NCBI GenBank assembly: GCA_030692515.1
Contig: JAUXZS010000016.1
Coordinates: 132,313-196,312 of the forward strand
Source of the DNA: Bacteroidota bacterium
GTDB taxonomy: Bacteria; Bacteroidota; Bacteroidia; B-17B0; Aurantibacillaceae
DNA length: 64,000 nucleotides
Direction of reading: 5' to 3'
In this document: piece by piece, positions 1 through 64,000 of the stretch
How positions within the stretch are numbered: position 1 is the stretch's first letter
How the letters are laid out: the number at the start of each line of letters is the position of its first letter
Notes under the pieces: model-generated
Seen by the model: only the letters and a program-made list of their open reading frames with translations
Databases searched by the model: none
What the model was told of the DNA's origin: nothing
Made by a program: the position numbers and the translations under genes

Positions 1-2123
1 CCTGCAAGAGCATAGGCTTCGTCAATAAATAATATTCCTCCCATGGCATTTTCAATAGCCCCGGCAGTTTTTGTTGCGGTTTGTCCAACGTAGCCGGCTA
101 CTAACCCTTCTCTGTCTACCTCTACAACGTGCCCTCTTTCAATAACGCCTAAAGCTTTATATATTTTCGCGATAATACGTGCCAGCGTTGTTTTACCTGT
201 ACCTGGATTTCCGGAGAAGACTGAGTGAAGCGAAAATTTATTGACAACATCTTTTCCGGTTTCGTTATAGAAACGAATTAATTTTACAAGTTCGTGAATG
301 TCCTGTTTTATTTTATCCATGCCAACTAATTCATTCAGTTCGGCAAGAGCTTCATTTAATTGCTTATCATTAATTGACAATTTTAATTGCTTTTTTTGTT
401 CTGTAAAAAACACTACTACAAGGTCCTCAAGGGAAATTGTAGAGAGATCTTCTTTTGTTAAATTGTCTAGCTCGGTTGATTTCATTAAGCGAATACCCAT
501 ATTTTGTTTTGCCTCTTCAACAATTGCATTCACAAAACGCGCGTTACCAAAGTGTTCATCACGCTTACGATAAGCCTCAATTAATTGCTCTTTTAAATAA
601 TTATCTGCTTCAGGTGAAAAACCAATTTGTTTTTGTGCAGATGAATAAACTGCAATTTGATGTAACTCTTCTGGCAAATAATCATCAAAGTGAAAATATT
701 CTGTAAATCTTGATTTTAATCCCGGATTACTTTCAATAAAACTTTTAATTTGTTTTGGATAGCCCGCGCCTATAATAGCAATATCTCCAGGGCCATCGCT
801 CATTTCTTTTAAAAGCATTTCAATAACTTCTTTACCAAAATCTTTACTATCATCGTCAGAACGTGCTAATGAATATGCTTCATCGATAAATAAAATTCCT
901 CCCCGTGCACTTTCAATCATTTTTTTTGTTTTGGGTGCGGTTTGCCCTATGTATTCCCCAACTAGGGCCGCTCGGTCTACTTCAACAACATGGCCTTTTG
1001 ATAATAAACCCATTTTATTATAAATTTTACCAAGCATTTTTACAACGGTTGTTTTTCCGGTACCAGGATTACCAGTAAAAATACTATGCAACGAAATTTT
1101 TGATGAATCATCAAAGCCTTTTTCTTTACGCAGTTTTGTAAAATTTAAATACGTAATATTCTCACGAATAGATTTTTTTACGTTATCTAAACCAATTAAT
1201 GCATCCAACTCAGATAATAATTCTTCGAGCGTTTTTTCTGTTGCCCCTTCGTTATTATTTATTCCAGAACTTGTACTTGCATTTCCCGCAGTTAAAGTTT
1301 GCTCAATAGTTTTTAGTAAAGGCGTTTCACCTTCTTCCTCAACTAAAGCGCAATTAAAAGTTGTTGCGCCTATCAACACATCGTTAAAAACAATCTCAAC
1401 TAAATATTTATCATCCGTCCATATGCCTGGAGTATCGCTACCCCAAGCTTTTTCAAAAGTATAGGTGTAATCCTTTTTATTAACATCCACAAAACCTGTT
1501 TGAATAACTGATGCCTTTTGCTGGCCAGAGTCGTCATGAAAATTTACAAAAAATTCATAATGATAATCTAATGCTGTAATGTTTTTAAACTTCACTTCTG
1601 CCCAAACATATTTAGTATCATTTTTACTAAAGGTTTTAAGGTATTTGCGATTTTTTTCTTGCCAGCCATCATGATGACTGTTATATAATTTTATATGCTC
1701 AATTTCTAAATAAGGATTCGAAGTTGTTGTTACCTCGCCAATATCATTAATATGAAATAGTTTTTCGCCAACAAAAACATCATCGATATAGGCTTGCCAC
1801 AAATAACTTCCCTTTTTCCAAAATGTCCCTTTCGCTTCAACACCCCAACCATCGCGCAAATAAAAAATGTTTTCTTCCTTTTTTACACTTATATTAATTT
1901 CGCGATTACATATTTCTTTTTTACCTACATTCTCAACGCATTTTAAATTTACTTTTGCAGCCCAATCTTCTTCATCAAACAATTTATTAAAAATCGCTAA
2001 CTCAACTCTAACGTAATCTATTTCTGCTTTATCTAAAGTTGTTCTATAGCGTTTTTGGTTATTAACCATCCACTCATTGTTGCAGAAAGTTAGTAGACTT
2101 TTATACTTAAATCTCTTTTCCAT
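1..2123 (-). CDS. Tandem CbxX/CfqX (SpoVK)-type AAA+ ATPase, C-terminus truncated by window edge
   Basis: Minus-strand reading frame open from ATG at 2123 to the window edge (my translation; absent from ORF track because it has no stop). Two Walker A motifs (FTGNPGTGKTTVVK, FSGNPGTGKTTLAR) and two Walker B motifs (GGILFIDEAYSLA, GGILFIDEAYALA). Confidence 0.85.
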   Translation of the reverse strand, partial: MEKRFKYKSLLTFCNNEWMVNNQKRYRTTLDKAEIDYVRVELAIFNKLFDEEDWAAKVNLKCVENVGKKEICNREINISVKKEENIFYLRDGWGVEAKGTFWKKGSYLWQAYIDDVFVGEKLFHINDIGEVTTTSNPYLEIEHIKLYNSHHDGWQEKNRKYLKTFSKNDTKYVWAEVKFKNITALDYHYEFFVNFHDDSGQQKASVIQTGFVDVNKKDYTYTFEKAWGSDTPGIWTDDKYLVEIVFNDVLIGATTFNCALVEEEGETPLLKTIEQTLTAGNASTSSGINNNEGATEKTLEELLSELDALIGLDNVKKSIRENITYLNFTKLRKEKGFDDSSKISLHSIFTGNPGTGKTTVVKMLGKIYNKMGLLSKGHVVEVDRAALVGEYIGQTAPKTKKMIESARGGILFIDEAYSLARSDDDSKDFGKEVIEMLLKEMSDGPGDIAIIGAGYPKQIKSFIESNPGLKSRFTEYFHFDDYLPEELHQIAVYSSAQKQIGFSPEADNYLKEQLIEAYRKRDEHFGNARFVNAIVEEAKQNMGIRLMKSTELDNLTKEDLSTISLEDLVVVFFTEQKKQLKLSINDKQLNEALAELNELVGMDKIKQDIHELVKLIRFYNETGKDVVNKFSLHSVFSGNPGTGKTTLARIIAKIYKALGVIERGHVVEVDREGLVAGYVGQTATKTAGAIENAMGGILFIDEAYALA

Positions 2124-2196
2124 AATATCATAAAAATTGTCTATTAAAAATAAAGAAACTATTTAGAAAAATGAAATAAAAAGTAAAATAAATGAT

Positions 2197-2228
2197 TTTG
2201 GGGCTTTATAAAGAAAGACTTACTTTTG
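2197..2228 (+). promoter_or_regulatory. Bacteroidota-type promoter (TTTG-N20-TACTTTTG) for marC-like gene
   Basis: TTTG at 2197-2200 and TACTTTTG at 2221-2228, matching the TTTG/TAnnTTTG consensus. Confidence 0.45.
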
Positions 2229-2233
2229 CAGAA

Positions 2234-2806
2234 ATGAATTTAGTATTTGACATAATAGAAATTTTAAAAGTAACAACCGTGTTGTTTGCCGTAATTGATA
2301 TCATTGGCTCTATACCAGTTGTTATAAGCCTTAAACAGCAGGCAGGGGGCATAAATGCTTTAAAAGCTTCGTGGGTTTCGTTGCTAATTATGATTGTGTT
2401 TTTATTTGTAGGTCAAACAATTTTAAATATTATAGGTATAAAAGTAGAAGATTTTGCAATTGCTGGATCCTTTGTGCTTTTTTTTATAGCATTAGAAATG
2501 ATTTTAGGCGTTAAAATTTACAAAGATGAAATTCCGGCGACTGCTTCTATTGTTCCATTGGCTTTTCCATTAATTGCGGGTACAGGAACATTAACGACTT
2601 TGCTTTCGATACGGGCAGAATATAATTTACTCTCTATTATTATTGCCATTTTTATTAATGTGGTAATTGTTTATTTTGTTTTAAAATATATTAGTCTGTT
2701 AGAAAAACTTCTAGGGATTGGTGGGATTGCAATACTTAAAAAGGTATTTGGAATTGTTTTATTAGCGCTTGCCATTAAATTATTTAGAAAACACACAGGG
2801 CTATAA
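2234..2806 (+). CDS. MarC family integral membrane protein
   Basis: ORF 2192..2806, about 200 aa, highly hydrophobic, MarC-like (DIIGSIPVVISL, PLAFPLIAGTGTLTTLLS). Start moved to ATG 2234 because the promoter motif lies inside the longer ORF. Confidence 0.8.
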   Translation: MNLVFDIIEILKVTTVLFAVIDIIGSIPVVISLKQQAGGINALKASWVSLLIMIVFLFVGQTILNIIGIKVEDFAIAGSFVLFFIALEMILGVKIYKDEIPATASIVPLAFPLIAGTGTLTTLLSIRAEYNLLSIIIAIFINVVIVYFVLKYISLLEKLLGIGGIAILKKVFGIVLLALAIKLFRKHTGL

Positions 2807-2925
2807 TAATTTTAAATTAAAAATTATAGATTATAAATTTTAACGTTACGCACCCAAAGTACAATAAAATGGAACCGCTTCGTTGACTTTGTTTTTTAAT
2901 TGAAGTTATTATTTTATCTAAGAAA

Positions 2926-3585
2926 TTACTTATCTGTTGCCTCCCGTAAATAGTGTAAAAAAGGATACATCGCTTTAAAGCCAGCCACTATTTCTTTTAC
3001 AGCATTTTTATCTGAAATTTGTTTGTTAGTAAACGCATGACTCACGATAAAATGTCTGTTTCGTAACAAATCAATTAGCGGATGCTCCTTATCATATCCC
3101 TTTGGAGCTGTTTTTAAAGCGCCTTCATCATCAACTCCCTTATAGTATTTTTTAAATGAAGCAGAATTTAAAATTTTTAAAAGTGGCGCAGAGTTATAAT
3201 CTATTTCTTGCCTGATAGCATTTAAGATTTCGGGTTCCGGCATCCAAACACCTCCCGCAATAAAATTACCGCCAGGTTGTAAATGAAAATAATAACCCGG
3301 TACAATAGACTTCTTTCCACCCGGATTAATACTTGCCCCCATATTATTTTTATAAGGCGTTTTATCTTTACTAAACCTAACGTCTTTATAAATACGAAAA
3401 GTACAATCTTTCGCTTTCATGTCGGGCGAAATGCGTTTATCGAATTTACTAATGCCTTCGATTATTTCTTGAACAAAGGCTTCAAACTCTTCTTTTGCCT
3501 TTAAATAATTAGGTTTATTTTTCTCAAACCAATCGCGATTGTTATTGGTCTCTAATTTTTTTAAAAATGAAAAAATACTGTCCAT
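2926..3585 (-). CDS. DUF2461 (TIGR02453) family protein
   Basis: FSFLKKLETNNNRDWFEKNKPNY...FRIYKDVRFSKDKTPYKNNMGA...GYYFHLQPG is the signature of this family. Confidence 0.85.
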   Translation of the reverse strand: MDSIFSFLKKLETNNNRDWFEKNKPNYLKAKEEFEAFVQEIIEGISKFDKRISPDMKAKDCTFRIYKDVRFSKDKTPYKNNMGASINPGGKKSIVPGYYFHLQPGGNFIAGGVWMPEPEILNAIRQEIDYNSAPLLKILNSASFKKYYKGVDDEGALKTAPKGYDKEHPLIDLLRNRHFIVSHAFTNKQISDKNAVKEIVAGFKAMYPFLHYLREATDK

Positions 3586-3592
3586 AAATAAT

Positions 3593-4690
3593 TTAATTTT
3601 TTATATTTTCTGAAATTTTTCTAAAGAATTTTAGGTGTGTCAAAAATCCTGAGGCTACAATACGTATGATAGTATAAACAGGCAATGCTATAATCATTCC
3701 GAATATTCCACCTAATGTTGCTGCCATTAGTGTTACAATAAAAATTTCTAATGGGTGGGCTTTTACAGAGTTAGAAAAAATATAAGGCTGAATAATAAAG
3801 CCATCAATTATATTAATACTAAACATAGTAAAAAATATAGTGGTGATAGTTCCACCAATCATATCATAACTTCCTGAACTAATACAAGAACTCACTCCCA
3901 AAAAAATTGCAATTACCATTGTAATTGCAGAACCTATGTATGGAATAACATTTAAAATTCCTGCGCAAAATGCGATTATTAAAGCATTTTTTATTCCAAA
4001 AAGAGTTAAGAATAAAAAAACCGAACCTCCTACAATAAACATGTCAATAAACAAACTTTGAAAATATTTACTCAGCATTCTTTTACTAATATTCAAAATT
4101 TCACGCATTTCCTTTTCAACACCTAAGGGAGTAATTGTCAATAAGCTATTCTTAACTATTTTCTCATCTTTCAATAAAAAAAAGGTGATAAATAAAACAC
4201 ATAATATACCTCCAAAAATTGTCCCGAAATATTGAAAGATATTATTAACCACTGCGCTTATATTTTTTGCATTCACAAATTCTGCTACCTGAGAAGATAA
4301 ATTTTGTTTTAAACTTTCTTCATCTCCAAACTTTAAAAACAAAGATTTAACACCGGGAACTTGCGCTAATATATTATGAAAAACATCATAAAAATTTAAT
4401 TCGGCTAAAAAATTTATTTCCTTGGCAAGGGGTGGAATAATTAGAAAAAATAAACTTAAAATAAGAGAAATAATTACCAAGATGGTTATTAAAGCAGCTA
4501 AGCTATTTGGCATTCGTCTTTTACCAAACTTAACTCTTTCTAATCGATAGGTTAAAGGATAACCCACTAAAAACAGAATCAATGAAATTGCTATGTAAAT
4601 TACAATTTTAAAAAATAAAATTGCAAAAGCAACAAGTGCTAATAATCCAATAATTCGCCAAATATTTATTTTTAAAGGCATCATAAACAA
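3593..4690 (-). CDS. AI-2E family transporter (PerM-like permease)
   Basis: 365 aa multi-TM protein; GILNVIPYIGSAITMVIA and HPLEIFIVTLMAATLGGIFGMIIALPVYTIIRI are typical of the family. Confidence 0.85.
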   Translation of the reverse strand: MFMMPLKINIWRIIGLLALVAFAILFFKIVIYIAISLILFLVGYPLTYRLERVKFGKRRMPNSLAALITILVIISLILSLFFLIIPPLAKEINFLAELNFYDVFHNILAQVPGVKSLFLKFGDEESLKQNLSSQVAEFVNAKNISAVVNNIFQYFGTIFGGILCVLFITFFLLKDEKIVKNSLLTITPLGVEKEMREILNISKRMLSKYFQSLFIDMFIVGGSVFLFLTLFGIKNALIIAFCAGILNVIPYIGSAITMVIAIFLGVSSCISSGSYDMIGGTITTIFFTMFSINIIDGFIIQPYIFSNSVKAHPLEIFIVTLMAATLGGIFGMIIALPVYTIIRIVASGFLTHLKFFRKISENIKN

Positions 4691-4702
4691 AGATAGTTTT
4701 TA

Positions 4703-5998
4703 TTGATTAACTTTGGAAGAGTGAATAAATTTATCCATACAACAACGCTATTTTTTGTGATTTTTCTTTTGATTAATTGCTCAAACAAAAGGCAATTTGT
4801 TTCGAAACCTACAAAAAGCTTAGTTAATCCCGATAGCGAATTACTGGAGGTAAATGCTGTTGCTTACCATTTAAATGACAGCATTACTATCACATACTTA
4901 GAAATTAAAAATGAAAATTTAATTTATAAGCGTCCTGATACAACCTTTGCGTTTTATGCTGATTTACGTATTTCCTATAAACTTTTATCCGAGCCAAATT
5001 CAAGAAAAATATTAGATAGTAGCTCTTATCATCTTATTGATAGGGCATCTGAAACTGTTGAAATAAAATCGATAGTTTCTAAATTTAATTTAAAAGCATT
5101 AAACAATTCTGATTACTATTTGGATATTCAAGTATTTGACCTCAACAAAAAAATAAAATATAATAAAGGCTTAAATATTTACAAAAAAAATAATTTTACA
5201 CAGCAAAATTTTCTAATCACTTACAATAATAACATATCATTTAAAACAAATTTTTTAAAAGATGAAACCGTAGTTGTAAAATTTTCAAATCCTGCAATTA
5301 CGCAATTGACGATAAACTGCTTTTTTAAAGAGTTTGGTCCTGCCCTACCTCCTTTTTCAACAAAAGTTCAAGATGAGTTTAAATACAAGCCGGACAGTGT
5401 TTTTAATATATTTCCTAGCCAAAATCAATTTGAACTAACTATGCCGCGCTATGGTTTTTTACATGCTACAACCAATTCAATTAATACTGAGGGTTTAACG
5501 TTATATACTTTTGATGAAACTTTTCCTGGAGTGAGCAATAGTGATGAAATGATAAATTGTACAAGATATTTAATGAGTAAAGAAGAATTTGACGGGTGTA
5601 AAAATGCCGCCGATAAAAAAGTTGCAATTGATAATTTTTGGATTACAATTGCTGGAAGTAAAGAACGCGCAAGAGAATTACTAAAAAAATATTATGGGCG
5701 CGTAAAGGAAGCGAACAAATATTACACAAGCTATACACAAGGTTGGAAAAGTGATAGGGGAATGATATTTATTGTATTTGGTCCGCCCACAAATATTTAC
5801 AAAAATTCTAAAAGCGAAACTTGGGTTTATGGTTTAGAAACTAGTGTTAGTCCGCTTCGTTTTACATTTATTAAAACACAAAACCCATTTACTGATAATG
5901 ATTTTATTTTAGAACGCTCGCAGTTTTTTAAAGATCCTTATTACACTGCGGTTGATTACTGGAGACAAGGCAGAGTTTATTTAAATAATGGGAAATAA
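4703..5998 (+). CDS. GWxTD domain-containing lipoprotein-like protein
   Basis: Signal/lipobox-like N-terminus (FFVIFLLINCSNK); YTQGWKSDRGMIFIVFGPPTNIYKNSKSETWVY matches the GWxTD motif region. Confidence 0.8.
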   Translation: MINFGRVNKFIHTTTLFFVIFLLINCSNKRQFVSKPTKSLVNPDSELLEVNAVAYHLNDSITITYLEIKNENLIYKRPDTTFAFYADLRISYKLLSEPNSRKILDSSSYHLIDRASETVEIKSIVSKFNLKALNNSDYYLDIQVFDLNKKIKYNKGLNIYKKNNFTQQNFLITYNNNISFKTNFLKDETVVVKFSNPAITQLTINCFFKEFGPALPPFSTKVQDEFKYKPDSVFNIFPSQNQFELTMPRYGFLHATTNSINTEGLTLYTFDETFPGVSNSDEMINCTRYLMSKEEFDGCKNAADKKVAIDNFWITIAGSKERARELLKKYYGRVKEANKYYTSYTQGWKSDRGMIFIVFGPPTNIYKNSKSETWVYGLETSVSPLRFTFIKTQNPFTDNDFILERSQFFKDPYYTAVDYWRQGRVYLNNGK

Positions 5999-6011
5999 TC
6001 AGATTTAAAAT

Positions 6012-6145
6012 TTAACCACATAGAAACACAGGGAATTAATGTTAACCTTATAAAAAAACATAGATTTTTCTTCGCCATCGCGAAGAAAACTTTGCGTCCC
6101 TCTTGTGTAAGTTTAGTTTTTTATTTTTATGAAACTATGTGGTTA
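6012..6145. repeat. Intergenic inverted-repeat element (MITE/REP-like) with terminal AACCACATAG / CTATGTGGTT
   Basis: AACCACATAG 6014-6023 and CTATGTGGTT 6135-6144 are exact reverse complements; internal perfect 10-bp hairpin TTTTCTTCGC-CATC-GCGAAGAAAA at 6066-6089. Confidence 0.6.
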
Positions 6146-6158
6146 TTTTAAGACCTAC

Positions 6159-6641
6159 TTAGTCTTTGGCTAAACCACCTCTTTTTATCGCATCATACCC
6201 TTCATCTCTTGGTAAATTCGGTTGCTTTGATGCGGCAACTGCTAATTCATCACAGCGATTATTTTCAAAATTTGATGCATGGCCTTTTACCCAAAAAAAT
6301 TGATGTTTATCTGCATTATAAACTCTTAAAAAACGTTGCCAAAGATCAACGTTAGCTTTGTTCTTAAAGCCCGTTTTACGCCAACCAAACACCCATTTTA
6401 AATTAATAGAGTCAACCACATATTTACTGTCAGAATAAACCTTAACAGGCAAATCATTACTGGTAACACTCTCTAAACCCACAATTACAGCAAGTAATTC
6501 CATTCTATTATTGGTGGTTAATTTAAAACCGGCGCTCATTTCTTTGCGATGATGTTTAAATTTTAACACCACCCCAAAGCCACCAGGACCGGGGTTTCCG
6601 CTTGCCGCACCATCTGTATATAGCTCTATAAAGTTCTCCAA
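6159..6641 (-). CDS. rnhA: Ribonuclease HI
   Basis: LYTDGAASGNPGPGGFGVVL...NNRMELLAVIVGLE...YSDSKYVVDSI...WVKGHASNFENNRCDELA: full RNase HI catalytic signature. Confidence 0.93.
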   Translation of the reverse strand: MENFIELYTDGAASGNPGPGGFGVVLKFKHHRKEMSAGFKLTTNNRMELLAVIVGLESVTSNDLPVKVYSDSKYVVDSINLKWVFGWRKTGFKNKANVDLWQRFLRVYNADKHQFFWVKGHASNFENNRCDELAVAASKQPNLPRDEGYDAIKRGGLAKD

Positions 6642-6716
6642 TTAAGGCTTTAAGTTATACTTTTTTTGGATTAAATTTTAGGATTAAATTTTAAAGCGTT
6701 AAAGGTTATTTTTTTA

Positions 6717-6747
6717 TTGGGAAACTGCAAATTAGTAGGTATATTCG
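6717..6747 (+). promoter_or_regulatory. Candidate promoter for sucD (TTG-N20-TATATTCG)
   Basis: TTG at 6717-6719 and TATATTCG at 6740-6747 upstream of ATG 6767. Confidence 0.35.
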
Positions 6748-6766
6748 TAACTCAAAAATTAAGATT

Positions 6767-7657
6767 ATGTCGGTATTAGTAAATAAAAATTCAAAGGTAA
6801 TTGTACAAGGTTTTACAGGTGGAGAAGGAACTTTTCACGCCACTCAAATGATTGAATATGGTACCAATATAGTTGGCGGTGTTACTCCGGGTAAAGGTGG
6901 AACCACTCATTTAGATCGCCCGGTATTTAATACTGTTTCAGATGCTGTTCAAAAAGTTGGAGCCGATGTTTCAATTATTTTTGTACCTGCTGCATTTGCT
7001 GCTGATGCCATTATGGAATCTGCTGACGCAGGAATTAAAGTTATTGTTTGTATTACTGAAGGTATTCCTGTAAAGGATATGATTTATGTAAAAGAATATT
7101 TAAAAGGTAAAACTTGTCGTTTAATTGGGCCAAATTGCCCTGGTGTTATTACTGCCGGAGAAGCAAAAGTGGGAATTATGCCTGGGTTTGTATTTAAAAA
7201 AGGCAAAATTGGAATTGTTTCAAAAAGTGGAACTTTAACTTATGAAGCTGCTGACCAAATTGTAAAAGCAGGTATGGGAATAACTACTGCTATTGGAATA
7301 GGTGGCGACCCAATTATTGGAACACCTACTAAAGATGCGGTTGAATTATTAATGAACGACCCTGAGACTGAAGCCATTGTTATGATTGGTGAGATTGGTG
7401 GAAATTATGAAGCAGAAGCTGCGCGATGGATAAAAGCTAACGGAAACAAAAAACCAGTTGTTGGCTTTATTGCAGGACAAACTGCACCAAAAGGACGTAC
7501 AATGGGGCACGCAGGTGCAATTGTTGGTGGCGCAGAAGATACTGCTCAAGCAAAAATGGCAATTATGCGTGAGTGTGGAATTTTTGTTTGTGAAAGCCCT
7601 GCAGAAATTGGTAAAACAATGGCTGCGGTATTAAAAGGAGAAAAAGTTACAGCTTAA
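6767..7657 (+). CDS. sucD: Succinate--CoA ligase (ADP-forming) subunit alpha
   Basis: [45 protein letters not shown]...GPNCPGVI...GHAGAIVGG: classic SucD. Confidence 0.96.
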
Positions 7658-7675
7658 TTTATTTTATAAAAATTT

Positions 7676-7711
7676 AAAAGCCTCTTTCATTAATTTGAAA
7701 GAGGCTTTTTT
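7676..7711 (+). terminator. Rho-independent terminator of sucD
   Basis: AAAAGCCTCTTTC-ATTAATTT-GAAAGAGGCTTTTTT stem-loop plus T tract directly downstream of the stop. Confidence 0.85.
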
Positions 7712-7783
7712 GTTTTCTTTTTTATATATCAGATAAGGTTGAGCATAGGCTCGCCAACACTGTTTTTTCCCATTCAATTATAT

Positions 7784-7942
7784 CGTCCCTACGGGACTTC
7801 TAAACTAAACGATTTCACTCTCTATAAATATTCTGTCTCTATGAGACAAGTCTGTTTTTAAAACAAATTATCTTATATCCCTTTAGGGATTAAATATCTT
7901 TAGATGAAAAACAAAACGGATGAAAAAAGTCCCGTAGGGACG
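7784..7942. repeat. Composite palindromic element: four short hairpins bounded by a 16-bp inverted repeat
   Basis: CGTCCCTACGGGACTT (7784-7799) is the exact reverse complement of AAGTCCCGTAGGGACG (7927-7942); internal hairpins TGTCTC-TAT-GAGACA (7834-7848) and ATCCC-TTTA-GGGAT (7877-7890). Confidence 0.75.
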
Positions 7943-7947
7943 AAATA

Positions 7948-8343
7948 TTAATTTATGGTTGAATTAACAAAGGTCTTTCTCAATTTTTTCAAAAACAGAA
8001 ATGCAATAATACATCCAAAAGTATTCGCCACAAAATCTTGCCAATCTGCGCTGCGATTAGTGAAGCATTTAGCTTGCATTATCTCTAATAAACCACCGTA
8101 AGAAACACAAATTAAAAAATAAATAAACATCCATTTTTTACTTTGATTATATTTTAAAACAACCAAAAACAACAAACTACTTAAAATAAAAAACATGGAG
8201 GCGTGCACCCACTTATCAAAACTTAACAATTCTAACCAACTTACAGTTGGAATATAATTACCCGGTGTTGCACATAAAACAAAAATAATTGCCGCCCATA
8301 AAAATGAGAAAATAGCACTGTTATTATAAATGAGTTTTTTCAA
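7948..8343 (-). CDS. VanZ family protein
   Basis: 131 aa multi-TM protein; FDKWVHASMFFILSSLLF...SYGGLLEIMQ...RSADWQDFVANTFGCIIAFLF is a typical VanZ-like pattern. Confidence 0.85.
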   Translation of the reverse strand: MKKLIYNNSAIFSFLWAAIIFVLCATPGNYIPTVSWLELLSFDKWVHASMFFILSSLLFLVVLKYNQSKKWMFIYFLICVSYGGLLEIMQAKCFTNRSADWQDFVANTFGCIIAFLFLKKLRKTFVNSTIN

Positions 8344-8357
8344 CTGGTTTTTTATTA

Positions 8358-8411
8358 AGATCCCTCCTGCGTCGGGATGACAGTTTTATCATGCAGAGGA
8401 ACGAAGCATCT
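8358..8411. repeat. Short imperfect inverted-repeat element AGATCCCTCCTGCGTCGGGATGACA...TGCAGAGGAACGAAGCATCT
   Basis: 54 bp with imperfect dyad (17 of 25 positions match by my hand alignment); resembles dispersed intergenic repeats seen in many bacterial genomes. Confidence 0.5.
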
Positions 8412-8468
8412 ATTTACGTGAACCTTTTTTAGCCGCTCATTAATTGGAACAACAAATTTTACAAACAA

Positions 8469-8501
8469 AAAACCCTTTCGTGCATAACAAGAAAGGGTTT
8501 T
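8469..8501 (-). terminator. Rho-independent terminator of gcvH
   Basis: AAAACCCTTTC (8469-8479) / GAAAGGGTTTT (8491-8501) stem, followed on the minus strand by TTTGTTTGT, just downstream of gcvH. Confidence 0.8.
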
Positions 8502-8519
8502 AAAGATGCGATGCAATAA

Positions 8520-8900
8520 TTATGCGCCTATTAATTTTTTATAATCTTCCACGCTTAGTAATTCATTTACCTCAGCAGGGTTAGTAAATTTAATTTTAAT
8601 AATCCATCCATTTCCGTAAGGGTCTTTATTAACGCTTTCCGGAGTAGCATCAATATCCTTATTTCCTTCTAAAACCTCTCCGGTTAAAGGCATAAATAAA
8701 TCACTAACCGTTTTTACTGCTTCCACTGTTCCAAAAACCGCTTCTTTTTCAACTGTTTCGCCAATAGTATTTACATCTACATAAACAATATCTCCAAGTT
8801 CGCGTTGAGCAAAATCAGTAATGCCTATTGTAGCTTCGCTACCGTTAATTTTTACCCACTCGTGGTCTTTTGTGTATTTTAAATCTGCTGGAAAATTCAT
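8520..8900 (-). CDS. gcvH: Glycine cleavage system H protein
   Basis: [18 protein letters not shown]...[20 protein letters not shown]...[13 protein letters not shown]; lipoyl-lysine motif present. Start moved from 8948 to ATG 8900, consistent with the promoter at 8920-8949. Confidence 0.95.
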
Positions 8901-8919
8901 AGTTATTTTTTTTGATTTA

Positions 8920-8949
8920 CAAATGTAATTGTTTGTTTGAATAATCAAA
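8920..8949 (-). promoter_or_regulatory. Bacteroidota-type promoter of gcvH (TTTG-N18-TACATTTG)
   Basis: On the minus strand: TTTG (8949-8946), 18-nt spacer, TACATTTG (8927-8920), 20 nt before the ATG. Confidence 0.6.
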
Positions 8950-8969
8950 TATTTTTTCGCTTAAATTTA

Positions 8970-9133
8970 GCCACTAATTGCACTAATTTCACAAATGATT
9001 AACCACAACACCAAAACTTATAAAAAAAGATAATTAATTCCTTATTTAATAAGCACCTCGTTTTTTGTCTTTTGCCCGATAATAATAAACTTTTAATTAA
9101 AATGGCTTAGTGCTAATTAGTGTAATTAGTGGC
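8970..9133. repeat. MITE-like inverted-repeat element, GCCACTAATT..ACTAATT / AATTAGTGTAATTAGTGGC
   Basis: Left arm GCCACTAATTGCACTAATT (8970-8988) and right arm AATTAGTGTAATTAGTGGC (9115-9133): 19-bp near-perfect inverted repeat (one mismatch) bounding 164 bp. Confidence 0.65.
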
Positions 9134-9150
9134 ACAAAAACTCGCCATTG

Positions 9151-12100
9151 CTATTGAAAATTAATTCTCAAACTAAATCCACCAGTTGCATTTGCAGTTG
9201 GAAAAGATGCAGATGTTTGTGGTTTAGTTCTAATCCAATCATAAAACAAACGTAAATTAATATTTTGAGTTAGTTGATAATCAGCAGAAGAACGAAGCGT
9301 TAAGATATCTGTACCACCTGTTGGGATACTAATTCCATCAGAAACCCTTCTGATTATAGAGAGATTTCTTCTATAACTAACATCCAGCTTAACTAATAAA
9401 TTACTCTCTAATACTTTACCTTGAATTTGAATGCCTTTAATTTTTAATTTAGGATACATATATCCTAATCCAACAATATACTCTTGTCCTTTTGTTTCTA
9501 TAACTTGTGGGCCAGTAATATTTAAGCTTGTTGATTTATCACGTTTAGTTTCAACATTTGCACTCCATCCTTGTTTTACAAATTGAAAATCAAACTTAAC
9601 TAAAGGCGAAAAGGCTTCGGTAATTGTAATTGCATTAATATTGTAATACGGCACAAAATTTGGACTAAACGCTGTAGTACCAGTTGCAATTGAAACAGGG
9701 GCTCTAGCTGTTTGCGCATCTCCTGTAAATAAAATATTATTAGAAAATCCATTTATGTTATAGGTACTTCTATATCCATGACGGACTGTAATACTTCTAA
9801 ATGTTTTCTTGAAAACAGAAAGTTTTCCTAAACCATCCCAATTAATTGTAAAGTTCGGCAAAGGTGTTTTAGGAAAAATATTTTGTGTGCTGTAATTTTT
9901 TACATTTCTTCCGGTATAAGTTCTATAAAAAGCACCTAACAACACGTCTTGCTGACTATTACCATATCCATCAACATAACTCTCTGTGTTTCCCTGAATA
10001 TTTGTGTAAGTATATGAACCAATAGAGCCAGTTGGGTTTTCTGTTGAGAAAGCGTTAGCAGCTCCTAATTCGTTAGCTACATTTCTGCGCTCTAATAAAA
10101 ACTCATCAAATAAAGCTGAGTTTACACCAGTACCTTTATCGGTAAATGAACGGAAAAAAGTAAATGTAGAAATATTAAAATTACCGGTTTCATTTTTACT
10201 CACGTCAAAAACAAATCCATGGTCGCCAGGTTTTGCATTTGCTGGATCATAAATCATATACTGGCTAACATTGCTTGACTTAGTATAATTTCCATTTAAT
10301 TCTATTTTTAAACTACCGTGTGGTTCAATACTCGATCGATAAGTATAGGTTCTGTTTTTCGTTTCTATATATGGTGTTGTTTGTAAAGTGTTTCGAGCAA
10401 TCCAACCATTCTTCGCACTGTTTTGTCTAATAGCATCATCATGTAAACCGGTTGTAAATAAAAATCCTGGAGCTTGATTTGCAGAAAAATCCATTCCGCC
10501 ATATTGCGAACTTGGTTTAAAGTTTGGTAAGCCTTGGCCACCTTGTTCTTGAAATGAAATAGAAAGATTTTTAATCATCATGATTCCTCTTGCCAAAAAT
10601 TCTCCAATATCTTTAAAATTACTGTCTTTCTTTTTTGTGGTGTCTTTTGCCGATGCACTATTGGTGCTAACGGCTCCTTTTCCTGGTCGTGAATCGGTAG
10701 ATTTGTTTTGTTGATTTGTATTTAGTCTTTTAAAATACGGTATCTTATTATATAATTGTATTAGATTAAAATTACCAGTAATGTTATGCGAATTAGTATT
10801 TTGAATGGTATTACCAATACTATCGGTTGCAGCAAATGGTCTGCGCAACCAAGTATATGTTCCACCATACCTGTATGTAACAGTTGTAAAATCTAAAATT
10901 GGTATTTTATTAAGTGGTAGGTTAACATTCAAATTCATTTGCTGACGATAGGTAGTGTTCTCTCCAAATTTTCCGACAGACTGTTTTGTAGTTGTATCTG
11001 TTTTTCCATTCATAAAAGTGTTGACTATATCATCACGATGTGCTTTGTCTTCTTTAAACACCTCACCATACCTTTCTAAAACACGACCTTCATTATTAGC
11101 AGTATAATCAAATTTTATTGATTTTGTAAAATCCCAACGTAAATTATAAGCTCTATTAATTAAGAAATTTTTATTTACGAGTGTTGGATTTTCAAACACG
11201 TTTGAGCCCGCATAAAAACTTGTGATATCTCTATTTTTTAGGGCTGCATAAGTTCTATTTAAATCTACTGAAGTACCAAAACTATTTGGCATTAATTGTA
11301 AATTAAAATCTTTAATTAAAGCAAACCATTTATTTTGAAATATTTTTACTTTAGTAAATGGTTTAAGTGTAAAAGGACGGGTGATATTATAAGCATATTG
11401 AATATTACCACGGTATTGCCTGTTAATATTATACTCAACATTTACATTTCGTTTAAACAATTCAGTATACGCATAGGTAACTGCAAAATTACTAACGTCC
11501 CAGGGCATTGGTTTAGCTCCCTTCCGCTTAAAGCCATCTATCCTAACATTAGTTAAGTTAAATCCTTTTCGTTCATTAAAATCTAATACTTGATCCTTAA
11601 TATCTTTTTTGGTGGCAGCAGGTATATCAGAATTTTTATTAAAATCGTCCATTTTAATATCCGGATCAATTGGATTAAATAAAGGCGTCACAATTGATTG
11701 CCCATAATTATAAAAAACAGGTAAAGTAACTTTCCATTTATTTGGGAAAAATTTGCCTGCATTAGTTGAACTGCTAAAATCCCAATTTAAATTTGTCTCT
11801 CGGCTACGCTCATTTATTTTTTGTTCAACCCCTCCCCAATATGGAGTTTTGTATGTTCCTGCTAAGGATACAGTTCCTAAGTCGGCCAGTTTTGCTTGCA
11901 CTTGCCCAGTTGTTGCCCAACCTCCTTTATTAATAAACTCAGTCAATCGCAATTCGTTTACCCAAACCTCAGCACAATGAGCCAAATTATCAGTCCCCTT
12001 ATTATTTCTAATACCAACCATTACACTTTTTATGGTTCCTAAATTTGGATTACCAACTACAGAAATTTTATAGCCGCCGAAATCTTTAACATAGGGTTGA

Positions 12101-15100
12101 CTTAATTGATTTAAATTACTAAAGTAACCAAGCTTTGTATTTCTTTCATTCTTTACAATAGTAATATCACTAAACTTAAAATTAATTTCGTTATCGGCAG
12201 GCCAAACAATATATCGGTCATCAATACTATTAGGATCATAAACACCTTTTGGTGTTAATTTTAATGGCACTTCGTATTCATAAAAGTTATTATTATAATC
12301 TGTCCCAACTCTAAAAAATAATGTAAGATCGCCATCATTTAAAGGAATATCATTTAGTTTTTCGGCATGCACATTCATTTTAATGTTGTTAAACATACGC
12401 GTATCTAAATCAACATTTTTAAATACTGCTCTGCTATCTCCATCTTTTAAATTACAAACGCGCATTTGCAAAGCCTGTTCGTTTTGTAAAACTAAATTGG
12501 TTGTTTGTACATTTTGTTGTTGCGAAATATCTGGTGGCAAAACATAATTTACGGGAACTTTTGTTCCGTTTTCTTGCAAGCTAACAGCAGACACGTCAAA
12601 AGAAGTTGAGTTATCATCGTTAGCTATATATTCACCAGTTTGTTTAAGGTCGTAAGCATAACGTCTCCAGTCTGCGCGCACTAATTCGAAACGCGCTAAA
12701 CGCACAAGCACAGGTCTTTCAAAACCCTTCATGTAAACACGCATAAAACGAATAGAGTTAAAGCCTTCAATACCACCAACAACAGATTCGAATTGTGAGA
12801 TTGGAATTTTAAATTGATACCATTTTACATTTTTATTAATACCACCAAAATCGGCAGTACCATTAAATGCGTCCACAATATAATTAGTTCCGACTGCTGC
12901 TTGATTAATATCATTTGGTGAAATTTTTATATGGTACTGATAATAATTTTCTGTTTCACTCAAAGTATTATCTCTGTTTACGTCTTCAATATTTGGAATG
13001 GTACTTGCCGCTGTAGAATAACCGGCGCTGTTTAAACTTTTGTATTGTGCTTCTGTTGGCGAATTGCCTTCGGGATTATTATATTTAGAATATCTTTTTA
13101 ATGTATTTTCTTGTGCAGCGTCATAATCATCTCCTCTAAAAAAATGATATTTATCGCTTGAAGGGTCGTTTAAAAAAGCGTCTTTAACAGATTGATTAAA
13201 TGAACCCGATTGCATATCGGCTATTGCACTTCTAAAACGATAACGCTCATAAGAATCACTTAAACCATCGTAACCAACATCTTGAAATTCGCGGTCGTTA
13301 TTATCTTGCGAAAAGGCGTTAACCGTTGGTGGAATTAAAGGAATGTTTGACACGTTGTTAGAATCTATTGGCAAACTCTTTGAAAAATCTGAAACACCCG
13401 GTATTCCATTTTCATATACCATTCGTCCATCTTTTACAATATCTTCAGATATGTTACCCAAGTTAATAAATAAATCACCTACCGGTAATTTTGTTTTATC
13501 AAAATCAGGATGCGTTTTTACATCGTAATCTTCATTAAATGGATCCATCATCCAAAACTGAATGTATTCAATATTTGCAGCTTGAAAATCATTTGTTTCT
13601 AACCTACGCATAATACCACCCCAACGATTTTGCGGATTTTTTAAAGTTCCATCTTGATTTATACCTCCTGAAAATTGAGTTGGATTTACATCGTAGTTAT
13701 ATGGGCCACGTTCTGTAGGATAAAAACCTAAATCTAAAACTGGTAATACAACCTGCTGACCGTTAGGAGGTGTTTTACCGGGAAATAATTCTGTTTCAAA
13801 AACCTGACGCCACATGTTATTTGAAAAAAGTTGATTGTTATAATAGCTTGGAGTAGTTCCGCTTTGCGAACGCGTAAACATTGGGTCGATATTATACCAA
13901 TTAAAACGCGCGCGGTTTAAACCTGTTGCTGTTGTGTTTGTAGTAACAGCTTCTGGAAACAAACTTGGAATACCTTGTGGAATACTTGCCAAATACCAAC
14001 CCTGTGGATTTCTAACATCTATTAGGGAAATTGAACCTTCAAAATCATCAATATAAGAGTTACCACTTTTACCAATTGCTTTTGCATTACCGGGAAATAA
14101 TTTTGCAAACTCTCCTCGTGTAGAAATAGTACTCATTTCCTTGGTGCTATACAATGGTAACTTGTCAAGCAAACGAGTAATGAAAGGCGCATCGGTTTTA
14201 TAATTAAAATCTAAACCGGCCACAATATTACTTACAGGCTCATCACCAATGCTTACTTTTTGTGTTATTGGTCGTTCATTAAAGCGCAAGATGGTACTAC
14301 CTAAAGTTAAATTTCTTCCTGCTTTATAATCTAAACGCGTACCCCATAAACTTTTTTGTTGCACATTAAAAAGCGAATTACTTTCTAAAGAAACTTTTAC
14401 AGTTGCACCTGAGTTTAAAATTCCTTCGTTAATAATTTTTACTCTACCTAATGTATAATCAACTGTGTAATCAGTATTTTCTGTTAATGCAATTCCATTG
14501 GCGGTAACCACAACAGCGCCTTGAGGAATGTTTAATGCGTTTAATGCAATCTCAGAGCCAGAAGCAGAGCGATAAGTTCCTTTTATTTTATAACGATTTT
14601 TGTTTTGAATAAATGATGCGCCTGTTTTTGTTGAATCGTAAAGCTCAGTAAAAATATATTTATTAGCGCCCGGAAAATCATTAAACTGATCGAATTCTTT
14701 TGCTAAACTTCTTCCAAAAGGTTCAACGGTTGGAAAGTAAACTCTACCGTTATTTGGTAAAATGGTATAATCCTTAATAAAATCAAACACACCATCAGAA
14801 ACTTTATCACCATTAACACTTAAATTATCGCATTTCAAAACACGAATTAATTGTATTCCATTTATTTTCCCAAATGGTATGTAGGGAACATCAACACCGG
14901 TTTCAATATTATTATAATAAACATCTAATTTAAAATCTTGCGCATTTAAATTATACGCGCCCAAAGCATAAACGTTTTTCATCATTAAATCCCATAAAGG
15001 ATGCTTAACACTAACGTTATTACTTTTTAATAATTTACAAACTAAGAGTGCATTATTATCTGGTACTTGATCGCTAAACTCACCAACCTGATAGGTCTTG

Positions 15101-16641
15101 CCACCAAATGTATATTGATAAGAAACTGCTAAAGATTGCTCGTTACTTAATTGTTGATTTAATGAAATAAAACCGGTACGTGGATTAAAAAAATATTCCG
15201 TTTGATTTAATCTTCTGGCATTTTGAATTACGTTATAATCACGTGAAGCATCCATATAACTGCCCCCAGTGTTGTTAGTGTTTGTGGCAATAACGGTAGT
15301 TGGTAATTTTAATGAAACAGAACTTAACACCCTGTCTTTTAATAATCCATCAACCGTATTGGTCATGATTGAATATAAATTATTAGCGTCATTACTTGGA
15401 TTAACGTCAAGTCCATCTGTAATTGCATAGTTGGAAGGTATAATAACTGAACCCGAAGAGTATGCTGACAATCCTTTAAAAACGTGCGCCGAATCCTCTC
15501 CTAAATCTTCGAAAGCTACTACATTTCTAGTTTGCTCGGCTGTACCATTAATATTTAAAACGTAAACCTCAACTTTTGTTATTACAATGGGAGTATTAAT
15601 AACGGGCAAACTTCCCATCCAAGCATCATAATTATCTCTAAAATAATGCCCTAAAAAAAAGTGTTTGTTTTGCTCGTAATTATCGCCATTAATTTGAAAA
15701 TTTTGTGTTTGCGCACCACCCTGAACCGTTACCTCTTGCTTTTTACCACGCTGTTGAGAAAAAACTGTAGTTGCAGTTAGCTTACCAAATTGTAATTGTG
15801 TTTTTAATCCAAACAAAGTTTGACTACCCGAAATTAATGTACTATTTAATGGGAGCGTAACATTTCCTGCTTCTATTTTTTTAATAATTTCGTCTTCGTA
15901 GCCGGTATAATCTAACTTAACTTGATTTTCCCAATCAAAAGAGGCTTCAGTATTATAGTTAGTGGTTACTTTTAATTTATCTCCAATTTTACCAATAAGG
16001 TTTAATTGAATACGCATGTTAAAATCGAAGTTGGTAATTTTTTGTTGTCTTTGAGGAATGGCCGGGTTGAAATTCTTATTTCTATTTAAACCAAAAATTA
16101 ATTCTGCTGTACCGGTTGGTTTAATATCAACAGTATTGCCGCCAAAAATACGATCAAATAATTCGCTATTAACTTGAAGTTTGGGGATCATCCCTTTACG
16201 TGGCTTCTCATTTAAATCATCTGCAGCAACTCTCGAGCGCCAATAATCACGCATGGATTTTTTAAATTGATAATCCTGATATTCCTTCATGCTCATGTAG
16301 GTCTCAGGTCTATAATCTAAATCGCCCATTTTTTGTTTTACATCATAAGTACCTGTTTTTGGATTATACTCAACCTCTGTTTTTATATTTTCAGGATTCT
16401 CTAAATAAAGTTTTGATTTAGGATCAAACATTGGTGGTTTACCATTGTTATCATTAAAATTATAATTTAATTCGGGCGGTTCTGTTATTGGAGAATCAGG
16501 AAGTAGTATTTTTTTTGACGGAAGTTGGTTGTAAAAATCTGAATTCGCATTTTTATCGGGACTAGATTTTGTAACTACTGCTAAAAGACAAGCTGTTGCA
16601 CTGGTAACTACTACAAAATTTATAAGTCCGTTTGCTCTCAC
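9151..16641 (-). CDS. sprA: Cell-surface protein SprA (type IX secretion outer-membrane translocon / gliding motility)
   Basis: 2496 aa; SprA-like segments such as RMRIQLNLIGKIGDKLKVTTNYNTEASFDWENQVKLDYTGYEDEIIKKIEAGNVTLPL and SGNSYIDDFEGSISLIDVRNPQGWYLAS; size and ruvA/gcvH neighbourhood agree. Confidence 0.93.
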   Translation of the reverse strand: MRANGLINFVVVTSATACLLAVVTKSSPDKNANSDFYNQLPSKKILLPDSPITEPPELNYNFNDNNGKPPMFDPKSKLYLENPENIKTEVEYNPKTGTYDVKQKMGDLDYRPETYMSMKEYQDYQFKKSMRDYWRSRVAADDLNEKPRKGMIPKLQVNSELFDRIFGGNTVDIKPTGTAELIFGLNRNKNFNPAIPQRQQKITNFDFNMRIQLNLIGKIGDKLKVTTNYNTEASFDWENQVKLDYTGYEDEIIKKIEAGNVTLPLNSTLISGSQTLFGLKTQLQFGKLTATTVFSQQRGKKQEVTVQGGAQTQNFQINGDNYEQNKHFFLGHYFRDNYDAWMGSLPVINTPIVITKVEVYVLNINGTAEQTRNVVAFEDLGEDSAHVFKGLSAYSSGSVIIPSNYAITDGLDVNPSNDANNLYSIMTNTVDGLLKDRVLSSVSLKLPTTVIATNTNNTGGSYMDASRDYNVIQNARRLNQTEYFFNPRTGFISLNQQLSNEQSLAVSYQYTFGGKTYQVGEFSDQVPDNNALLVCKLLKSNNVSVKHPLWDLMMKNVYALGAYNLNAQDFKLDVYYNNIETGVDVPYIPFGKINGIQLIRVLKCDNLSVNGDKVSDGVFDFIKDYTILPNNGRVYFPTVEPFGRSLAKEFDQFNDFPGANKYIFTELYDSTKTGASFIQNKNRYKIKGTYRSASGSEIALNALNIPQGAVVVTANGIALTENTDYTVDYTLGRVKIINEGILNSGATVKVSLESNSLFNVQQKSLWGTRLDYKAGRNLTLGSTILRFNERPITQKVSIGDEPVSNIVAGLDFNYKTDAPFITRLLDKLPLYSTKEMSTISTRGEFAKLFPGNAKAIGKSGNSYIDDFEGSISLIDVRNPQGWYLASIPQGIPSLFPEAVTTNTTATGLNRARFNWYNIDPMFTRSQSGTTPSYYNNQLFSNNMWRQVFETELFPGKTPPNGQQVVLPVLDLGFYPTERGPYNYDVNPTQFSGGINQDGTLKNPQNRWGGIMRRLETNDFQAANIEYIQFWMMDPFNEDYDVKTHPDFDKTKLPVGDLFINLGNISEDIVKDGRMVYENGIPGVSDFSKSLPIDSNNVSNIPLIPPTVNAFSQDNNDREFQDVGYDGLSDSYERYRFRSAIADMQSGSFNQSVKDAFLNDPSSDKYHFFRGDDYDAAQENTLKRYSKYNNPEGNSPTEAQYKSLNSAGYSTAASTIPNIEDVNRDNTLSETENYYQYHIKISPNDINQAAVGTNYIVDAFNGTADFGGINKNVKWYQFKIPISQFESVVGGIEGFNSIRFMRVYMKGFERPVLVRLARFELVRADWRRYAYDLKQTGEYIANDDNSTSFDVSAVSLQENGTKVPVNYVLPPDISQQQNVQTTNLVLQNEQALQMRVCNLKDGDSRAVFKNVDLDTRMFNNIKMNVHAEKLNDIPLNDGDLTLFFRVGTDYNNNFYEYEVPLKLTPKGVYDPNSIDDRYIVWPADNEINFKFSDITIVKNERNTKLGYFSNLNQLSQPYVKDFGGYKISVVGNPNLGTIKSVMVGIRNNKGTDNLAHCAEVWVNELRLTEFINKGGWATTGQVQAKLADLGTVSLAGTYKTPYWGGVEQKINERSRETNLNWDFSSSTNAGKFFPNKWKVTLPVFYNYGQSIVTPLFNPIDPDIKMDDFNKNSDIPAATKKDIKDQVLDFNERKGFNLTNVRIDGFKRKGAKPMPWDVSNFAVTYAYTELFKRNVNVEYNINRQYRGNIQYAYNITRPFTLKPFTKVKIFQNKWFALIKDFNLQLMPNSFGTSVDLNRTYAALKNRDITSFYAGSNVFENPTLVNKNFLINRAYNLRWDFTKSIKFDYTANNEGRVLERYGEVFKEDKAHRDDIVNTFMNGKTDTTTKQSVGKFGENTTYRQQMNLNVNLPLNKIPILDFTTVTYRYGGTYTWLRRPFAATDSIGNTIQNTNSHNITGNFNLIQLYNKIPYFKRLNTNQQNKSTDSRPGKGAVSTNSASAKDTTKKKDSNFKDIGEFLARGIMMIKNLSISFQEQGGQGLPNFKPSSQYGGMDFSANQAPGFLFTTGLHDDAIRQNSAKNGWIARNTLQTTPYIETKNRTYTYRSSIEPHGSLKIELNGNYTKSSNVSQYMIYDPANAKPGDHGFVFDVSKNETGNFNISTFTFFRSFTDKGTGVNSALFDEFLLERRNVANELGAANAFSTENPTGSIGSYTYTNIQGNTESYVDGYGNSQQDVLLGAFYRTYTGRNVKNYSTQNIFPKTPLPNFTINWDGLGKLSVFKKTFRSITVRHGYRSTYNINGFSNNILFTGDAQTARAPVSIATGTTAFSPNFVPYYNINAITITEAFSPLVKFDFQFVKQGWSANVETKRDKSTSLNITGPQVIETKGQEYIVGLGYMYPKLKIKGIQIQGKVLESNLLVKLDVSYRRNLSIIRRVSDGISIPTGGTDILTLRSSADYQLTQNINLRLFYDWIRTKPQTSASFPTANATGGFSLRINFQ

Positions 16642-16654
16642 TAAAAATTATATA

Positions 16655-17254
16655 CTAAAAGTTTTTTAACGCTGCTTTTATTAATATTTCTACATATTCG
16701 GTACCAATACCTTGCTGTTTTATTGCTTTTTCTATTGCCTTTTCAGCCGAAATCCTAGGAAAACCTAAGGTAACCAGTGCCAATAACGCCTCGTCTTTAT
16801 TTTTATTGTACGAAGTTGTTAAAATCTGTGAAATACCTCCCTCATGTTTACCCATTTTACCTTTTAAGTCAACAACGATGCGTTGCGCGGTTTTATCACC
16901 AATACCCTTTATGCTTTTTAACATGGCAACATTTGCTGTATTTATTGCGCCAGCAATTTCGCTAGGACTATGGCTGGAAAGCATTAGTAGCGCACTGCCG
17001 CCACCAACACCGCTAACGGAAATTAATTTTCTGAATAATTCGCGCTCATCTTCTTCGGCAAAACCATAAAAACGTGGGTTATCATCGCGAATATAAACGC
17101 TCTCGATAAACAACTGTGCCTCTGTCTGTTGACTCAGTTTTGAATAAGTATTTAAAGAAACAAGCAACCCATAACCAACACCATTTGCCTCGATGATAAT
17201 CTGAGCTGGGTTTCTGTATGTTATTTGTCCTTTTACATAATTTATTAACGACAT
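16655..17254 (-). CDS. ruvA: Holliday junction branch migration protein RuvA
   Basis: MSLINYVKGQITYRNPAQIIIEANGVGYGLLVSLNTYSKL...LISVSGVGGGSALLMLSSHSPSEI...IKGIGDKTAQRIVVDLKGK. Confidence 0.96.
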   Translation of the reverse strand: MSLINYVKGQITYRNPAQIIIEANGVGYGLLVSLNTYSKLSQQTEAQLFIESVYIRDDNPRFYGFAEEDERELFRKLISVSGVGGGSALLMLSSHSPSEIAGAINTANVAMLKSIKGIGDKTAQRIVVDLKGKMGKHEGGISQILTTSYNKNKDEALLALVTLGFPRISAEKAIEKAIKQQGIGTEYVEILIKAALKNF

Positions 17255-17263
17255 AGCTTTTTC

Positions 17264-19534
17264 TTACTTTCTATTTTGAGCATCCACAACTGCTATGGTA
17301 ATCATGTTAACTATTTCCCGTACGCTACTTCCTAGTTGTAAAACATGTACTGGTTTATTTAATCCCATTAATACAGGGCCAATTGCTTCGGCGCCCCCTA
17401 GTTCTTGCAATAATTTGTATGCGATATTACCAGCTGCTAGGTTTGGAAAAATAAAGGTATTTACATCTTTATCCACTAAATGACTAAAAGGAAATTGTTC
17501 TTTCAATAAATTATTATTTACTGCAAAGTTTGCTTGAATATCACCGTCAACAATTAATCCAGGATAATTTTTATGTAAAATACTTGCAGCTTCGCTAACT
17601 TTTCTAGGAGATTCGCCTTCTGCAGAACCAAAATTAGAATAAGACAATAATGCGATTCGTGGCGTAATATTAAACTGTTTCACAGTATTTGCCGTTAGTA
17701 CAGCGATATCTGCTAACTCTTGAGCTGTAGGATTTGCGTTCATGGTTGTGTCTGCAAAAAAGTATGGTCCACGTTTTGTTACCATAATGTAGAGCCCCGC
17801 CACTTTGCTAACCCCTGGTTGCACACCAATAATCTCTAAAGCCGGTATCATTGGCCTACTATATTTTTTGGTAAGCCCTGATATCATTGCATCTGCTAAG
17901 CCCAATTCAACCATCATTGCGCCAAAATAATTGCGGTCGCGCATTAATTTTCTGGCATCGTATTGTGTTAAGCCTCTGCGCTGACGCTTACGCCAAAGCA
18001 TATCGCCAAACTCTATATGATTTTCTTCCTCATCATGCAACCATGGATCAATGATTGGCGTATCACCAAAATCAAGTTGATACTCTTCTATTAAATTTTT
18101 TATTTTTTCTTTATTACCCAATAATATTGGCTTTGCAATACCATCATCACGAACCAATTGTGCCGCTTTAAGAACTTTATAATTATCGGCTTCGGTAAAT
18201 ACAACACGCTTTGGATTAATTTTTGCTTTGTCAGCAAGGCTTCGCATCAATTCATTGTCTTTTCCTATCCGATTATCTAACTCTGTTCTATAGGCTTCCC
18301 AATCTGTGATTTTGCGTTGAGCAACACCGCTATCAATGGCGGCTTTTGCAACGGCAGAGGATACGGTTGAAATTAAACGGCTGTCGATAGGTTTTGGGAT
18401 AATATAATCGGGACCAAAACTCAAATTTTTGGAATCATAAGCAAGGTTAACGTAATCAGGAACCGGCTCTTTCGCTAACGACGCTATTGCAAGAGAAGCT
18501 GCTAATTTCATTTCCTCGTTAATGCAGGTAGCTCTAACGTCCATAGCACCTCTGAAAATAAAAGGAAATCCAAGAACATTATTTACTTGATTAGGATGGT
18601 CGCTTCTACCTGTTGCAACAATAATATCTTTTCTTGCAGCCATTGCCTCGTCGTAAGAAATTTCTGGAGTAGGATTAGCTAAAGCAAAAACGATACAGTT
18701 TTTAGCCATACTTTTTACCATATCCTGACTTAAAATGTTTCCTTTAGAAAGACCTACAAACACATCGGCGCCTTTGATTGCTTCAGTTAAAGTATTTATT
18801 TTAGTGCTCTCGCAAGCAAAAAAAGATTTATATTCATCTAGGTCTGTTCTACCCTTATGAATAACCCCTTTGCTATCAAGCATTGTAATATTTTCTTTTT
18901 TTACTCCTACGGCAATATACATTTTTGCGCAAGAATTTGCAGAAGCGCCGGCGCCATTGATAACCAGCTTAATATCTTTCATTTTTTTCTTTGAAATCTC
19001 TACGGCATTCAATAAACCTGCGGCGCTAATAATTGCTGTTCCGTGCTGGTCATCATGCATTAAAGGGATATTTAAAACCTCTTTTAAACGGCGCTCAATT
19101 TCAAAACACTCTGGCGCTTTAATGTCTTCTAAATTAATTCCGCCAAATGTAACTGCAATATTTTTTACCGTATTTACAAACTCATCAATATTTGTTGTAT
19201 CTACCTCAATATCAAAAACATCTATATCTGCAAAAATCTTAAAAAGCAAACCTTTACCCTCCATTACAGGCTTAGAAGCCAAAGCTCCAATATTACCTAG
19301 TCCGAGCACAGCAGTACCATTAGAAATAACTGCTACTAAATTACCTTTTGCAGTGTATTTATAGGCATCTTCAGGATTTTTTTCAATCTCCAAACATGGC
19401 TCAGCAACTCCTGGAGAGTAGGCTAGAGTTAAGTCTCGTTGGGTTCTGTATGGTTTTGTAGGAATTACCTCAATTTTGCCCGGACGGCCTTGAGAGTGGT
19501 AATCTAAAGCATCTTCTTTTCTAAATTTTGCCAT
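17264..19534 (-). CDS. maeB: NADP-dependent malic enzyme (malic domain fused to phosphotransacetylase-like domain)
   Basis: DALDYHSQGRPGKIEVIPTKPYRTQRDLTLAYSPGVAEPCLEI...HDDQHGTAIISAAGLLNA; C-terminal PTA-like domain (TMNANPTAQELADIAVLTANTVKQF). Confidence 0.95.
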   Translation of the reverse strand: MAKFRKEDALDYHSQGRPGKIEVIPTKPYRTQRDLTLAYSPGVAEPCLEIEKNPEDAYKYTAKGNLVAVISNGTAVLGLGNIGALASKPVMEGKGLLFKIFADIDVFDIEVDTTNIDEFVNTVKNIAVTFGGINLEDIKAPECFEIERRLKEVLNIPLMHDDQHGTAIISAAGLLNAVEISKKKMKDIKLVINGAGASANSCAKMYIAVGVKKENITMLDSKGVIHKGRTDLDEYKSFFACESTKINTLTEAIKGADVFVGLSKGNILSQDMVKSMAKNCIVFALANPTPEISYDEAMAARKDIIVATGRSDHPNQVNNVLGFPFIFRGAMDVRATCINEEMKLAASLAIASLAKEPVPDYVNLAYDSKNLSFGPDYIIPKPIDSRLISTVSSAVAKAAIDSGVAQRKITDWEAYRTELDNRIGKDNELMRSLADKAKINPKRVVFTEADNYKVLKAAQLVRDDGIAKPILLGNKEKIKNLIEEYQLDFGDTPIIDPWLHDEEENHIEFGDMLWRKRQRRGLTQYDARKLMRDRNYFGAMMVELGLADAMISGLTKKYSRPMIPALEIIGVQPGVSKVAGLYIMVTKRGPYFFADTTMNANPTAQELADIAVLTANTVKQFNITPRIALLSYSNFGSAEGESPRKVSEAASILHKNYPGLIVDGDIQANFAVNNNLLKEQFPFSHLVDKDVNTFIFPNLAAGNIAYKLLQELGGAEAIGPVLMGLNKPVHVLQLGSSVREIVNMITIAVVDAQNRK

Positions 19535-19687
19535 AGTTTTTTTTTAAAGGAAGACGAAGATACTAATAATATTTAACCTAAGGAATAGGCAAAAAACGCT
19601 CAAAAAAGCGTTATAAAAACGAGGTTTTTGGATGGGAATTTTTATAGTTTTTTAAACCGATAGTTTTCTGAAAAAAACGAGAGTATG

Positions 19688-19906
19688 TTACAAATATCGA
19701 AATTCTCGCCAAGAATTTTTACACTTTTCGCACTGATAAACGTCCTCTACTTCTGTGTGCATAAGATGGTACATTTCTAAACTTCCCTCAATTAAAATTC
19801 GTTCTAGCCATAGTAATTCATCATGTCCACATTCAAGACATTTTCCAAGAACTCTTTCGTTTATTACTTTTCTTTCCGGAATAAAACCTTCATTGGGCTC
19901 AGTCAT
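19688..19906 (-). CDS. Small protein with two CxxC pairs, putative zinc ribbon
   Basis: MTEPNEGFIPERKVINERVLGKCLECGHDELLWLERI...VYQCEKCKNSWREFRYL. Start at 19906 avoids overlap with the upstream kinase gene. Confidence 0.6.
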   Translation of the reverse strand: MTEPNEGFIPERKVINERVLGKCLECGHDELLWLERILIEGSLEMYHLMHTEVEDVYQCEKCKNSWREFRYL

Positions 19907-19917
19907 AACATTTTTAA

Positions 19918-22900
19918 TTATGCTTTTAAAAACTCTAGATAAAAACAAGTTCCAATTCCAAGTTCAGATTCAAACCAAACCTTTCCATCAAAGCCTTGCA
20001 TAATATTTTTAACCATAGCTAAACCAATGCCAGAACCAGTTGTTTTTGTTGTAAAATTAGGAGTAAATAATTTTTCTTCCATTCCAATATCAATCCCGCA
20101 ACCGTTATCTTTTATCGAAATAACAATAAATTCGTGTTTCTCTTGACAGTCAATTTCTATTTTCGGATTTACAGTTTCATCTAAGGCCTGAACAGCGTTC
20201 TTTAAAACATTATTAAAAACTCGTAAAGCCTGGTCTTTATCCCCCAAAACAAATAATTCCTTTGAAAGAATATTATTTGTGATAGAAATGTTTTTATGAT
20301 TCTCGAATATTAAAACAGCAGTATTAATAACCTCGCAAAGGTTTATGCTTTGCAGATTTGTTTTCGGAAATTTAGCGAAGCTGCTAAACTCATTCGCAAT
20401 ATTCGCCAATGAATCTATTTGCTCAATTATTCCGGCACTTGCTTTTTCAAACTTTTCTTTAAAATCATCGGGATTATTTTTCATTAAATGCTGTAAATAT
20501 TGCAAGTTCAACTTCATTGGCGTGAGTGGATTTTTAATTTCATGAGCTACTTGTTTTGCCATTTCTCTCCAAGCACTTTCGCGTTCACTTTGCGCTAAAA
20601 GATTGGCGCTTACCTCCAATTTAACTAGCATTTGATTGTACTCGCTAACCAATTTTCCAATCTCGTCATTGCTTTTCCATTTTATTTTTTCGTTTTGTTT
20701 ACCAAAAGTAATATTTCCAATTTGCTGTTTAATTAATTGCAATGGTCTAGTAATGTAACCCGCCAATATCAATCCTGATAAAATACTAATTACAAATAAT
20801 ATTACATAAACGTTAATAAAGGCGCTAATAATGTCCGATAATTCATTCACTAAATCTGCTTGCTTGGCATAATATGGTAAATTAACAAAACCAATTAACT
20901 GCTTTGTATTAGTAAACAAAGGCGTGTACAATGATAAATAATTTAGTTCTCCAGCCTTTTCGTTTACGCTCGTTGCAGAAGTTTTATTTCCTTTTAAATC
21001 TGAATATGCTTGAGGGTTCATTATTGTAGCGGCTAAACCTAAATCATACAAGCGTGGCTCACTTGTATTAAATAAATTTCCTTCTTTACTAAACAAACTT
21101 ATATCGGTATTAAATAAATGCGCGTATTCTTTTAATTTTAAATTAACTAATTCCTTTTGAGAAACATCAAAAACTTCGGTAGGTGTAAATTGAGTGGCTA
21201 ATTCGTTTATAATAGTTTGAGTTTTCTCTTGCAGTTGTTTTATATTATCTGCTTCAAATTGATTTGTAACTAATTTTGCAGAAGTATAGCCCACAGCAGA
21301 AATAGCTAATAGTAACAATAAAATTATTATAGCTTGAATGCGGCGTGTAAAAGAGGATGATTTAAATCTGTCGGTAAAAAGCGCGCCATAAATAAGATAA
21401 CTACAATAACTTACAAACGAAAAAAATAAAAATAAATATGAATTATAGGTGAAGTAATAGTTCCAGCTTTTGGTTTTTTGACTTATAATAATTTGCGTTT
21501 CCTCATCGGGATTAAAAAAATAATGAACATAATCTGGATTTGTTTTTGAAAGCGCTACCGAATCACTAATAAAATAAGGATAATTAAAATCTCCGTAACG
21601 ACTTGAAATTTGACCAGAGCGATACACAGCATGATTAAACTTTATTAGCTTCTCGGGTTTTTTTTGTGATTCATCTACCAATAAATCAGGGAAACTTCCT
21701 AATTCTTCGAATTGTTTAGGTTCTAAACGAATATATAAATTTTTTGAACCTAAAGATATTTTGCCAATATAACGTGAGTTTTTTTTGTGACGAGCAATAA
21801 AAAATAAATTTTGAGAAATTGAATCGGTTTCATTATACTTAATTTGATCCTCAAAAAAACCTTCGTTTAAAAGAATAGGGTCTTTTGGCACCAGCAAAGG
21901 TTTGCAATCTTTATCAAATAGGGAAAATTCTAGATTGTACCGATTAAAGTACCCACCAAAAAAATTCTGTTTTAATAGCTGCCCAATTTCATTTTGGCTA
22001 CTTGGTAAAAATTCTATTAGAATCTTTAATTTTTCATCGTTAGCAATTTTATCTGGTAAATTTGCAAACTCGCTTTCTAAAATAGCATCTTTTCTTTCAC
22101 TTAAACTATATGATAAAAGATTGAGGTCTAGTTTTTGATTTTTATTGATGTAAAAATTAAAAAATGAAGCGGTTATTATAGACATAATAAGTATTTGTAA
22201 ACCTAAGCCTAAAGAGTTTTTAGAATAATTAAACTTATTTAAAATAAATAATGATAAAGCAAAAACAACTAACCAATAACTTTCAAACAATTTAGTATAC
22301 CCAAAGCCTATATCAATAAAAAAACAAATACAACTTATCAATAATACAAAGGCCACACTATTTTTTACAAAATTGCCATTAAAAAATCCTATTAGCTTTT
22401 GGACTAAAACAAAAATCGCTAAACAATAACAAGTCAACGCAAACAGCGCGATATAAGCTGGATATTTAATGCTAAATATGCTCAAAAAATCAAAACTAAG
22501 AGTTGAGTCTGTTACTAAACTTATTAAAGCATTATTGAATTGAACAACAACAAATCCAACAACAATTGATAAGAACAGAACGTATAAATAATTTCCAGTT
22601 TTTTTATTGGTTATTTGGATTTTTAAAAAAAACACCGTGCCTAAAAACAATAAAATAATTGCATTTATTAATATATCTCCTAAATAAGAATTAATTGATG
22701 AAAAAGCATTTCCAAATAACTGAACATCATATAACACGCTCCTATAAAAAAATGCCGGCCATTTTAACCAAATCATTAGCGCTCTAAAAAAAATTATTAA
22801 AACAAGCAAAATAATAGTTTTATAATTACTTTGGCTTAGCTTAATAAGGAGTAAAATTGAAACTAAAGAGAAAATAAATCCAATTAAAAAAATAACAAAA

Positions 22901-23499
22901 CAAACATTACTAATACTGCTCGAATGATAGAATTGATCATTCCCCGAAAGAAAAAATAATGGTTCTTTATCTAAATAAATTCCATTTTCTGGTAATCCTG
23001 TGGTTGCAATATTTATTTCTTTAGGAATCTTTGTCCAATCACTAAAACCATTTTGTAAATAATTATTTTGCAAATCATAATTTGGTTTTAATAAACAGAG
23101 TGTTAAGCCCAAATCAGCTGCAATTTGTTTTTTTATATATAAATAATATCCTTGTTTTAACTTCGCTAATCCAAAATCCTCATCAAATAATTTTCTATCA
23201 TATGACAGCGGAATTTGCGCATTGTTCCAATAAACAAGACTGTCATTTTTAAATTTATAAATACCTATATTTTCTTCTTTAAATAGTTCTACTAATTGTT
23301 GCTTATTAATATTTTGCTTTTCACTTAATAACAAATTGAGAGCGTTTTGCGCCAACAATTGTTTAGCCTCTATTTTTCTGGAGGCGTTTTCCGAAATTTG
23401 ATGAATAGAAAAGGTGAAATGCCTGTCAAGTAAAATTGCTCCGGTCATCAAAACTAAGCTGAAAACCAGTAGGATATAGTGTATTTTCTTTTTTTGCAT
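19918..23499 (-). CDS. Large multi-TM sensor histidine kinase (HAMP + HisKA + HATPase, NtrY-like)
   Basis: TM helices followed by HAMP-like region; H-box SAWREMAKQVAHEIKNPLTPMKLNLQYL; N-box VFNNVLKNAVQAL; G boxes DNGCGI, FTTKTTGSGIGLAMVKNI. Confidence 0.9.
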   Translation of the reverse strand: MQKKKIHYILLVFSLVLMTGAILLDRHFTFSIHQISENASRKIEAKQLLAQNALNLLLSEKQNINKQQLVELFKEENIGIYKFKNDSLVYWNNAQIPLSYDRKLFDEDFGLAKLKQGYYLYIKKQIAADLGLTLCLLKPNYDLQNNYLQNGFSDWTKIPKEINIATTGLPENGIYLDKEPLFFLSGNDQFYHSSSISNVCFVIFLIGFIFSLVSILLLIKLSQSNYKTIILLVLIIFFRALMIWLKWPAFFYRSVLYDVQLFGNAFSSINSYLGDILINAIILLFLGTVFFLKIQITNKKTGNYLYVLFLSIVVGFVVVQFNNALISLVTDSTLSFDFLSIFSIKYPAYIALFALTCYCLAIFVLVQKLIGFFNGNFVKNSVAFVLLISCICFFIDIGFGYTKLFESYWLVVFALSLFILNKFNYSKNSLGLGLQILIMSIITASFFNFYINKNQKLDLNLLSYSLSERKDAILESEFANLPDKIANDEKLKILIEFLPSSQNEIGQLLKQNFFGGYFNRYNLEFSLFDKDCKPLLVPKDPILLNEGFFEDQIKYNETDSISQNLFFIARHKKNSRYIGKISLGSKNLYIRLEPKQFEELGSFPDLLVDESQKKPEKLIKFNHAVYRSGQISSRYGDFNYPYFISDSVALSKTNPDYVHYFFNPDEETQIIISQKTKSWNYYFTYNSYLFLFFSFVSYCSYLIYGALFTDRFKSSSFTRRIQAIIILLLLLAISAVGYTSAKLVTNQFEADNIKQLQEKTQTIINELATQFTPTEVFDVSQKELVNLKLKEYAHLFNTDISLFSKEGNLFNTSEPRLYDLGLAATIMNPQAYSDLKGNKTSATSVNEKAGELNYLSLYTPLFTNTKQLIGFVNLPYYAKQADLVNELSDIISAFINVYVILFVISILSGLILAGYITRPLQLIKQQIGNITFGKQNEKIKWKSNDEIGKLVSEYNQMLVKLEVSANLLAQSERESAWREMAKQVAHEIKNPLTPMKLNLQYLQHLMKNNPDDFKEKFEKASAGIIEQIDSLANIANEFSSFAKFPKTNLQSINLCEVINTAVLIFENHKNISITNNILSKELFVLGDKDQALRVFNNVLKNAVQALDETVNPKIEIDCQEKHEFIVISIKDNGCGIDIGMEEKLFTPNFTTKTTGSGIGLAMVKNIMQGFDGKVWFESELGIGTCFYLEFLKA

Positions 23500-23553
23500 T
23501 TATCATAGCAAAATAGGAAAAAATCTTCTATTCAAGGCGCTATTTTCCTTTTT

Positions 23554-23580
23554 TTTGCGTTTTAATAAGGTTTATATTTG
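23554..23580 (+). promoter_or_regulatory. Candidate promoter of TMTC-like gene (TTTTTTG..TATATTTG)
   Basis: TTTG (23554-23557) and TATATTTG (23573-23580) upstream of ATG 23605; overlaps the TTG start proposed by the ORF track. Confidence 0.35.
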
Positions 23581-23604
23581 TACTTTGCAGATATTTTTAA
23601 TTTT

Positions 23605-26106
23605 ATGGCACAACCAACAAAAACACTAAAACAACCTACTTTTCCAGAGTTAAGTAACACTTTTAAGTACTTTACTTTTTTAACGCATAAAATGGCGATG
23701 GTCATTATTGGAGTTGTAGGTTTTACCTTTTATATAACTTCTATTAATGGGGAATATGCTTTAGATGATGGTATTATCATTCACCAAAACGATCACGTAA
23801 TTAAAGGGATTAGAGGTATTCAAGGTATTTTAACAAAAGATGCCTATGAAAGTTTTTACCGACGTATGTGTGCTACTGATCAATTAGCTGGGGGTCGTTA
23901 CCGTCCTCTTTCGGTAATAAGTTTCGCCATAGAACAGGAATTTATGGGTGCCTACCGAACAGGCCTCTACTTAAAAGTAGAAGACTCAAACAAGAACGGC
24001 ATATTAGATAAAGACCTAGTGAGTTATACTTCGCCTTGCGGCAGACCAGAAACCAATTATGAGTATAACGATTTTGTGGATTTAAATGGTGATGGTATGG
24101 CTCAACAAAATGAGTGCTACAATTGCTGGGATACAAATAAAAATTTTAAAAACGATTCTGACGAAGATTTAAATATTGACGGTGTTTTTAATGAAGTTGA
24201 TTGTCAAGTATACAAAGCTAATGTTCGCCACTTTAACAATATATGGACATTTGCACTAGGTTGTGTTTTTCTTTATTTAGTTTTTTCACGTTATTTTTTC
24301 CGAACAAATCAAGACCTTGCTTTTTTAGCTGCCTTGCTTTTTACTATGCATCCAATACATTCAGAAGCAATTGCTAATGTAAAAAGTCGCGATGAGATTT
24401 TTTCTTTAATATTTATTTCTCTCACCTTTCTCTATTCCTTCAAATACATGGAAACCAAGAAACCGCTTGATCTTTTTTGGGCTTCCATCATGTTTTTACT
24501 CGCCTTGCTTTCAAAAGAATATGGTATTATGTTATTAATATTGGTGCCTTTAGCGGTTTACACTTTTACTGATAATGATTTTGACATTAAAACCTTCAGT
24601 AAAACAAAAGAATTTAAGCAAACAATTTTTATTGGGTTAACCTTTGTTGTGTGTGCCTATTTTATGCTTTATCTAAAGCGCTCTTTCGACATGCATGCTT
24701 TGCCAGGTGCAAAACCAATTAAATCTTTCTGGGTGTTTCCTTTTATTTTTGTTGGGGTTAGTATGTTTTTACTTGGCGCCAATAAAAAGAATAATTTTCA
24801 AAAATTAATGAGTTGGTTTTATTTTGTGATGTTGTTTTATTTAGCAATGCGTTTAATGGCAGTGAAATTAAAACCAGGTGTGCCAGATACTGAAATTTTA
24901 AATAATCCATACTTATTAGCAACAGGCGAAGAACGCTTTTGTACAAAAGCTTATGTTTTATTAAAATACTTCTGGCTACAATGTTTTCCACACCCTCTAT
25001 CATCAGATTATTCATACAACACAATTGAGTATCGTCATTTTACTAGTTGGGATTTTATTGCGTCCATAATACTTCATATTGGAATTGTAGTTGGCGCAAT
25101 TAAGTATACGCTAAAAAAACACCTTCTTGGTTTTGCCTTAATGACTTATATAGTTTTTGCATTGTTAATTGGTAACGTATTAATGGATATTGGCGCAACC
25201 ATGGGTGAACGTTTGATATTCCATTCAAACATAGGTTTTTGTATTCTTGCGGCGTGGGTCATTTTAAAAGGCTTTGATAAATTATCTGCAATCGCATTAA
25301 ATATAAGAAGAGCCGTACTTATTACAATTGTTTTAGTTGTTGGCTTTTTATTTGGTTGTAAAACCTGGGAGCGTAATTACGATTGGAAAAACGACGTTAC
25401 TTTATTTTTAAAAGACGTAAACACAATGCCAAACTCCGTTTTAGTTTTAGGGAATGCAGGAGCACGTTGGGTTGATTTAGCTGATACAAAAGAAATTACA
25501 GGCATACAGGTTGTTGGGCAAGATTCAACTCGTTATAATGATTATAATGGTACGCTTCATATAACCGATGAGGAAGTGAAAGAAGGCGGTTATGCTTCCA
25601 AAAGGGATGCCGCTTTATATAAAGGAATTGGTTTTCTGAAGCATGCTATCGAACTTCACCCTCGCTATGTTAATGGTTATTTAAATTTAGGATTGGCTTA
25701 TTTTAAATTAAGAAAAGATTTTGAAGCATTATATTATTGGAAAAATGCAGAACGTCTTTACCCAAACAATCCATACCTAAGAAATTATTATATTGTATAT
25801 TATAATGATCTTAAAAACCGTGGGGCAACTTATTTTAATCGTGGGCGAATGGATTCTGCAGCAGTTGCCTACAGAAAATGTACATTACTCGATCCATACA
25901 ATCCAGAAGGTTGGTATAATTTAGGAGGAGCTTACTTCAATAGTCAAAGGTATGTTAAGGCTAAAGAAAGTTGGGAGCGTGCTCTACAATTAAACCCGAA
26001 TTATGCTGAAGTTAAACGTGTGTTGCCAATGATTACACCTCAAATGTGTGGGCAAGTACCAATGACCAGCGTGGTTCCTCAATCGCAGCCTGTTAATAAA
26101 AATTAA
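23605..26106 (+). CDS. TMTC-like GT-C fold membrane protein with C-terminal TPR repeats and an EF-hand-like insert
   Basis: Multi-TM; YALDDGIIIHQND, YRPLSVISFAIEQ and MHPIHSEAIANVKSRDEIFS resemble TMTC/DUF1736 proteins; TPRs in the C-terminus (VNGYLNLGLAYFKLRKDFEALYYWKNAERLYPNN; EGWYNLGGAYFNSQRYVKAKESWERALQLNPNYAE). Confidence 0.8.
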   Translation: MAQPTKTLKQPTFPELSNTFKYFTFLTHKMAMVIIGVVGFTFYITSINGEYALDDGIIIHQNDHVIKGIRGIQGILTKDAYESFYRRMCATDQLAGGRYRPLSVISFAIEQEFMGAYRTGLYLKVEDSNKNGILDKDLVSYTSPCGRPETNYEYNDFVDLNGDGMAQQNECYNCWDTNKNFKNDSDEDLNIDGVFNEVDCQVYKANVRHFNNIWTFALGCVFLYLVFSRYFFRTNQDLAFLAALLFTMHPIHSEAIANVKSRDEIFSLIFISLTFLYSFKYMETKKPLDLFWASIMFLLALLSKEYGIMLLILVPLAVYTFTDNDFDIKTFSKTKEFKQTIFIGLTFVVCAYFMLYLKRSFDMHALPGAKPIKSFWVFPFIFVGVSMFLLGANKKNNFQKLMSWFYFVMLFYLAMRLMAVKLKPGVPDTEILNNPYLLATGEERFCTKAYVLLKYFWLQCFPHPLSSDYSYNTIEYRHFTSWDFIASIILHIGIVVGAIKYTLKKHLLGFALMTYIVFALLIGNVLMDIGATMGERLIFHSNIGFCILAAWVILKGFDKLSAIALNIRRAVLITIVLVVGFLFGCKTWERNYDWKNDVTLFLKDVNTMPNSVLVLGNAGARWVDLADTKEITGIQVVGQDSTRYNDYNGTLHITDEEVKEGGYASKRDAALYKGIGFLKHAIELHPRYVNGYLNLGLAYFKLRKDFEALYYWKNAERLYPNNPYLRNYYIVYYNDLKNRGATYFNRGRMDSAAVAYRKCTLLDPYNPEGWYNLGGAYFNSQRYVKAKESWERALQLNPNYAEVKRVLPMITPQMCGQVPMTSVVPQSQPVNKN

Positions 26107-26501
26107 TGCGGAGGTGGGCAATAATTAGCTTATTGTTTCTAAATTATTCTGTCAAATCACAAACAGTTATTAATTTAGATACTTTAAATTTGCCTACTCA
26201 AACAGAAAATATTTATAATAAAGCATTGTTTGGTGATAGTTTAGTGAGCAGCTTTTGCATTGTTATTAAAAACGAAGTTAAACTACACAAGCATGAACAT
26301 CACAGCGAACATGTTTTTGTTATAGATGGAGAAGGACAAATGAGTTTAGAAAATAAACTATTTACTATTAAAAAAGGGGATTTAATTTTTATCCCCAAAA
26401 ATAGTATTCATTCAGTAAAAACTACAAGCAAACAACCTTTAAAAGTAATGAGCATTCAGGCTCCGATTTTTGATGGAAAAGATAGAATTATTATAAAATG
26501 A
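26106..26501 (+). CDS. Secreted cupin-domain protein
   Basis: N-terminal signal-like segment; HKHEHHSEHVFVIDGEGQMSLENKLFTIKKGDLIFIPKNSIHSVKT is a cupin_2 pattern. TAATG overlap with upstream gene. Confidence 0.82.
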   Translation: MRRWAIISLLFLNYSVKSQTVINLDTLNLPTQTENIYNKALFGDSLVSSFCIVIKNEVKLHKHEHHSEHVFVIDGEGQMSLENKLFTIKKGDLIFIPKNSIHSVKTTSKQPLKVMSIQAPIFDGKDRIIIK

Positions 26502-28573
26502 AAATGAAAAAAAATTTACTACTAGCATCCCTTTTGATTTTAACATCATCTTTAGTTTCACAAATACTATTTAGTAACAGTTTCGGAAACTTAAACTTAC
26601 AATCCTATACTACCACTTCAAGCGCCGTGGAATACACTACCGCCCCAACAATTTTTAGCATTATTAACGATGGTTTTAAGAACAACATTGGTTCAACAAC
26701 CAATCCCAACAAACCTTTTAATGTTCCAGCGCTTAAAAGTGAAGGTTGGGCAGTTGTATATAACGCCTTAGAGAATGATACATTTTTAGTGAGTACAAGT
26801 TGGCTAGACACTTTAGTTACAACTAACAGATGGATTATTACTCCTCCAATATCCAACATTGCGGCAAATACCGTTTTAACTTGGTTAGCAAAAAGTCCAG
26901 ATGCAAATTTTCCAGAAAGTTACGAGGTATATGGAACTAATAAAACAGGAACATTAGTTGCTCAAGATTTTGCAATTGGTGATTTATTATTTTCAACTAC
27001 ATCAGAAAATAATTCTTGGAAAAGACGTTCTGTAAATCTTAGTAGTTTTGCGGGACAAACTTTACGTTTTGCTTTCAGAAATAATTCCAATAACAAATAT
27101 CAAATTTGGATTGATGATATTGAAGTAATTACATTAACAAATAATATCGATGGTGAATTAACTTCCATTGAAACACCAAAATATATTCTTACCAATTCAA
27201 CACAAACAATTAGTACAACTATTACTAACTTAAGCGCTACAGTAATAAATTCGGTTACGTTAAATTACCAAGTTGGTAATTCAATTATTCAAACCGAAGC
27301 AATTACGCTTTCAAGTCCGTTAGCTTATAAACAATCCGTAAGCACCACTTTTGGATTACCTTATACAATTACAACTGCAGGAAATTATAAATTAAAAACT
27401 TGGTTAAGCAAGGTAAATTCTACTTTAGATCAAAATCAATTAAACGATACTTCATTCATATACATTACGGCGCAAAGCACTGCGCCTAGAAAATCGGTTT
27501 TAGTTGAGCAATTTGTAAATGCTTTTGATGGAGAATGTCCGGATGCGCAGGAAAAAATGTTAACGCGTCAAAACGATTCAGTAATTGTTGTAAATATTCA
27601 TGATTTAGATTCCTTAAAAGAAGCTAACTCAATAGGACTATTATCCGCTTACAAAAAAAATTCTGCAACAGCGATGTTCGATAGAACTTATTACTCAAAT
27701 CCAGGCGCCATTGCGGCATCTAGACCTTACTACGATAGCTTAATTTACAAACAATTACGTAAAATATCTCCAGCAAGTATAAGTATCATTAACAAAAGTT
27801 ATAACTCAACAACAAAACAATTATCTTTTACTGTAAAGGCAGATTTTATTGGAGATGTAAAAGGAGATTTGCGTTTAAATGCTTACTTAACTGAAAATAA
27901 CGTTCATGGCTCGTCTTATGACGTTTCTTTAAATGGCTATAACCAGTTAAATAATTTTTATAATGTACCATGGTCACCTTATTATCAAATGGGTTATTAT
28001 TCTTCTACCTATTCAACTTATGTTTTAAATGCTTTTCAATTTAAACATCAAAACACATTGGTGCATTCATTTGATGGCTCTTTTGGAAATGCCGGCGTAA
28101 TTCCTACCACCGGAGGAACACAAGGTCAATCTTATCAAAAAACATTTACCTTAACCGTGCCAACCCCGACAAATGCAATTAATAAATACAATTCGGATAA
28201 TTTATATATCGTAGGTTTTTTAGCAGAGTATAACACAAACCTTTACAATAGAAATATATTAAATGTAGTAAAAGAAAAAATTACCTCGAATAGTGAAACA
28301 GTTGGTGTAAAAGAAATTGAAGGGAAGACTCAACTGTCTGTTTATCCCAACCCATCTAGCGGGAAAATTTATCTAACTAGTCCAAATGAAATAAACACAT
28401 ACGAAATTAAAGTGGTTGATTTAATGGGAAGAATAGTATTAATTGAAAACCTTATTCAAGTGGGGAATCCTAGCGTGCTGGATGTTTCAAGTCTAACTAA
28501 CGGCATTTATTTTCTCCAAATTAGCTCAGTACAGGGCAGTTTTGTTGAAAAAATAGTGATTCAAAAAAACTAG
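26498..28573 (+). CDS. T9SS type A sorting-domain protein with choice-of-anchor J-like and Omp28-like regions
   Basis: Signal peptide; WIITPPISNIAANTVLTWLAKSPDANFPESYEVY (choice-of-anchor J-like); C-terminal LSVYPNPSSGKIYLTSP...GIYFLQISSVQGSFVEKIVIQKN (T9SS CTD). Confidence 0.85.
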   Translation: MKMKKNLLLASLLILTSSLVSQILFSNSFGNLNLQSYTTTSSAVEYTTAPTIFSIINDGFKNNIGSTTNPNKPFNVPALKSEGWAVVYNALENDTFLVSTSWLDTLVTTNRWIITPPISNIAANTVLTWLAKSPDANFPESYEVYGTNKTGTLVAQDFAIGDLLFSTTSENNSWKRRSVNLSSFAGQTLRFAFRNNSNNKYQIWIDDIEVITLTNNIDGELTSIETPKYILTNSTQTISTTITNLSATVINSVTLNYQVGNSIIQTEAITLSSPLAYKQSVSTTFGLPYTITTAGNYKLKTWLSKVNSTLDQNQLNDTSFIYITAQSTAPRKSVLVEQFVNAFDGECPDAQEKMLTRQNDSVIVVNIHDLDSLKEANSIGLLSAYKKNSATAMFDRTYYSNPGAIAASRPYYDSLIYKQLRKISPASISIINKSYNSTTKQLSFTVKADFIGDVKGDLRLNAYLTENNVHGSSYDVSLNGYNQLNNFYNVPWSPYYQMGYYSSTYSTYVLNAFQFKHQNTLVHSFDGSFGNAGVIPTTGGTQGQSYQKTFTLTVPTPTNAINKYNSDNLYIVGFLAEYNTNLYNRNILNVVKEKITSNSETVGVKEIEGKTQLSVYPNPSSGKIYLTSPNEINTYEIKVVDLMGRIVLIENLIQVGNPSVLDVSSLTNGIYFLQISSVQGSFVEKIVIQKN

Positions 28574-28581
28574 AACGATTT

Positions 28582-28612
28582 TTTGTCATGTTTTAAAAAA
28601 AGCCTATCTTTA
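28582..28612 (+). promoter_or_regulatory. Candidate promoter of tRNA-Leu (TTTG-N19-TATCTTTA)
   Basis: TTTG 28582-28585 and TATCTTTA 28605-28612, just upstream of the tRNA. Confidence 0.45.
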
Positions 28613-28624
28613 CATTCCTAAACT

Positions 28625-28705
28625 GCGGGTGTGGCGTAATGGCAGCCGCACCAGACTTAGGATCTGGCGCTGAAAGGCGTGGGGGTTCGAGTCCCTTCAC
28701 CCGCA
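28625..28705 (+). tRNA. tRNA-Leu (anticodon TAG)
   Basis: Acceptor stem GCGGGTG/CACCCGC, anticodon arm CCAGA-CTTAGGA-TCTGG, long variable arm, T-arm GGGGGTTCGAGTCCC. Confidence 0.95.
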
Positions 28706-28725
28706 CAGTTAATTTTTAACTACTT

Positions 28726-28753
28726 AAAACCCTGAGATTTTCAGGGTTTTTTG
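28726..28753 (+). terminator. Rho-independent terminator after tRNA-Leu
   Basis: AAAACCCTGA-GATT-TTCAGGGTTTTTTG stem-loop with T run. Confidence 0.8.
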
Positions 28754-28843
28754 TTTTTAATATTATTTTCTTTCAAAACAAAAAAAGTTAATGACTACTA
28801 GACTCACTTTTCACTTCTCTTTCTTTTTCCTAACTTTAAATTG

Positions 28844-29776
28844 ATGATTTTCAAAAATAAACTGTTTCTGTTTTTTTTGTTTTTACTACTTTCTTTTTAT
28901 AAAGCAAAAAGTCAGAAGCAACAACCTTTTGTTTTAGTTTTAGGAATAGCGCAAGATGGAGGTTATCCGCATTTAGGCTGCGAAAAAAAATGTTGCGACA
29001 TTGCCTGGAAAAATGATTCATTAAAAAAAAATACTGTGTCGCTTGCTTTGGTTGATCCAGAAACAAAAAGTTGGTGGCTGTTTGAAGCCACTCCGGATAT
29101 AAAAGAGCAACTAAATTTATTTAAATCTTTAACAGATGGGGGTTACAATTATTTACCAACTGGTATTTTTATTACGCATGCGCATATTGGTCATTATACT
29201 GGACTTATGCAATTAGGACGAGAAGTGTTGAACAGTGCTGAAGTTCCAGTTTATACTCTTCCAAAAATGAAATTATTTTTAGAAACCAATGGTCCGTGGA
29301 GTCAACTAGTAAGTCTTAAAAACATCCAGCTCTTCAATTTAAGCCAAGATTCTATTTTAAAATTAAATTCTCAAATTTCAATTATAACTTTTACTGTTCC
29401 GCATCGCGATGAGTTTTCTGAAACTGCAGGTTTTAAAATAATAACATCTTCTAAAAAATATCTTTTCATTCCGGACATTGATAAATGGCAAAAGTGGGAT
29501 AAAAATATTATTAAAGAAGTAGAAAAAGTGGATGTAGCTTTTTTAGACGCCACGTTTAACGACTTAAGCGAACTAAAAAACAGAAAGATTGACGAGGTGC
29601 CACACCCTTTTATTTCTGAAACAATTGACCTTTTCAAAAACACAGATACTAAAATAAAATCAAAATTATATTTCATTCATTTCAATCATACAAATCCAAT
29701 GCTTTGGGATACATTATCACAACAGACTATCCAGAAAAAAGGATATAAACTTTCGAAACAAGGCGAGAAATTATAA
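28844..29776 (+). CDS. Secreted MBL-fold metallohydrolase, PqqB-like
   Basis: PFVLVLGIAQDGGYPHLGCEKKCCDIAWKND...VSLALVDPETKSWWLFEATPDIKEQL...ITHAHIGHYTGLMQLGREV matches the PqqB-like family. ATG at 28844 preferred over TTG at 28841. Confidence 0.82.
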   Translation: MIFKNKLFLFFLFLLLSFYKAKSQKQQPFVLVLGIAQDGGYPHLGCEKKCCDIAWKNDSLKKNTVSLALVDPETKSWWLFEATPDIKEQLNLFKSLTDGGYNYLPTGIFITHAHIGHYTGLMQLGREVLNSAEVPVYTLPKMKLFLETNGPWSQLVSLKNIQLFNLSQDSILKLNSQISIITFTVPHRDEFSETAGFKIITSSKKYLFIPDIDKWQKWDKNIIKEVEKVDVAFLDATFNDLSELKNRKIDEVPHPFISETIDLFKNTDTKIKSKLYFIHFNHTNPMLWDTLSQQTIQKKGYKLSKQGEKL

Positions 29777-31600
29777 GTGCTAGAAAATTATTCGGAACAT
29801 ATTCAATCATTGATAAAAACACTTCCTGATTTACCTGGAGTATATCAATACTATGACGAAAATGAACTTCTTTTATATGTTGGTAAAGCCAAAAACTTAA
29901 AAAAAAGAGTGTCATCCTATTTTGCAAAAGAGCACGATAGCGCCAGATTACGCTTAATGGTAAAAAAAATAGTTGATATTAAAACCATTAAAGTAAACTC
30001 TGAACTAGACGCTTTATTATTAGAAAATAACTTAATAAAAAATCTTAAACCTAAATACAATATTAATTTACGAGATGATAAAACCTATCCGTGGATTATC
30101 TTAAAAAAAGAACGCTTCCCTAGATTATTTTATACTCGCCGGCAAGTAAAAGATGGCAGCGAATATTTTGGGCCATATGCCTCAGTTAAAGTTATGCATA
30201 CTTTATTAGATCTTATTCGGCAAACATATCCTTTAAGAACCTGCACGTATGATTTAAGTAAAGAAAATATTGAAAAAGGAAAGTTTCGACCTTGTTTAGA
30301 ATTTCACATTGGCAAATGTAAAGCGCCGTGCGTTGACAAACAAAGTGAAGGAGAATACAATCAAAATATTAATGAAATAAGACAAATTATTAAGGGTGAT
30401 ATTAATTTTGCCTTGCGCGATTTAAAAGAAAAAATGCAAGCTGCATCTGAAAACTATGATTACGAGAAGGCTGAACTCTTAAAAAATAAAATTGAAACAT
30501 TAAGTAATTACCAAAGTAAATCTACAATAGTTCATCCTTCAATTACTAACACCGACGTTATTAATATTATAAGTGATGAAAAAAACGCTTACGTTCACTA
30601 TTTCAAAATAATAAACGGGGCAATAATTCACGCTCAAACTATTGAAATTAAAAAGAAAATAGATGAAAGCGATGAAGACCTTTTGTTATTTGCAATCATA
30701 GAATTCAGAAACAGATTTAATAGCAGCAGTAAAGAAATTTTAGTGCCTTTTATTCCGGAAATAAAATTACCTGAATGTGAATATATTATTCCAAAAATTG
30801 GCGATAAAAAACAATTGCTAGAATTATGTTTAAGAAATGCTACTGCCTATAAAATTGAAAGGGAAAATCAAATAGCGTTAACCGACCCCGATAGGCATAC
30901 AGAAAGAATCATGAATCAAATGATGAAAGATTTAAGGATGAAAGAACAGCCGCGTCGCATTGAAGGTTTTGATAACAGCAATATACAGGGAGAATATGCA
31001 GTAAGTGCAATGCCCGTTTTTATTGATGGGAAGCCTGCGAAAAAAGAATACCGTCATTTTAATGTAAAAACTGTTGTTGGCGCAAATGATTTTGCAACCA
31101 TGGAAGAAATTATTTTCAGGCGTTACTCTCGCGTGATAGAAGAAAATTTACCCATGCCACAATTAATTGTGATTGATGGTGGTAAAGGGCAATTGAGTGC
31201 TGCTTACGAAAGTTTAAAAAAATTAAAATTAATTGGGAAAGTTGCAATTATTGGTATTGCAAAACGCTTAGAAGAAATATATTTTCCTGGAGATTCGTTG
31301 CCATTATATTTAGATAAACGAAGTGAGACCTTAAAAATAATACAACAAATACGTGATGAAGCACATCGCTTTGGTATTACACATCATAGAAATAAACGCA
31401 GCAGAGAAACTTTTAAAACCGAACTTAATGATGTAAAAGGAATTAGTGATAAAACTGCTGAAACCTTGCTAATCGAACTTAAAAGTGTAAAAAATATAAA
31501 GGAAGCTAGCATGGAGGAATTAGAAAAGTATATTGGAAAATCAAAAGCAAAATTAGTTTTTGATTACTTCAACAAAATTGAAGAAAAACCAATTAATTAA
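29777..31600 (+). CDS. uvrC: Excinuclease ABC subunit C
   Basis: LPDLPGVYQYYDENELLLYVGKAKNLKKRVSSYF; RPCLEFHIGKCKAPC; IEGFDNSNIQGEYAVSAMPVF; C-terminal HhH. GTG start. Confidence 0.96.
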   Translation: MLENYSEHIQSLIKTLPDLPGVYQYYDENELLLYVGKAKNLKKRVSSYFAKEHDSARLRLMVKKIVDIKTIKVNSELDALLLENNLIKNLKPKYNINLRDDKTYPWIILKKERFPRLFYTRRQVKDGSEYFGPYASVKVMHTLLDLIRQTYPLRTCTYDLSKENIEKGKFRPCLEFHIGKCKAPCVDKQSEGEYNQNINEIRQIIKGDINFALRDLKEKMQAASENYDYEKAELLKNKIETLSNYQSKSTIVHPSITNTDVINIISDEKNAYVHYFKIINGAIIHAQTIEIKKKIDESDEDLLLFAIIEFRNRFNSSSKEILVPFIPEIKLPECEYIIPKIGDKKQLLELCLRNATAYKIERENQIALTDPDRHTERIMNQMMKDLRMKEQPRRIEGFDNSNIQGEYAVSAMPVFIDGKPAKKEYRHFNVKTVVGANDFATMEEIIFRRYSRVIEENLPMPQLIVIDGGKGQLSAAYESLKKLKLIGKVAIIGIAKRLEEIYFPGDSLPLYLDKRSETLKIIQQIRDEAHRFGITHHRNKRSRETFKTELNDVKGISDKTAETLLIELKSVKNIKEASMEELEKYIGKSKAKLVFDYFNKIEEKPIN

Positions 31601-31615
31601 GCCTAATTTTAAAAA

Positions 31616-32707
31616 ATGAAACGCCTGTTTTTAATACTAACTTTATTTAATTTATTTTATGCTTCAGCACAAAATAACGTGCGCATTTTTTCCGGCCAAG
31701 GAGAGCTATTCACTGTGAGCGTGTTTGACTCTATTCAAAATAAAATTCCTCAAACGAGCGTGCTAATAACTTCTATTTATGAAGATACATTACAAATAAA
31801 ACTTGAATTTGAAAACAAAACAAAATTTGAAACAACTCTATTTATATATGACAAAGGAAAGCCAACCACTAATAAAGAGTTTAATTATAAAATAACTAGA
31901 GAAGGAAGTAAAGTAAAATTAAGTTATGTTGGCTATTACGATATTAAAAAATTACCTAATCCTTTAGTGCCCGAAAAACCAATAATTGACACAACCACAA
32001 AATACAAAAATACCCGTCTTGGTCATTTTTGCGAATTAAAAGATGGTAAGCCAATTTATTTTAATAATATTCCTAAAGATGAGATTTGTAAAACTGGAAT
32101 GGTAGCTGAATACCTAAACTATACAAATTTATTAATGGTAAAAGCGCAAGTTGTAGATGATAAGTTTATTGTAGCGGAAAATGTATGCAGAAATAATTGT
32201 TTAACAGTATCACAATTAAATTTTATTTTAAACTATATAGATTTTGAGTTAGATAAACTCAAATTAATTAAGTTAGCTTATTTTAATTTGGTAGATATTG
32301 CAAATAAAAAAGATCTCGAAAAATCTTTTAGGTTCGAATCTTCAGTGACTGAGTTAAACAGTTTTTTAAAAACCGCCCCAGATTCAAAAATTAAATCAAG
32401 CACTATTTGCAAAAACGCTTCTTCTCAAGAAGAAATAAAAGCTCTTGCAAATAAGCTAGGGGCCTATGAAAACGATTCTCAAAAATTTGACGTCTTCAAA
32501 AAATCTTATGGTGAATATTGTTATACCAAGGATCAAGTCGTTACAATTTTAACCTTGTTTATTCATGACCGTGAAAAATTTGACGCGGCAAAGCTGCTTT
32601 ATTTTAGATGTATAGAAAAAGGCAGTTTTTTAGAAATATCCGAAGTATTTTCTTATAATGAAACAATTAGTGGGCTAAAAGATTTTGTTGCCAAACAAAA
32701 AGGATAA
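31616..32707 (+). CDS. DUF4476 domain-containing secreted protein
   Basis: Signal peptide; repeated LDKLKLIKLAYFNLVDIANKKDLEKSFRFESSVTELNSFL-like units typical of DUF4476. Confidence 0.7.
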   Translation: MKRLFLILTLFNLFYASAQNNVRIFSGQGELFTVSVFDSIQNKIPQTSVLITSIYEDTLQIKLEFENKTKFETTLFIYDKGKPTTNKEFNYKITREGSKVKLSYVGYYDIKKLPNPLVPEKPIIDTTTKYKNTRLGHFCELKDGKPIYFNNIPKDEICKTGMVAEYLNYTNLLMVKAQVVDDKFIVAENVCRNNCLTVSQLNFILNYIDFELDKLKLIKLAYFNLVDIANKKDLEKSFRFESSVTELNSFLKTAPDSKIKSSTICKNASSQEEIKALANKLGAYENDSQKFDVFKKSYGEYCYTKDQVVTILTLFIHDREKFDAAKLLYFRCIEKGSFLEISEVFSYNETISGLKDFVAKQKG

Positions 32708-32791
32708 GAATAGCCCTTTAGCCTATTAAATAAGGTGTTTTATCTACTAAATAACTTGGCTATATGATGGTCTTTTTTTATATTTACGATA

Positions 32792-33994
32792 TTGAAGCCC
32801 ATTTTAGAAATAAAAGAAATTAGCAAAAAATTCCAAATTCAAGGCAATACTAAACCTTATTTGAGTTTACGTGAAAATTTATTTTCGTTTATAAAGCCAG
32901 GTCAAAAAAAAGAAGAGTTTTGGGCATTAAATAATGTTAGCTTTAATGTTGAACAAGGAGATACTGTTGGAATAATTGGAAAAAACGGCGCTGGAAAATC
33001 TACCCTATTAAAAATACTTTCAAAAATTACGCCTCCTACTTCGGGTAAAATAATTTGCCGGGGTAGAATTGCCAGTTTATTAGAGGTTGGCACAGGCTTT
33101 CATCCAGAACTTAGCGGACGTGAAAATATTTTCATGAACGGTTCTATTTTAGGAATGCGTAAGACAGAGATTTTAAAAAACTTTGATGCCATAGTTGATT
33201 TTTCTGGGGTTGAAAAATTTATTGATACTCCATTAAAACATTATAGCAGTGGAATGCAATTGCGATTAGCTTTTGCTGTGGCGGCTTTTTTAGAAAATGA
33301 AATCTTAATTATCGATGAAGTATTAGCCGTTGGTGATGCAGAGTTTCAAAAAAAATGTCTTGGTAAAATGGGAGACATTAGTAAAAGTGGTAGAACTATT
33401 TTATTTGTGAGTCATAATATAAATGCTGTTAAAAGCTTATGCAATAAAGGCATATTGCTTGAGCACGGCAAATTGATTTGTAAGGATACTTCTAAAATAG
33501 TAGTCGAAAAATATTTAAATCAGGAAATGGCTATTGCCAATAAATATATTGCCCCGAAAGAATTAAGTATCGGAGCATTTGTAAATAGCATCAGTATAAA
33601 AAATCATGAGGGAAATTCCTTAAACTTTTTACCAATTTCTAATGATTGGAAAGTTGAAATTGAAATTACTGTAAACGAAAATATTCCTCATTTTATTATC
33701 GCAGCCGGTTTTACCAATAATGAAAACATTCCTATTAGAACAACTTGGACAAAACCAATAAACATAAAACCAGGGAAATACCTTATTGTTTTTAATGAAG
33801 ACAAAATATATTTAGGCGCCGGTATTTACAACTTGCATGTTGGACTCTCTTCCCGTGAGCAGGTTATTCAATATCTTGAAAATATTTTAAATGTTGAATT
33901 TGATACATATGTAAACAAAGAAATATCCTTACGGTCTGACTCTGGCGTAATATTAAACCAAATGAATTATACATTAAACGAAATCATTCAATAA
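32792..33994 (+). CDS. ABC transporter ATP-binding protein for polysaccharide export (Wzt/KpsT/TagH type) with C-terminal Wzt-like domain
   Basis: Walker A GIIGKNGAGKSTLLK, signature LKHYSSGMQLRLAFAVAA, Walker B ILIIDEVLAVGDAEFQKKC; TTG start. Confidence 0.9.
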   Translation: MKPILEIKEISKKFQIQGNTKPYLSLRENLFSFIKPGQKKEEFWALNNVSFNVEQGDTVGIIGKNGAGKSTLLKILSKITPPTSGKIICRGRIASLLEVGTGFHPELSGRENIFMNGSILGMRKTEILKNFDAIVDFSGVEKFIDTPLKHYSSGMQLRLAFAVAAFLENEILIIDEVLAVGDAEFQKKCLGKMGDISKSGRTILFVSHNINAVKSLCNKGILLEHGKLICKDTSKIVVEKYLNQEMAIANKYIAPKELSIGAFVNSISIKNHEGNSLNFLPISNDWKVEIEITVNENIPHFIIAAGFTNNENIPIRTTWTKPINIKPGKYLIVFNEDKIYLGAGIYNLHVGLSSREQVIQYLENILNVEFDTYVNKEISLRSDSGVILNQMNYTLNEIIQ

Positions 33995-34017
33995 TTTTTT
34001 CAAGCACCTCTGTACCT

Positions 34018-34668
34018 ATGGGCTATATATATTCAGGCATTCCTAAAGAATTAATTTTAAAGTTAAAACAAGAAAGTGGTTACGAAAACCTTGTAGAAAC
34101 GGGAACGTTTACAGGCAATACAATTATTTGGGCGGCATCAGTTTTTAAAAACTGTTTTACCATAGAAATTAATAAGTCTCTTAGCGATTTAGCTTCTCAA
34201 CGAAGTGATTGTCCAAAAAATATTCAATTCATTGTCGGCGATAGTAAAACAGAATTAAAAAAATTAGTTCCTACTCTTTCTGATAAAACAATATTTTGGC
34301 TAGATGGTCATTATTCAGGCGAGGGTACTGGCGGCGTTGATAACGAATGTCCAGTTATGGATGAGCTAGACGCTATAAAAATTCTTCCTAACAGCCTTAT
34401 TCTAATAGATGACGCAAGATTTTTTTTAGGGCCTCCTCCATTGGGTCATAGGGCAAAAGACTGGCCAGGACTAGATGAAATTATTTTGAAATTAAAAACA
34501 AATTTTCCTAATCATTATTCTTCATTAGTTGACGACACCATCATTTCTGTTCCTCAACAATATAAATTTGTTTTAGATAATGATTGGCAAAAGAATTTTT
34601 ACATACGATACCCAAAACAAAAACAATCGAAAACACTTCTTAGCTCTATAAAAAAATTATTTTCTTAA
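34018..34668 (+). CDS. Putative SAM-dependent methyltransferase-like protein
   Basis: ENLVETGTFTGNTIIWAASVFKNCFTIEIN...FWLDGHYSGEGTGG resembles a class I MTase fold. Confidence 0.6.
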   Translation: MGYIYSGIPKELILKLKQESGYENLVETGTFTGNTIIWAASVFKNCFTIEINKSLSDLASQRSDCPKNIQFIVGDSKTELKKLVPTLSDKTIFWLDGHYSGEGTGGVDNECPVMDELDAIKILPNSLILIDDARFFLGPPPLGHRAKDWPGLDEIILKLKTNFPNHYSSLVDDTIISVPQQYKFVLDNDWQKNFYIRYPKQKQSKTLLSSIKKLFS

Positions 34669-35415
34669 ATGCTCATTCAGTTATTACAATATTTGCTATA
34701 CAAGAAATCGGCTAAAAAAATTTGGCCCGATTTTAAAAAATTTATTGCCTTAGAATCTAGAGCAACAAAACGTTTTTCAATTTCAAAAAACAACTTTAGA
34801 CCACAATTAGAAGAAAACAGCTCCACAACAAACTTCGATCGCCATTATACCTATCATCCCGCCTGGGCTGCAAGAATTTTAAAGGAAATTAATCCTACAG
34901 CTCACATCGACATATCATCAACAGTAAATTTTTCTACAATTGTTTCTGCCTTTATTCCAATCAGCTTTTATGATTACCGTCCTGCTGAAATTGTACTACC
35001 TAATTTATCATGTGATTTTCAGGACCTTTGCAAATTAACTTTTGAAGATAATTCCATTGAGTCATTATCATGCATGCATACAGTTGAACATGTTGGATTA
35101 GGAAGGTATGGCGATGCATTAAATTATGATGGCGATCTAATTGCCATGAAAGAATTATCGCGTGTTCTAAAAGCAAATGGAAACTTATTATTTGTAGTTC
35201 CGATTGGAAGTGAATCTAAAATCTATTTTAACGCTCACAGAGTTTACACTAAAAATCAAATTGAAAAAACCATGTTTGATTTTGGATTAAGTTTAAAAGA
35301 ATTTACTCTGATACCAGAATTAGGAAAAGATGGGGGTCTTGTAAAATCTCCATCTGAACAATTATTAAACAAACAAACCTACGCTTGTGGTTGTTTTTGG
35401 TTTACAAAAAAATAA
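34669..35415 (+). CDS. DUF268-like / methyltransferase-like protein
   Basis: HIDISSTVNFSTIVSAFIPISFYDYRP...FEDNSIESLSCMHTVEHVGLGRYGD...LSRVLKANGNLLFVVPIG. Confidence 0.65.
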   Translation: MLIQLLQYLLYKKSAKKIWPDFKKFIALESRATKRFSISKNNFRPQLEENSSTTNFDRHYTYHPAWAARILKEINPTAHIDISSTVNFSTIVSAFIPISFYDYRPAEIVLPNLSCDFQDLCKLTFEDNSIESLSCMHTVEHVGLGRYGDALNYDGDLIAMKELSRVLKANGNLLFVVPIGSESKIYFNAHRVYTKNQIEKTMFDFGLSLKEFTLIPELGKDGGLVKSPSEQLLNKQTYACGCFWFTKK

Positions 35416-35419
35416 AAAC

Positions 35420-36106
35420 ATGTCGCTAAACGAACAAAATAGAATAAACTGGGTAAAACAAACATTGGAGTCGTTGCCTTCAGGAAAACGCATTTTAGAC
35501 GCAGGAGCAGGAGAACAACAATACAAACAATTTTGTAGTCATTTGAATTACGTTTCCCAAGATTTTGCGCAATACAATCCAAAACAACTAGAAAAAGGAT
35601 TACAAATGCCAAAATGGGAGTATGGCAAACTAGACATAATCTCAGATATCAATAACATTCCTGAAGCAGACGAAAGTTTTGATGCAATATTATGTACAGA
35701 AGTTTTTGAACATATTCCGGAACCCATTAAAGCCATTAAAGAATTTAGCAGGTTACTTAAAAAAAATGGCTCATTAATAATAACAGCTCCATTTTGCAGC
35801 ATGACCCACTTTGCACCATACCATTATTATTCAGGCTTTAATCGTTTTTTCTACGAAAAACATCTTGTTGATAACGGATTTGAAATAATCTCAATCGATT
35901 ATAACGGAAATTACTTTGATTATGTAAACCAAGAATTATCCCGTTCGCCCTATGTCGGTGAAGAATATTCTAACGATAAAATAACTAAAGTTGAAAAATT
36001 GGCATTAAAAATCGTAAGTAAAATGCTTACTCGTTTTTCAAAAAAAGACAAAGGCTCTTCTGAATTACAAAACTTTGGCTTTCATGTTGTAGCTATTAAA
36101 AAATGA
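35420..36106 (+). CDS. Class I SAM-dependent methyltransferase
   Basis: RILDAGAGEQQYKQFC...ADESFDAILCTEVFEHIPEPIKAIKEFSRLLKKNGSLIITAPF; start moved to ATG 35420. Confidence 0.85.
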   Translation: MSLNEQNRINWVKQTLESLPSGKRILDAGAGEQQYKQFCSHLNYVSQDFAQYNPKQLEKGLQMPKWEYGKLDIISDINNIPEADESFDAILCTEVFEHIPEPIKAIKEFSRLLKKNGSLIITAPFCSMTHFAPYHYYSGFNRFFYEKHLVDNGFEIISIDYNGNYFDYVNQELSRSPYVGEEYSNDKITKVEKLALKIVSKMLTRFSKKDKGSSELQNFGFHVVAIKK

Positions 36107-36978
36107 TAATTGTTAAAATACAAGGCGGATTAGGCAACCAACTGTTTCAGTTTGCTTTAGCTTTAGCTTTAAAAACAAAAAATCCAAACGAGAAAATTGG
36201 AGTAGACCTAACTTACTACAAAACAAAAAATAAACGTATTACAGAACGAAAAAGTTTTATTCATGCATTCAACATAGATAGTTTTCCAGAAGCAACTTTT
36301 AAGGAGTTAAATAAAACAAATCCACTTCAGACAATAAAAAAATTATTCTCAAAAGAAAAAAAAATCTTAATAATAAACGAAAATTCAACCTTATTTCTCC
36401 CTTCAATTTTATCCTGTGATACAAATACATTCTTAAATGGATATTGGCAATCCTATAAATATTTTGAAGAAATAAATTCTGTCATAAAAAAGCAGTTCTC
36501 TCTAAAAATTTCTTTAAGTGTTGAATCGGAAGAACAAAAAAAAATTATTTTAAAAACACCGACTTCAATCGGTATTCACATTAGAAGAGGAGATTACCTT
36601 TCTAAATACTCGGAAATTTACAATCAATTAAACCTAGATTATTATTATAAAGGCGTTGCTTATGTTCAAAAAAATCTTAACGTAGAGAAAATAAGTTTGT
36701 TTTTGTTTTCTGATGACATAGAATGGTGCAAACAAAATTTTAAAACAACGGAGGAAGTTTATTTTATAGAAAACGCATCAACTAAACCTGATTACGAAGA
36801 TTTATCTTTAATGTCTTATTGCACACACAATATTATTGCAAACAGTTCGTATTCATGGTGGGGAGCATGGCTAAATACGAATGAGAATAAAATAATTATT
36901 GCGCCTAGTAAATGGTATAATAATCAAGAGCCAGATTTTAATAAAAGCATATACCCTTCAACATGGACAGTCCTTTAG
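36103..36978 (+). CDS. Alpha-1,2-fucosyltransferase (GT11)
   Basis: IVKIQGGLGNQLFQFALALAL...IGIHIRRGDYLSKY...YCTHNIIANSSYSWWGAWLN: GT11 hallmark motifs. Confidence 0.92.
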   Translation: MIIVKIQGGLGNQLFQFALALALKTKNPNEKIGVDLTYYKTKNKRITERKSFIHAFNIDSFPEATFKELNKTNPLQTIKKLFSKEKKILIINENSTLFLPSILSCDTNTFLNGYWQSYKYFEEINSVIKKQFSLKISLSVESEEQKKIILKTPTSIGIHIRRGDYLSKYSEIYNQLNLDYYYKGVAYVQKNLNVEKISLFLFSDDIEWCKQNFKTTEEVYFIENASTKPDYEDLSLMSYCTHNIIANSSYSWWGAWLNTNENKIIIAPSKWYNNQEPDFNKSIYPSTWTVL

Positions 36979-37985
36979 TTACCATACTTATGCCTGTTTA
37001 TAATGCAGACTTCTTTTTGAAGAGGGCGATGGATAGTATATTAGAACAAACATATTCAAACATAGAATTCTTAATTATAAACGATGGAAGTACAGATAAT
37101 TCATTATCGATAATTAAATCCTATTCAGATAACAGAATTGTATTAATCGAAAACGAGAAAAATTTAGGGTTAATTTATTCACTTAATATTGGTTTACAAA
37201 AAGCGAGAGGAAAATACGTTGCTAGAATGGATGCAGATGATGTTAGCTACAAAAATAGAATACAAAAACAATTGGTTTTTATGGAAAATCATAGTGATGT
37301 AGGAATTTTAGGAACATTTATACAAAAAGAAAAAAAGTTTGAGCTCTATGCTAACCCAAAACTAACATCTAACGAACTTAAAGCAAGGTTAATTTTTAAT
37401 AATATTTTTAATCACCCTACAATTCTGTTTAGAAATAGTTTTTTAAAAGAACAGAATATTTCCTACAACGCAGAGTTTAAGCATGCAGAAGATTATAATT
37501 TATGGTTAAATACAATTCCTAAAACTGACTTTGCTATTTTAAATGAGTCACTTTTATATTATGAAAACCATCAAAGTCAAGTTTCCGAAATTTTTAATGC
37601 AGAACAAAAAATAAATGTAAATAAAAGTCATCGACAATTTTTCACTTCTCTGAACTTGAATTTTAGCGGCGCTGAACTTGAAATTCATAGGAGATTGTTT
37701 TATCAAGATTACTTATACAACAAAACATTTATTGCAGAGCTTGAGAATTGGTTGTTAAAAATTTCTGAAAGCACTTCTTTACAATCATTGCTTACAAAGG
37801 AAGCTTTACAAAAAACAACATCAGTAGTGTGGTTTGAAGTATGCACTCATTTTGCTTCAAAAAAAATAAAAACACATCAACGTTTTTACAAATCCCCGCT
37901 TTGTAATACAAAACAGCTTTCTTTTAAAAGCATATTACTATTTAATTTAAAAAGTATTTTCGCATTTAACTCATTGCCTTTATAA
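36963..37985 (+). CDS. GT2 family glycosyltransferase
   Basis: VTILMPVYNADFFLKRAMDSILEQTYSNIEFLIINDGSTDNS...ARMDADDVS. Confidence 0.92.
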   Translation: MDSPLVTILMPVYNADFFLKRAMDSILEQTYSNIEFLIINDGSTDNSLSIIKSYSDNRIVLIENEKNLGLIYSLNIGLQKARGKYVARMDADDVSYKNRIQKQLVFMENHSDVGILGTFIQKEKKFELYANPKLTSNELKARLIFNNIFNHPTILFRNSFLKEQNISYNAEFKHAEDYNLWLNTIPKTDFAILNESLLYYENHQSQVSEIFNAEQKINVNKSHRQFFTSLNLNFSGAELEIHRRLFYQDYLYNKTFIAELENWLLKISESTSLQSLLTKEALQKTTSVVWFEVCTHFASKKIKTHQRFYKSPLCNTKQLSFKSILLFNLKSIFAFNSLPL

Positions 37986-37994
37986 TTTTCAAAC

Positions 37995-38774
37995 ATGGTA
38001 AAAAAAATAATTAAATTTCTTTTTAATTCTTCTTATTTAGAGAAAAAATTAGCCTTAAAGGAAGTCTTTTTTACAGACGGAAACGAAAATATCACTCGCT
38101 TAATTAAATTAGTTAGAAACATACACATTAGCGATGATAGTTCTTTAATTATAGATGTTGGTGCTTACAATGGAGCTACATCAATTTTGTTTTCCGAAGC
38201 TTTTCCGAAAAAAAAAATAATTGGGTTCGAGGCAAATCCAAAGGCTTACGAAAATGCAATTAAAAACTGCATCAATCACAAAAACATAACCTTACATAAC
38301 TTTGCAATTTCTAATAAATCAGAAACGTTAAATTTTTATATTACTTCTAATGATGTGTCTTCTTCAATAAACAAAATCGATGAAAAACAAATTAACAGTG
38401 AAGATTATAGAAACGAATTAAACTTAAAAACGCAAATTAATATTGCCGCTCATAAATTAGATGAGTTTCTTGAAGATAAAAACATTTTGATATTAAAAAT
38501 AGATACTCAAGGGCACGAATTGAAAGTTTTAGATGGCGCAAAAGAAACATTAAAAAAAACCAGTTTTGTATTAATAGAAATGAGTAATCATAAATTATAT
38601 ATTGATGGTTGTAAATATCATGAAGTAGACGAAATGATGCGAAAAAACAATTTTACACTCATTGATATTATTGTAACTTATAGAAAAAAAGGAATAATAC
38701 TTACTGAATATGACGCTATTTATGCGAATAACAGCATCCAATCTTTAGAAAAATTAGTATTATCTTCATCCTAA
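37995..38774 (+). CDS. FkbM family methyltransferase
   Basis: LIIDVGAYNGATSILFSEAFPKKKIIGFEANP...ILKIDTQGHELKVLDGAKE. Confidence 0.87.
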   Translation: MVKKIIKFLFNSSYLEKKLALKEVFFTDGNENITRLIKLVRNIHISDDSSLIIDVGAYNGATSILFSEAFPKKKIIGFEANPKAYENAIKNCINHKNITLHNFAISNKSETLNFYITSNDVSSSINKIDEKQINSEDYRNELNLKTQINIAAHKLDEFLEDKNILILKIDTQGHELKVLDGAKETLKKTSFVLIEMSNHKLYIDGCKYHEVDEMMRKNNFTLIDIIVTYRKKGIILTEYDAIYANNSIQSLEKLVLSSS

Positions 38775-38786
38775 AATAAATATTAA

Positions 38787-39572
38787 ATGTTCCTGAAATC
38801 AATAATTAAAAAAATGCTTAATCTGGTTCTGTCTTTAATTGACAAAGAGCACTTAGTAGAATATTATCAATTAAAACACAATGAACCTAAAATCTTACCA
38901 AGCATAAGCAATTTTTATTCGGGATTTATAACGCCAAACATGAAAATTATTGATGTTGGAGCAAATGTAGGCAACTACTCTCAGGTATTTTTAACTCTTG
39001 GCGCTAAAGTATTAGGACTTGAACCACAAAAATATTGCCAGAAAATTTTAGAAAAACGCTTTAAAAACTCAATTAATTTTAAACTAATTCCCCTTGCCTC
39101 AGGAGCAAAAGAATCAATTGAAAAAATCCACAAATCCAATTCTCACACCATTGCTTCGATGAACAAAAATTGGATTGATAATGTAAAAAAAAGTGATCGC
39201 TTTAATGGAGAAGATTGGAATAAAACAGAAACCATTTCTGTAACAACTATAGATAACATTATAAAGGAAAATTTTTGTCCTGATTATATTAAAATTGACG
39301 TTGAAGGTTTTGAATTAGATGTATTAAAAGGTTTAAGCCATTCGGTAGAATATATTTCATTTGAAATAACTTTACCCGAAATGAAGCAAACAGCAATTGA
39401 TTGCGTAAATGAAATAGGTCGTATTGGTAATTATTTATATTCAATACCAGAAGCAGAAAAAGTTATTGATATAAAAAACTGGCAAACAAAAACTGAAATT
39501 ATTTTGTATCTAGAATCTTTAAGTCAAAATTCTGAAAAAATTTCGGCGGACATTTTTTGTAAAAAAAGTTAA
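38787..39572 (+). CDS. FkbM family methyltransferase
   Basis: MKIIDVGANVGNYSQVFLTLGAKVLGLEPQ...DYIKIDVEGFELDVLKGL. Confidence 0.87.
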   Translation: MFLKSIIKKMLNLVLSLIDKEHLVEYYQLKHNEPKILPSISNFYSGFITPNMKIIDVGANVGNYSQVFLTLGAKVLGLEPQKYCQKILEKRFKNSINFKLIPLASGAKESIEKIHKSNSHTIASMNKNWIDNVKKSDRFNGEDWNKTETISVTTIDNIIKENFCPDYIKIDVEGFELDVLKGLSHSVEYISFEITLPEMKQTAIDCVNEIGRIGNYLYSIPEAEKVIDIKNWQTKTEIILYLESLSQNSEKISADIFCKKS

Positions 39573-39582
39573 AGCTATTCAT

Positions 39583-40392
39583 TTGACTAAAAACACGGCC
39601 ATATTAGTACTTTCGTGCGATAAATACGCAGATGCTTGGCGTCCGTTTTTTCTTTTTTTTGAAAAATACTGGGGTGATTGTCCTTTTCCAATATACTTAG
39701 GCACAAATGAAAAAGAATTTAAGTTTAATAATGTAAAACAAATCTTCTCTCATAAAAACACTACTTGGTCTGATGAACTTCAAATTATTCTAAAGCAAAT
39801 TCCAGAAAAAAACATTATACTTATTTTAGAAGACTATTTTATTTACAAGCAAGTTAATACCGAAACAATAATTAAATTATTAGAAATAATGGAATCTGAA
39901 AATGCTGCTTATTTAAAACTGGCAGCTTTTCCAAAAAAATATGACAAACTCTGGCCGCATAATGCACTAACTAGGCACCCAAACATTGGTGAAATTGAAA
40001 AAGAAAGTCAGTACCGTGTTTGCCTGCAAACAGCAATTTGGAATAAGGAAATATTACTAAACTTATTAAACCCCGCTGAAAATCCCTGGCAGTTTGAAAT
40101 TGAAGCTTCAAAACGCTCAAATCTATTAGATAATCCTATATTATGCGTTATGGCCGACCCTAATCAGCAAAGCGTTCACGGACCCATACAATACTATTGC
40201 ACAGCTTTAACAGCAGGTAAATGGATGCGTGGCGCAGTAAAATTATGCAAAAAAGAAAATATTGCGTTAGATTTATCTCAGCGATTGGTTGAAACTCGTT
40301 ACGAAGAATTAAGAAGAAAATTATACATTTCCTTACCAATAGGCATACGTAAAGTTGTAGACTTTTTAGGCAACAAAGCAAAAACAAAATGA
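39583..40392 (+). CDS. Conserved polysaccharide-cluster protein, putative glycosyltransferase
   Basis: TAILVLSCDKYADAWRPFFLFFEKYWGDCPFPIYLGTNEKEF...LILEDYFIY; TTG start; cluster context. Confidence 0.55.
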   Translation: MTKNTAILVLSCDKYADAWRPFFLFFEKYWGDCPFPIYLGTNEKEFKFNNVKQIFSHKNTTWSDELQIILKQIPEKNIILILEDYFIYKQVNTETIIKLLEIMESENAAYLKLAAFPKKYDKLWPHNALTRHPNIGEIEKESQYRVCLQTAIWNKEILLNLLNPAENPWQFEIEASKRSNLLDNPILCVMADPNQQSVHGPIQYYCTALTAGKWMRGAVKLCKKENIALDLSQRLVETRYEELRRKLYISLPIGIRKVVDFLGNKAKTK

Positions 40393-40393
40393 G

Positions 40394-41323
40394 ATGGAAT
40401 TTGAAGGCTTAAGTATAATTATTCCAACAAAAGACAGAGGCGACGTGTTTGTAAAAACACTAACAGCCGCTTATAATGCAATTACCAATATTTCGGCCGA
40501 GATTTTAATTATTAATGATTCTAAAATAAATAATCCCATTATTCCTAAAGACTTTAATGATAAGGTTAAACTGATTAATAATCCCAAAAGCGGCGTAGCC
40601 TCTGCAAGAAATTTAGGCGCAATAAACTCAAAATTTTCTAATCTTTTATTTTTAGATGACGACATACTAATTTCAGAAAAAAACATTTTTGATTTAATTC
40701 AAAATATTCAGCAATTTCCTAACTCAGCAATCAATTTTAACTGGCTGTATCCACTGGAGCTAACAGAAAATATTCAAAAAACAAAATTCGGAAGGTACTT
40801 GATTGAGAATGAATTTACATCTCTTAAAGGATGGAATAAAAATTTAAAATGGGAAGGAAAATCGGTTTTTGAACTAGATTTAGTTGCAAGTTATTTCTTA
40901 TCCATTAATAAGGAAAACTTTAATTTAATTGGAGGCTATAACGAAAGCTTCCCACATGCCGGCGCCGAAGATTTTGAATTCGCATCCCGTTTAAAAAAAT
41001 CAAATATTAAAGGTTTGTGCAATCCCTCTATTATAGTTTGGCATAATGAAGAAGACAGAGTTGCTTTATTGCCATGGCTACAAAGAAAGGAACGTTCGGC
41101 AGAAACTAGGAAAATTGCCGTTAGTTTAGGCTACCCAGAAATGGCTATTATTGCTTCAGTATTCAAAATCAAATTCGCCTTATTCTTATATCAAATTAAA
41201 TCAACTTTCATTTTTGCATTGAAACTAATTCCAAACAATAAATTGTTCGACCATCTATCTTTTAAAATAATAAATATGTTATTAGCAATTTATTTGTACA
41301 AGGGATTTTTTAAGACCAAATAA
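40394..41323 (+). CDS. GT2 family glycosyltransferase
   Basis: LSIIIPTKDRGDVFVKTLTAA...SARNLGAINSKFSNLLFLDDDILIS...AGAEDFEFASRLK. Confidence 0.87.
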   Translation: MEFEGLSIIIPTKDRGDVFVKTLTAAYNAITNISAEILIINDSKINNPIIPKDFNDKVKLINNPKSGVASARNLGAINSKFSNLLFLDDDILISEKNIFDLIQNIQQFPNSAINFNWLYPLELTENIQKTKFGRYLIENEFTSLKGWNKNLKWEGKSVFELDLVASYFLSINKENFNLIGGYNESFPHAGAEDFEFASRLKKSNIKGLCNPSIIVWHNEEDRVALLPWLQRKERSAETRKIAVSLGYPEMAIIASVFKIKFALFLYQIKSTFIFALKLIPNNKLFDHLSFKIINMLLAIYLYKGFFKTK

Positions 41324-41337
41324 TAAATTAAACGTAA

Positions 41338-42459
41338 TTGTTATTGAAAACAAAAGTTACATACGTTATTTCACAAATTAATAAAGCCGTTTATTTTGAA
41401 TGGACGGCTGAATTAATGAATAAAGAAAAAATAGAGCTAAGCTTTATTTTATTAACTAATGGCAACAGCGAATTACAAAAATATTTGGTAAAAAATGGAT
41501 TTAAAGTAAAACAAGTAAACTATAAAAATAAATACAATTTGCCAATGGCATTATTGCATGCCATACTCTTTATCTTAAAAACAAAACCAAATATTGTTCA
41601 TGCACATTTATTTGAAGGAAGTTTAATAGGTCTCTCCGCGGCCTGGTTTTGCAGAGTTAAAAAAAGAATTTATACCCGTCACCACAGCAGTTACCACCAC
41701 GATTATTTCCCAAACTTTATAAAATACGATAGGTTATGTAATTTTTTATCTACGAAAATAATTGTTCCAACAAAAATTGTACAAGAAATTTTAGAACAAA
41801 AAGAATTTGTGCCTAAAAACAAAATCCAGTTGATTCATCACGGGTTTAAATTAGAAAGTTTTACAAAAGTATCCAGCGTAGAAATTTTATCCCTGAGAAA
41901 CAAATATAATTTAAACGAGTTTTACCCAAAAATTGGAGTCGTTTCAAGATATATAGATTGGAAAGGGGTACAGTATATTGTTCCAGCTTTTAAAAAAATA
42001 TTATTAGAGTACCCTAATGCAAAATTAATCTTAGCCAATGCAGATGGACCTTATGAGCATATAATAAAAAATTTATTGAAAGAAATTCCCAATGAAAATT
42101 ATGTCGAAATTGATTTTGAAAATAATTTATTTGCTTTGTTTAAATTGTTTGATGTTTTTGTTCATGTTCCAATAGATCAAACATCGGAAGCCTTTGGACA
42201 AGTATATGTTGAATCACTGGCTTCTTCAGTGCCAAGCGTGTTCACTCTTTCCGGAATTGCAAATGATTTTATAATAGACAAACATAATGCTTTAGTAGTT
42301 GACTATAAAAACACAAAAGCTATTTATGAGGGCGTTAAACAAATTATCGAAAATAAATCTTTAGCCTCAACTTTAATTAATAATGGTAAAGCTGATGTTG
42401 AAAATTTATTTGATATCTCTAAAATGATTTTAGCTTTAGAAACTTTATATTTATCATGA
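41338..42459 (+). CDS. GT4 family glycosyltransferase
   Basis: NIVHAHLFEGSLIGLSAA...RHHSSYHHDYFP...IGVVSRYIDWKGVQYIVPAFKKI...SEAFGQVYVESLASSVPSV; TTG start. Confidence 0.88.
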   Translation: MLLKTKVTYVISQINKAVYFEWTAELMNKEKIELSFILLTNGNSELQKYLVKNGFKVKQVNYKNKYNLPMALLHAILFILKTKPNIVHAHLFEGSLIGLSAAWFCRVKKRIYTRHHSSYHHDYFPNFIKYDRLCNFLSTKIIVPTKIVQEILEQKEFVPKNKIQLIHHGFKLESFTKVSSVEILSLRNKYNLNEFYPKIGVVSRYIDWKGVQYIVPAFKKILLEYPNAKLILANADGPYEHIIKNLLKEIPNENYVEIDFENNLFALFKLFDVFVHVPIDQTSEAFGQVYVESLASSVPSVFTLSGIANDFIIDKHNALVVDYKNTKAIYEGVKQIIENKSLASTLINNGKADVENLFDISKMILALETLYLS

Positions 42460-43337
42460 CCTTTTTCTCTATCATAATACCTACCTATAACCGAGAAAAA
42501 ATTATTCCTCGAGCAATAAAAAGTATATTAAACCAAAGTTTTACTGATTTTGAAATAATAATTGTTGATGATGGAAGTAGTGATGACACTGAGTTAGTTA
42601 TTAAAAATTTTCAGAACGATTCGATAAAATATTTTAAAACGGATAATTTTGGAGTTGCTCATGCCCGTAATTTTGGCATAAAATTAGCGAAAGGAAAATA
42701 CATTGGATTTTTAGATTCTGACGACTTAATGGAAACAAACCATTTACAAACAGCTCATGAATTTATTATTTCTAAAAAATTTCCGGAAGTTATTCACCTC
42801 AACTTTTTATGGGGTCCAGAAAATAAGTCGCGTATACATAAAAACACGCTACCAAAAAATTTACCAGATGATATTTTTAAAAAATGTTCTCTTCATGTAA
42901 ACTGTATTTTTATTCAAGGCGTATTACTAAAAGACAACTTATTTAATGAGTCAATATCCTTAATGTTTGCCGAAGATTGGGATTTTTTCATTAAAATTGC
43001 AACGCGTTTTAAAATACATTTATTAGACGTAAATACTTGTTATTTAGTAGATCACGAGGATAGAAATATGCGAAATTTTGACGAAAAAAAATGGGTCTTA
43101 AAAAGGGATGCAATAGCATTAAGTCTTTCGCAAGACAAATTAATTTCTGAGAATTATTCTCACAAAATAAACATGGTTACAGCCCACATGAATTCACTAA
43201 TTGCTATAAATTTTGCCGTACGAAAAAAGAAAAGAAAAAGTCTAAGTTATTGGACTTTATCTATAAAACAGAATTTTAAAGAGTTGTTTACCAGGCGCTC
43301 AATGGCAATAATTAAGCACCTTTTTTTAAGCTGGTAA
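42456..43337 (+). CDS. GT2 family glycosyltransferase
   Basis: FFSIIIPTYNREKIIPRAIKSILNQSFTDFEIIIVDDGSSDDT...GFLDSDDLM; ATGA overlap with preceding gene. Confidence 0.92.
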   Translation: MTFFSIIIPTYNREKIIPRAIKSILNQSFTDFEIIIVDDGSSDDTELVIKNFQNDSIKYFKTDNFGVAHARNFGIKLAKGKYIGFLDSDDLMETNHLQTAHEFIISKKFPEVIHLNFLWGPENKSRIHKNTLPKNLPDDIFKKCSLHVNCIFIQGVLLKDNLFNESISLMFAEDWDFFIKIATRFKIHLLDVNTCYLVDHEDRNMRNFDEKKWVLKRDAIALSLSQDKLISENYSHKINMVTAHMNSLIAINFAVRKKKRKSLSYWTLSIKQNFKELFTRRSMAIIKHLFLSW

Positions 43338-43476
43338 TTTCTGCCAGAGTTGTTAAAATCCGAAATAAAAGCATATATTTATCACTGTATATCATATTTA
43401 TAAGTAGAATATATTTTAACTATTTATCTGCTTATTTTTAGAATTGTTTTATGACTAAGGCTTATTATTTTATTTA

Positions 43477-44331
43477 ATGTTTACTTTTTTTAGAGATAAG
43501 AGTCATATTCTATTTGCTTTTCTTTTTATAGTTAGTATTTCTCATTTTTTTGTGGGAGTTTCACAACAAAAAATTGAGGTCCCAAACAGAACAGAACTAT
43601 TTAACCCTCAACTTCTAAGTATAAATTCAATAGATAAAGCTCTTGCATACACCGATAGCATTTATAACTTATCGCATTCTAAAAGTTTTGATACTTTGGC
43701 CTATGTAAAAATTGCAAGTACTTTTATTAAAGAAAGGTTTTATCATAGCTTATCGAGCTATAACTTTTCGGAAAATTGGATTGCTTATGGTTTTAGTAAA
43801 ATTTTCTGGTCGCATTTTTCTGCTATCGTAAATCCCGACCATATCTTAAAATATCCCGAAGGTTTATGTAGCCAACAAAACATTATTTTTTCGGAAGTTT
43901 TAAGGAAAAAAGGTATTACTTCAAGACCCGTTGGATTGGGCCCCAAGAAGGGCCCTGGCCATTATTTAACGGAAGTGTTTTATAATAATGATTGGCATAT
44001 TTATGATGTTGATTTAGAGCCTAATTGGGAAATCACAGAGCTTAATCATCCTAGCTTGAAATATTTATTATCTAATAAAGAGATACTCTATAAAATATAT
44101 GAAAATAAATTAACCCCAAGTCATTTAGATTTTATAATTAAGGATGTAAAATACGGTAAACCAAATACTTTTCCGGCAACAAACATGCTGTGGTTCCATA
44201 AAATTACTTTAGGGTTAAGTTATATTTTTCCATTATTATTTTTGATTCTTTTTATTAGGGCTTTAATGAAGCAAAAAAAGCATAAAATAAAAAAGAATTA
44301 TAATCTCAACCAGAGTGAAGTCTTAACGTAA
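43477..44331 (+). CDS. Membrane-anchored transglutaminase-like protein
   Basis: Two TM segments flank EGLCSQQNIIFSEVLRKKGITSRPVGLGP...GHYLTEVFYNNDWHIYDVDLEPNWE (candidate Cys-His-Asp triad). Confidence 0.6.
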   Translation: MFTFFRDKSHILFAFLFIVSISHFFVGVSQQKIEVPNRTELFNPQLLSINSIDKALAYTDSIYNLSHSKSFDTLAYVKIASTFIKERFYHSLSSYNFSENWIAYGFSKIFWSHFSAIVNPDHILKYPEGLCSQQNIIFSEVLRKKGITSRPVGLGPKKGPGHYLTEVFYNNDWHIYDVDLEPNWEITELNHPSLKYLLSNKEILYKIYENKLTPSHLDFIIKDVKYGKPNTFPATNMLWFHKITLGLSYIFPLLFLILFIRALMKQKKHKIKKNYNLNQSEVLT

Positions 44332-44350
44332 TCTTTAAAACACAAAAAAA

Positions 44351-46255
44351 ATGTGTGGAATTTCTGGCTTTATTGATTTTAATGGTTCCTCCTCAGAAAG
44401 TATTTTGGAGAACATTTCAAATACGTTATTACACCGTGGCCCAGATGCATACGGAACTAATTTTTTTCAAGAAACAACTTTTCAATTAGGTTTAGGACAC
44501 CGGAGGTTATCAATAATTGATTTATCTGAATCTGCAAAACAGCCCATGCAGTATAATCATTTGTGGATCACATTTAATGGGGAAATTTATAATTACAATG
44601 ACATTAAAACAGAATTAATTTCTTTAGGGCACAATTTTATTACCAATTCAGATACTGAAGTCATTTTGCATGCATACAGCCAATGGAATGTAAATTGCGT
44701 GAACAAATTAACTGGTATGTTTGCATTTGCAATATACGACACAAGCGCAGAGGAATTAATTTGTTTTAGAGATAGAGCCGGCGTTAAACCATTTTTTTAC
44801 TATTGGCACGAAGGTTTATTTCTTTTTTCGTCTGAACTAAAAGCTTTTCATAAACATCCAAAATTTAAAAAAGAAATAAATATAGATTCAGTTGCAGCTT
44901 TCATGCAATACGGTAATGTACCAACACCTAATTGCATATTTAATTACTGCTTTAAATTAAAGCCGGGTCATATTTTAACTTTCAAATTAAAACAGAAAGA
45001 ATTTGAGATTACAAAATACTGGGATGTTTATGATGCCTATAATAAACCAAAATTAGATATTTCCTTTTCAGAGGCAAAAACAGAAACAGAAAAAATTCTA
45101 ACATCTTCATTTGATTATAGAATGGTATCTGATGTTCCTGTAGGAGTGTTTTTAAGTGGTGGTTACGACAGCGCTTGTGTTACTGCTCTGCTCCAAAAAA
45201 ATAGTCATAGAAAATTGAAAACATTTACTATTTCAGTTCCTGACATTGGATTGAATGAAGCGCCATATGCAAAAGTGGTTTCAAAACATTTTGATACTGA
45301 GCATTTCGAATTTGAGTGTACACAAAAAGAAGCTTTAAATTTGATAGATGATTTGCCTTATCACTATGATGAGCCTTTTGCCGACAGTAGTGCAATTCCT
45401 ACAACTTTGGTTTGTAAAATGGCAAGTCAACAAGTTAAAGTAGTATTAAGTGCAGATGGTGGCGATGAAGTTTTTGCAGGCTATAATCGTTATGACTACT
45501 TAATGAAATATGGTGGGCAACTAAATCAACTTCCGGTATATTTTAGAAAAGGTGCTTCAAGATTAATGGATTTGGTTCCTGCAAATAAAATTCCTATTCT
45601 AAAAAATAAATATAATTTTTTTAATAGATACGAAAAATTAAAAGGCTTGTTACATGACCCTTCGCCCAAAAATATGATGCTTAGTTTGAGTAGGCAATTT
45701 AATGAATCTGAAATAAAAAAGTTGTTTAAGAAAGAAGTCTCTGATTTACCCAGCGCTTATTTTAGTGACGACTTAAAAAAAGAATTTTATTCTCCACTTG
45801 CCTACATGATGGCAATAGATTATCAAACGTATTTATTAGATGATATTTTGCAAAAGGTTGATCGCGCTTCGATGTCTGTTAGTATTGAGAGCCGAGAACC
45901 GTTTCTAGACCATCGTATAATCGAACTCGCAGCGCAACTCCCAGATAATTATAAATATTACCAAGGTCAAAAAAAACACATTGTTAAAGAAATTGTTCAT
46001 CAATATATTCCTAAAGAATTAATGGATCGTCCTAAAATGGGATTTGCAATACCAATTGAAAATTGGCTCATGAATGAATTAAAAAATAAAGTAAACGATT
46101 TTGTAAACGATAAAGATATTAAAGAGCAAGGCATTTTTAATTTGAATCACATTCAACACTTAAAAAAAGAATTTTACTTGGGTAAAAAAGAATACGCCTT
46201 AAAGATTTGGTATTTATTGATGTTTCAAATGTGGTATAAAAAATGGATGGACTAA
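44351..46255 (+). CDS. asnB: Asparagine synthase (glutamine-hydrolysing)
   Basis: MCGISGFIDFNG (N-terminal Cys), GHRRLSIIDLS, FNGEIYN, VPVGVFLSGGYDSACV, VVLSADGGDEVFAGYNRY. Confidence 0.93.
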   Translation: MCGISGFIDFNGSSSESILENISNTLLHRGPDAYGTNFFQETTFQLGLGHRRLSIIDLSESAKQPMQYNHLWITFNGEIYNYNDIKTELISLGHNFITNSDTEVILHAYSQWNVNCVNKLTGMFAFAIYDTSAEELICFRDRAGVKPFFYYWHEGLFLFSSELKAFHKHPKFKKEINIDSVAAFMQYGNVPTPNCIFNYCFKLKPGHILTFKLKQKEFEITKYWDVYDAYNKPKLDISFSEAKTETEKILTSSFDYRMVSDVPVGVFLSGGYDSACVTALLQKNSHRKLKTFTISVPDIGLNEAPYAKVVSKHFDTEHFEFECTQKEALNLIDDLPYHYDEPFADSSAIPTTLVCKMASQQVKVVLSADGGDEVFAGYNRYDYLMKYGGQLNQLPVYFRKGASRLMDLVPANKIPILKNKYNFFNRYEKLKGLLHDPSPKNMMLSLSRQFNESEIKKLFKKEVSDLPSAYFSDDLKKEFYSPLAYMMAIDYQTYLLDDILQKVDRASMSVSIESREPFLDHRIIELAAQLPDNYKYYQGQKKHIVKEIVHQYIPKELMDRPKMGFAIPIENWLMNELKNKVNDFVNDKDIKEQGIFNLNHIQHLKKEFYLGKKEYALKIWYLLMFQMWYKKWMD

Positions 46256-46298
46256 CTATTCTCTAGTTATATTTTAGAAGCGGTCCTGCATCAAATAG

Positions 46299-47177
46299 TT
46301 AAATCTTTTTATAATAACCCTTTAATGTTAAACCACTATTTGTGAAAGAAAGAAGTTTATTTAGAATTGCTTTTGCTAAACCTAAATACCACTTACTTTC
46401 AATTTTTTTTCTCAAAACTTCATCTGAATCTTCTTTTATTACACTATTTTCTTCTTCTTGATTTTTTGAAGCATTAAGTCTTGTAACACTAATTCCTGTA
46501 GACTGAAACTTTATTGGTAAAAAAGAATGGCGCTTGGCAACAAAATTTAAGGTAGATTTTGTATAATAAGATAAATGTTCGGGGTAGGATATAACATTAT
46601 AATCTGCTTTTAAATAATACCGCATTAAAGAATTAAAGTTTGGAGTAGTTACATAAAATAAGCCATCCTTTCTTAATAGATTATATATCGCTTCTAACTC
46701 TTGGTTTGGATTATTGATGTGTTCAATTACTTCAAACGATGTTATCACATCAAAATCTTTTGTGTCAAATTTTGAAGAATCTAATATGCCTTCCGTCATG
46801 TTAATTCCCTTTTCTATGCAAAGTTTAATTGCTAATTCAGAAAACTCCGTGCCATATACCTCCCACCCTCTTTTTTTTGCTTCAATTAAAAACCAGCCTC
46901 TGCCACAACCAACATCTAATATTTTGTTAGTCTTTCTATATTTTTCAAACTCATCTAAAAGTTCCTCGTACCTTTTTACCGTTATTGAAGATAAACTTTG
47001 AACAGAATCATAAGAATAAGAACTATAATAATCATTAAGCTCTTGTAAGGAAGGAATTCGTTCCATGAAAACGAAATTACAGCTTGAACATTTAACCAAG
47101 CCATGCTTATCATAATAACCTTTTAAAGGAATTAATCTATCATTTTCACAAACCAGACATTTTTTATGTTTTTCCAT
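46299..47177 (-). CDS. Class I SAM methyltransferase with N-terminal CxxC zinc-binding motifs
   Basis: KCLVCENDRL...LVKCSSCNFVFMERIPS; NKILDVGCGRGWFLIEAKKRGWEVYGTE...FEVIEHINNPNQELEAI. Confidence 0.88.
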   Translation of the reverse strand: MEKHKKCLVCENDRLIPLKGYYDKHGLVKCSSCNFVFMERIPSLQELNDYYSSYSYDSVQSLSSITVKRYEELLDEFEKYRKTNKILDVGCGRGWFLIEAKKRGWEVYGTEFSELAIKLCIEKGINMTEGILDSSKFDTKDFDVITSFEVIEHINNPNQELEAIYNLLRKDGLFYVTTPNFNSLMRYYLKADYNVISYPEHLSYYTKSTLNFVAKRHSFLPIKFQSTGISVTRLNASKNQEEENSVIKEDSDEVLRKKIESKWYLGLAKAILNKLLSFTNSGLTLKGYYKKI

Positions 47178-47287
47178 TTAAAAATTTCATTTTTTACCGA
47201 AATAAAATACCTTTTCAAATTTAATTAATATATCTAATAAACTCTAAGGAAAGCAACATGATAATGATTGTGGCAATACTTAGAATA

Positions 47288-48619
47288 TTATTTGTAAGGC
47301 ACTCTTTTATCGTAAAGATGTTTTAACATAAATATACCTCCAACAAAAAAAGGCAGTTCAGGTATTCTTAATCTTACTAAAGAACCAAAATTAGCAACAG
47401 TTAAACCAACAGAAAATGCAAAAAACAGAGAGAATAGCATGCAGAACAGTATCATAGGGTTTTTTCGTATTAAAAAAAAGAAGCCCAAAACTTTTAATTT
47501 ATAAAGTAGAAAAACCGTTAGTAATAAGAGATAGGTACTTTCAATAGCAGAAATTAGCATGCCAACATTTCTTACGTCAAACAAGGTTGGCCTATATATT
47601 CCAGAAAATACTGCCATTGGGGCAACAGTTAATATTCCACTTATACTCGCATCAAAATTTCCAATATCAAAAGCTTTTCCACCATAATGATCGGCCTTCA
47701 TGTCTTGCTGAGTTACAACAGCTTTCTCTAAAATATTATCTATTTTATACTGCCCTAAGTTGTCCCCAATTGCATCCAAAGCCATATAACCTAATAAAGC
47801 ACCTGTAGCAATTATTAAAGGCGTGGATATAAATCTTAAAAAAGGGTTTTTAATCTTTTTTACATAGTTATTACTCAACCACAAAATAACTCCTGGCAGC
47901 AAAGCGAAAAAAATGTAAGGCTTAATTGCAAGAATTATAAAAGAAGCTATAATTAAAAATAAAATATATGAAATTTTTCTTTCTCGTTTTATAAAAAAAT
48001 AATAAAACGCATACGTAAACCAACCAACAGCTGATAAAGTAAAAGAATCTTTCATTAAGCCTGAACCCCAAAACAAACATGAAGGAACAAAAAGAGCAGC
48101 AATCGCCATTTCCATTTTTAAATTGGGGAATTCTTGTAAAAAAGTCTGATACAATTTCCATATCCCCCCGTATGTTATGCAAGCAACAAGTATTGCACTT
48201 GCGAAGTAGGAATGACAACCTAGCATTATGATTGGAATTAACAACCTAACTACAAAATAGGCACTACTATCTCTTCCATTATAAACTGGGTAACCGGTTG
48301 AATCGTCAAAAAGAAATAAAAGCCCTTTTGGGTTTCCAAATAAAGCAGTCCAGAAATCGCTGGGGCTCTTATAAATTAAATTTGCAAACGCAGATGCACT
48401 TTCAAAGTAATTTGTTGTGTCACCTGCACCATAATAAAAATAATAGACTAAACCTAAAACAACCGCTCCAAAAAGTCGTGCAATTAAGCCTTTTGTAAAA
48501 TAAAAATATTCTGGATTTTTATGAATGTTTTTCAAGGTAATCCAATGGGCATAGGAAATAGCTACCAGTGCGAATAATGGCGTTAAAAGAATATCAAAAA
48601 TTGAAAGATCCTCTAACAT
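47288..48619 (-). CDS. Polytopic membrane protein, candidate polysaccharide polymerase (Wzy/EpsG-like)
   Basis: 443 aa with many TM helices, YYFYYGAGDTTNYFESASAF, located inside a glycan cluster; no clear family motif. Confidence 0.5.
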   Translation of the reverse strand: MLEDLSIFDILLTPLFALVAISYAHWITLKNIHKNPEYFYFTKGLIARLFGAVVLGLVYYFYYGAGDTTNYFESASAFANLIYKSPSDFWTALFGNPKGLLFLFDDSTGYPVYNGRDSSAYFVVRLLIPIIMLGCHSYFASAILVACITYGGIWKLYQTFLQEFPNLKMEMAIAALFVPSCLFWGSGLMKDSFTLSAVGWFTYAFYYFFIKRERKISYILFLIIASFIILAIKPYIFFALLPGVILWLSNNYVKKIKNPFLRFISTPLIIATGALLGYMALDAIGDNLGQYKIDNILEKAVVTQQDMKADHYGGKAFDIGNFDASISGILTVAPMAVFSGIYRPTLFDVRNVGMLISAIESTYLLLLTVFLLYKLKVLGFFFLIRKNPMILFCMLFSLFFAFSVGLTVANFGSLVRLRIPELPFFVGGIFMLKHLYDKRVPYK

Positions 48620-48690
48620 TTATTATATAAACTCTTTTTTATAAATATGATAGTCATGCAACTATAAAAATACTATTTTTACTTCAATTT

Positions 48691-49923
48691 ATGACTAACG
48701 CCAAGACCTTTTTATTTGTTTCAATTGATGGAATGACAGACCCTTTAGGTCAATCACAAGTTATTCCTTATTTATTAGGTTTAGCAAAAAAAGGAATGAA
48801 AGTTGAAATTGTAAGTTGCGAAAAAAAAGAAAATTGGGATTTAAACCATACCATAATAGAATCCATCCTTAAACTCTCAAATATTTCCTGGAGTTTTTGT
48901 TTTTATAAAACCGGGAAACCCTTTTTATCACAATTACAAAACTTTTTAGCACTTAAAAAAATCGTAATTAAAATAGCAAAAATAAATTCTTTAAATACAA
49001 TTTTGCACTGCAGGAGCTATTTACCCGGCTTAATTGGTCTTTATTCAAAGAAAAAATTTAAGACTGGGTTTATTTTTGATATGCGTGGCTTTTGGAGTGA
49101 CGAAAGAATTGAAGGCGGGATATGGAATGTAAAAAGTCCTATAGGTTCATTATTATATACATATTTTAAGAAAAAAGAAAAAGAAATGATAATTTCAGCT
49201 GACGCGATTGTTGCTTTAACACACAAAGCAAAAGAAATTATTTTAAGTTGGGATTTGGGTGTTGCGTCGAATAAAATTACGGTGATTCCTTGTTGCGTTG
49301 ATCTTGAACATTTCTCGCAAAGTAATATAGATGGTAAACGATTGTCGTTATTACAAGAGAGCTATCCAAAACTAAAAAATAAATTTGTGTTAAGTTATGT
49401 TGGCTCGTTAGGCACTTGGTATCTAATAGAGGAAATGATGGCGTTTTTTAAAACTCTCTCAAAAAAAACAGATTCAATATTTTTAATCATAACAAAAGAT
49501 AGTTTAGATTTAGTTTATAACGCAGCTAAAAAACACAACATTGATATTGAAAAGCTAATTGTAGTTTCATCCTCAAGAGAAGATATGCCTTACTATATTT
49601 CATTGTCAACCGCATCTATATTTTTTATTAAACCCTCTTTTTCAAAATCGGCATCTTCCCCAACAAAAATGGGAGAACTTTTATCAACTCGTATTCCAAT
49701 AATAACTAATGCTGGCATTGGTGATGTTGATTTAATTATTCGAGAAACAGAATGTGGTGTTATCCTCAATAACTTTAGTGATGACTCTAATGAAAAGGCA
49801 GCTAAAAATTTGTTAGAAAATATTGATTTTTATAAAAACAAAACGGTGGCAACAGCTCACAAATATTTTTCTTTAGAAGATGGAATCAATCAATATTCAA
49901 AAATTTACACTTTATTTATATAA
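48691..49923 (+). CDS. GT4 family glycosyltransferase
   Basis: FLFVSIDGMTDPLGQSQVIPYLLGLAKKG...FIFDMRGFWSDERIEGG...ITVIPCCVDLEHF...SASSPTKMGELLSTRIPIITN. Confidence 0.88.
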   Translation: MTNAKTFLFVSIDGMTDPLGQSQVIPYLLGLAKKGMKVEIVSCEKKENWDLNHTIIESILKLSNISWSFCFYKTGKPFLSQLQNFLALKKIVIKIAKINSLNTILHCRSYLPGLIGLYSKKKFKTGFIFDMRGFWSDERIEGGIWNVKSPIGSLLYTYFKKKEKEMIISADAIVALTHKAKEIILSWDLGVASNKITVIPCCVDLEHFSQSNIDGKRLSLLQESYPKLKNKFVLSYVGSLGTWYLIEEMMAFFKTLSKKTDSIFLIITKDSLDLVYNAAKKHNIDIEKLIVVSSSREDMPYYISLSTASIFFIKPSFSKSASSPTKMGELLSTRIPIITNAGIGDVDLIIRETECGVILNNFSDDSNEKAAKNLLENIDFYKNKTVATAHKYFSLEDGINQYSKIYTLFI

Positions 49924-49941
49924 AAACATTAAATTTAGATC

Positions 49942-50979
49942 ATGCCTTCTCAAAATTTATCAACTATAATTGTCACCGGAGGAGCCGGATATATTGGTTC
50001 ACACACAATCATTGAATTGCTGACAAAAACAAATTATAATGTAATTTCTATCGATAACTTTTCAAATTCTACTGCAAAGTCTTACCAAAGAATTAAAGAA
50101 ATTACTAATAAATCTTTTGAATCTCTTGATTTTGATTTATGTAATGAGAATCAACTCGTAACGCAATTATCAAAAATAAAAAACATTATTGGCATCATCC
50201 ATTTTGCTGCTTATAAATCGGTTCCAGAAAGTGTTACTAACCCATTACTTTATTACATTAATAATTTAAATTCATTAAATAATCTTTTAAAGTTTGCCCA
50301 AGAACAAAAAATTGAAAATTTTATTTTTTCGTCATCATGTTCGGTTTATGGTAATGCTGAAAACTTACCGGTTACAGAAGAAACTCCGTTAAAAAAAGCC
50401 GAAAGCTCATACGGGCACACAAAACAAATTGGTGAGGATATTATTAATTTTGTTTGTAAAGCAAACCCCAATTTTAACGCCGTTTTATTACGTTACTTTA
50501 ATCCGGTTGGCGCTCATCCTTCAGGAAAAATTGGTGAGTTTCCATTAAACCGCCCAAATAATTTAGTGCCCATAATAACTCAAACAGCTGTTGGAAAAAA
50601 TTCTCTAACTGTATTTGGAAACGATTTTGACACCCGCGATGGCTCTTGCATAAGGGATTACATTCATGTTAGTGATATTGCCGATGCACATGTAAAAGCA
50701 CTCAATTATTTAATTGAAAGAAAAAATAAAAATAATGTTTCGTTATTTAATTTAGGAACAGGAAATGGAGTAAGTGTTTTAGAAGCAATAAAATCTTTTG
50801 AAAAAGTTTCTGGTAAAAAATTAAATTATACAATTGGGCCCAGACGTGAAGGAGATGTGGTTGCTATTTACGCCAATAATAATCTCGCAAAAAAAGAATT
50901 AAACTGGAATCCTGAATTTTCTTTAGATGATATGATGCTGAGTGCTTGGAAGTGGCAATTAAATTTAGAAGCGGAATAA
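49942..50979 (+). CDS. galE: UDP-glucose 4-epimerase
   Basis: IIVTGGAGYIGSHTIIELL...SSCSVYGNAENLPVTEETPLKKAESSYGHTKQIGEDI...RYFNPVGAHPSGKIGE...DGSCIRDYIHVSDIADAH. Confidence 0.95.
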   Translation: MPSQNLSTIIVTGGAGYIGSHTIIELLTKTNYNVISIDNFSNSTAKSYQRIKEITNKSFESLDFDLCNENQLVTQLSKIKNIIGIIHFAAYKSVPESVTNPLLYYINNLNSLNNLLKFAQEQKIENFIFSSSCSVYGNAENLPVTEETPLKKAESSYGHTKQIGEDIINFVCKANPNFNAVLLRYFNPVGAHPSGKIGEFPLNRPNNLVPIITQTAVGKNSLTVFGNDFDTRDGSCIRDYIHVSDIADAHVKALNYLIERKNKNNVSLFNLGTGNGVSVLEAIKSFEKVSGKKLNYTIGPRREGDVVAIYANNNLAKKELNWNPEFSLDDMMLSAWKWQLNLEAE

Positions 50980-50988
50980 TTTATTAAA

Positions 50989-51624
50989 TTAAACTCCCTT
51001 TTCTAAATAATCTTTAAACTTTGTTTTATAATCTGTTATACTTCTTAAAATAACTTCATGCGCCTCCTTTGAACCATAAGTATGCGTTATTTCAACTGCT
51101 TTATTTTCTTGGCCTGGCATGTTTTTATAGGTTAAAAAATAATGCTTCAACCTATCAATTAAATTTGCTGGGCAATCTTTTACCTCTTTAATGTGTCCAT
51201 ATATTTCATCTTGCTTTAAAACCGCAATAATTTTATCGTCGGCCTCGTCTTTATCAATCATTCTAAAACCACCAATTGGAATAGCCTCTAAAATTATATC
51301 TCCACTAGTAATATTTTTTTCAGTTATCACGCAAATATCTAATGGATCTCCATCACCGCGCAAAACTGATTTTCCTGATTTAATTTCCGAAAAATCTCTT
51401 ACTTTTTCACCACAATAAGTTTGCGGAATAAATCCATAAAGTGCCGGAACTATATTTGAAAATTTTTGTGGACGATCAACTTTTCTATAACCTGTAACTT
51501 TATCAATTTCGTATTTCACATTATCAGTTGGCACCATTTCAATATAGGCCGTGATGCTATTAGGACAATTTTCACCAATCGGAATTCCATGCCATGGGTG
51601 AGGTTTATATAATTGAAAACTCAT
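50989..51624 (-). CDS. ppa: Inorganic pyrophosphatase (family I)
   Basis: HPWHGIPIGENCPNSITAYIEMVPTDNVKYEIDKVTGYRKVDRPQKFSNIVPALYGFIPQTYCGEKV...GDGDPLDICVI. Confidence 0.93.
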   Translation of the reverse strand: MSFQLYKPHPWHGIPIGENCPNSITAYIEMVPTDNVKYEIDKVTGYRKVDRPQKFSNIVPALYGFIPQTYCGEKVRDFSEIKSGKSVLRGDGDPLDICVITEKNITSGDIILEAIPIGGFRMIDKDEADDKIIAVLKQDEIYGHIKEVKDCPANLIDRLKHYFLTYKNMPGQENKAVEITHTYGSKEAHEVILRSITDYKTKFKDYLEKGV

Positions 51625-51626
51625 TT

Positions 51627-52217
51627 TTAAAATTTAAAATATTTTTTAAATAACCAGTAAAATAAAAAAATTACGAGCAGTGAACTTAACAATAACATTA
51701 TTGTTTGCGACTTTGAAGGGATTAAGTTTCGTTCTTCTGCAGCATTTGATGTTTGTGCTAACAACCTATGTAAACCTAAATTCTTTTTTAAAAAACTTGC
51801 TTCCTCATAGTAATCATTACCATAAGTAACTGCATAAAAATCTTCCTTATCGTTTTTAAAATATTTTCTGCTCCTACTGCACCAATTCATAACGGCTTTG
51901 TCTATTTGTTTATAAGTACTATAAATAATCCACTCCTCTCCTTCGCTGAATTCTTGAGCGCATTCAACTCCACATTCAAACAAAACCTTAAACTGTTTGG
52001 TGGCATTTCCTTTATATAATTCATCTATTTCAAAAATTGCAATGCCAAATTTATTATCGCAAGGTGTTACTGAAATAATTTTTCCTTTAAAAATTATTTC
52101 ATACTTATCGCATTCTTTGATGCTAAGTTCAGTTAAAGGGCATTGACATGCATTACTTATTTTTGAAATAAGAAAAAGTACTGTTACAAAAAATAATTTT
52201 AAAAATTTATAGTTCAT
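51627..52217 (-). CDS. Secreted/membrane-anchored protein with TIMP/NTR-like domain
   Basis: Signal peptide then CQCPLTELSIKECDKYEIIFKGKIISVTPCDN...FEIDELYKG...CGVECAQEFSEGEEWIIYST; C-terminal TM helix. Confidence 0.55.
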   Translation of the reverse strand: MNYKFLKLFFVTVLFLISKISNACQCPLTELSIKECDKYEIIFKGKIISVTPCDNKFGIAIFEIDELYKGNATKQFKVLFECGVECAQEFSEGEEWIIYSTYKQIDKAVMNWCSRSRKYFKNDKEDFYAVTYGNDYYEEASFLKKNLGLHRLLAQTSNAAEERNLIPSKSQTIMLLLSSLLVIFLFYWLFKKYFKF

Positions 52218-53707
52218 TAAAAGGTTGTATTATTTATAAATACATGAGATGCATTTATTAATTCATAAAGCACCTCATCTTTTTCCATAAAAGAAACACT
52301 TTTTCTATAAGTAGAAATTAATGCTTCCACTTTTTCGGAAGACTTTAAAGGACGTTTTAATTCTAATGCTTGAGCCGCGTTTAATAATTCAATCGCCAAA
52401 ACTTTTTCGGTATTTTCAATTACCAAAAAACATTTTGTAGCAGCATTTGCTCCCATACTTACATGATCTTCTTGACCGTTGCTGGAAACAATACTATCAA
52501 TACTTGCAGGTGTGCATAACTGTTTGCTCTGACTAACAATACTTGCCGCAGTGTACTGAGGAATCATAAAGCCAGAATTTAATCCGGCTTTGGCCGCTAA
52601 GAAAGGTGGTAATCCTCTTTGCCCGGAAATTAAAAGATAGGTTCTGCGTTCTGAAATGCTCCCCAATTCCGCCATTGCAATACATAAAAAATCTAAAGCC
52701 AAAGCTAATGGTTGTCCATGAAAATTTCCTCCGCTTAATATTTCATCGTCGTCAGGAAAAATAGTTGGGTTATCGGTTACTGAATTAATTTCAGTTTCAA
52801 AAACAGACTTCACATAATTAACAGTGTCTTTTGTTGCGCCATGCACTTGAGGTGCACATCGGAAAGAATAAGGGTCTTGTACTTGTTTTTTTTCTTGCTT
52901 ACCAATTTCACTTCCCTCTAAATATTTTCTAATATCGCGTGCTGTTTGCAATTGCCCGGCGTGAGCTCTGATGGTATGCAAATTATCTTTAAACGGGTCA
53001 ATTCGTCCATCAAATGCATCTAAAGAAACTGCTGTAATAAAATCTGCGGCTGTATTTAAATGTTCGGATTTAATTAAACAATAACAACCATAAGCACTCA
53101 TAAATTGTGTGCCATTTAAAAGTGCCAGACCTTCTTTAGATTTTAGTTTTATTGGCGAAAGATTATTTTCTTTTAAAACATCAATAGCGTTTAGCTGTTT
53201 ATTTTTATAATTTACTTTTCCTAAACCTAACAAGGGCAAACTTAAATGGGCCAATGGTGCTAAATCACCACTTGCACCCAAAGAACCTTGCTGATAGATT
53301 ACGGGATAAATTTTATGATTAATAAAATCACACAAGCGCTCAACAGTTTGTAGTTGTACGCCACTCTTTCCATAACTCAATGATTGAATTTTTAAAAATA
53401 ACATTAGTTTTACAACCTCTTGCGGAACCTCTAAGCCCAAACCGCAAGCATGACTCTTAACTAGATTTTCTTGTAATTGCTCTAAATCGTTATCAGGAAT
53501 AATTACATTGCATAAAGAACCAAAACCTGTGTTTATGCCGTAAATAGGATCATTATTATTTTTTAATTTTTCATCTAAAAAATTTCTACATTTTAAAATA
53601 GATTTTTTTGTTGCTTCTGATAAAGCGACTTTTGCATCACTATCCGCTAAGAAATTTTTTAAATCTAATAAAGTTAGTTTTTTAGTATGATCAACATTAA
53701 ATGTCAT
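52217..53707 (-). CDS. hutH: Histidine ammonia-lyase (aromatic amino acid ammonia-lyase family)
   Basis: YGINTGFGSLCNV, LVKSHACGLG, YQQGSLGASGDLAPLAHLSLPLLG (MIO-forming ASG), TDNPTIF, GGNFHGQPLALALDFL. Confidence 0.92.
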   Translation of the reverse strand: MTFNVDHTKKLTLLDLKNFLADSDAKVALSEATKKSILKCRNFLDEKLKNNNDPIYGINTGFGSLCNVIIPDNDLEQLQENLVKSHACGLGLEVPQEVVKLMLFLKIQSLSYGKSGVQLQTVERLCDFINHKIYPVIYQQGSLGASGDLAPLAHLSLPLLGLGKVNYKNKQLNAIDVLKENNLSPIKLKSKEGLALLNGTQFMSAYGCYCLIKSEHLNTAADFITAVSLDAFDGRIDPFKDNLHTIRAHAGQLQTARDIRKYLEGSEIGKQEKKQVQDPYSFRCAPQVHGATKDTVNYVKSVFETEINSVTDNPTIFPDDDEILSGGNFHGQPLALALDFLCIAMAELGSISERRTYLLISGQRGLPPFLAAKAGLNSGFMIPQYTAASIVSQSKQLCTPASIDSIVSSNGQEDHVSMGANAATKCFLVIENTEKVLAIELLNAAQALELKRPLKSSEKVEALISTYRKSVSFMEKDEVLYELINASHVFINNTTF

Positions 53708-53713
53708 TATAAT

Positions 53714-55189
53714 TTATTTTAATTCGTCAATTATTTGCGCAAGACTTAATTTTTTTTGTTCGCCCGTTGTCATGTTTTTAAAGGCGTAAGTTTTAGTTGC
53801 TATTTCATCACCACCCACTATACAAACAAACGGAATATTTTTTTTGTTAGCGTAATCAAATTGCTTACTTAATTTTTTTGTTACGTCAGGATAAATTTCG
53901 CAGGAAATATTATTTTCTCTTAAAGAAGCTGCTAATTGCAAACAGTGTTGTTGTGTTTCCAAATCAAAATGAGTAAATAATAGTTTGGTGCTCGAAACTT
54001 TACTGATATTCTCTGGAAATAAATTTAATTCTTCCATCACATCATAAATACGATCAATACCAAAAGATATTCCTACTCCACTCATATCTTTTAAACCAAA
54101 AATTCCTGTAAGGTCATCATAACGTCCACCGCCTAATATACTTGGTGTAAAAGTTCCTGCGTTTGCCTTTACTTCAAAAATTGTTCCTGTATAATAATTT
54201 AATCCGCGGGCAAGCGTAATATCTAATTCAATTTTTGCAAAAGAAGTATTAGAATTATCTAAAAGATATTCAATTTCTTCAATTCCTTTTTTTCCTTCAT
54301 CATTGCTACCAACTAACTTTCTTAACACCTCTACTTTTTCGTTATTGTTTCCCTTAAAATCTAAAAGAGGTTGTAATGTTTCAATTGCTGTAGCTGAAAT
54401 TCCTTTTTCTAATAGTTCTTTGTTAACACCATCTTTTCCAACCTTATCTAGTTTATCAATTGCTACTGTAATATCAATAATTTTTGAAGGCTCGTTAATC
54501 ACTTCGGCTAAAGCAGTTAAAATTTTACGATTATTAAATTTCAAAATAACTGGCACGTTTAATTCTTTAAACGATTTATCCATTAATGAAATTAAATCCA
54601 ATTCGTTAATTAAAGAATCAGAACCAATAACATCAGCGTCACATTGGTAAAATTCGCGATAGCGTCCTTTTTGTGGTCTGTCAGCTCTCCAAACCGGTTG
54701 TATTTGATATCGCTTAAAAGGAAATGTTAATTGATGCTGATTCATTACCACATAGCGCGCAAAGGGCACTGTTAAATCGTAACGTAAAGCTTTTTCGGCA
54801 ATTTTATTAACGACTTTTGCTCTGATAAAACGATTGACAGTTGAATGATAAATTAATAGATCACGCAACCTTTGTTCTTCAATAGGAGTACGAGCATTAT
54901 TTTCAATTAATAGTTCCCATTCTTTTTTCTTTTCCACGTACTCATCTCCAAAATCTGTATCAGATATCGCCTCCATGAAGTTCCCGCTGTTAAGTATCTT
55001 AAAAATAAGTTTATCTCCTTCATCTCCATACTTACCTGTTAATGTAGATAAATTCTCCATCGCAGGTGTTTCTATTGGTTGGTAGCCAAACAACTCAAAG
55101 TTTTTTCGGATAATGTTTAAAATATACTGTCGCTTCTGCATTTCTACAGGTCCAAAATCGCGAGTACCTTTAGGTATTGATGGTTTCAT
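53714..55189 (-). CDS. hisS: Histidyl-tRNA synthetase
   Basis: MKPSIPKGTRDFGPVEMQKRQYI; motif 2 RYQIQPVWRADRPQKGRYREFYQCDADVIG; ARGLNYYTGTIFEV; GGGRYDDL. Start ATG 55189 preferred. Confidence 0.95.
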   Translation of the reverse strand: MKPSIPKGTRDFGPVEMQKRQYILNIIRKNFELFGYQPIETPAMENLSTLTGKYGDEGDKLIFKILNSGNFMEAISDTDFGDEYVEKKKEWELLIENNARTPIEEQRLRDLLIYHSTVNRFIRAKVVNKIAEKALRYDLTVPFARYVVMNQHQLTFPFKRYQIQPVWRADRPQKGRYREFYQCDADVIGSDSLINELDLISLMDKSFKELNVPVILKFNNRKILTALAEVINEPSKIIDITVAIDKLDKVGKDGVNKELLEKGISATAIETLQPLLDFKGNNNEKVEVLRKLVGSNDEGKKGIEEIEYLLDNSNTSFAKIELDITLARGLNYYTGTIFEVKANAGTFTPSILGGGRYDDLTGIFGLKDMSGVGISFGIDRIYDVMEELNLFPENISKVSSTKLLFTHFDLETQQHCLQLAASLRENNISCEIYPDVTKKLSKQFDYANKKNIPFVCIVGGDEIATKTYAFKNMTTGEQKKLSLAQIIDELK

Positions 55190-55279
55190 TGAAAAATATA
55201 ATAAGCACAAACTTAACGATTTTATAGCTATTAACTTTCAAAATTTTATCATAATTAGACCAGCTTTTATAGTATCCAC

Positions 55280-56974
55280 ATGCGTAATTATCACTATTTT
55301 GGGGCAGCCATAATTAAATTGACCTTGAAGAAACCTAAAATACTTCTACTGACTTTTTTATTCAGCAATTTTTATTTTCTATTGGCTCAAAAAGCAGTAA
55401 ACACATCTTTTTTTGATAAAAATGGGGCTCTCTCTACAATTGAAGATGCACTTTATTTTAGAGAAACTACTGATTCTGTTGATTATTATAAATCGTATTA
55501 CTTAATAGATAGTTCCTTATTTTTCTATGGCAAAATTATTTCAGCTAAAGACTCGTCTGACCAAAAAAATCTTTACTCAGGGCTTTGTATTTGGTACTAT
55601 AGTAATGGTAATAAAAAAACCGAAAATAATTATAATGATAAAGGAATTTTTAATGGAACATGTTCGGATTATTTTGAAAATGGAATGCTGAAAAAACAAG
55701 TAGAGTATATTAATGGAAGACTCAAAAATAAAACTTTTACCGAATATAGTTCAAGTGGAGCAGATGCAACAGTTTTCCAAGATGATTTTTATGACAACCG
55801 CTTTAACTGGTTGCTTACCTCAAACGATAACGGATCGGCAAAAATAAAAATTGGTGGTTTAGAATTAATTAGTAAAACTAAAAAAGGTTTTATAAAATTA
55901 TTCCCAAATAAAATTGCAACTAAAAATTATTCCATTGAAACTATTATTAATTCAAATTCTTTATCAAAAATCACAAAAGGAGGGATAATTTTTGGATTTA
56001 AAGACTCAGCAAACTATTATTATTACTTTATTTCGAAAAATCAGTATTATATCGGGTCCTTTAAGGATAATGTGGAAACAAAACATGCTGATGGATTTGT
56101 TTCTCCATTATTAATTGACGGAAATTGGAATAAGCTCAAAGTAATTCGGTTAAAAAATAAATTATTATATAGTATTAATGATGACATCCTATTTTCTGTG
56201 GATGAATCCAACGACGTAGAAAATGGAATAGGTCTTTCCATAAATACATCTGGTATTGTTGTGTTTGACAGATTGATTGTTAGGGAATACCAAAACGATA
56301 AAGTTATTGAGTCCACATATCCAATATTAAAAGGCTTTAACACATACAACATACATAATGATGATTATGGTATCCAAAATTTTTCAACTGGTCTAATTTT
56401 AAACAAAGAGGGGCTTATAATAACCAATGCTTCAAATTTTAATCAATACACGCAAATAATTGTAGAAACATATGTTAATGATTCTATAAAAAAATTCTTT
56501 GCTGATTTAGTGGTTAAAGATCATTTTAATAATCTTGCTATTATTAAAATTAGAAATCCAGAAAATTATTATCTTTCAGAGCCTGCCTATTCATTTTGCG
56601 AAAAAGGATCAGTTGAAATCGAGAGCGACTTGTACTCCATGTATTTTACTAAAGGAGATACTAACGAAAATAAAACAACTCTTATTAAAGGGAAACTAAA
56701 AACTAAAGCCCGTTTTGAAAACTTATCCGCAACTTTTTATTCTTCCTTGAAAACTGAAATAATAACACTCGGCGGGCCAGTTTTTACAGAAGATGGTGAA
56801 TTGCTAGGTATTATTACTGTTCCCGCATTAAAAAACCTTACAACAGCAGTTAAATTAGGTCAAATAGAACAAATTATTTTTAATTCCCGTCGAAACTTTA
56901 AAAAACTAAAAAAACCAGAAAAAAATTCGATATCAGCTATTTCAAGAAACATAGTGCTTATTAAGGTAAGATAG
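55280..56974 (+). CDS. Secreted protein: MORN_2-type repeats + ConA-like region + degenerate trypsin/HtrA-like domain
   Basis: SGLCIWYYSNGNKKTENNYNDKGIFNGTCSDYFENGMLKKQVEYING; DDFYDNRFNWLL...ENGIGLSINTSGIVVFDRLIVRE; LILNKEGLIITNASNF...NNLAIIKI...LGGPVFTEDGELLGIIT. Confidence 0.65.
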   Translation: MRNYHYFGAAIIKLTLKKPKILLLTFLFSNFYFLLAQKAVNTSFFDKNGALSTIEDALYFRETTDSVDYYKSYYLIDSSLFFYGKIISAKDSSDQKNLYSGLCIWYYSNGNKKTENNYNDKGIFNGTCSDYFENGMLKKQVEYINGRLKNKTFTEYSSSGADATVFQDDFYDNRFNWLLTSNDNGSAKIKIGGLELISKTKKGFIKLFPNKIATKNYSIETIINSNSLSKITKGGIIFGFKDSANYYYYFISKNQYYIGSFKDNVETKHADGFVSPLLIDGNWNKLKVIRLKNKLLYSINDDILFSVDESNDVENGIGLSINTSGIVVFDRLIVREYQNDKVIESTYPILKGFNTYNIHNDDYGIQNFSTGLILNKEGLIITNASNFNQYTQIIVETYVNDSIKKFFADLVVKDHFNNLAIIKIRNPENYYLSEPAYSFCEKGSVEIESDLYSMYFTKGDTNENKTTLIKGKLKTKARFENLSATFYSSLKTEIITLGGPVFTEDGELLGIITVPALKNLTTAVKLGQIEQIIFNSRRNFKKLKKPEKNSISAISRNIVLIKVR

Positions 56975-57090
56975 TAGCTATCAAATAGATTAACGAGATA
57001 CAAAACGAGTATAAATATTTTTATTTGAATTTTCGGCACTTCTAAAATATTAAATAATTAATTTTTACATAAAAGGTGAATTTTCGACAC

Positions 57091-57127
57091 GGAAACTTGC
57101 GGAGCAAATAAAGTTTCCATAGTTTTG
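57091..57127 (+). promoter_or_regulatory. Palindrome GGAAACTT-N12-AAGTTTCC overlapping a TTG-N20-TAGTTTTG promoter
   Basis: GGAAACTT 57091-57098, AAGTTTCC 57111-57118, TAGTTTTG 57120-57127, TTG 57097-57099; upstream of the TonB receptor at 57183. Confidence 0.5.
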
Positions 57128-57182
57128 CGCTCGATTAAAACAATTTTGCTAAAACAGCGTTTACAAACTACAAACAATTAAT

Positions 57183-59537
57183 ATGAAATTTCGTTTACTC
57201 TTACTTTTAAGCTTTTTAGTTTTTAAAATATACAGTCAAGATAAAGCCACCATTAGTGGTTATATAAAAGATTCTAAAAATGGGGAGTCTTTAATTGGCG
57301 CAACTGTATATAAGCAAGGTTCTAATATGGCTGCTTCTGCAAATGAATATGGATTTTTTTCATTGACATTGCCAAAGGGTCAACATGTAATTGTTGTTTC
57401 GTTAATTGGCTACGCCACGTATTCATTTCAGGTAAATCTCGAAAAAAATATTAGTAAAACTTATGAATTATCTGAAGAAGGTAAACAATTAGATGAAGTA
57501 GTAATTACGGGCGAAGCAGCAGATAAAAACATTACAAGTACTGAAATGGGTACAACAAAATTAGACATTAAACAAATAAATAAAATTCCAGCCATGTTTG
57601 GCGAAGTGGATATTGTTCGTTCCATACAATTGCTGCCGGGTGTAACTACTGTTGGTGAAGGCGCGAGTGGCTTTAATGTACGGGGTGGTAATATCGATCA
57701 AAATTTAATACTGTTAGATGAGGCGCCAGTGTATAATTCGTCTCACTTATTTGGTTTTTTCTCGGTGTTTAATCCAGATGCAGTTAAAGACGTAAAATTA
57801 ATTAAAGGAGGAATTCCTGCACAATATGGCGGAAGAGTTTCTTCAATTTTAGATATAAGAATGAAAGAAGGTAATTCTAAAAAATTGACTTTCACCGGAG
57901 GTATTGGTACGGTTTTTAGTCGTTTTAGTATTGAAGCTCCAATAGTAAAAGATAAGGTAAGTTTTATTTTAGCCGGAAGAAGAAGCTACATTGATGCTTT
58001 GGTAAAACCATTTTTAAAAAGCACTAACGCGTTAAAAAAAGCAGATTTTAATTTTTATGATCTAACTGCAAAAATAAATTGGCGTATTGATGATAAAAAC
58101 ACGGTTTTTGCAAGTGGTTATTTAGGAAGAGACGTTTTTGGAAGTACAGGATTTAAATTTAACTGGGGTAACTCAACAACTACTTTGCGCTGGAATCATA
58201 TTTTTAATAGTAAACTTTTCATGAATGTTTCTGCATTTTATAGTAATTACGATTATTTAATAGATTTTAAACAAGAAAGTAATAACCAACAATTTAATTG
58301 GACAAGCAACATCATCAACTACAGTTTTAAACCCGACTTTAGTTATTTTGCCAACAGTAAAAATAAAATTAGATTTGGCGCGCAAGCGTTATTGTATGAT
58401 TTTAAGCCTTACGATGCTACCGGCAAATTTGAAAATACTACTGTCATATTTAAATCCGACAAGCGCTATGGTGTTGAATATTCTGCATATATCAGCAATG
58501 AACAAAAAATAAGGCCACGGTTAACTTTTGAATATGGCGTAAGAGTTAGTATTTACAATTATATTGGAAAAGGAACAGCTTATACATTTAGAGATACTAC
58601 TGCTAATGAAGAGTTACCACTTGAGAGTTCTAAAAAGTATAAGAATGGTGAAATAATAAAAGATTATGTAAACCCTGAGCCTCGCTTCTCTATGAATTAT
58701 GTTATTAATAATTCTAGTTCCATTAAAGCAAGTTATAATAGAATGGCACAATACATTCAGTTAATTAGTAACACGGCAGCAAGCACGCCGTTAGATGTCT
58801 ATACCATTGCATCTAATAATTTAAAACCATTGTTGGCCGACCAAGGAAGCGTAGGCTATTTTAGAAATTTTAAAGATAATATGTACGAAACATCTGTAGA
58901 AGTGTATTACAAATATTTACAAAATCAATTAGATTATATTGATAATGCTAACCTGTTTATTAACCCTACAGTTGAAAACCAATTAGTACAAGGCTTGGGT
59001 AGAGCCTATGGAGCTGAGTTTTACATAAAGAAAACAAAAGGTAAAATTAATGGTTGGATAAGCTACACCTTAAGTAAAACTGAGCGTTTAGTAAGAGGTA
59101 TCAGTAATGATAATTGGTTTTTTAGTCGTTATGATAGAACCCATTGCTTAAATACAGTTTTAAATTATGAAATTGCTAAAAACTGGAGCATTTCAACCAA
59201 CTTCGTTTTCTTAAGCGGAACGCCGGCAACTTTTCCTAATTCAAAAATTACGATTCAAAATTATAATATTCCTTATAACACAGATGGGATAAGAAACAAT
59301 TACAGAATTACACCATATCACAGAATGGATTTAGGGGCAACTTACAATTTCAAGAAAAATGACCAACGTCGCTATAAACAAAGCATCGTGCTAAGCGTAT
59401 ACAATGTTTATAATCGCCGCAATGCTTTTAGCGTTTATTTTAGAACCAAACAAGGCTCTACTTTTGAAACTGAGGCTGTTCGTTTTTCAGTTATTGGCTC
59501 TATAGTTCCTGCAATTACTTATAATTTTAATTTTTAA
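57183..59537 (+). CDS. TonB-dependent outer-membrane receptor with N-terminal carboxypeptidase-regulatory-like domain
   Basis: ATISGYIKDSKNGESLIGATVYKQGSNMAASANEYGFFSLTLPKG; plug domain VRSIQLLPGVTTVGEGASGFNVRGGNIDQNLILLDEAPVYNSSHLFGFFSVFNPDAVKDVKLIKGGIPAQYGGRVSSILDI. Confidence 0.93.
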   Translation: MKFRLLLLLSFLVFKIYSQDKATISGYIKDSKNGESLIGATVYKQGSNMAASANEYGFFSLTLPKGQHVIVVSLIGYATYSFQVNLEKNISKTYELSEEGKQLDEVVITGEAADKNITSTEMGTTKLDIKQINKIPAMFGEVDIVRSIQLLPGVTTVGEGASGFNVRGGNIDQNLILLDEAPVYNSSHLFGFFSVFNPDAVKDVKLIKGGIPAQYGGRVSSILDIRMKEGNSKKLTFTGGIGTVFSRFSIEAPIVKDKVSFILAGRRSYIDALVKPFLKSTNALKKADFNFYDLTAKINWRIDDKNTVFASGYLGRDVFGSTGFKFNWGNSTTTLRWNHIFNSKLFMNVSAFYSNYDYLIDFKQESNNQQFNWTSNIINYSFKPDFSYFANSKNKIRFGAQALLYDFKPYDATGKFENTTVIFKSDKRYGVEYSAYISNEQKIRPRLTFEYGVRVSIYNYIGKGTAYTFRDTTANEELPLESSKKYKNGEIIKDYVNPEPRFSMNYVINNSSSIKASYNRMAQYIQLISNTAASTPLDVYTIASNNLKPLLADQGSVGYFRNFKDNMYETSVEVYYKYLQNQLDYIDNANLFINPTVENQLVQGLGRAYGAEFYIKKTKGKINGWISYTLSKTERLVRGISNDNWFFSRYDRTHCLNTVLNYEIAKNWSISTNFVFLSGTPATFPNSKITIQNYNIPYNTDGIRNNYRITPYHRMDLGATYNFKKNDQRRYKQSIVLSVYNVYNRRNAFSVYFRTKQGSTFETEAVRFSVIGSIVPAITYNFNF

Positions 59538-59541
59538 AATC

Positions 59542-60426
59542 ATGAAAACTATTTTCAAATTTTTATTTATTAGCACGGCATTTTTCGGGATTACTTCATG
59601 CGAAGATGTTGTTCAGATTAAACTAGACGAAGGATCAAAATTATATGTTATTGATGCCTTTGTAAACAATACTCGAAGCAACCAAACAATTAGAGTATTA
59701 ACCAACGATAATTATTTTAGTAATAGAGAAGCGCCTCCCGTTACAAATGCAACAGTAATCTTAAAAGATTTAACTGCAAACAAACAATACAACTTTAACT
59801 ACACGTCAAAAGGAAATTATGTTTTTGCTTTAGCGACAACCGATACAATCTCTAAAATAGGGCATCAATATGAATTAAATGTAATTGTAGATGGTAATAC
59901 TTACACATCTATCTGTCTGCAAAAACGAACAGCTATTTTGGATAGCATTAGCGCAGTATACAATGATGGAACTTCTGGATTTGGACCGCCGAACCCTTCG
60001 TACAACTGTTTTTTATGGGCAAGAGATAAAGTTGATTTAGTTCCGGATTATTACTGGATTAAAACTTTTAAAAACGATACTCTTTTTGATAAACCAAGCG
60101 ACTTAAACACTGCGATTGATGGGACAGGTGGCGAAGTTACAAATGCAGGTGGTGCTGATACATTAGATTTTACCCCGCCAGCAATTTTTTTGGGGTTTAA
60201 TAGTTATAAGTCTGGCGATAAATGTAAAGTTGAAATTCATTCTATTTCTCGAGAAACTAATAATTTTTTATTTCAGGCAGTTGCCCAAATTCAAAATGGC
60301 GGTTTATTTGCAACAACACCCGAAAATGTTAGAACTAACATTACAACACCCTCAGGAGCAAAAACAAAAGCTGTTGGTTGGTTTAATATGGCAACTGTGG
60401 TTTCAAAAACTAAACTAATTCCTTAA
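59542..60426 (+). CDS. DUF4249 domain-containing lipoprotein
   Basis: Lipobox FFGITSC; VVQIKLDEGSKLYVIDAFVNNTRSNQTIRVLTNDNYF...PPVTNATVILKD; pairing with a TonB receptor is typical. Confidence 0.85.
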   Translation: MKTIFKFLFISTAFFGITSCEDVVQIKLDEGSKLYVIDAFVNNTRSNQTIRVLTNDNYFSNREAPPVTNATVILKDLTANKQYNFNYTSKGNYVFALATTDTISKIGHQYELNVIVDGNTYTSICLQKRTAILDSISAVYNDGTSGFGPPNPSYNCFLWARDKVDLVPDYYWIKTFKNDTLFDKPSDLNTAIDGTGGEVTNAGGADTLDFTPPAIFLGFNSYKSGDKCKVEIHSISRETNNFLFQAVAQIQNGGLFATTPENVRTNITTPSGAKTKAVGWFNMATVVSKTKLIP

Positions 60427-60447
60427 TTATCATTTCAGTTTTTCTTT

Positions 60448-60455
60448 TATCTTTG
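60448..60455 (+). promoter_or_regulatory. TAnnTTTG -7 element (TATCTTTG) upstream of small lipoprotein gene
   Basis: TATCTTTG 20 nt before ATG 60475. Confidence 0.35.
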
Positions 60456-60474
60456 ATGATCTAAAAAAAACAAA

Positions 60475-60840
60475 ATGAAAAATTATTTTATTCTTGCAGC
60501 AATTTCATTAATTATTTTTTCTTGTAAAAAAGACAGAGTTTGCTCCTGTACTATTACAAAAACGGGCACTTCAACCACTACAGGAAAAGCTGAACTAGTT
60601 ATAATACCAGGTTTTCCTCTGGACTTAGCCGATACATCGTTTGTTACAAACATTAACGAAACACAATCTGTAGATAAAAAAATTGAAAAGGTTACTAAAC
60701 GAAGGGCGAAAAATAATTGTATTAGCTATACAGAACCATATAATGAAACAATACTTACATCCGTGCCTGCGTCTTCGTTTAATTTATCAGTTATTGTAAC
60801 TAACAAAGGCGATAAACATTATGCCTGCGAATTAAAATAA
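60475..60840 (+). CDS. Small lipoprotein of unknown function
   Basis: Lipobox-like LIIFSCKK, 121 aa, four Cys in mature part; promoter-like element upstream. Confidence 0.6.
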   Translation: MKNYFILAAISLIIFSCKKDRVCSCTITKTGTSTTTGKAELVIIPGFPLDLADTSFVTNINETQSVDKKIEKVTKRRAKNNCISYTEPYNETILTSVPASSFNLSVIVTNKGDKHYACELK

Positions 60841-60841
60841 A

Positions 60842-61837
60842 TTATTTTCCCATCTTTAGTGTAAGTTCAACAAGGCGATTACAATACCCCCATTCGTTAT
60901 CGTACCAGCCTATAATTTTTACGAGATTTCCTACAACACTTGTAAATTCAGCATCGTACACTGCGCTGTGCGGGTTTCCAATAACATCTATGCTTACAAT
61001 AGGGTCTTCTGTGTACTCTAATATCCCTTTTAAATTTGTTTTAGCAGCAGCTTTAAAAGCTTCATTAATTTTATTTACCGTTGGGATTTTGTTTAATACA
61101 CAAGTAATGTCTGTTAGTGAACCATCGGGCACAGGAACACGCATACCACAGCCACCAATCTTACCCTCTAAATGTGGGAAAATTTTGGTGATTGCCTTAG
61201 CCGCACCAGTAGATGTAGGAATAATGCTCATTGCAGCTGCTCTAGCTCTTCTTAAATCTTTATGTGGTGCATCGTGAATTCTCTGATCACTAGTATAGGA
61301 ATGCACTGTAGTGATATAGGCATCCTCTATACCAAACTGATCTAATACCATCAACATGGGAGCCGCGCAATTAGTTGTACAACTTGCATTTGAAACAATA
61401 ATATCATCAGGTTTTAGGAAGTTATCGTTTACACCTATTACAATAGTTCTAATATCATCGTCCTTTGCCGGTGCAGAAAGCAATACCTTCTTTGCGCCAG
61501 CCGCTATATGTTTAGAAGCATTTTCTTTATCTAAAAAATGACCAGTACACTCAACTACAATGTCAATATTATTTTCTTTCCAAGGCAATTGAGCCGGATC
61601 TTTTAACGAAACAATTTTTATTGTTTTTCCATTAATAATCAAATTATTATTTTCGACTTTTATCTCCCCATCAAATTTTCGATGAATAGAATCGTATTTA
61701 AATAAATGCGCTAACGTTTCTGCATCTGTTAAATCATTAATAACAACAATATCAATAAGGGGGTTATTAATACAATTACGTAAATAAACTCTTCCAATTC
61801 TTCCGAAACCATTTATTGCAACTCTGATTTTTTTCAT
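60842..61837 (-). CDS. gapA: Type I glyceraldehyde-3-phosphate dehydrogenase
   Basis: IRVAINGFGRIGRVYLRNC...SNASCTTNCAAPMLMVLDQFGI...RRARAAAMSIIPTSTGAAKAI...WYDNEWGYCNRLVEL. Confidence 0.95.
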   Translation of the reverse strand: MKKIRVAINGFGRIGRVYLRNCINNPLIDIVVINDLTDAETLAHLFKYDSIHRKFDGEIKVENNNLIINGKTIKIVSLKDPAQLPWKENNIDIVVECTGHFLDKENASKHIAAGAKKVLLSAPAKDDDIRTIVIGVNDNFLKPDDIIVSNASCTTNCAAPMLMVLDQFGIEDAYITTVHSYTSDQRIHDAPHKDLRRARAAAMSIIPTSTGAAKAITKIFPHLEGKIGGCGMRVPVPDGSLTDITCVLNKIPTVNKINEAFKAAAKTNLKGILEYTEDPIVSIDVIGNPHSAVYDAEFTSVVGNLVKIIGWYDNEWGYCNRLVELTLKMGK

Positions 61838-61855
61838 TTTAGTGCTTATTGAATT

Positions 61856-62746
61856 TTATTTTTTGTACGGTTTTCTTTGTTTTGATTCTAAATTAAACGT
61901 AAACCAATCATGTTTAACTCTAATTAATGCTTCGTCCTTTGCAAACGGAAGCACCTCATCTGCGCCAAAAATAGTTTCTTCTTTTGTTTTTGAATCTAAC
62001 AAAATATAATATTCTCTGGGCTCAAATATTTTATGAATAACATAATTCTTAGTCGCCATATCAATATGGCGTAAAGACTTTGCAACTTTTTTTCCACTAT
62101 AATCATAAATGTCATCTTCTCCTGGGCCACCAAGTCCGGCGGTACATCCAACTATTAAAGAATCTATTGGATTAATTTTTATACTAGAGTAACTATAAGG
62201 CACAACTTGCTCTTCCTTGAAATTATTTAAACCTGTATAAACTATCCCGCCTTCGTTTTTAATTTCCGTAATAATAAAATTTGGATCTGCTGTCAAGAAA
62301 ATTTCATTATAACCTGTAAAAATTGTTTGAGTAAAATCTTTATTAATTAAATACTTTTTATTTTTTGAGCTTACAATAAAATACTTTTCATCGTCATTGA
62401 ATTGAGACACTGAGTTCTTTACAAGTGAAAACACACTGCAAGTATCAGATTCGTTCGTCTTAATTTTTAACTTATCGCCCTGCTTGTTCAAATAATTACA
62501 ATTGTAAACTGTAGTAAAGGACTTCATAAACTTATTAGCCGAAGCAACCTTTGTTTTATAACATGCTAAGCAAACCTTTCCGGAATTGTCAAAATTAAAA
62601 ATAGTGTCATAAACAGGCTTGATAATAATATTTGTGTTTTCCTTAATTCCCCATTTAAGATTTTCTTTGAAGGGCGCAGTTTGAGATTTCAAATCTTGCC
62701 AAAAGATTAAAAAAAAGAAAGCGAATATGTTAATTACATTTCTCAA
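61856..62746 (-). CDS. Secreted hypothetical protein, possibly WG-repeat-related
   Basis: Signal peptide; KWGIKENTNIIIKPVYDTIFNF resembles a WG repeat; rest not recognised. Confidence 0.45.
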   Translation of the reverse strand: MRNVINIFAFFFLIFWQDLKSQTAPFKENLKWGIKENTNIIIKPVYDTIFNFDNSGKVCLACYKTKVASANKFMKSFTTVYNCNYLNKQGDKLKIKTNESDTCSVFSLVKNSVSQFNDDEKYFIVSSKNKKYLINKDFTQTIFTGYNEIFLTADPNFIITEIKNEGGIVYTGLNNFKEEQVVPYSYSSIKINPIDSLIVGCTAGLGGPGEDDIYDYSGKKVAKSLRHIDMATKNYVIHKIFEPREYYILLDSKTKEETIFGADEVLPFAKDEALIRVKHDWFTFNLESKQRKPYKK

Positions 62747-62895
62747 AATATACTAAACATTAAATGTAATTAAAATTTGATTTAAAAAGGCTGTTTTTTA
62801 CCGAAAATAAAAATAAAAAAAACATCAATATCTCCTATGTACTACGTTGTTAGGGGATTTAACAAAATTTAGTTACCTAAAGCAATAGCGTGTTT

Positions 62896-63726
62896 TTACA
62901 TTAGAAGAGAAGTTTGTGTGCTAAATTTCTTCTCGGGCATTTTTTCTTTATTCAAATCATCTAAAGCAATTTCATAAACGTTGGTTTCATTATAGCGTGA
63001 GGCAATAATGATGTTTGTGCCCTGCGCGTTTTTTAAAAATAATTCGCGTACAAGATTCGGGCAATTATTATCCTTAGAAAGGTGCGATAAAATTAAATGG
63101 CTCATAAATTTAGGCTTATGTTTTACGAATATCTCTAAGGCTTGAGAATTTGATAAATGACCTTTATCGCTGCTAATGCGGTTTTTTAGGTAATAAGGAT
63201 AATTTCCTTTTTCCAACATCAAATCATCATAATTTGCTTCAAGAAAAGCAGCGTTACACTCTTTAAAATTCCTGATGACATGTTCGCAAGCTAAACCAAT
63301 GTCCGTTAACACACCAATTTTAATGCCATTGCCTGACACAATAAAACTATAGGGATCTGAAGCATCGTGCATTTTTGGAAAGGCAGTTATTGAAAGCTTT
63401 CCAATATTAATTGCTTTATAGGCAGCAAATGTTTTTATTAAATCAGTTGGTAAAAAAAGTTTACTGTGTGTTAATGTAGTTGGTGTAATATAAACAGGTA
63501 ATTTAAATTTTCGAGACAAAACAGAAAGTCCTCGAATATGATCTGAATGTTCATGAGAAATAAAAATTGCTTTTACTTTTTCGAGAGATAATTCTAGGCG
63601 AGCCATGCGCTTTTCTACCTCTCTACAGGAGATTCCAACGTCAACCAAAACTCCTTCATCATTATTTCCGACATAATAACAATTACCATTACTCCCCGAA
63701 TTTAACGATGCGATAAAAAGTGACAT
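62896..63726 (-). CDS. MBL-fold metallohydrolase, YycJ/WalJ-like
   Basis: FIASLNSGSNGNCYYVGNNDEGVLVDVGISCREVEKRM...IFISHEHSDHIRGLSVLSRKF...LTDIG...LSHLSKDNN. Confidence 0.9.
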   Translation of the reverse strand: MSLFIASLNSGSNGNCYYVGNNDEGVLVDVGISCREVEKRMARLELSLEKVKAIFISHEHSDHIRGLSVLSRKFKLPVYITPTTLTHSKLFLPTDLIKTFAAYKAINIGKLSITAFPKMHDASDPYSFIVSGNGIKIGVLTDIGLACEHVIRNFKECNAAFLEANYDDLMLEKGNYPYYLKNRISSDKGHLSNSQALEIFVKHKPKFMSHLILSHLSKDNNCPNLVRELFLKNAQGTNIIIASRYNETNVYEIALDDLNKEKMPEKKFSTQTSLLM

Positions 63727-63987
63727 GATTTAGTAAAGAAACAAATTTTAATTGATTGAAGATATTTGGTGTAAAAATTATTTTTCGGCTTTACTTTTTC
63801 ATCCGCTTGTTAAAATCAATCTAGCTGTGCCATTTTAATTCATGAGAACCGCTCAGGCCTAATTTTTCGGTTGTTTTGCTTTTTAAACCCTAAAACTTGT
63901 TTAAAACTTTACAAAATCAATTTCTTTCACCAATTAAAAAGAGCTTATTTTCACTCATTATAAATTTAAAATAAATAAAAATAAAAA

Positions 63988-64000
63988 ATGGAACAAAACA
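63988..64000 (+). CDS. Possible start of a gene running off the right edge
   Basis: ATGGAACAAAACA after an AT-rich leader; only 13 nt visible. Confidence 0.2.

Follow-up and report, generated by a model that had tools for sequence, protein, structure and literature searches.

A predicted Ca-binding-type module in the catalytic-side loop EL1 of a TMTC-like GT-C glycosyltransferase from Bacteroidota

RESULTS

The GT-C gene and its neighborhood

The window analyzed here (the whole stretch of 64,000 nucleotides from a Bacteroidota genome) contains on its plus strand a frame of 842 codons (23578-26103, open from TTG 23578, with the stop codon at 26104-26106) for a predicted TMTC-like GT-C glycosyltransferase with TPRs at its C-terminus. 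Translation probably starts at ATG 23605, which is favored since the open frames of the homologues L012 and L015 begin near the same ATG; the gene then spans 23605..26106 and encodes 833 aa. It is flanked by a divergent gene for a sensor histidine kinase of 1193 aa (19918..23499, minus strand), a conserved neighbor in most close loci, and on the other side by a gene for a secreted-type cupin (MannoseP_isomer/Cupin_2; 26106..26501, plus strand), which overlaps the GT-C stop codon, and a gene for a T9SS type A sorted protein with a choice-of-anchor J and an Omp28-like stretch (26498..28573, plus strand). Together, the kinase, the GT-C protein, the mannose-phosphate-isomerase-like cupin and the T9SS-sorted protein make up a conserved neighborhood (19918-28573), upstream of which SprA, the type 9 secretion translocon (2496 aa), is encoded at 9151-16641 on the minus strand. 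The kinase also lies beside the GT-C gene in six of the seven distant homologue loci that were fetched, whether the GT-C protein there carries the core module described below, a different insert or none. Since kinase and GT-C gene are paired with or without the insert, the change in the EL1 loop took place within a locus that looks orthologous.

The host protein resembles TMTC enzymes

In Pfam searches the protein matched PMT_2 above the cut-off (2e-6) and several TPR families (TPR_2, 5e-19), the TPR repeats at 25627..26025 appearing as helical hairpins in the AlphaFold model. TMTC_DUF1736 was matched at 4e-4 with 20.7 bits, below the curated cut-off of 27; this cut-off is passed by some close homologues (G081, G146 and G176), and 17 of 22 aligned homologues, the window protein included, match DUF1736 at E<0.01. 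A GT-C membrane domain, for which the model shows many helices, followed by C-terminal TPRs is a feature of the TMTC family. Moreover, counterparts of the motifs DD (M1), SHKSYRP (M2), KE (M4) and ERxxY (M7), as defined for TMTCs (PMC7801869), are present and nearly invariant in the aligned homologues. The DD motif lies in EL1 (D63-D64, 23764..23769) and reads ND in L023, where D63 is replaced by Asn. The M2 counterpart YRPLSVISFAIEQEFMG (23899..23949), which closes the conserved part of EL1, matches partially, with AGGR in place of SHKS, and the M7 counterpart in EL5 (E544-R545, 25207..25212; E invariant, R nearly so) is likewise a partial match, ERLIF versus ERxxY, while KE in EL3 (K313-E314, 24514..24519) is invariant. 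Because of the PMT_2 and TPR matches, the sub-threshold DUF1736 match and these four motif counterparts, the host protein is, judged by its sequence, a TMTC-like GT-C transferase. We found no characterized bacterial TMTC-like enzyme in the literature. Searching the PDB by sequence with nothing but the GT-C region gave no credible match, and the best Foldseek matches of the full model were essentially TPR proteins and therefore uninformative on the GT-C fold.

Two further observations concern the GT-C genes themselves. At a second variable site (approximately 24583-24612, residues 336-345) several homologues (L013, L015, L016, L024, L025 and L027) have roughly 50-100 extra, largely hydrophobic residues, which could be additional membrane helices. 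In L029 (5001-7687) the GT-C gene is broken into two frames (715 and 216 aa) by a frameshift, either in the gene itself or introduced by the assembly.

Loops and cysteines of the EL1 insert

Aligning homologues that have the insert with those that lack it places the insert at residues 125-218 (23950..24231, approximately 95 aa), between the YRP segment and the following TM helix (TM2), NNIWTFALGCVFLYLVF (24235-24285, in frame). Since the DD and YRP motifs lie in EL1 too, the insert would by homology lie on the catalytic, periplasmic side, and the net-basic N-terminus ahead of TM1 and the acidic loop behind it agree weakly with a periplasmic EL1.

A sequence-only reading of this stretch had described four Ca-type loops and four cysteines in the insert; all quoted motifs are in frame at their positions, and the cysteines are residues 154, 180, 183 and 209. 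The loops are unequal: three are canonical and one is imperfect, more than shuffling predicts, and the last two alone are conserved in all insert-bearing relatives. These two form a core module at 24124..24204, C183-W followed by two directly contiguous 12-residue loops and C209, with the pattern C-W-[DxNxNxxxDxxE]-[DxNxDGxxNxxD]-C, which is present in 27/27 insert-bearing homologues. In core loop 1, DTNKNFKNDSDE (24130..24165), D1 and E12 are invariant and N3, N5 and D9 vary only among D/N/Q/E, while in core loop 2, DLNIDGVFNEVD (24166..24201), D1, N3, D5, N9 and D12 are invariant in the 27 sequences. Core loop 1 had not been ranked as canonical, but DTNKNFKNDSDE is nearly as good as the adjoining loop, because all five side-chain ligand positions (D1, N3, N5, D9, E12) are present and only Gly6 is missing, Phe standing at position 6 in the window protein. 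The remaining pair occurs only in 13 four-loop sequences and consists of outer loop A, DSNKNGILDKDL (23983..24018), which is imperfect, with D1, N3, N5, G6 and D9 conserved and no conserved acid at position 12, and of the canonical outer loop B, DLNGDGMAQQNE (24079..24114), with D1, N3 and E12 invariant where the loop is present. The full Dx[DN]x[DN]G motif with a later acidic ligand is found in core loop 2 and outer loop B.

The acid/amide pattern at positions 1-3-5-9-12 occurs in three loops (24079-24114, 24130-24165 and 24166-24201) and nowhere else in the whole protein. When the insert's own residues were shuffled 100,000 times, 2e-5 of the trials yielded at least three such loops and 3e-5 at least three Dx[DN]x[DN]G motifs; no trial (0/100,000) placed two 12-residue loops directly next to each other.

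A possible partner of C154 (24037-24039) is C98 in the conserved part of EL1 (23869..23871), a suggestion drawn from co-occurrence: both residues are present in 11 sequences and both are missing in 16. This covariation is perfect but counts as one event, because the 11 sequences form one clade. The proposed disulfides C183-C209 and C98-C154 leave the partner of C180 unexplained. A second TMTC-like gene of the same genome (L104, 4690-6955, G000:C18), which has no adjacent kinase, carries a four-loop insert lacking C154 and C98.

Family and structure comparisons

The window protein has no match to the EF-hand and dockerin families of Pfam, TSP_3 is absent among its Pfam matches listed with E up to 10, and the HMM check against EF_hand, Dockerin_1 and thrombospondin type 3 proposed by the sequence-only reading thus leaves the protein unmatched. 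The insert alone likewise retrieved no credible family from Pfam and NCBIfam. A single weak kinase match of the insert (phmmer versus PDB, E 0.08) was not credible. A profile of the core had dockerin loops as its best matches in the PDB (best E 0.002), and the sole Foldseek match of the isolated insert was a dockerin as well, at a non-significant E of 9.4. The EF-hand helix-loop-helix arrangement is absent, as the contiguous core loops leave no room for helices between them. AlphaFold2 models, which contain no ions and were built from shallow alignments, had, with 22 sequences, a mean pLDDT of 72 for the protein and values mostly below 50 over the insert; the core reached 68-76 when the insert was modeled alone. 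At this confidence the models yield no reliable loop geometry, either for or against Ca coordination.

Distribution, history and conservation

The alignment combined 23 GTDB loci, the paralogue from the same genome and class-wide homologues. In the resulting set of 45 proteins used for the tree, the EL1 site is a short loop in 10 and holds other inserts, 26-56 aa over the stretch compared and lacking this Ca motif, in 8; 14 have the core only, and 13, including the window protein, have the core together with the two outer loops. Many homologues are thus short or differently filled at this site, at odds with a non-Ca-binding loop common to all of them, the outcome that would have spoken against the sequence-only reading. 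Within a 198-genome sample of the class, 11 genomes, which all belong to two family-level groups, have the core module in GT-C frames. L043, L048, L049, L059 and L060 have unrelated inserts at the same site, charged, helix-like and about 55 residues long, and because such inserts sit there in several homologues, the EL1 site seems to be an insertion hot spot. When the insert columns were left out of the tree, the core required two changes, and a single clade gave p-AU 0.278. Two independent gains of the core, in the f1-type and f6-type clades, were considered and set aside: the tree wants two changes, but one clade is still compatible with the data.

Both framing Cys and the Trp of the core are invariant in the 27 insert-bearing proteins, as are 7 of the 10 predicted ligand positions, the other three varying only among D/N/Q/E. 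Ligand positions are preferentially conserved: entropy is lower at ligand columns than at other loop columns (Mann-Whitney P 8e-5), and the invariance of ligand positions has a hypergeometric P of 0.01, both P values being indicative since the sequences are related. To this extent the sequence-only reading of a calcium-loop insert in a TMTC-like protein is supported: EL1 contains a module of Ca-binding type, dockerin/Dx[DN]xDG-like in kind. Pairwise omega was 0.02-0.06 for the insert; across the remaining GT-C domain these pairs gave 0.04-0.12. In two pairs dS was saturated for the insert and GT-C regions. Where both could be estimated, purifying selection on the insert is therefore no weaker than on the remaining GT-C domain.

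These data bear on whether the Asp/Asn-rich stretch might be nothing but a flexible acidic spacer that binds no metal. Low AlphaFold confidence over the insert and the tolerance of the EL1 site for differing inserts would fit such a spacer, but conservation at ligand spacing, an invariant Trp and Cys pair, low omega and the exact recurrence of a 27-residue pattern in unrelated proteins would not be expected from it, and we regard it as quite improbable.

The same module in other proteins

The 27-residue core pattern recurs in collagen-like secreted proteins with 1-7 copies per protein (core-profile search), in DUF6340 lipoproteins of one genus, whose frames are 384-406 aa long compared with approximately 350 aa in many other listed DUF6340 genes, and in viral-contig proteins, one of them a fiber-like collagen protein. 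All these other hosts look extracytoplasmic. The module, CWDxNxNG..D..EDxNxDGxx[ND]xxDC, was found in L073-L087 and L089 from genomes of the class and in L094-L096 from viral contigs; L096 has an additional copy whose two loops are separated by a long insertion. One tandem copy in a secreted relative passes the Pfam Dockerin_1 cut-off (24.6 versus 22.9 bits). A tblastn search of phage records with a consensus-like module sequence gave no match. Across 297 genomes sampled from the phylum, own genome aside, there were just two weak partial matches, and the module therefore looks concentrated in part of the class. No name for the 27-residue module was found in the families or literature searched, nor were literal module strings found in the literature. 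Because of insertion polymorphism at one site and recurrence in unrelated proteins, the insert is, as far as its sequence indicates, a mobile Dx[DN]xDG module set into a catalytic-side loop.

DISCUSSION

Like TMTC1-4, protein O-mannosyltransferases of the GT-C/PMT clan with DUF1736, the window protein combines a GT-C membrane domain with subsequent TPRs, has counterparts of DD, YRP, KE and ER, and partially matches DUF1736; it differs in being bacterial, in its approximately 95-aa Ca-type EL1 insert and in a DUF1736 score below the curated cut-off. The tie to cadherin O-mannosylation suggested by the sequence-only reading found no support, the analogy being to metazoan TMTC function alone.

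Thrombospondin type 3 repeats are serial short Asp-rich loops with Cys and little regular secondary structure. The module shares with them short Asp-rich loops in series with Cys, but has no Pfam match and shows a 12+12 spacing with framing Cys. With dockerin type I it shares the DLNxDGxxNxxD loop, but it lacks a helix after each loop, has no known cohesin link and is a 27-residue unit, in contrast to the two longer loop-helix repeats of dockerins. Dx[DN]xDG loops in general, like those described here, have acid or amide side chains at positions 1, 3 and 5, followed further on by an acidic position, and likewise occur as insertions in unrelated extracytoplasmic proteins (PMC3123361); the present module differs by its two contiguous, Cys-closed loops with a leading Trp and by a host that is a polytopic membrane transferase. 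What appears to be new is thus the host context, while the Dx[DN]xDG class is known. EmbB, a bacterial GT-C arabinosyltransferase, binds a Ca2+ ion tightly, and this ion probably has a structural role (PMC7341804). Its site, formed with lipid between TM2, JM1 and a strand, is not an inserted loop module (PMC7341804), and in the present protein Ca2+ is predicted.

We consider the insert most likely a periplasmic Ca-binding-type (Dx[DN]xDG) module in EL1 that serves as a constitutive structural cap, and put the probability of this reading at about 0.62. In the core, C183 and C209 would close a pair of directly adjoining EF-type loops of 12 residues each, predicted to hold two Ca2+ ions constitutively. 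The result would be a compact, disulfide-locked cap that covers EL1 on its outer face and sits between TM2 and the YRP dome of the donor pocket. A second, looser loop pair in the clade of the window protein would enlarge the cap to approximately 95 aa, and the enlarged cap may be pinned to EL1 via C98-C154. The likeliest role of the cap would be the Ca-driven folding and rigidifying of EL1, a loop that in TMTCs carries the catalytic DD and YRP motifs and faces the donor side (PMC7801869), and the shaping of the acceptor-side vestibule. We infer Ca binding from the predicted ligands; since side chains at these positions are often Asn, affinity can be modest. Further points against this reading are the low AlphaFold confidence over the insert, the non-significant Foldseek match, the missing Pfam match, the Phe in place of Gly6 in core loop 1 and the unexplained pairing of C180. 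The structural role is preferred because the unit is reused in surface proteins, because signal-transmitting helices are lacking and framing Cys are present, and because there are precedents for structural Ca2+: Dx[DN]xDG loops suit many structural contexts, and in a Thermococcus subtilisin a Ca-binding insertion is required for folding (PMC3123361).

The occurrence of the module in unrelated secreted proteins points to a generic stabilizing unit and makes a cap more likely than a Ca switch. EF-type loops in a catalytic-side loop, together with a large sensor kinase as a conserved neighbor, might suggest a Ca2+ sensor that toggles the enzyme with periplasmic Ca2+. This is the weakest reading and very improbable, as the core loops have no intervening helices to pass on a change, the framing Cys would lock the module, and the kinase is also found beside insert-less genes.

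Alternatively, the insert could provide a Ca-ordered EL1 surface that, with the TPRs, recognizes an acceptor or partner, perhaps the neighboring T9SS-sorted protein. Such a role is conceivable because the EL1 face forms the acceptor site in homologues, where EL1, EL2 and EL4 make up this site (PMC7801869); moreover, the kind of loop at this one site varies by clade (none, helical-looking, Ca core or four loops), and in most of the 23 loci the cupin and T9SS genes stay next to the gene with the insert. However, core-only and four-loop forms have the same neighbors, so that loop size does not track a partner, the cupin/T9SS pair is missing at the three core-only f6-type loci that were fetched, and the module also occurs in collagen-like proteins without transferase function. 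We therefore judge recognition unlikely, and more doubtful still is the specific version in which a Ca-ordered EL1 lid would select or position a protein acceptor and loop swaps between clades (none, helical, Ca core, four-loop) would re-target the enzyme. The regulatory or substrate-binding arrangement proposed by the sequence-only reading is likewise not supported, given the reuse of the module in unrelated secreted proteins, and nothing found here links it to an acceptor.

In terms of novelty, we found no literature in which a Ca insert is linked to TMTC or ArnT-like enzymes, and no report that any catalytic-side loop of a GT-C enzyme carries an inserted module of Ca-binding type. The structural cap favored here would be such a module in the catalytic-side loop of a GT-C transferase, in environmental Bacteroidota. 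The finding also draws attention to a compact module without annotation (CWDxNxNG..D..EDxNxDGxxNxxDC), which turns up repeatedly among surface proteins of Bacteroidota, and since natural versions with and without the insert exist at a conserved locus, its role is directly testable.
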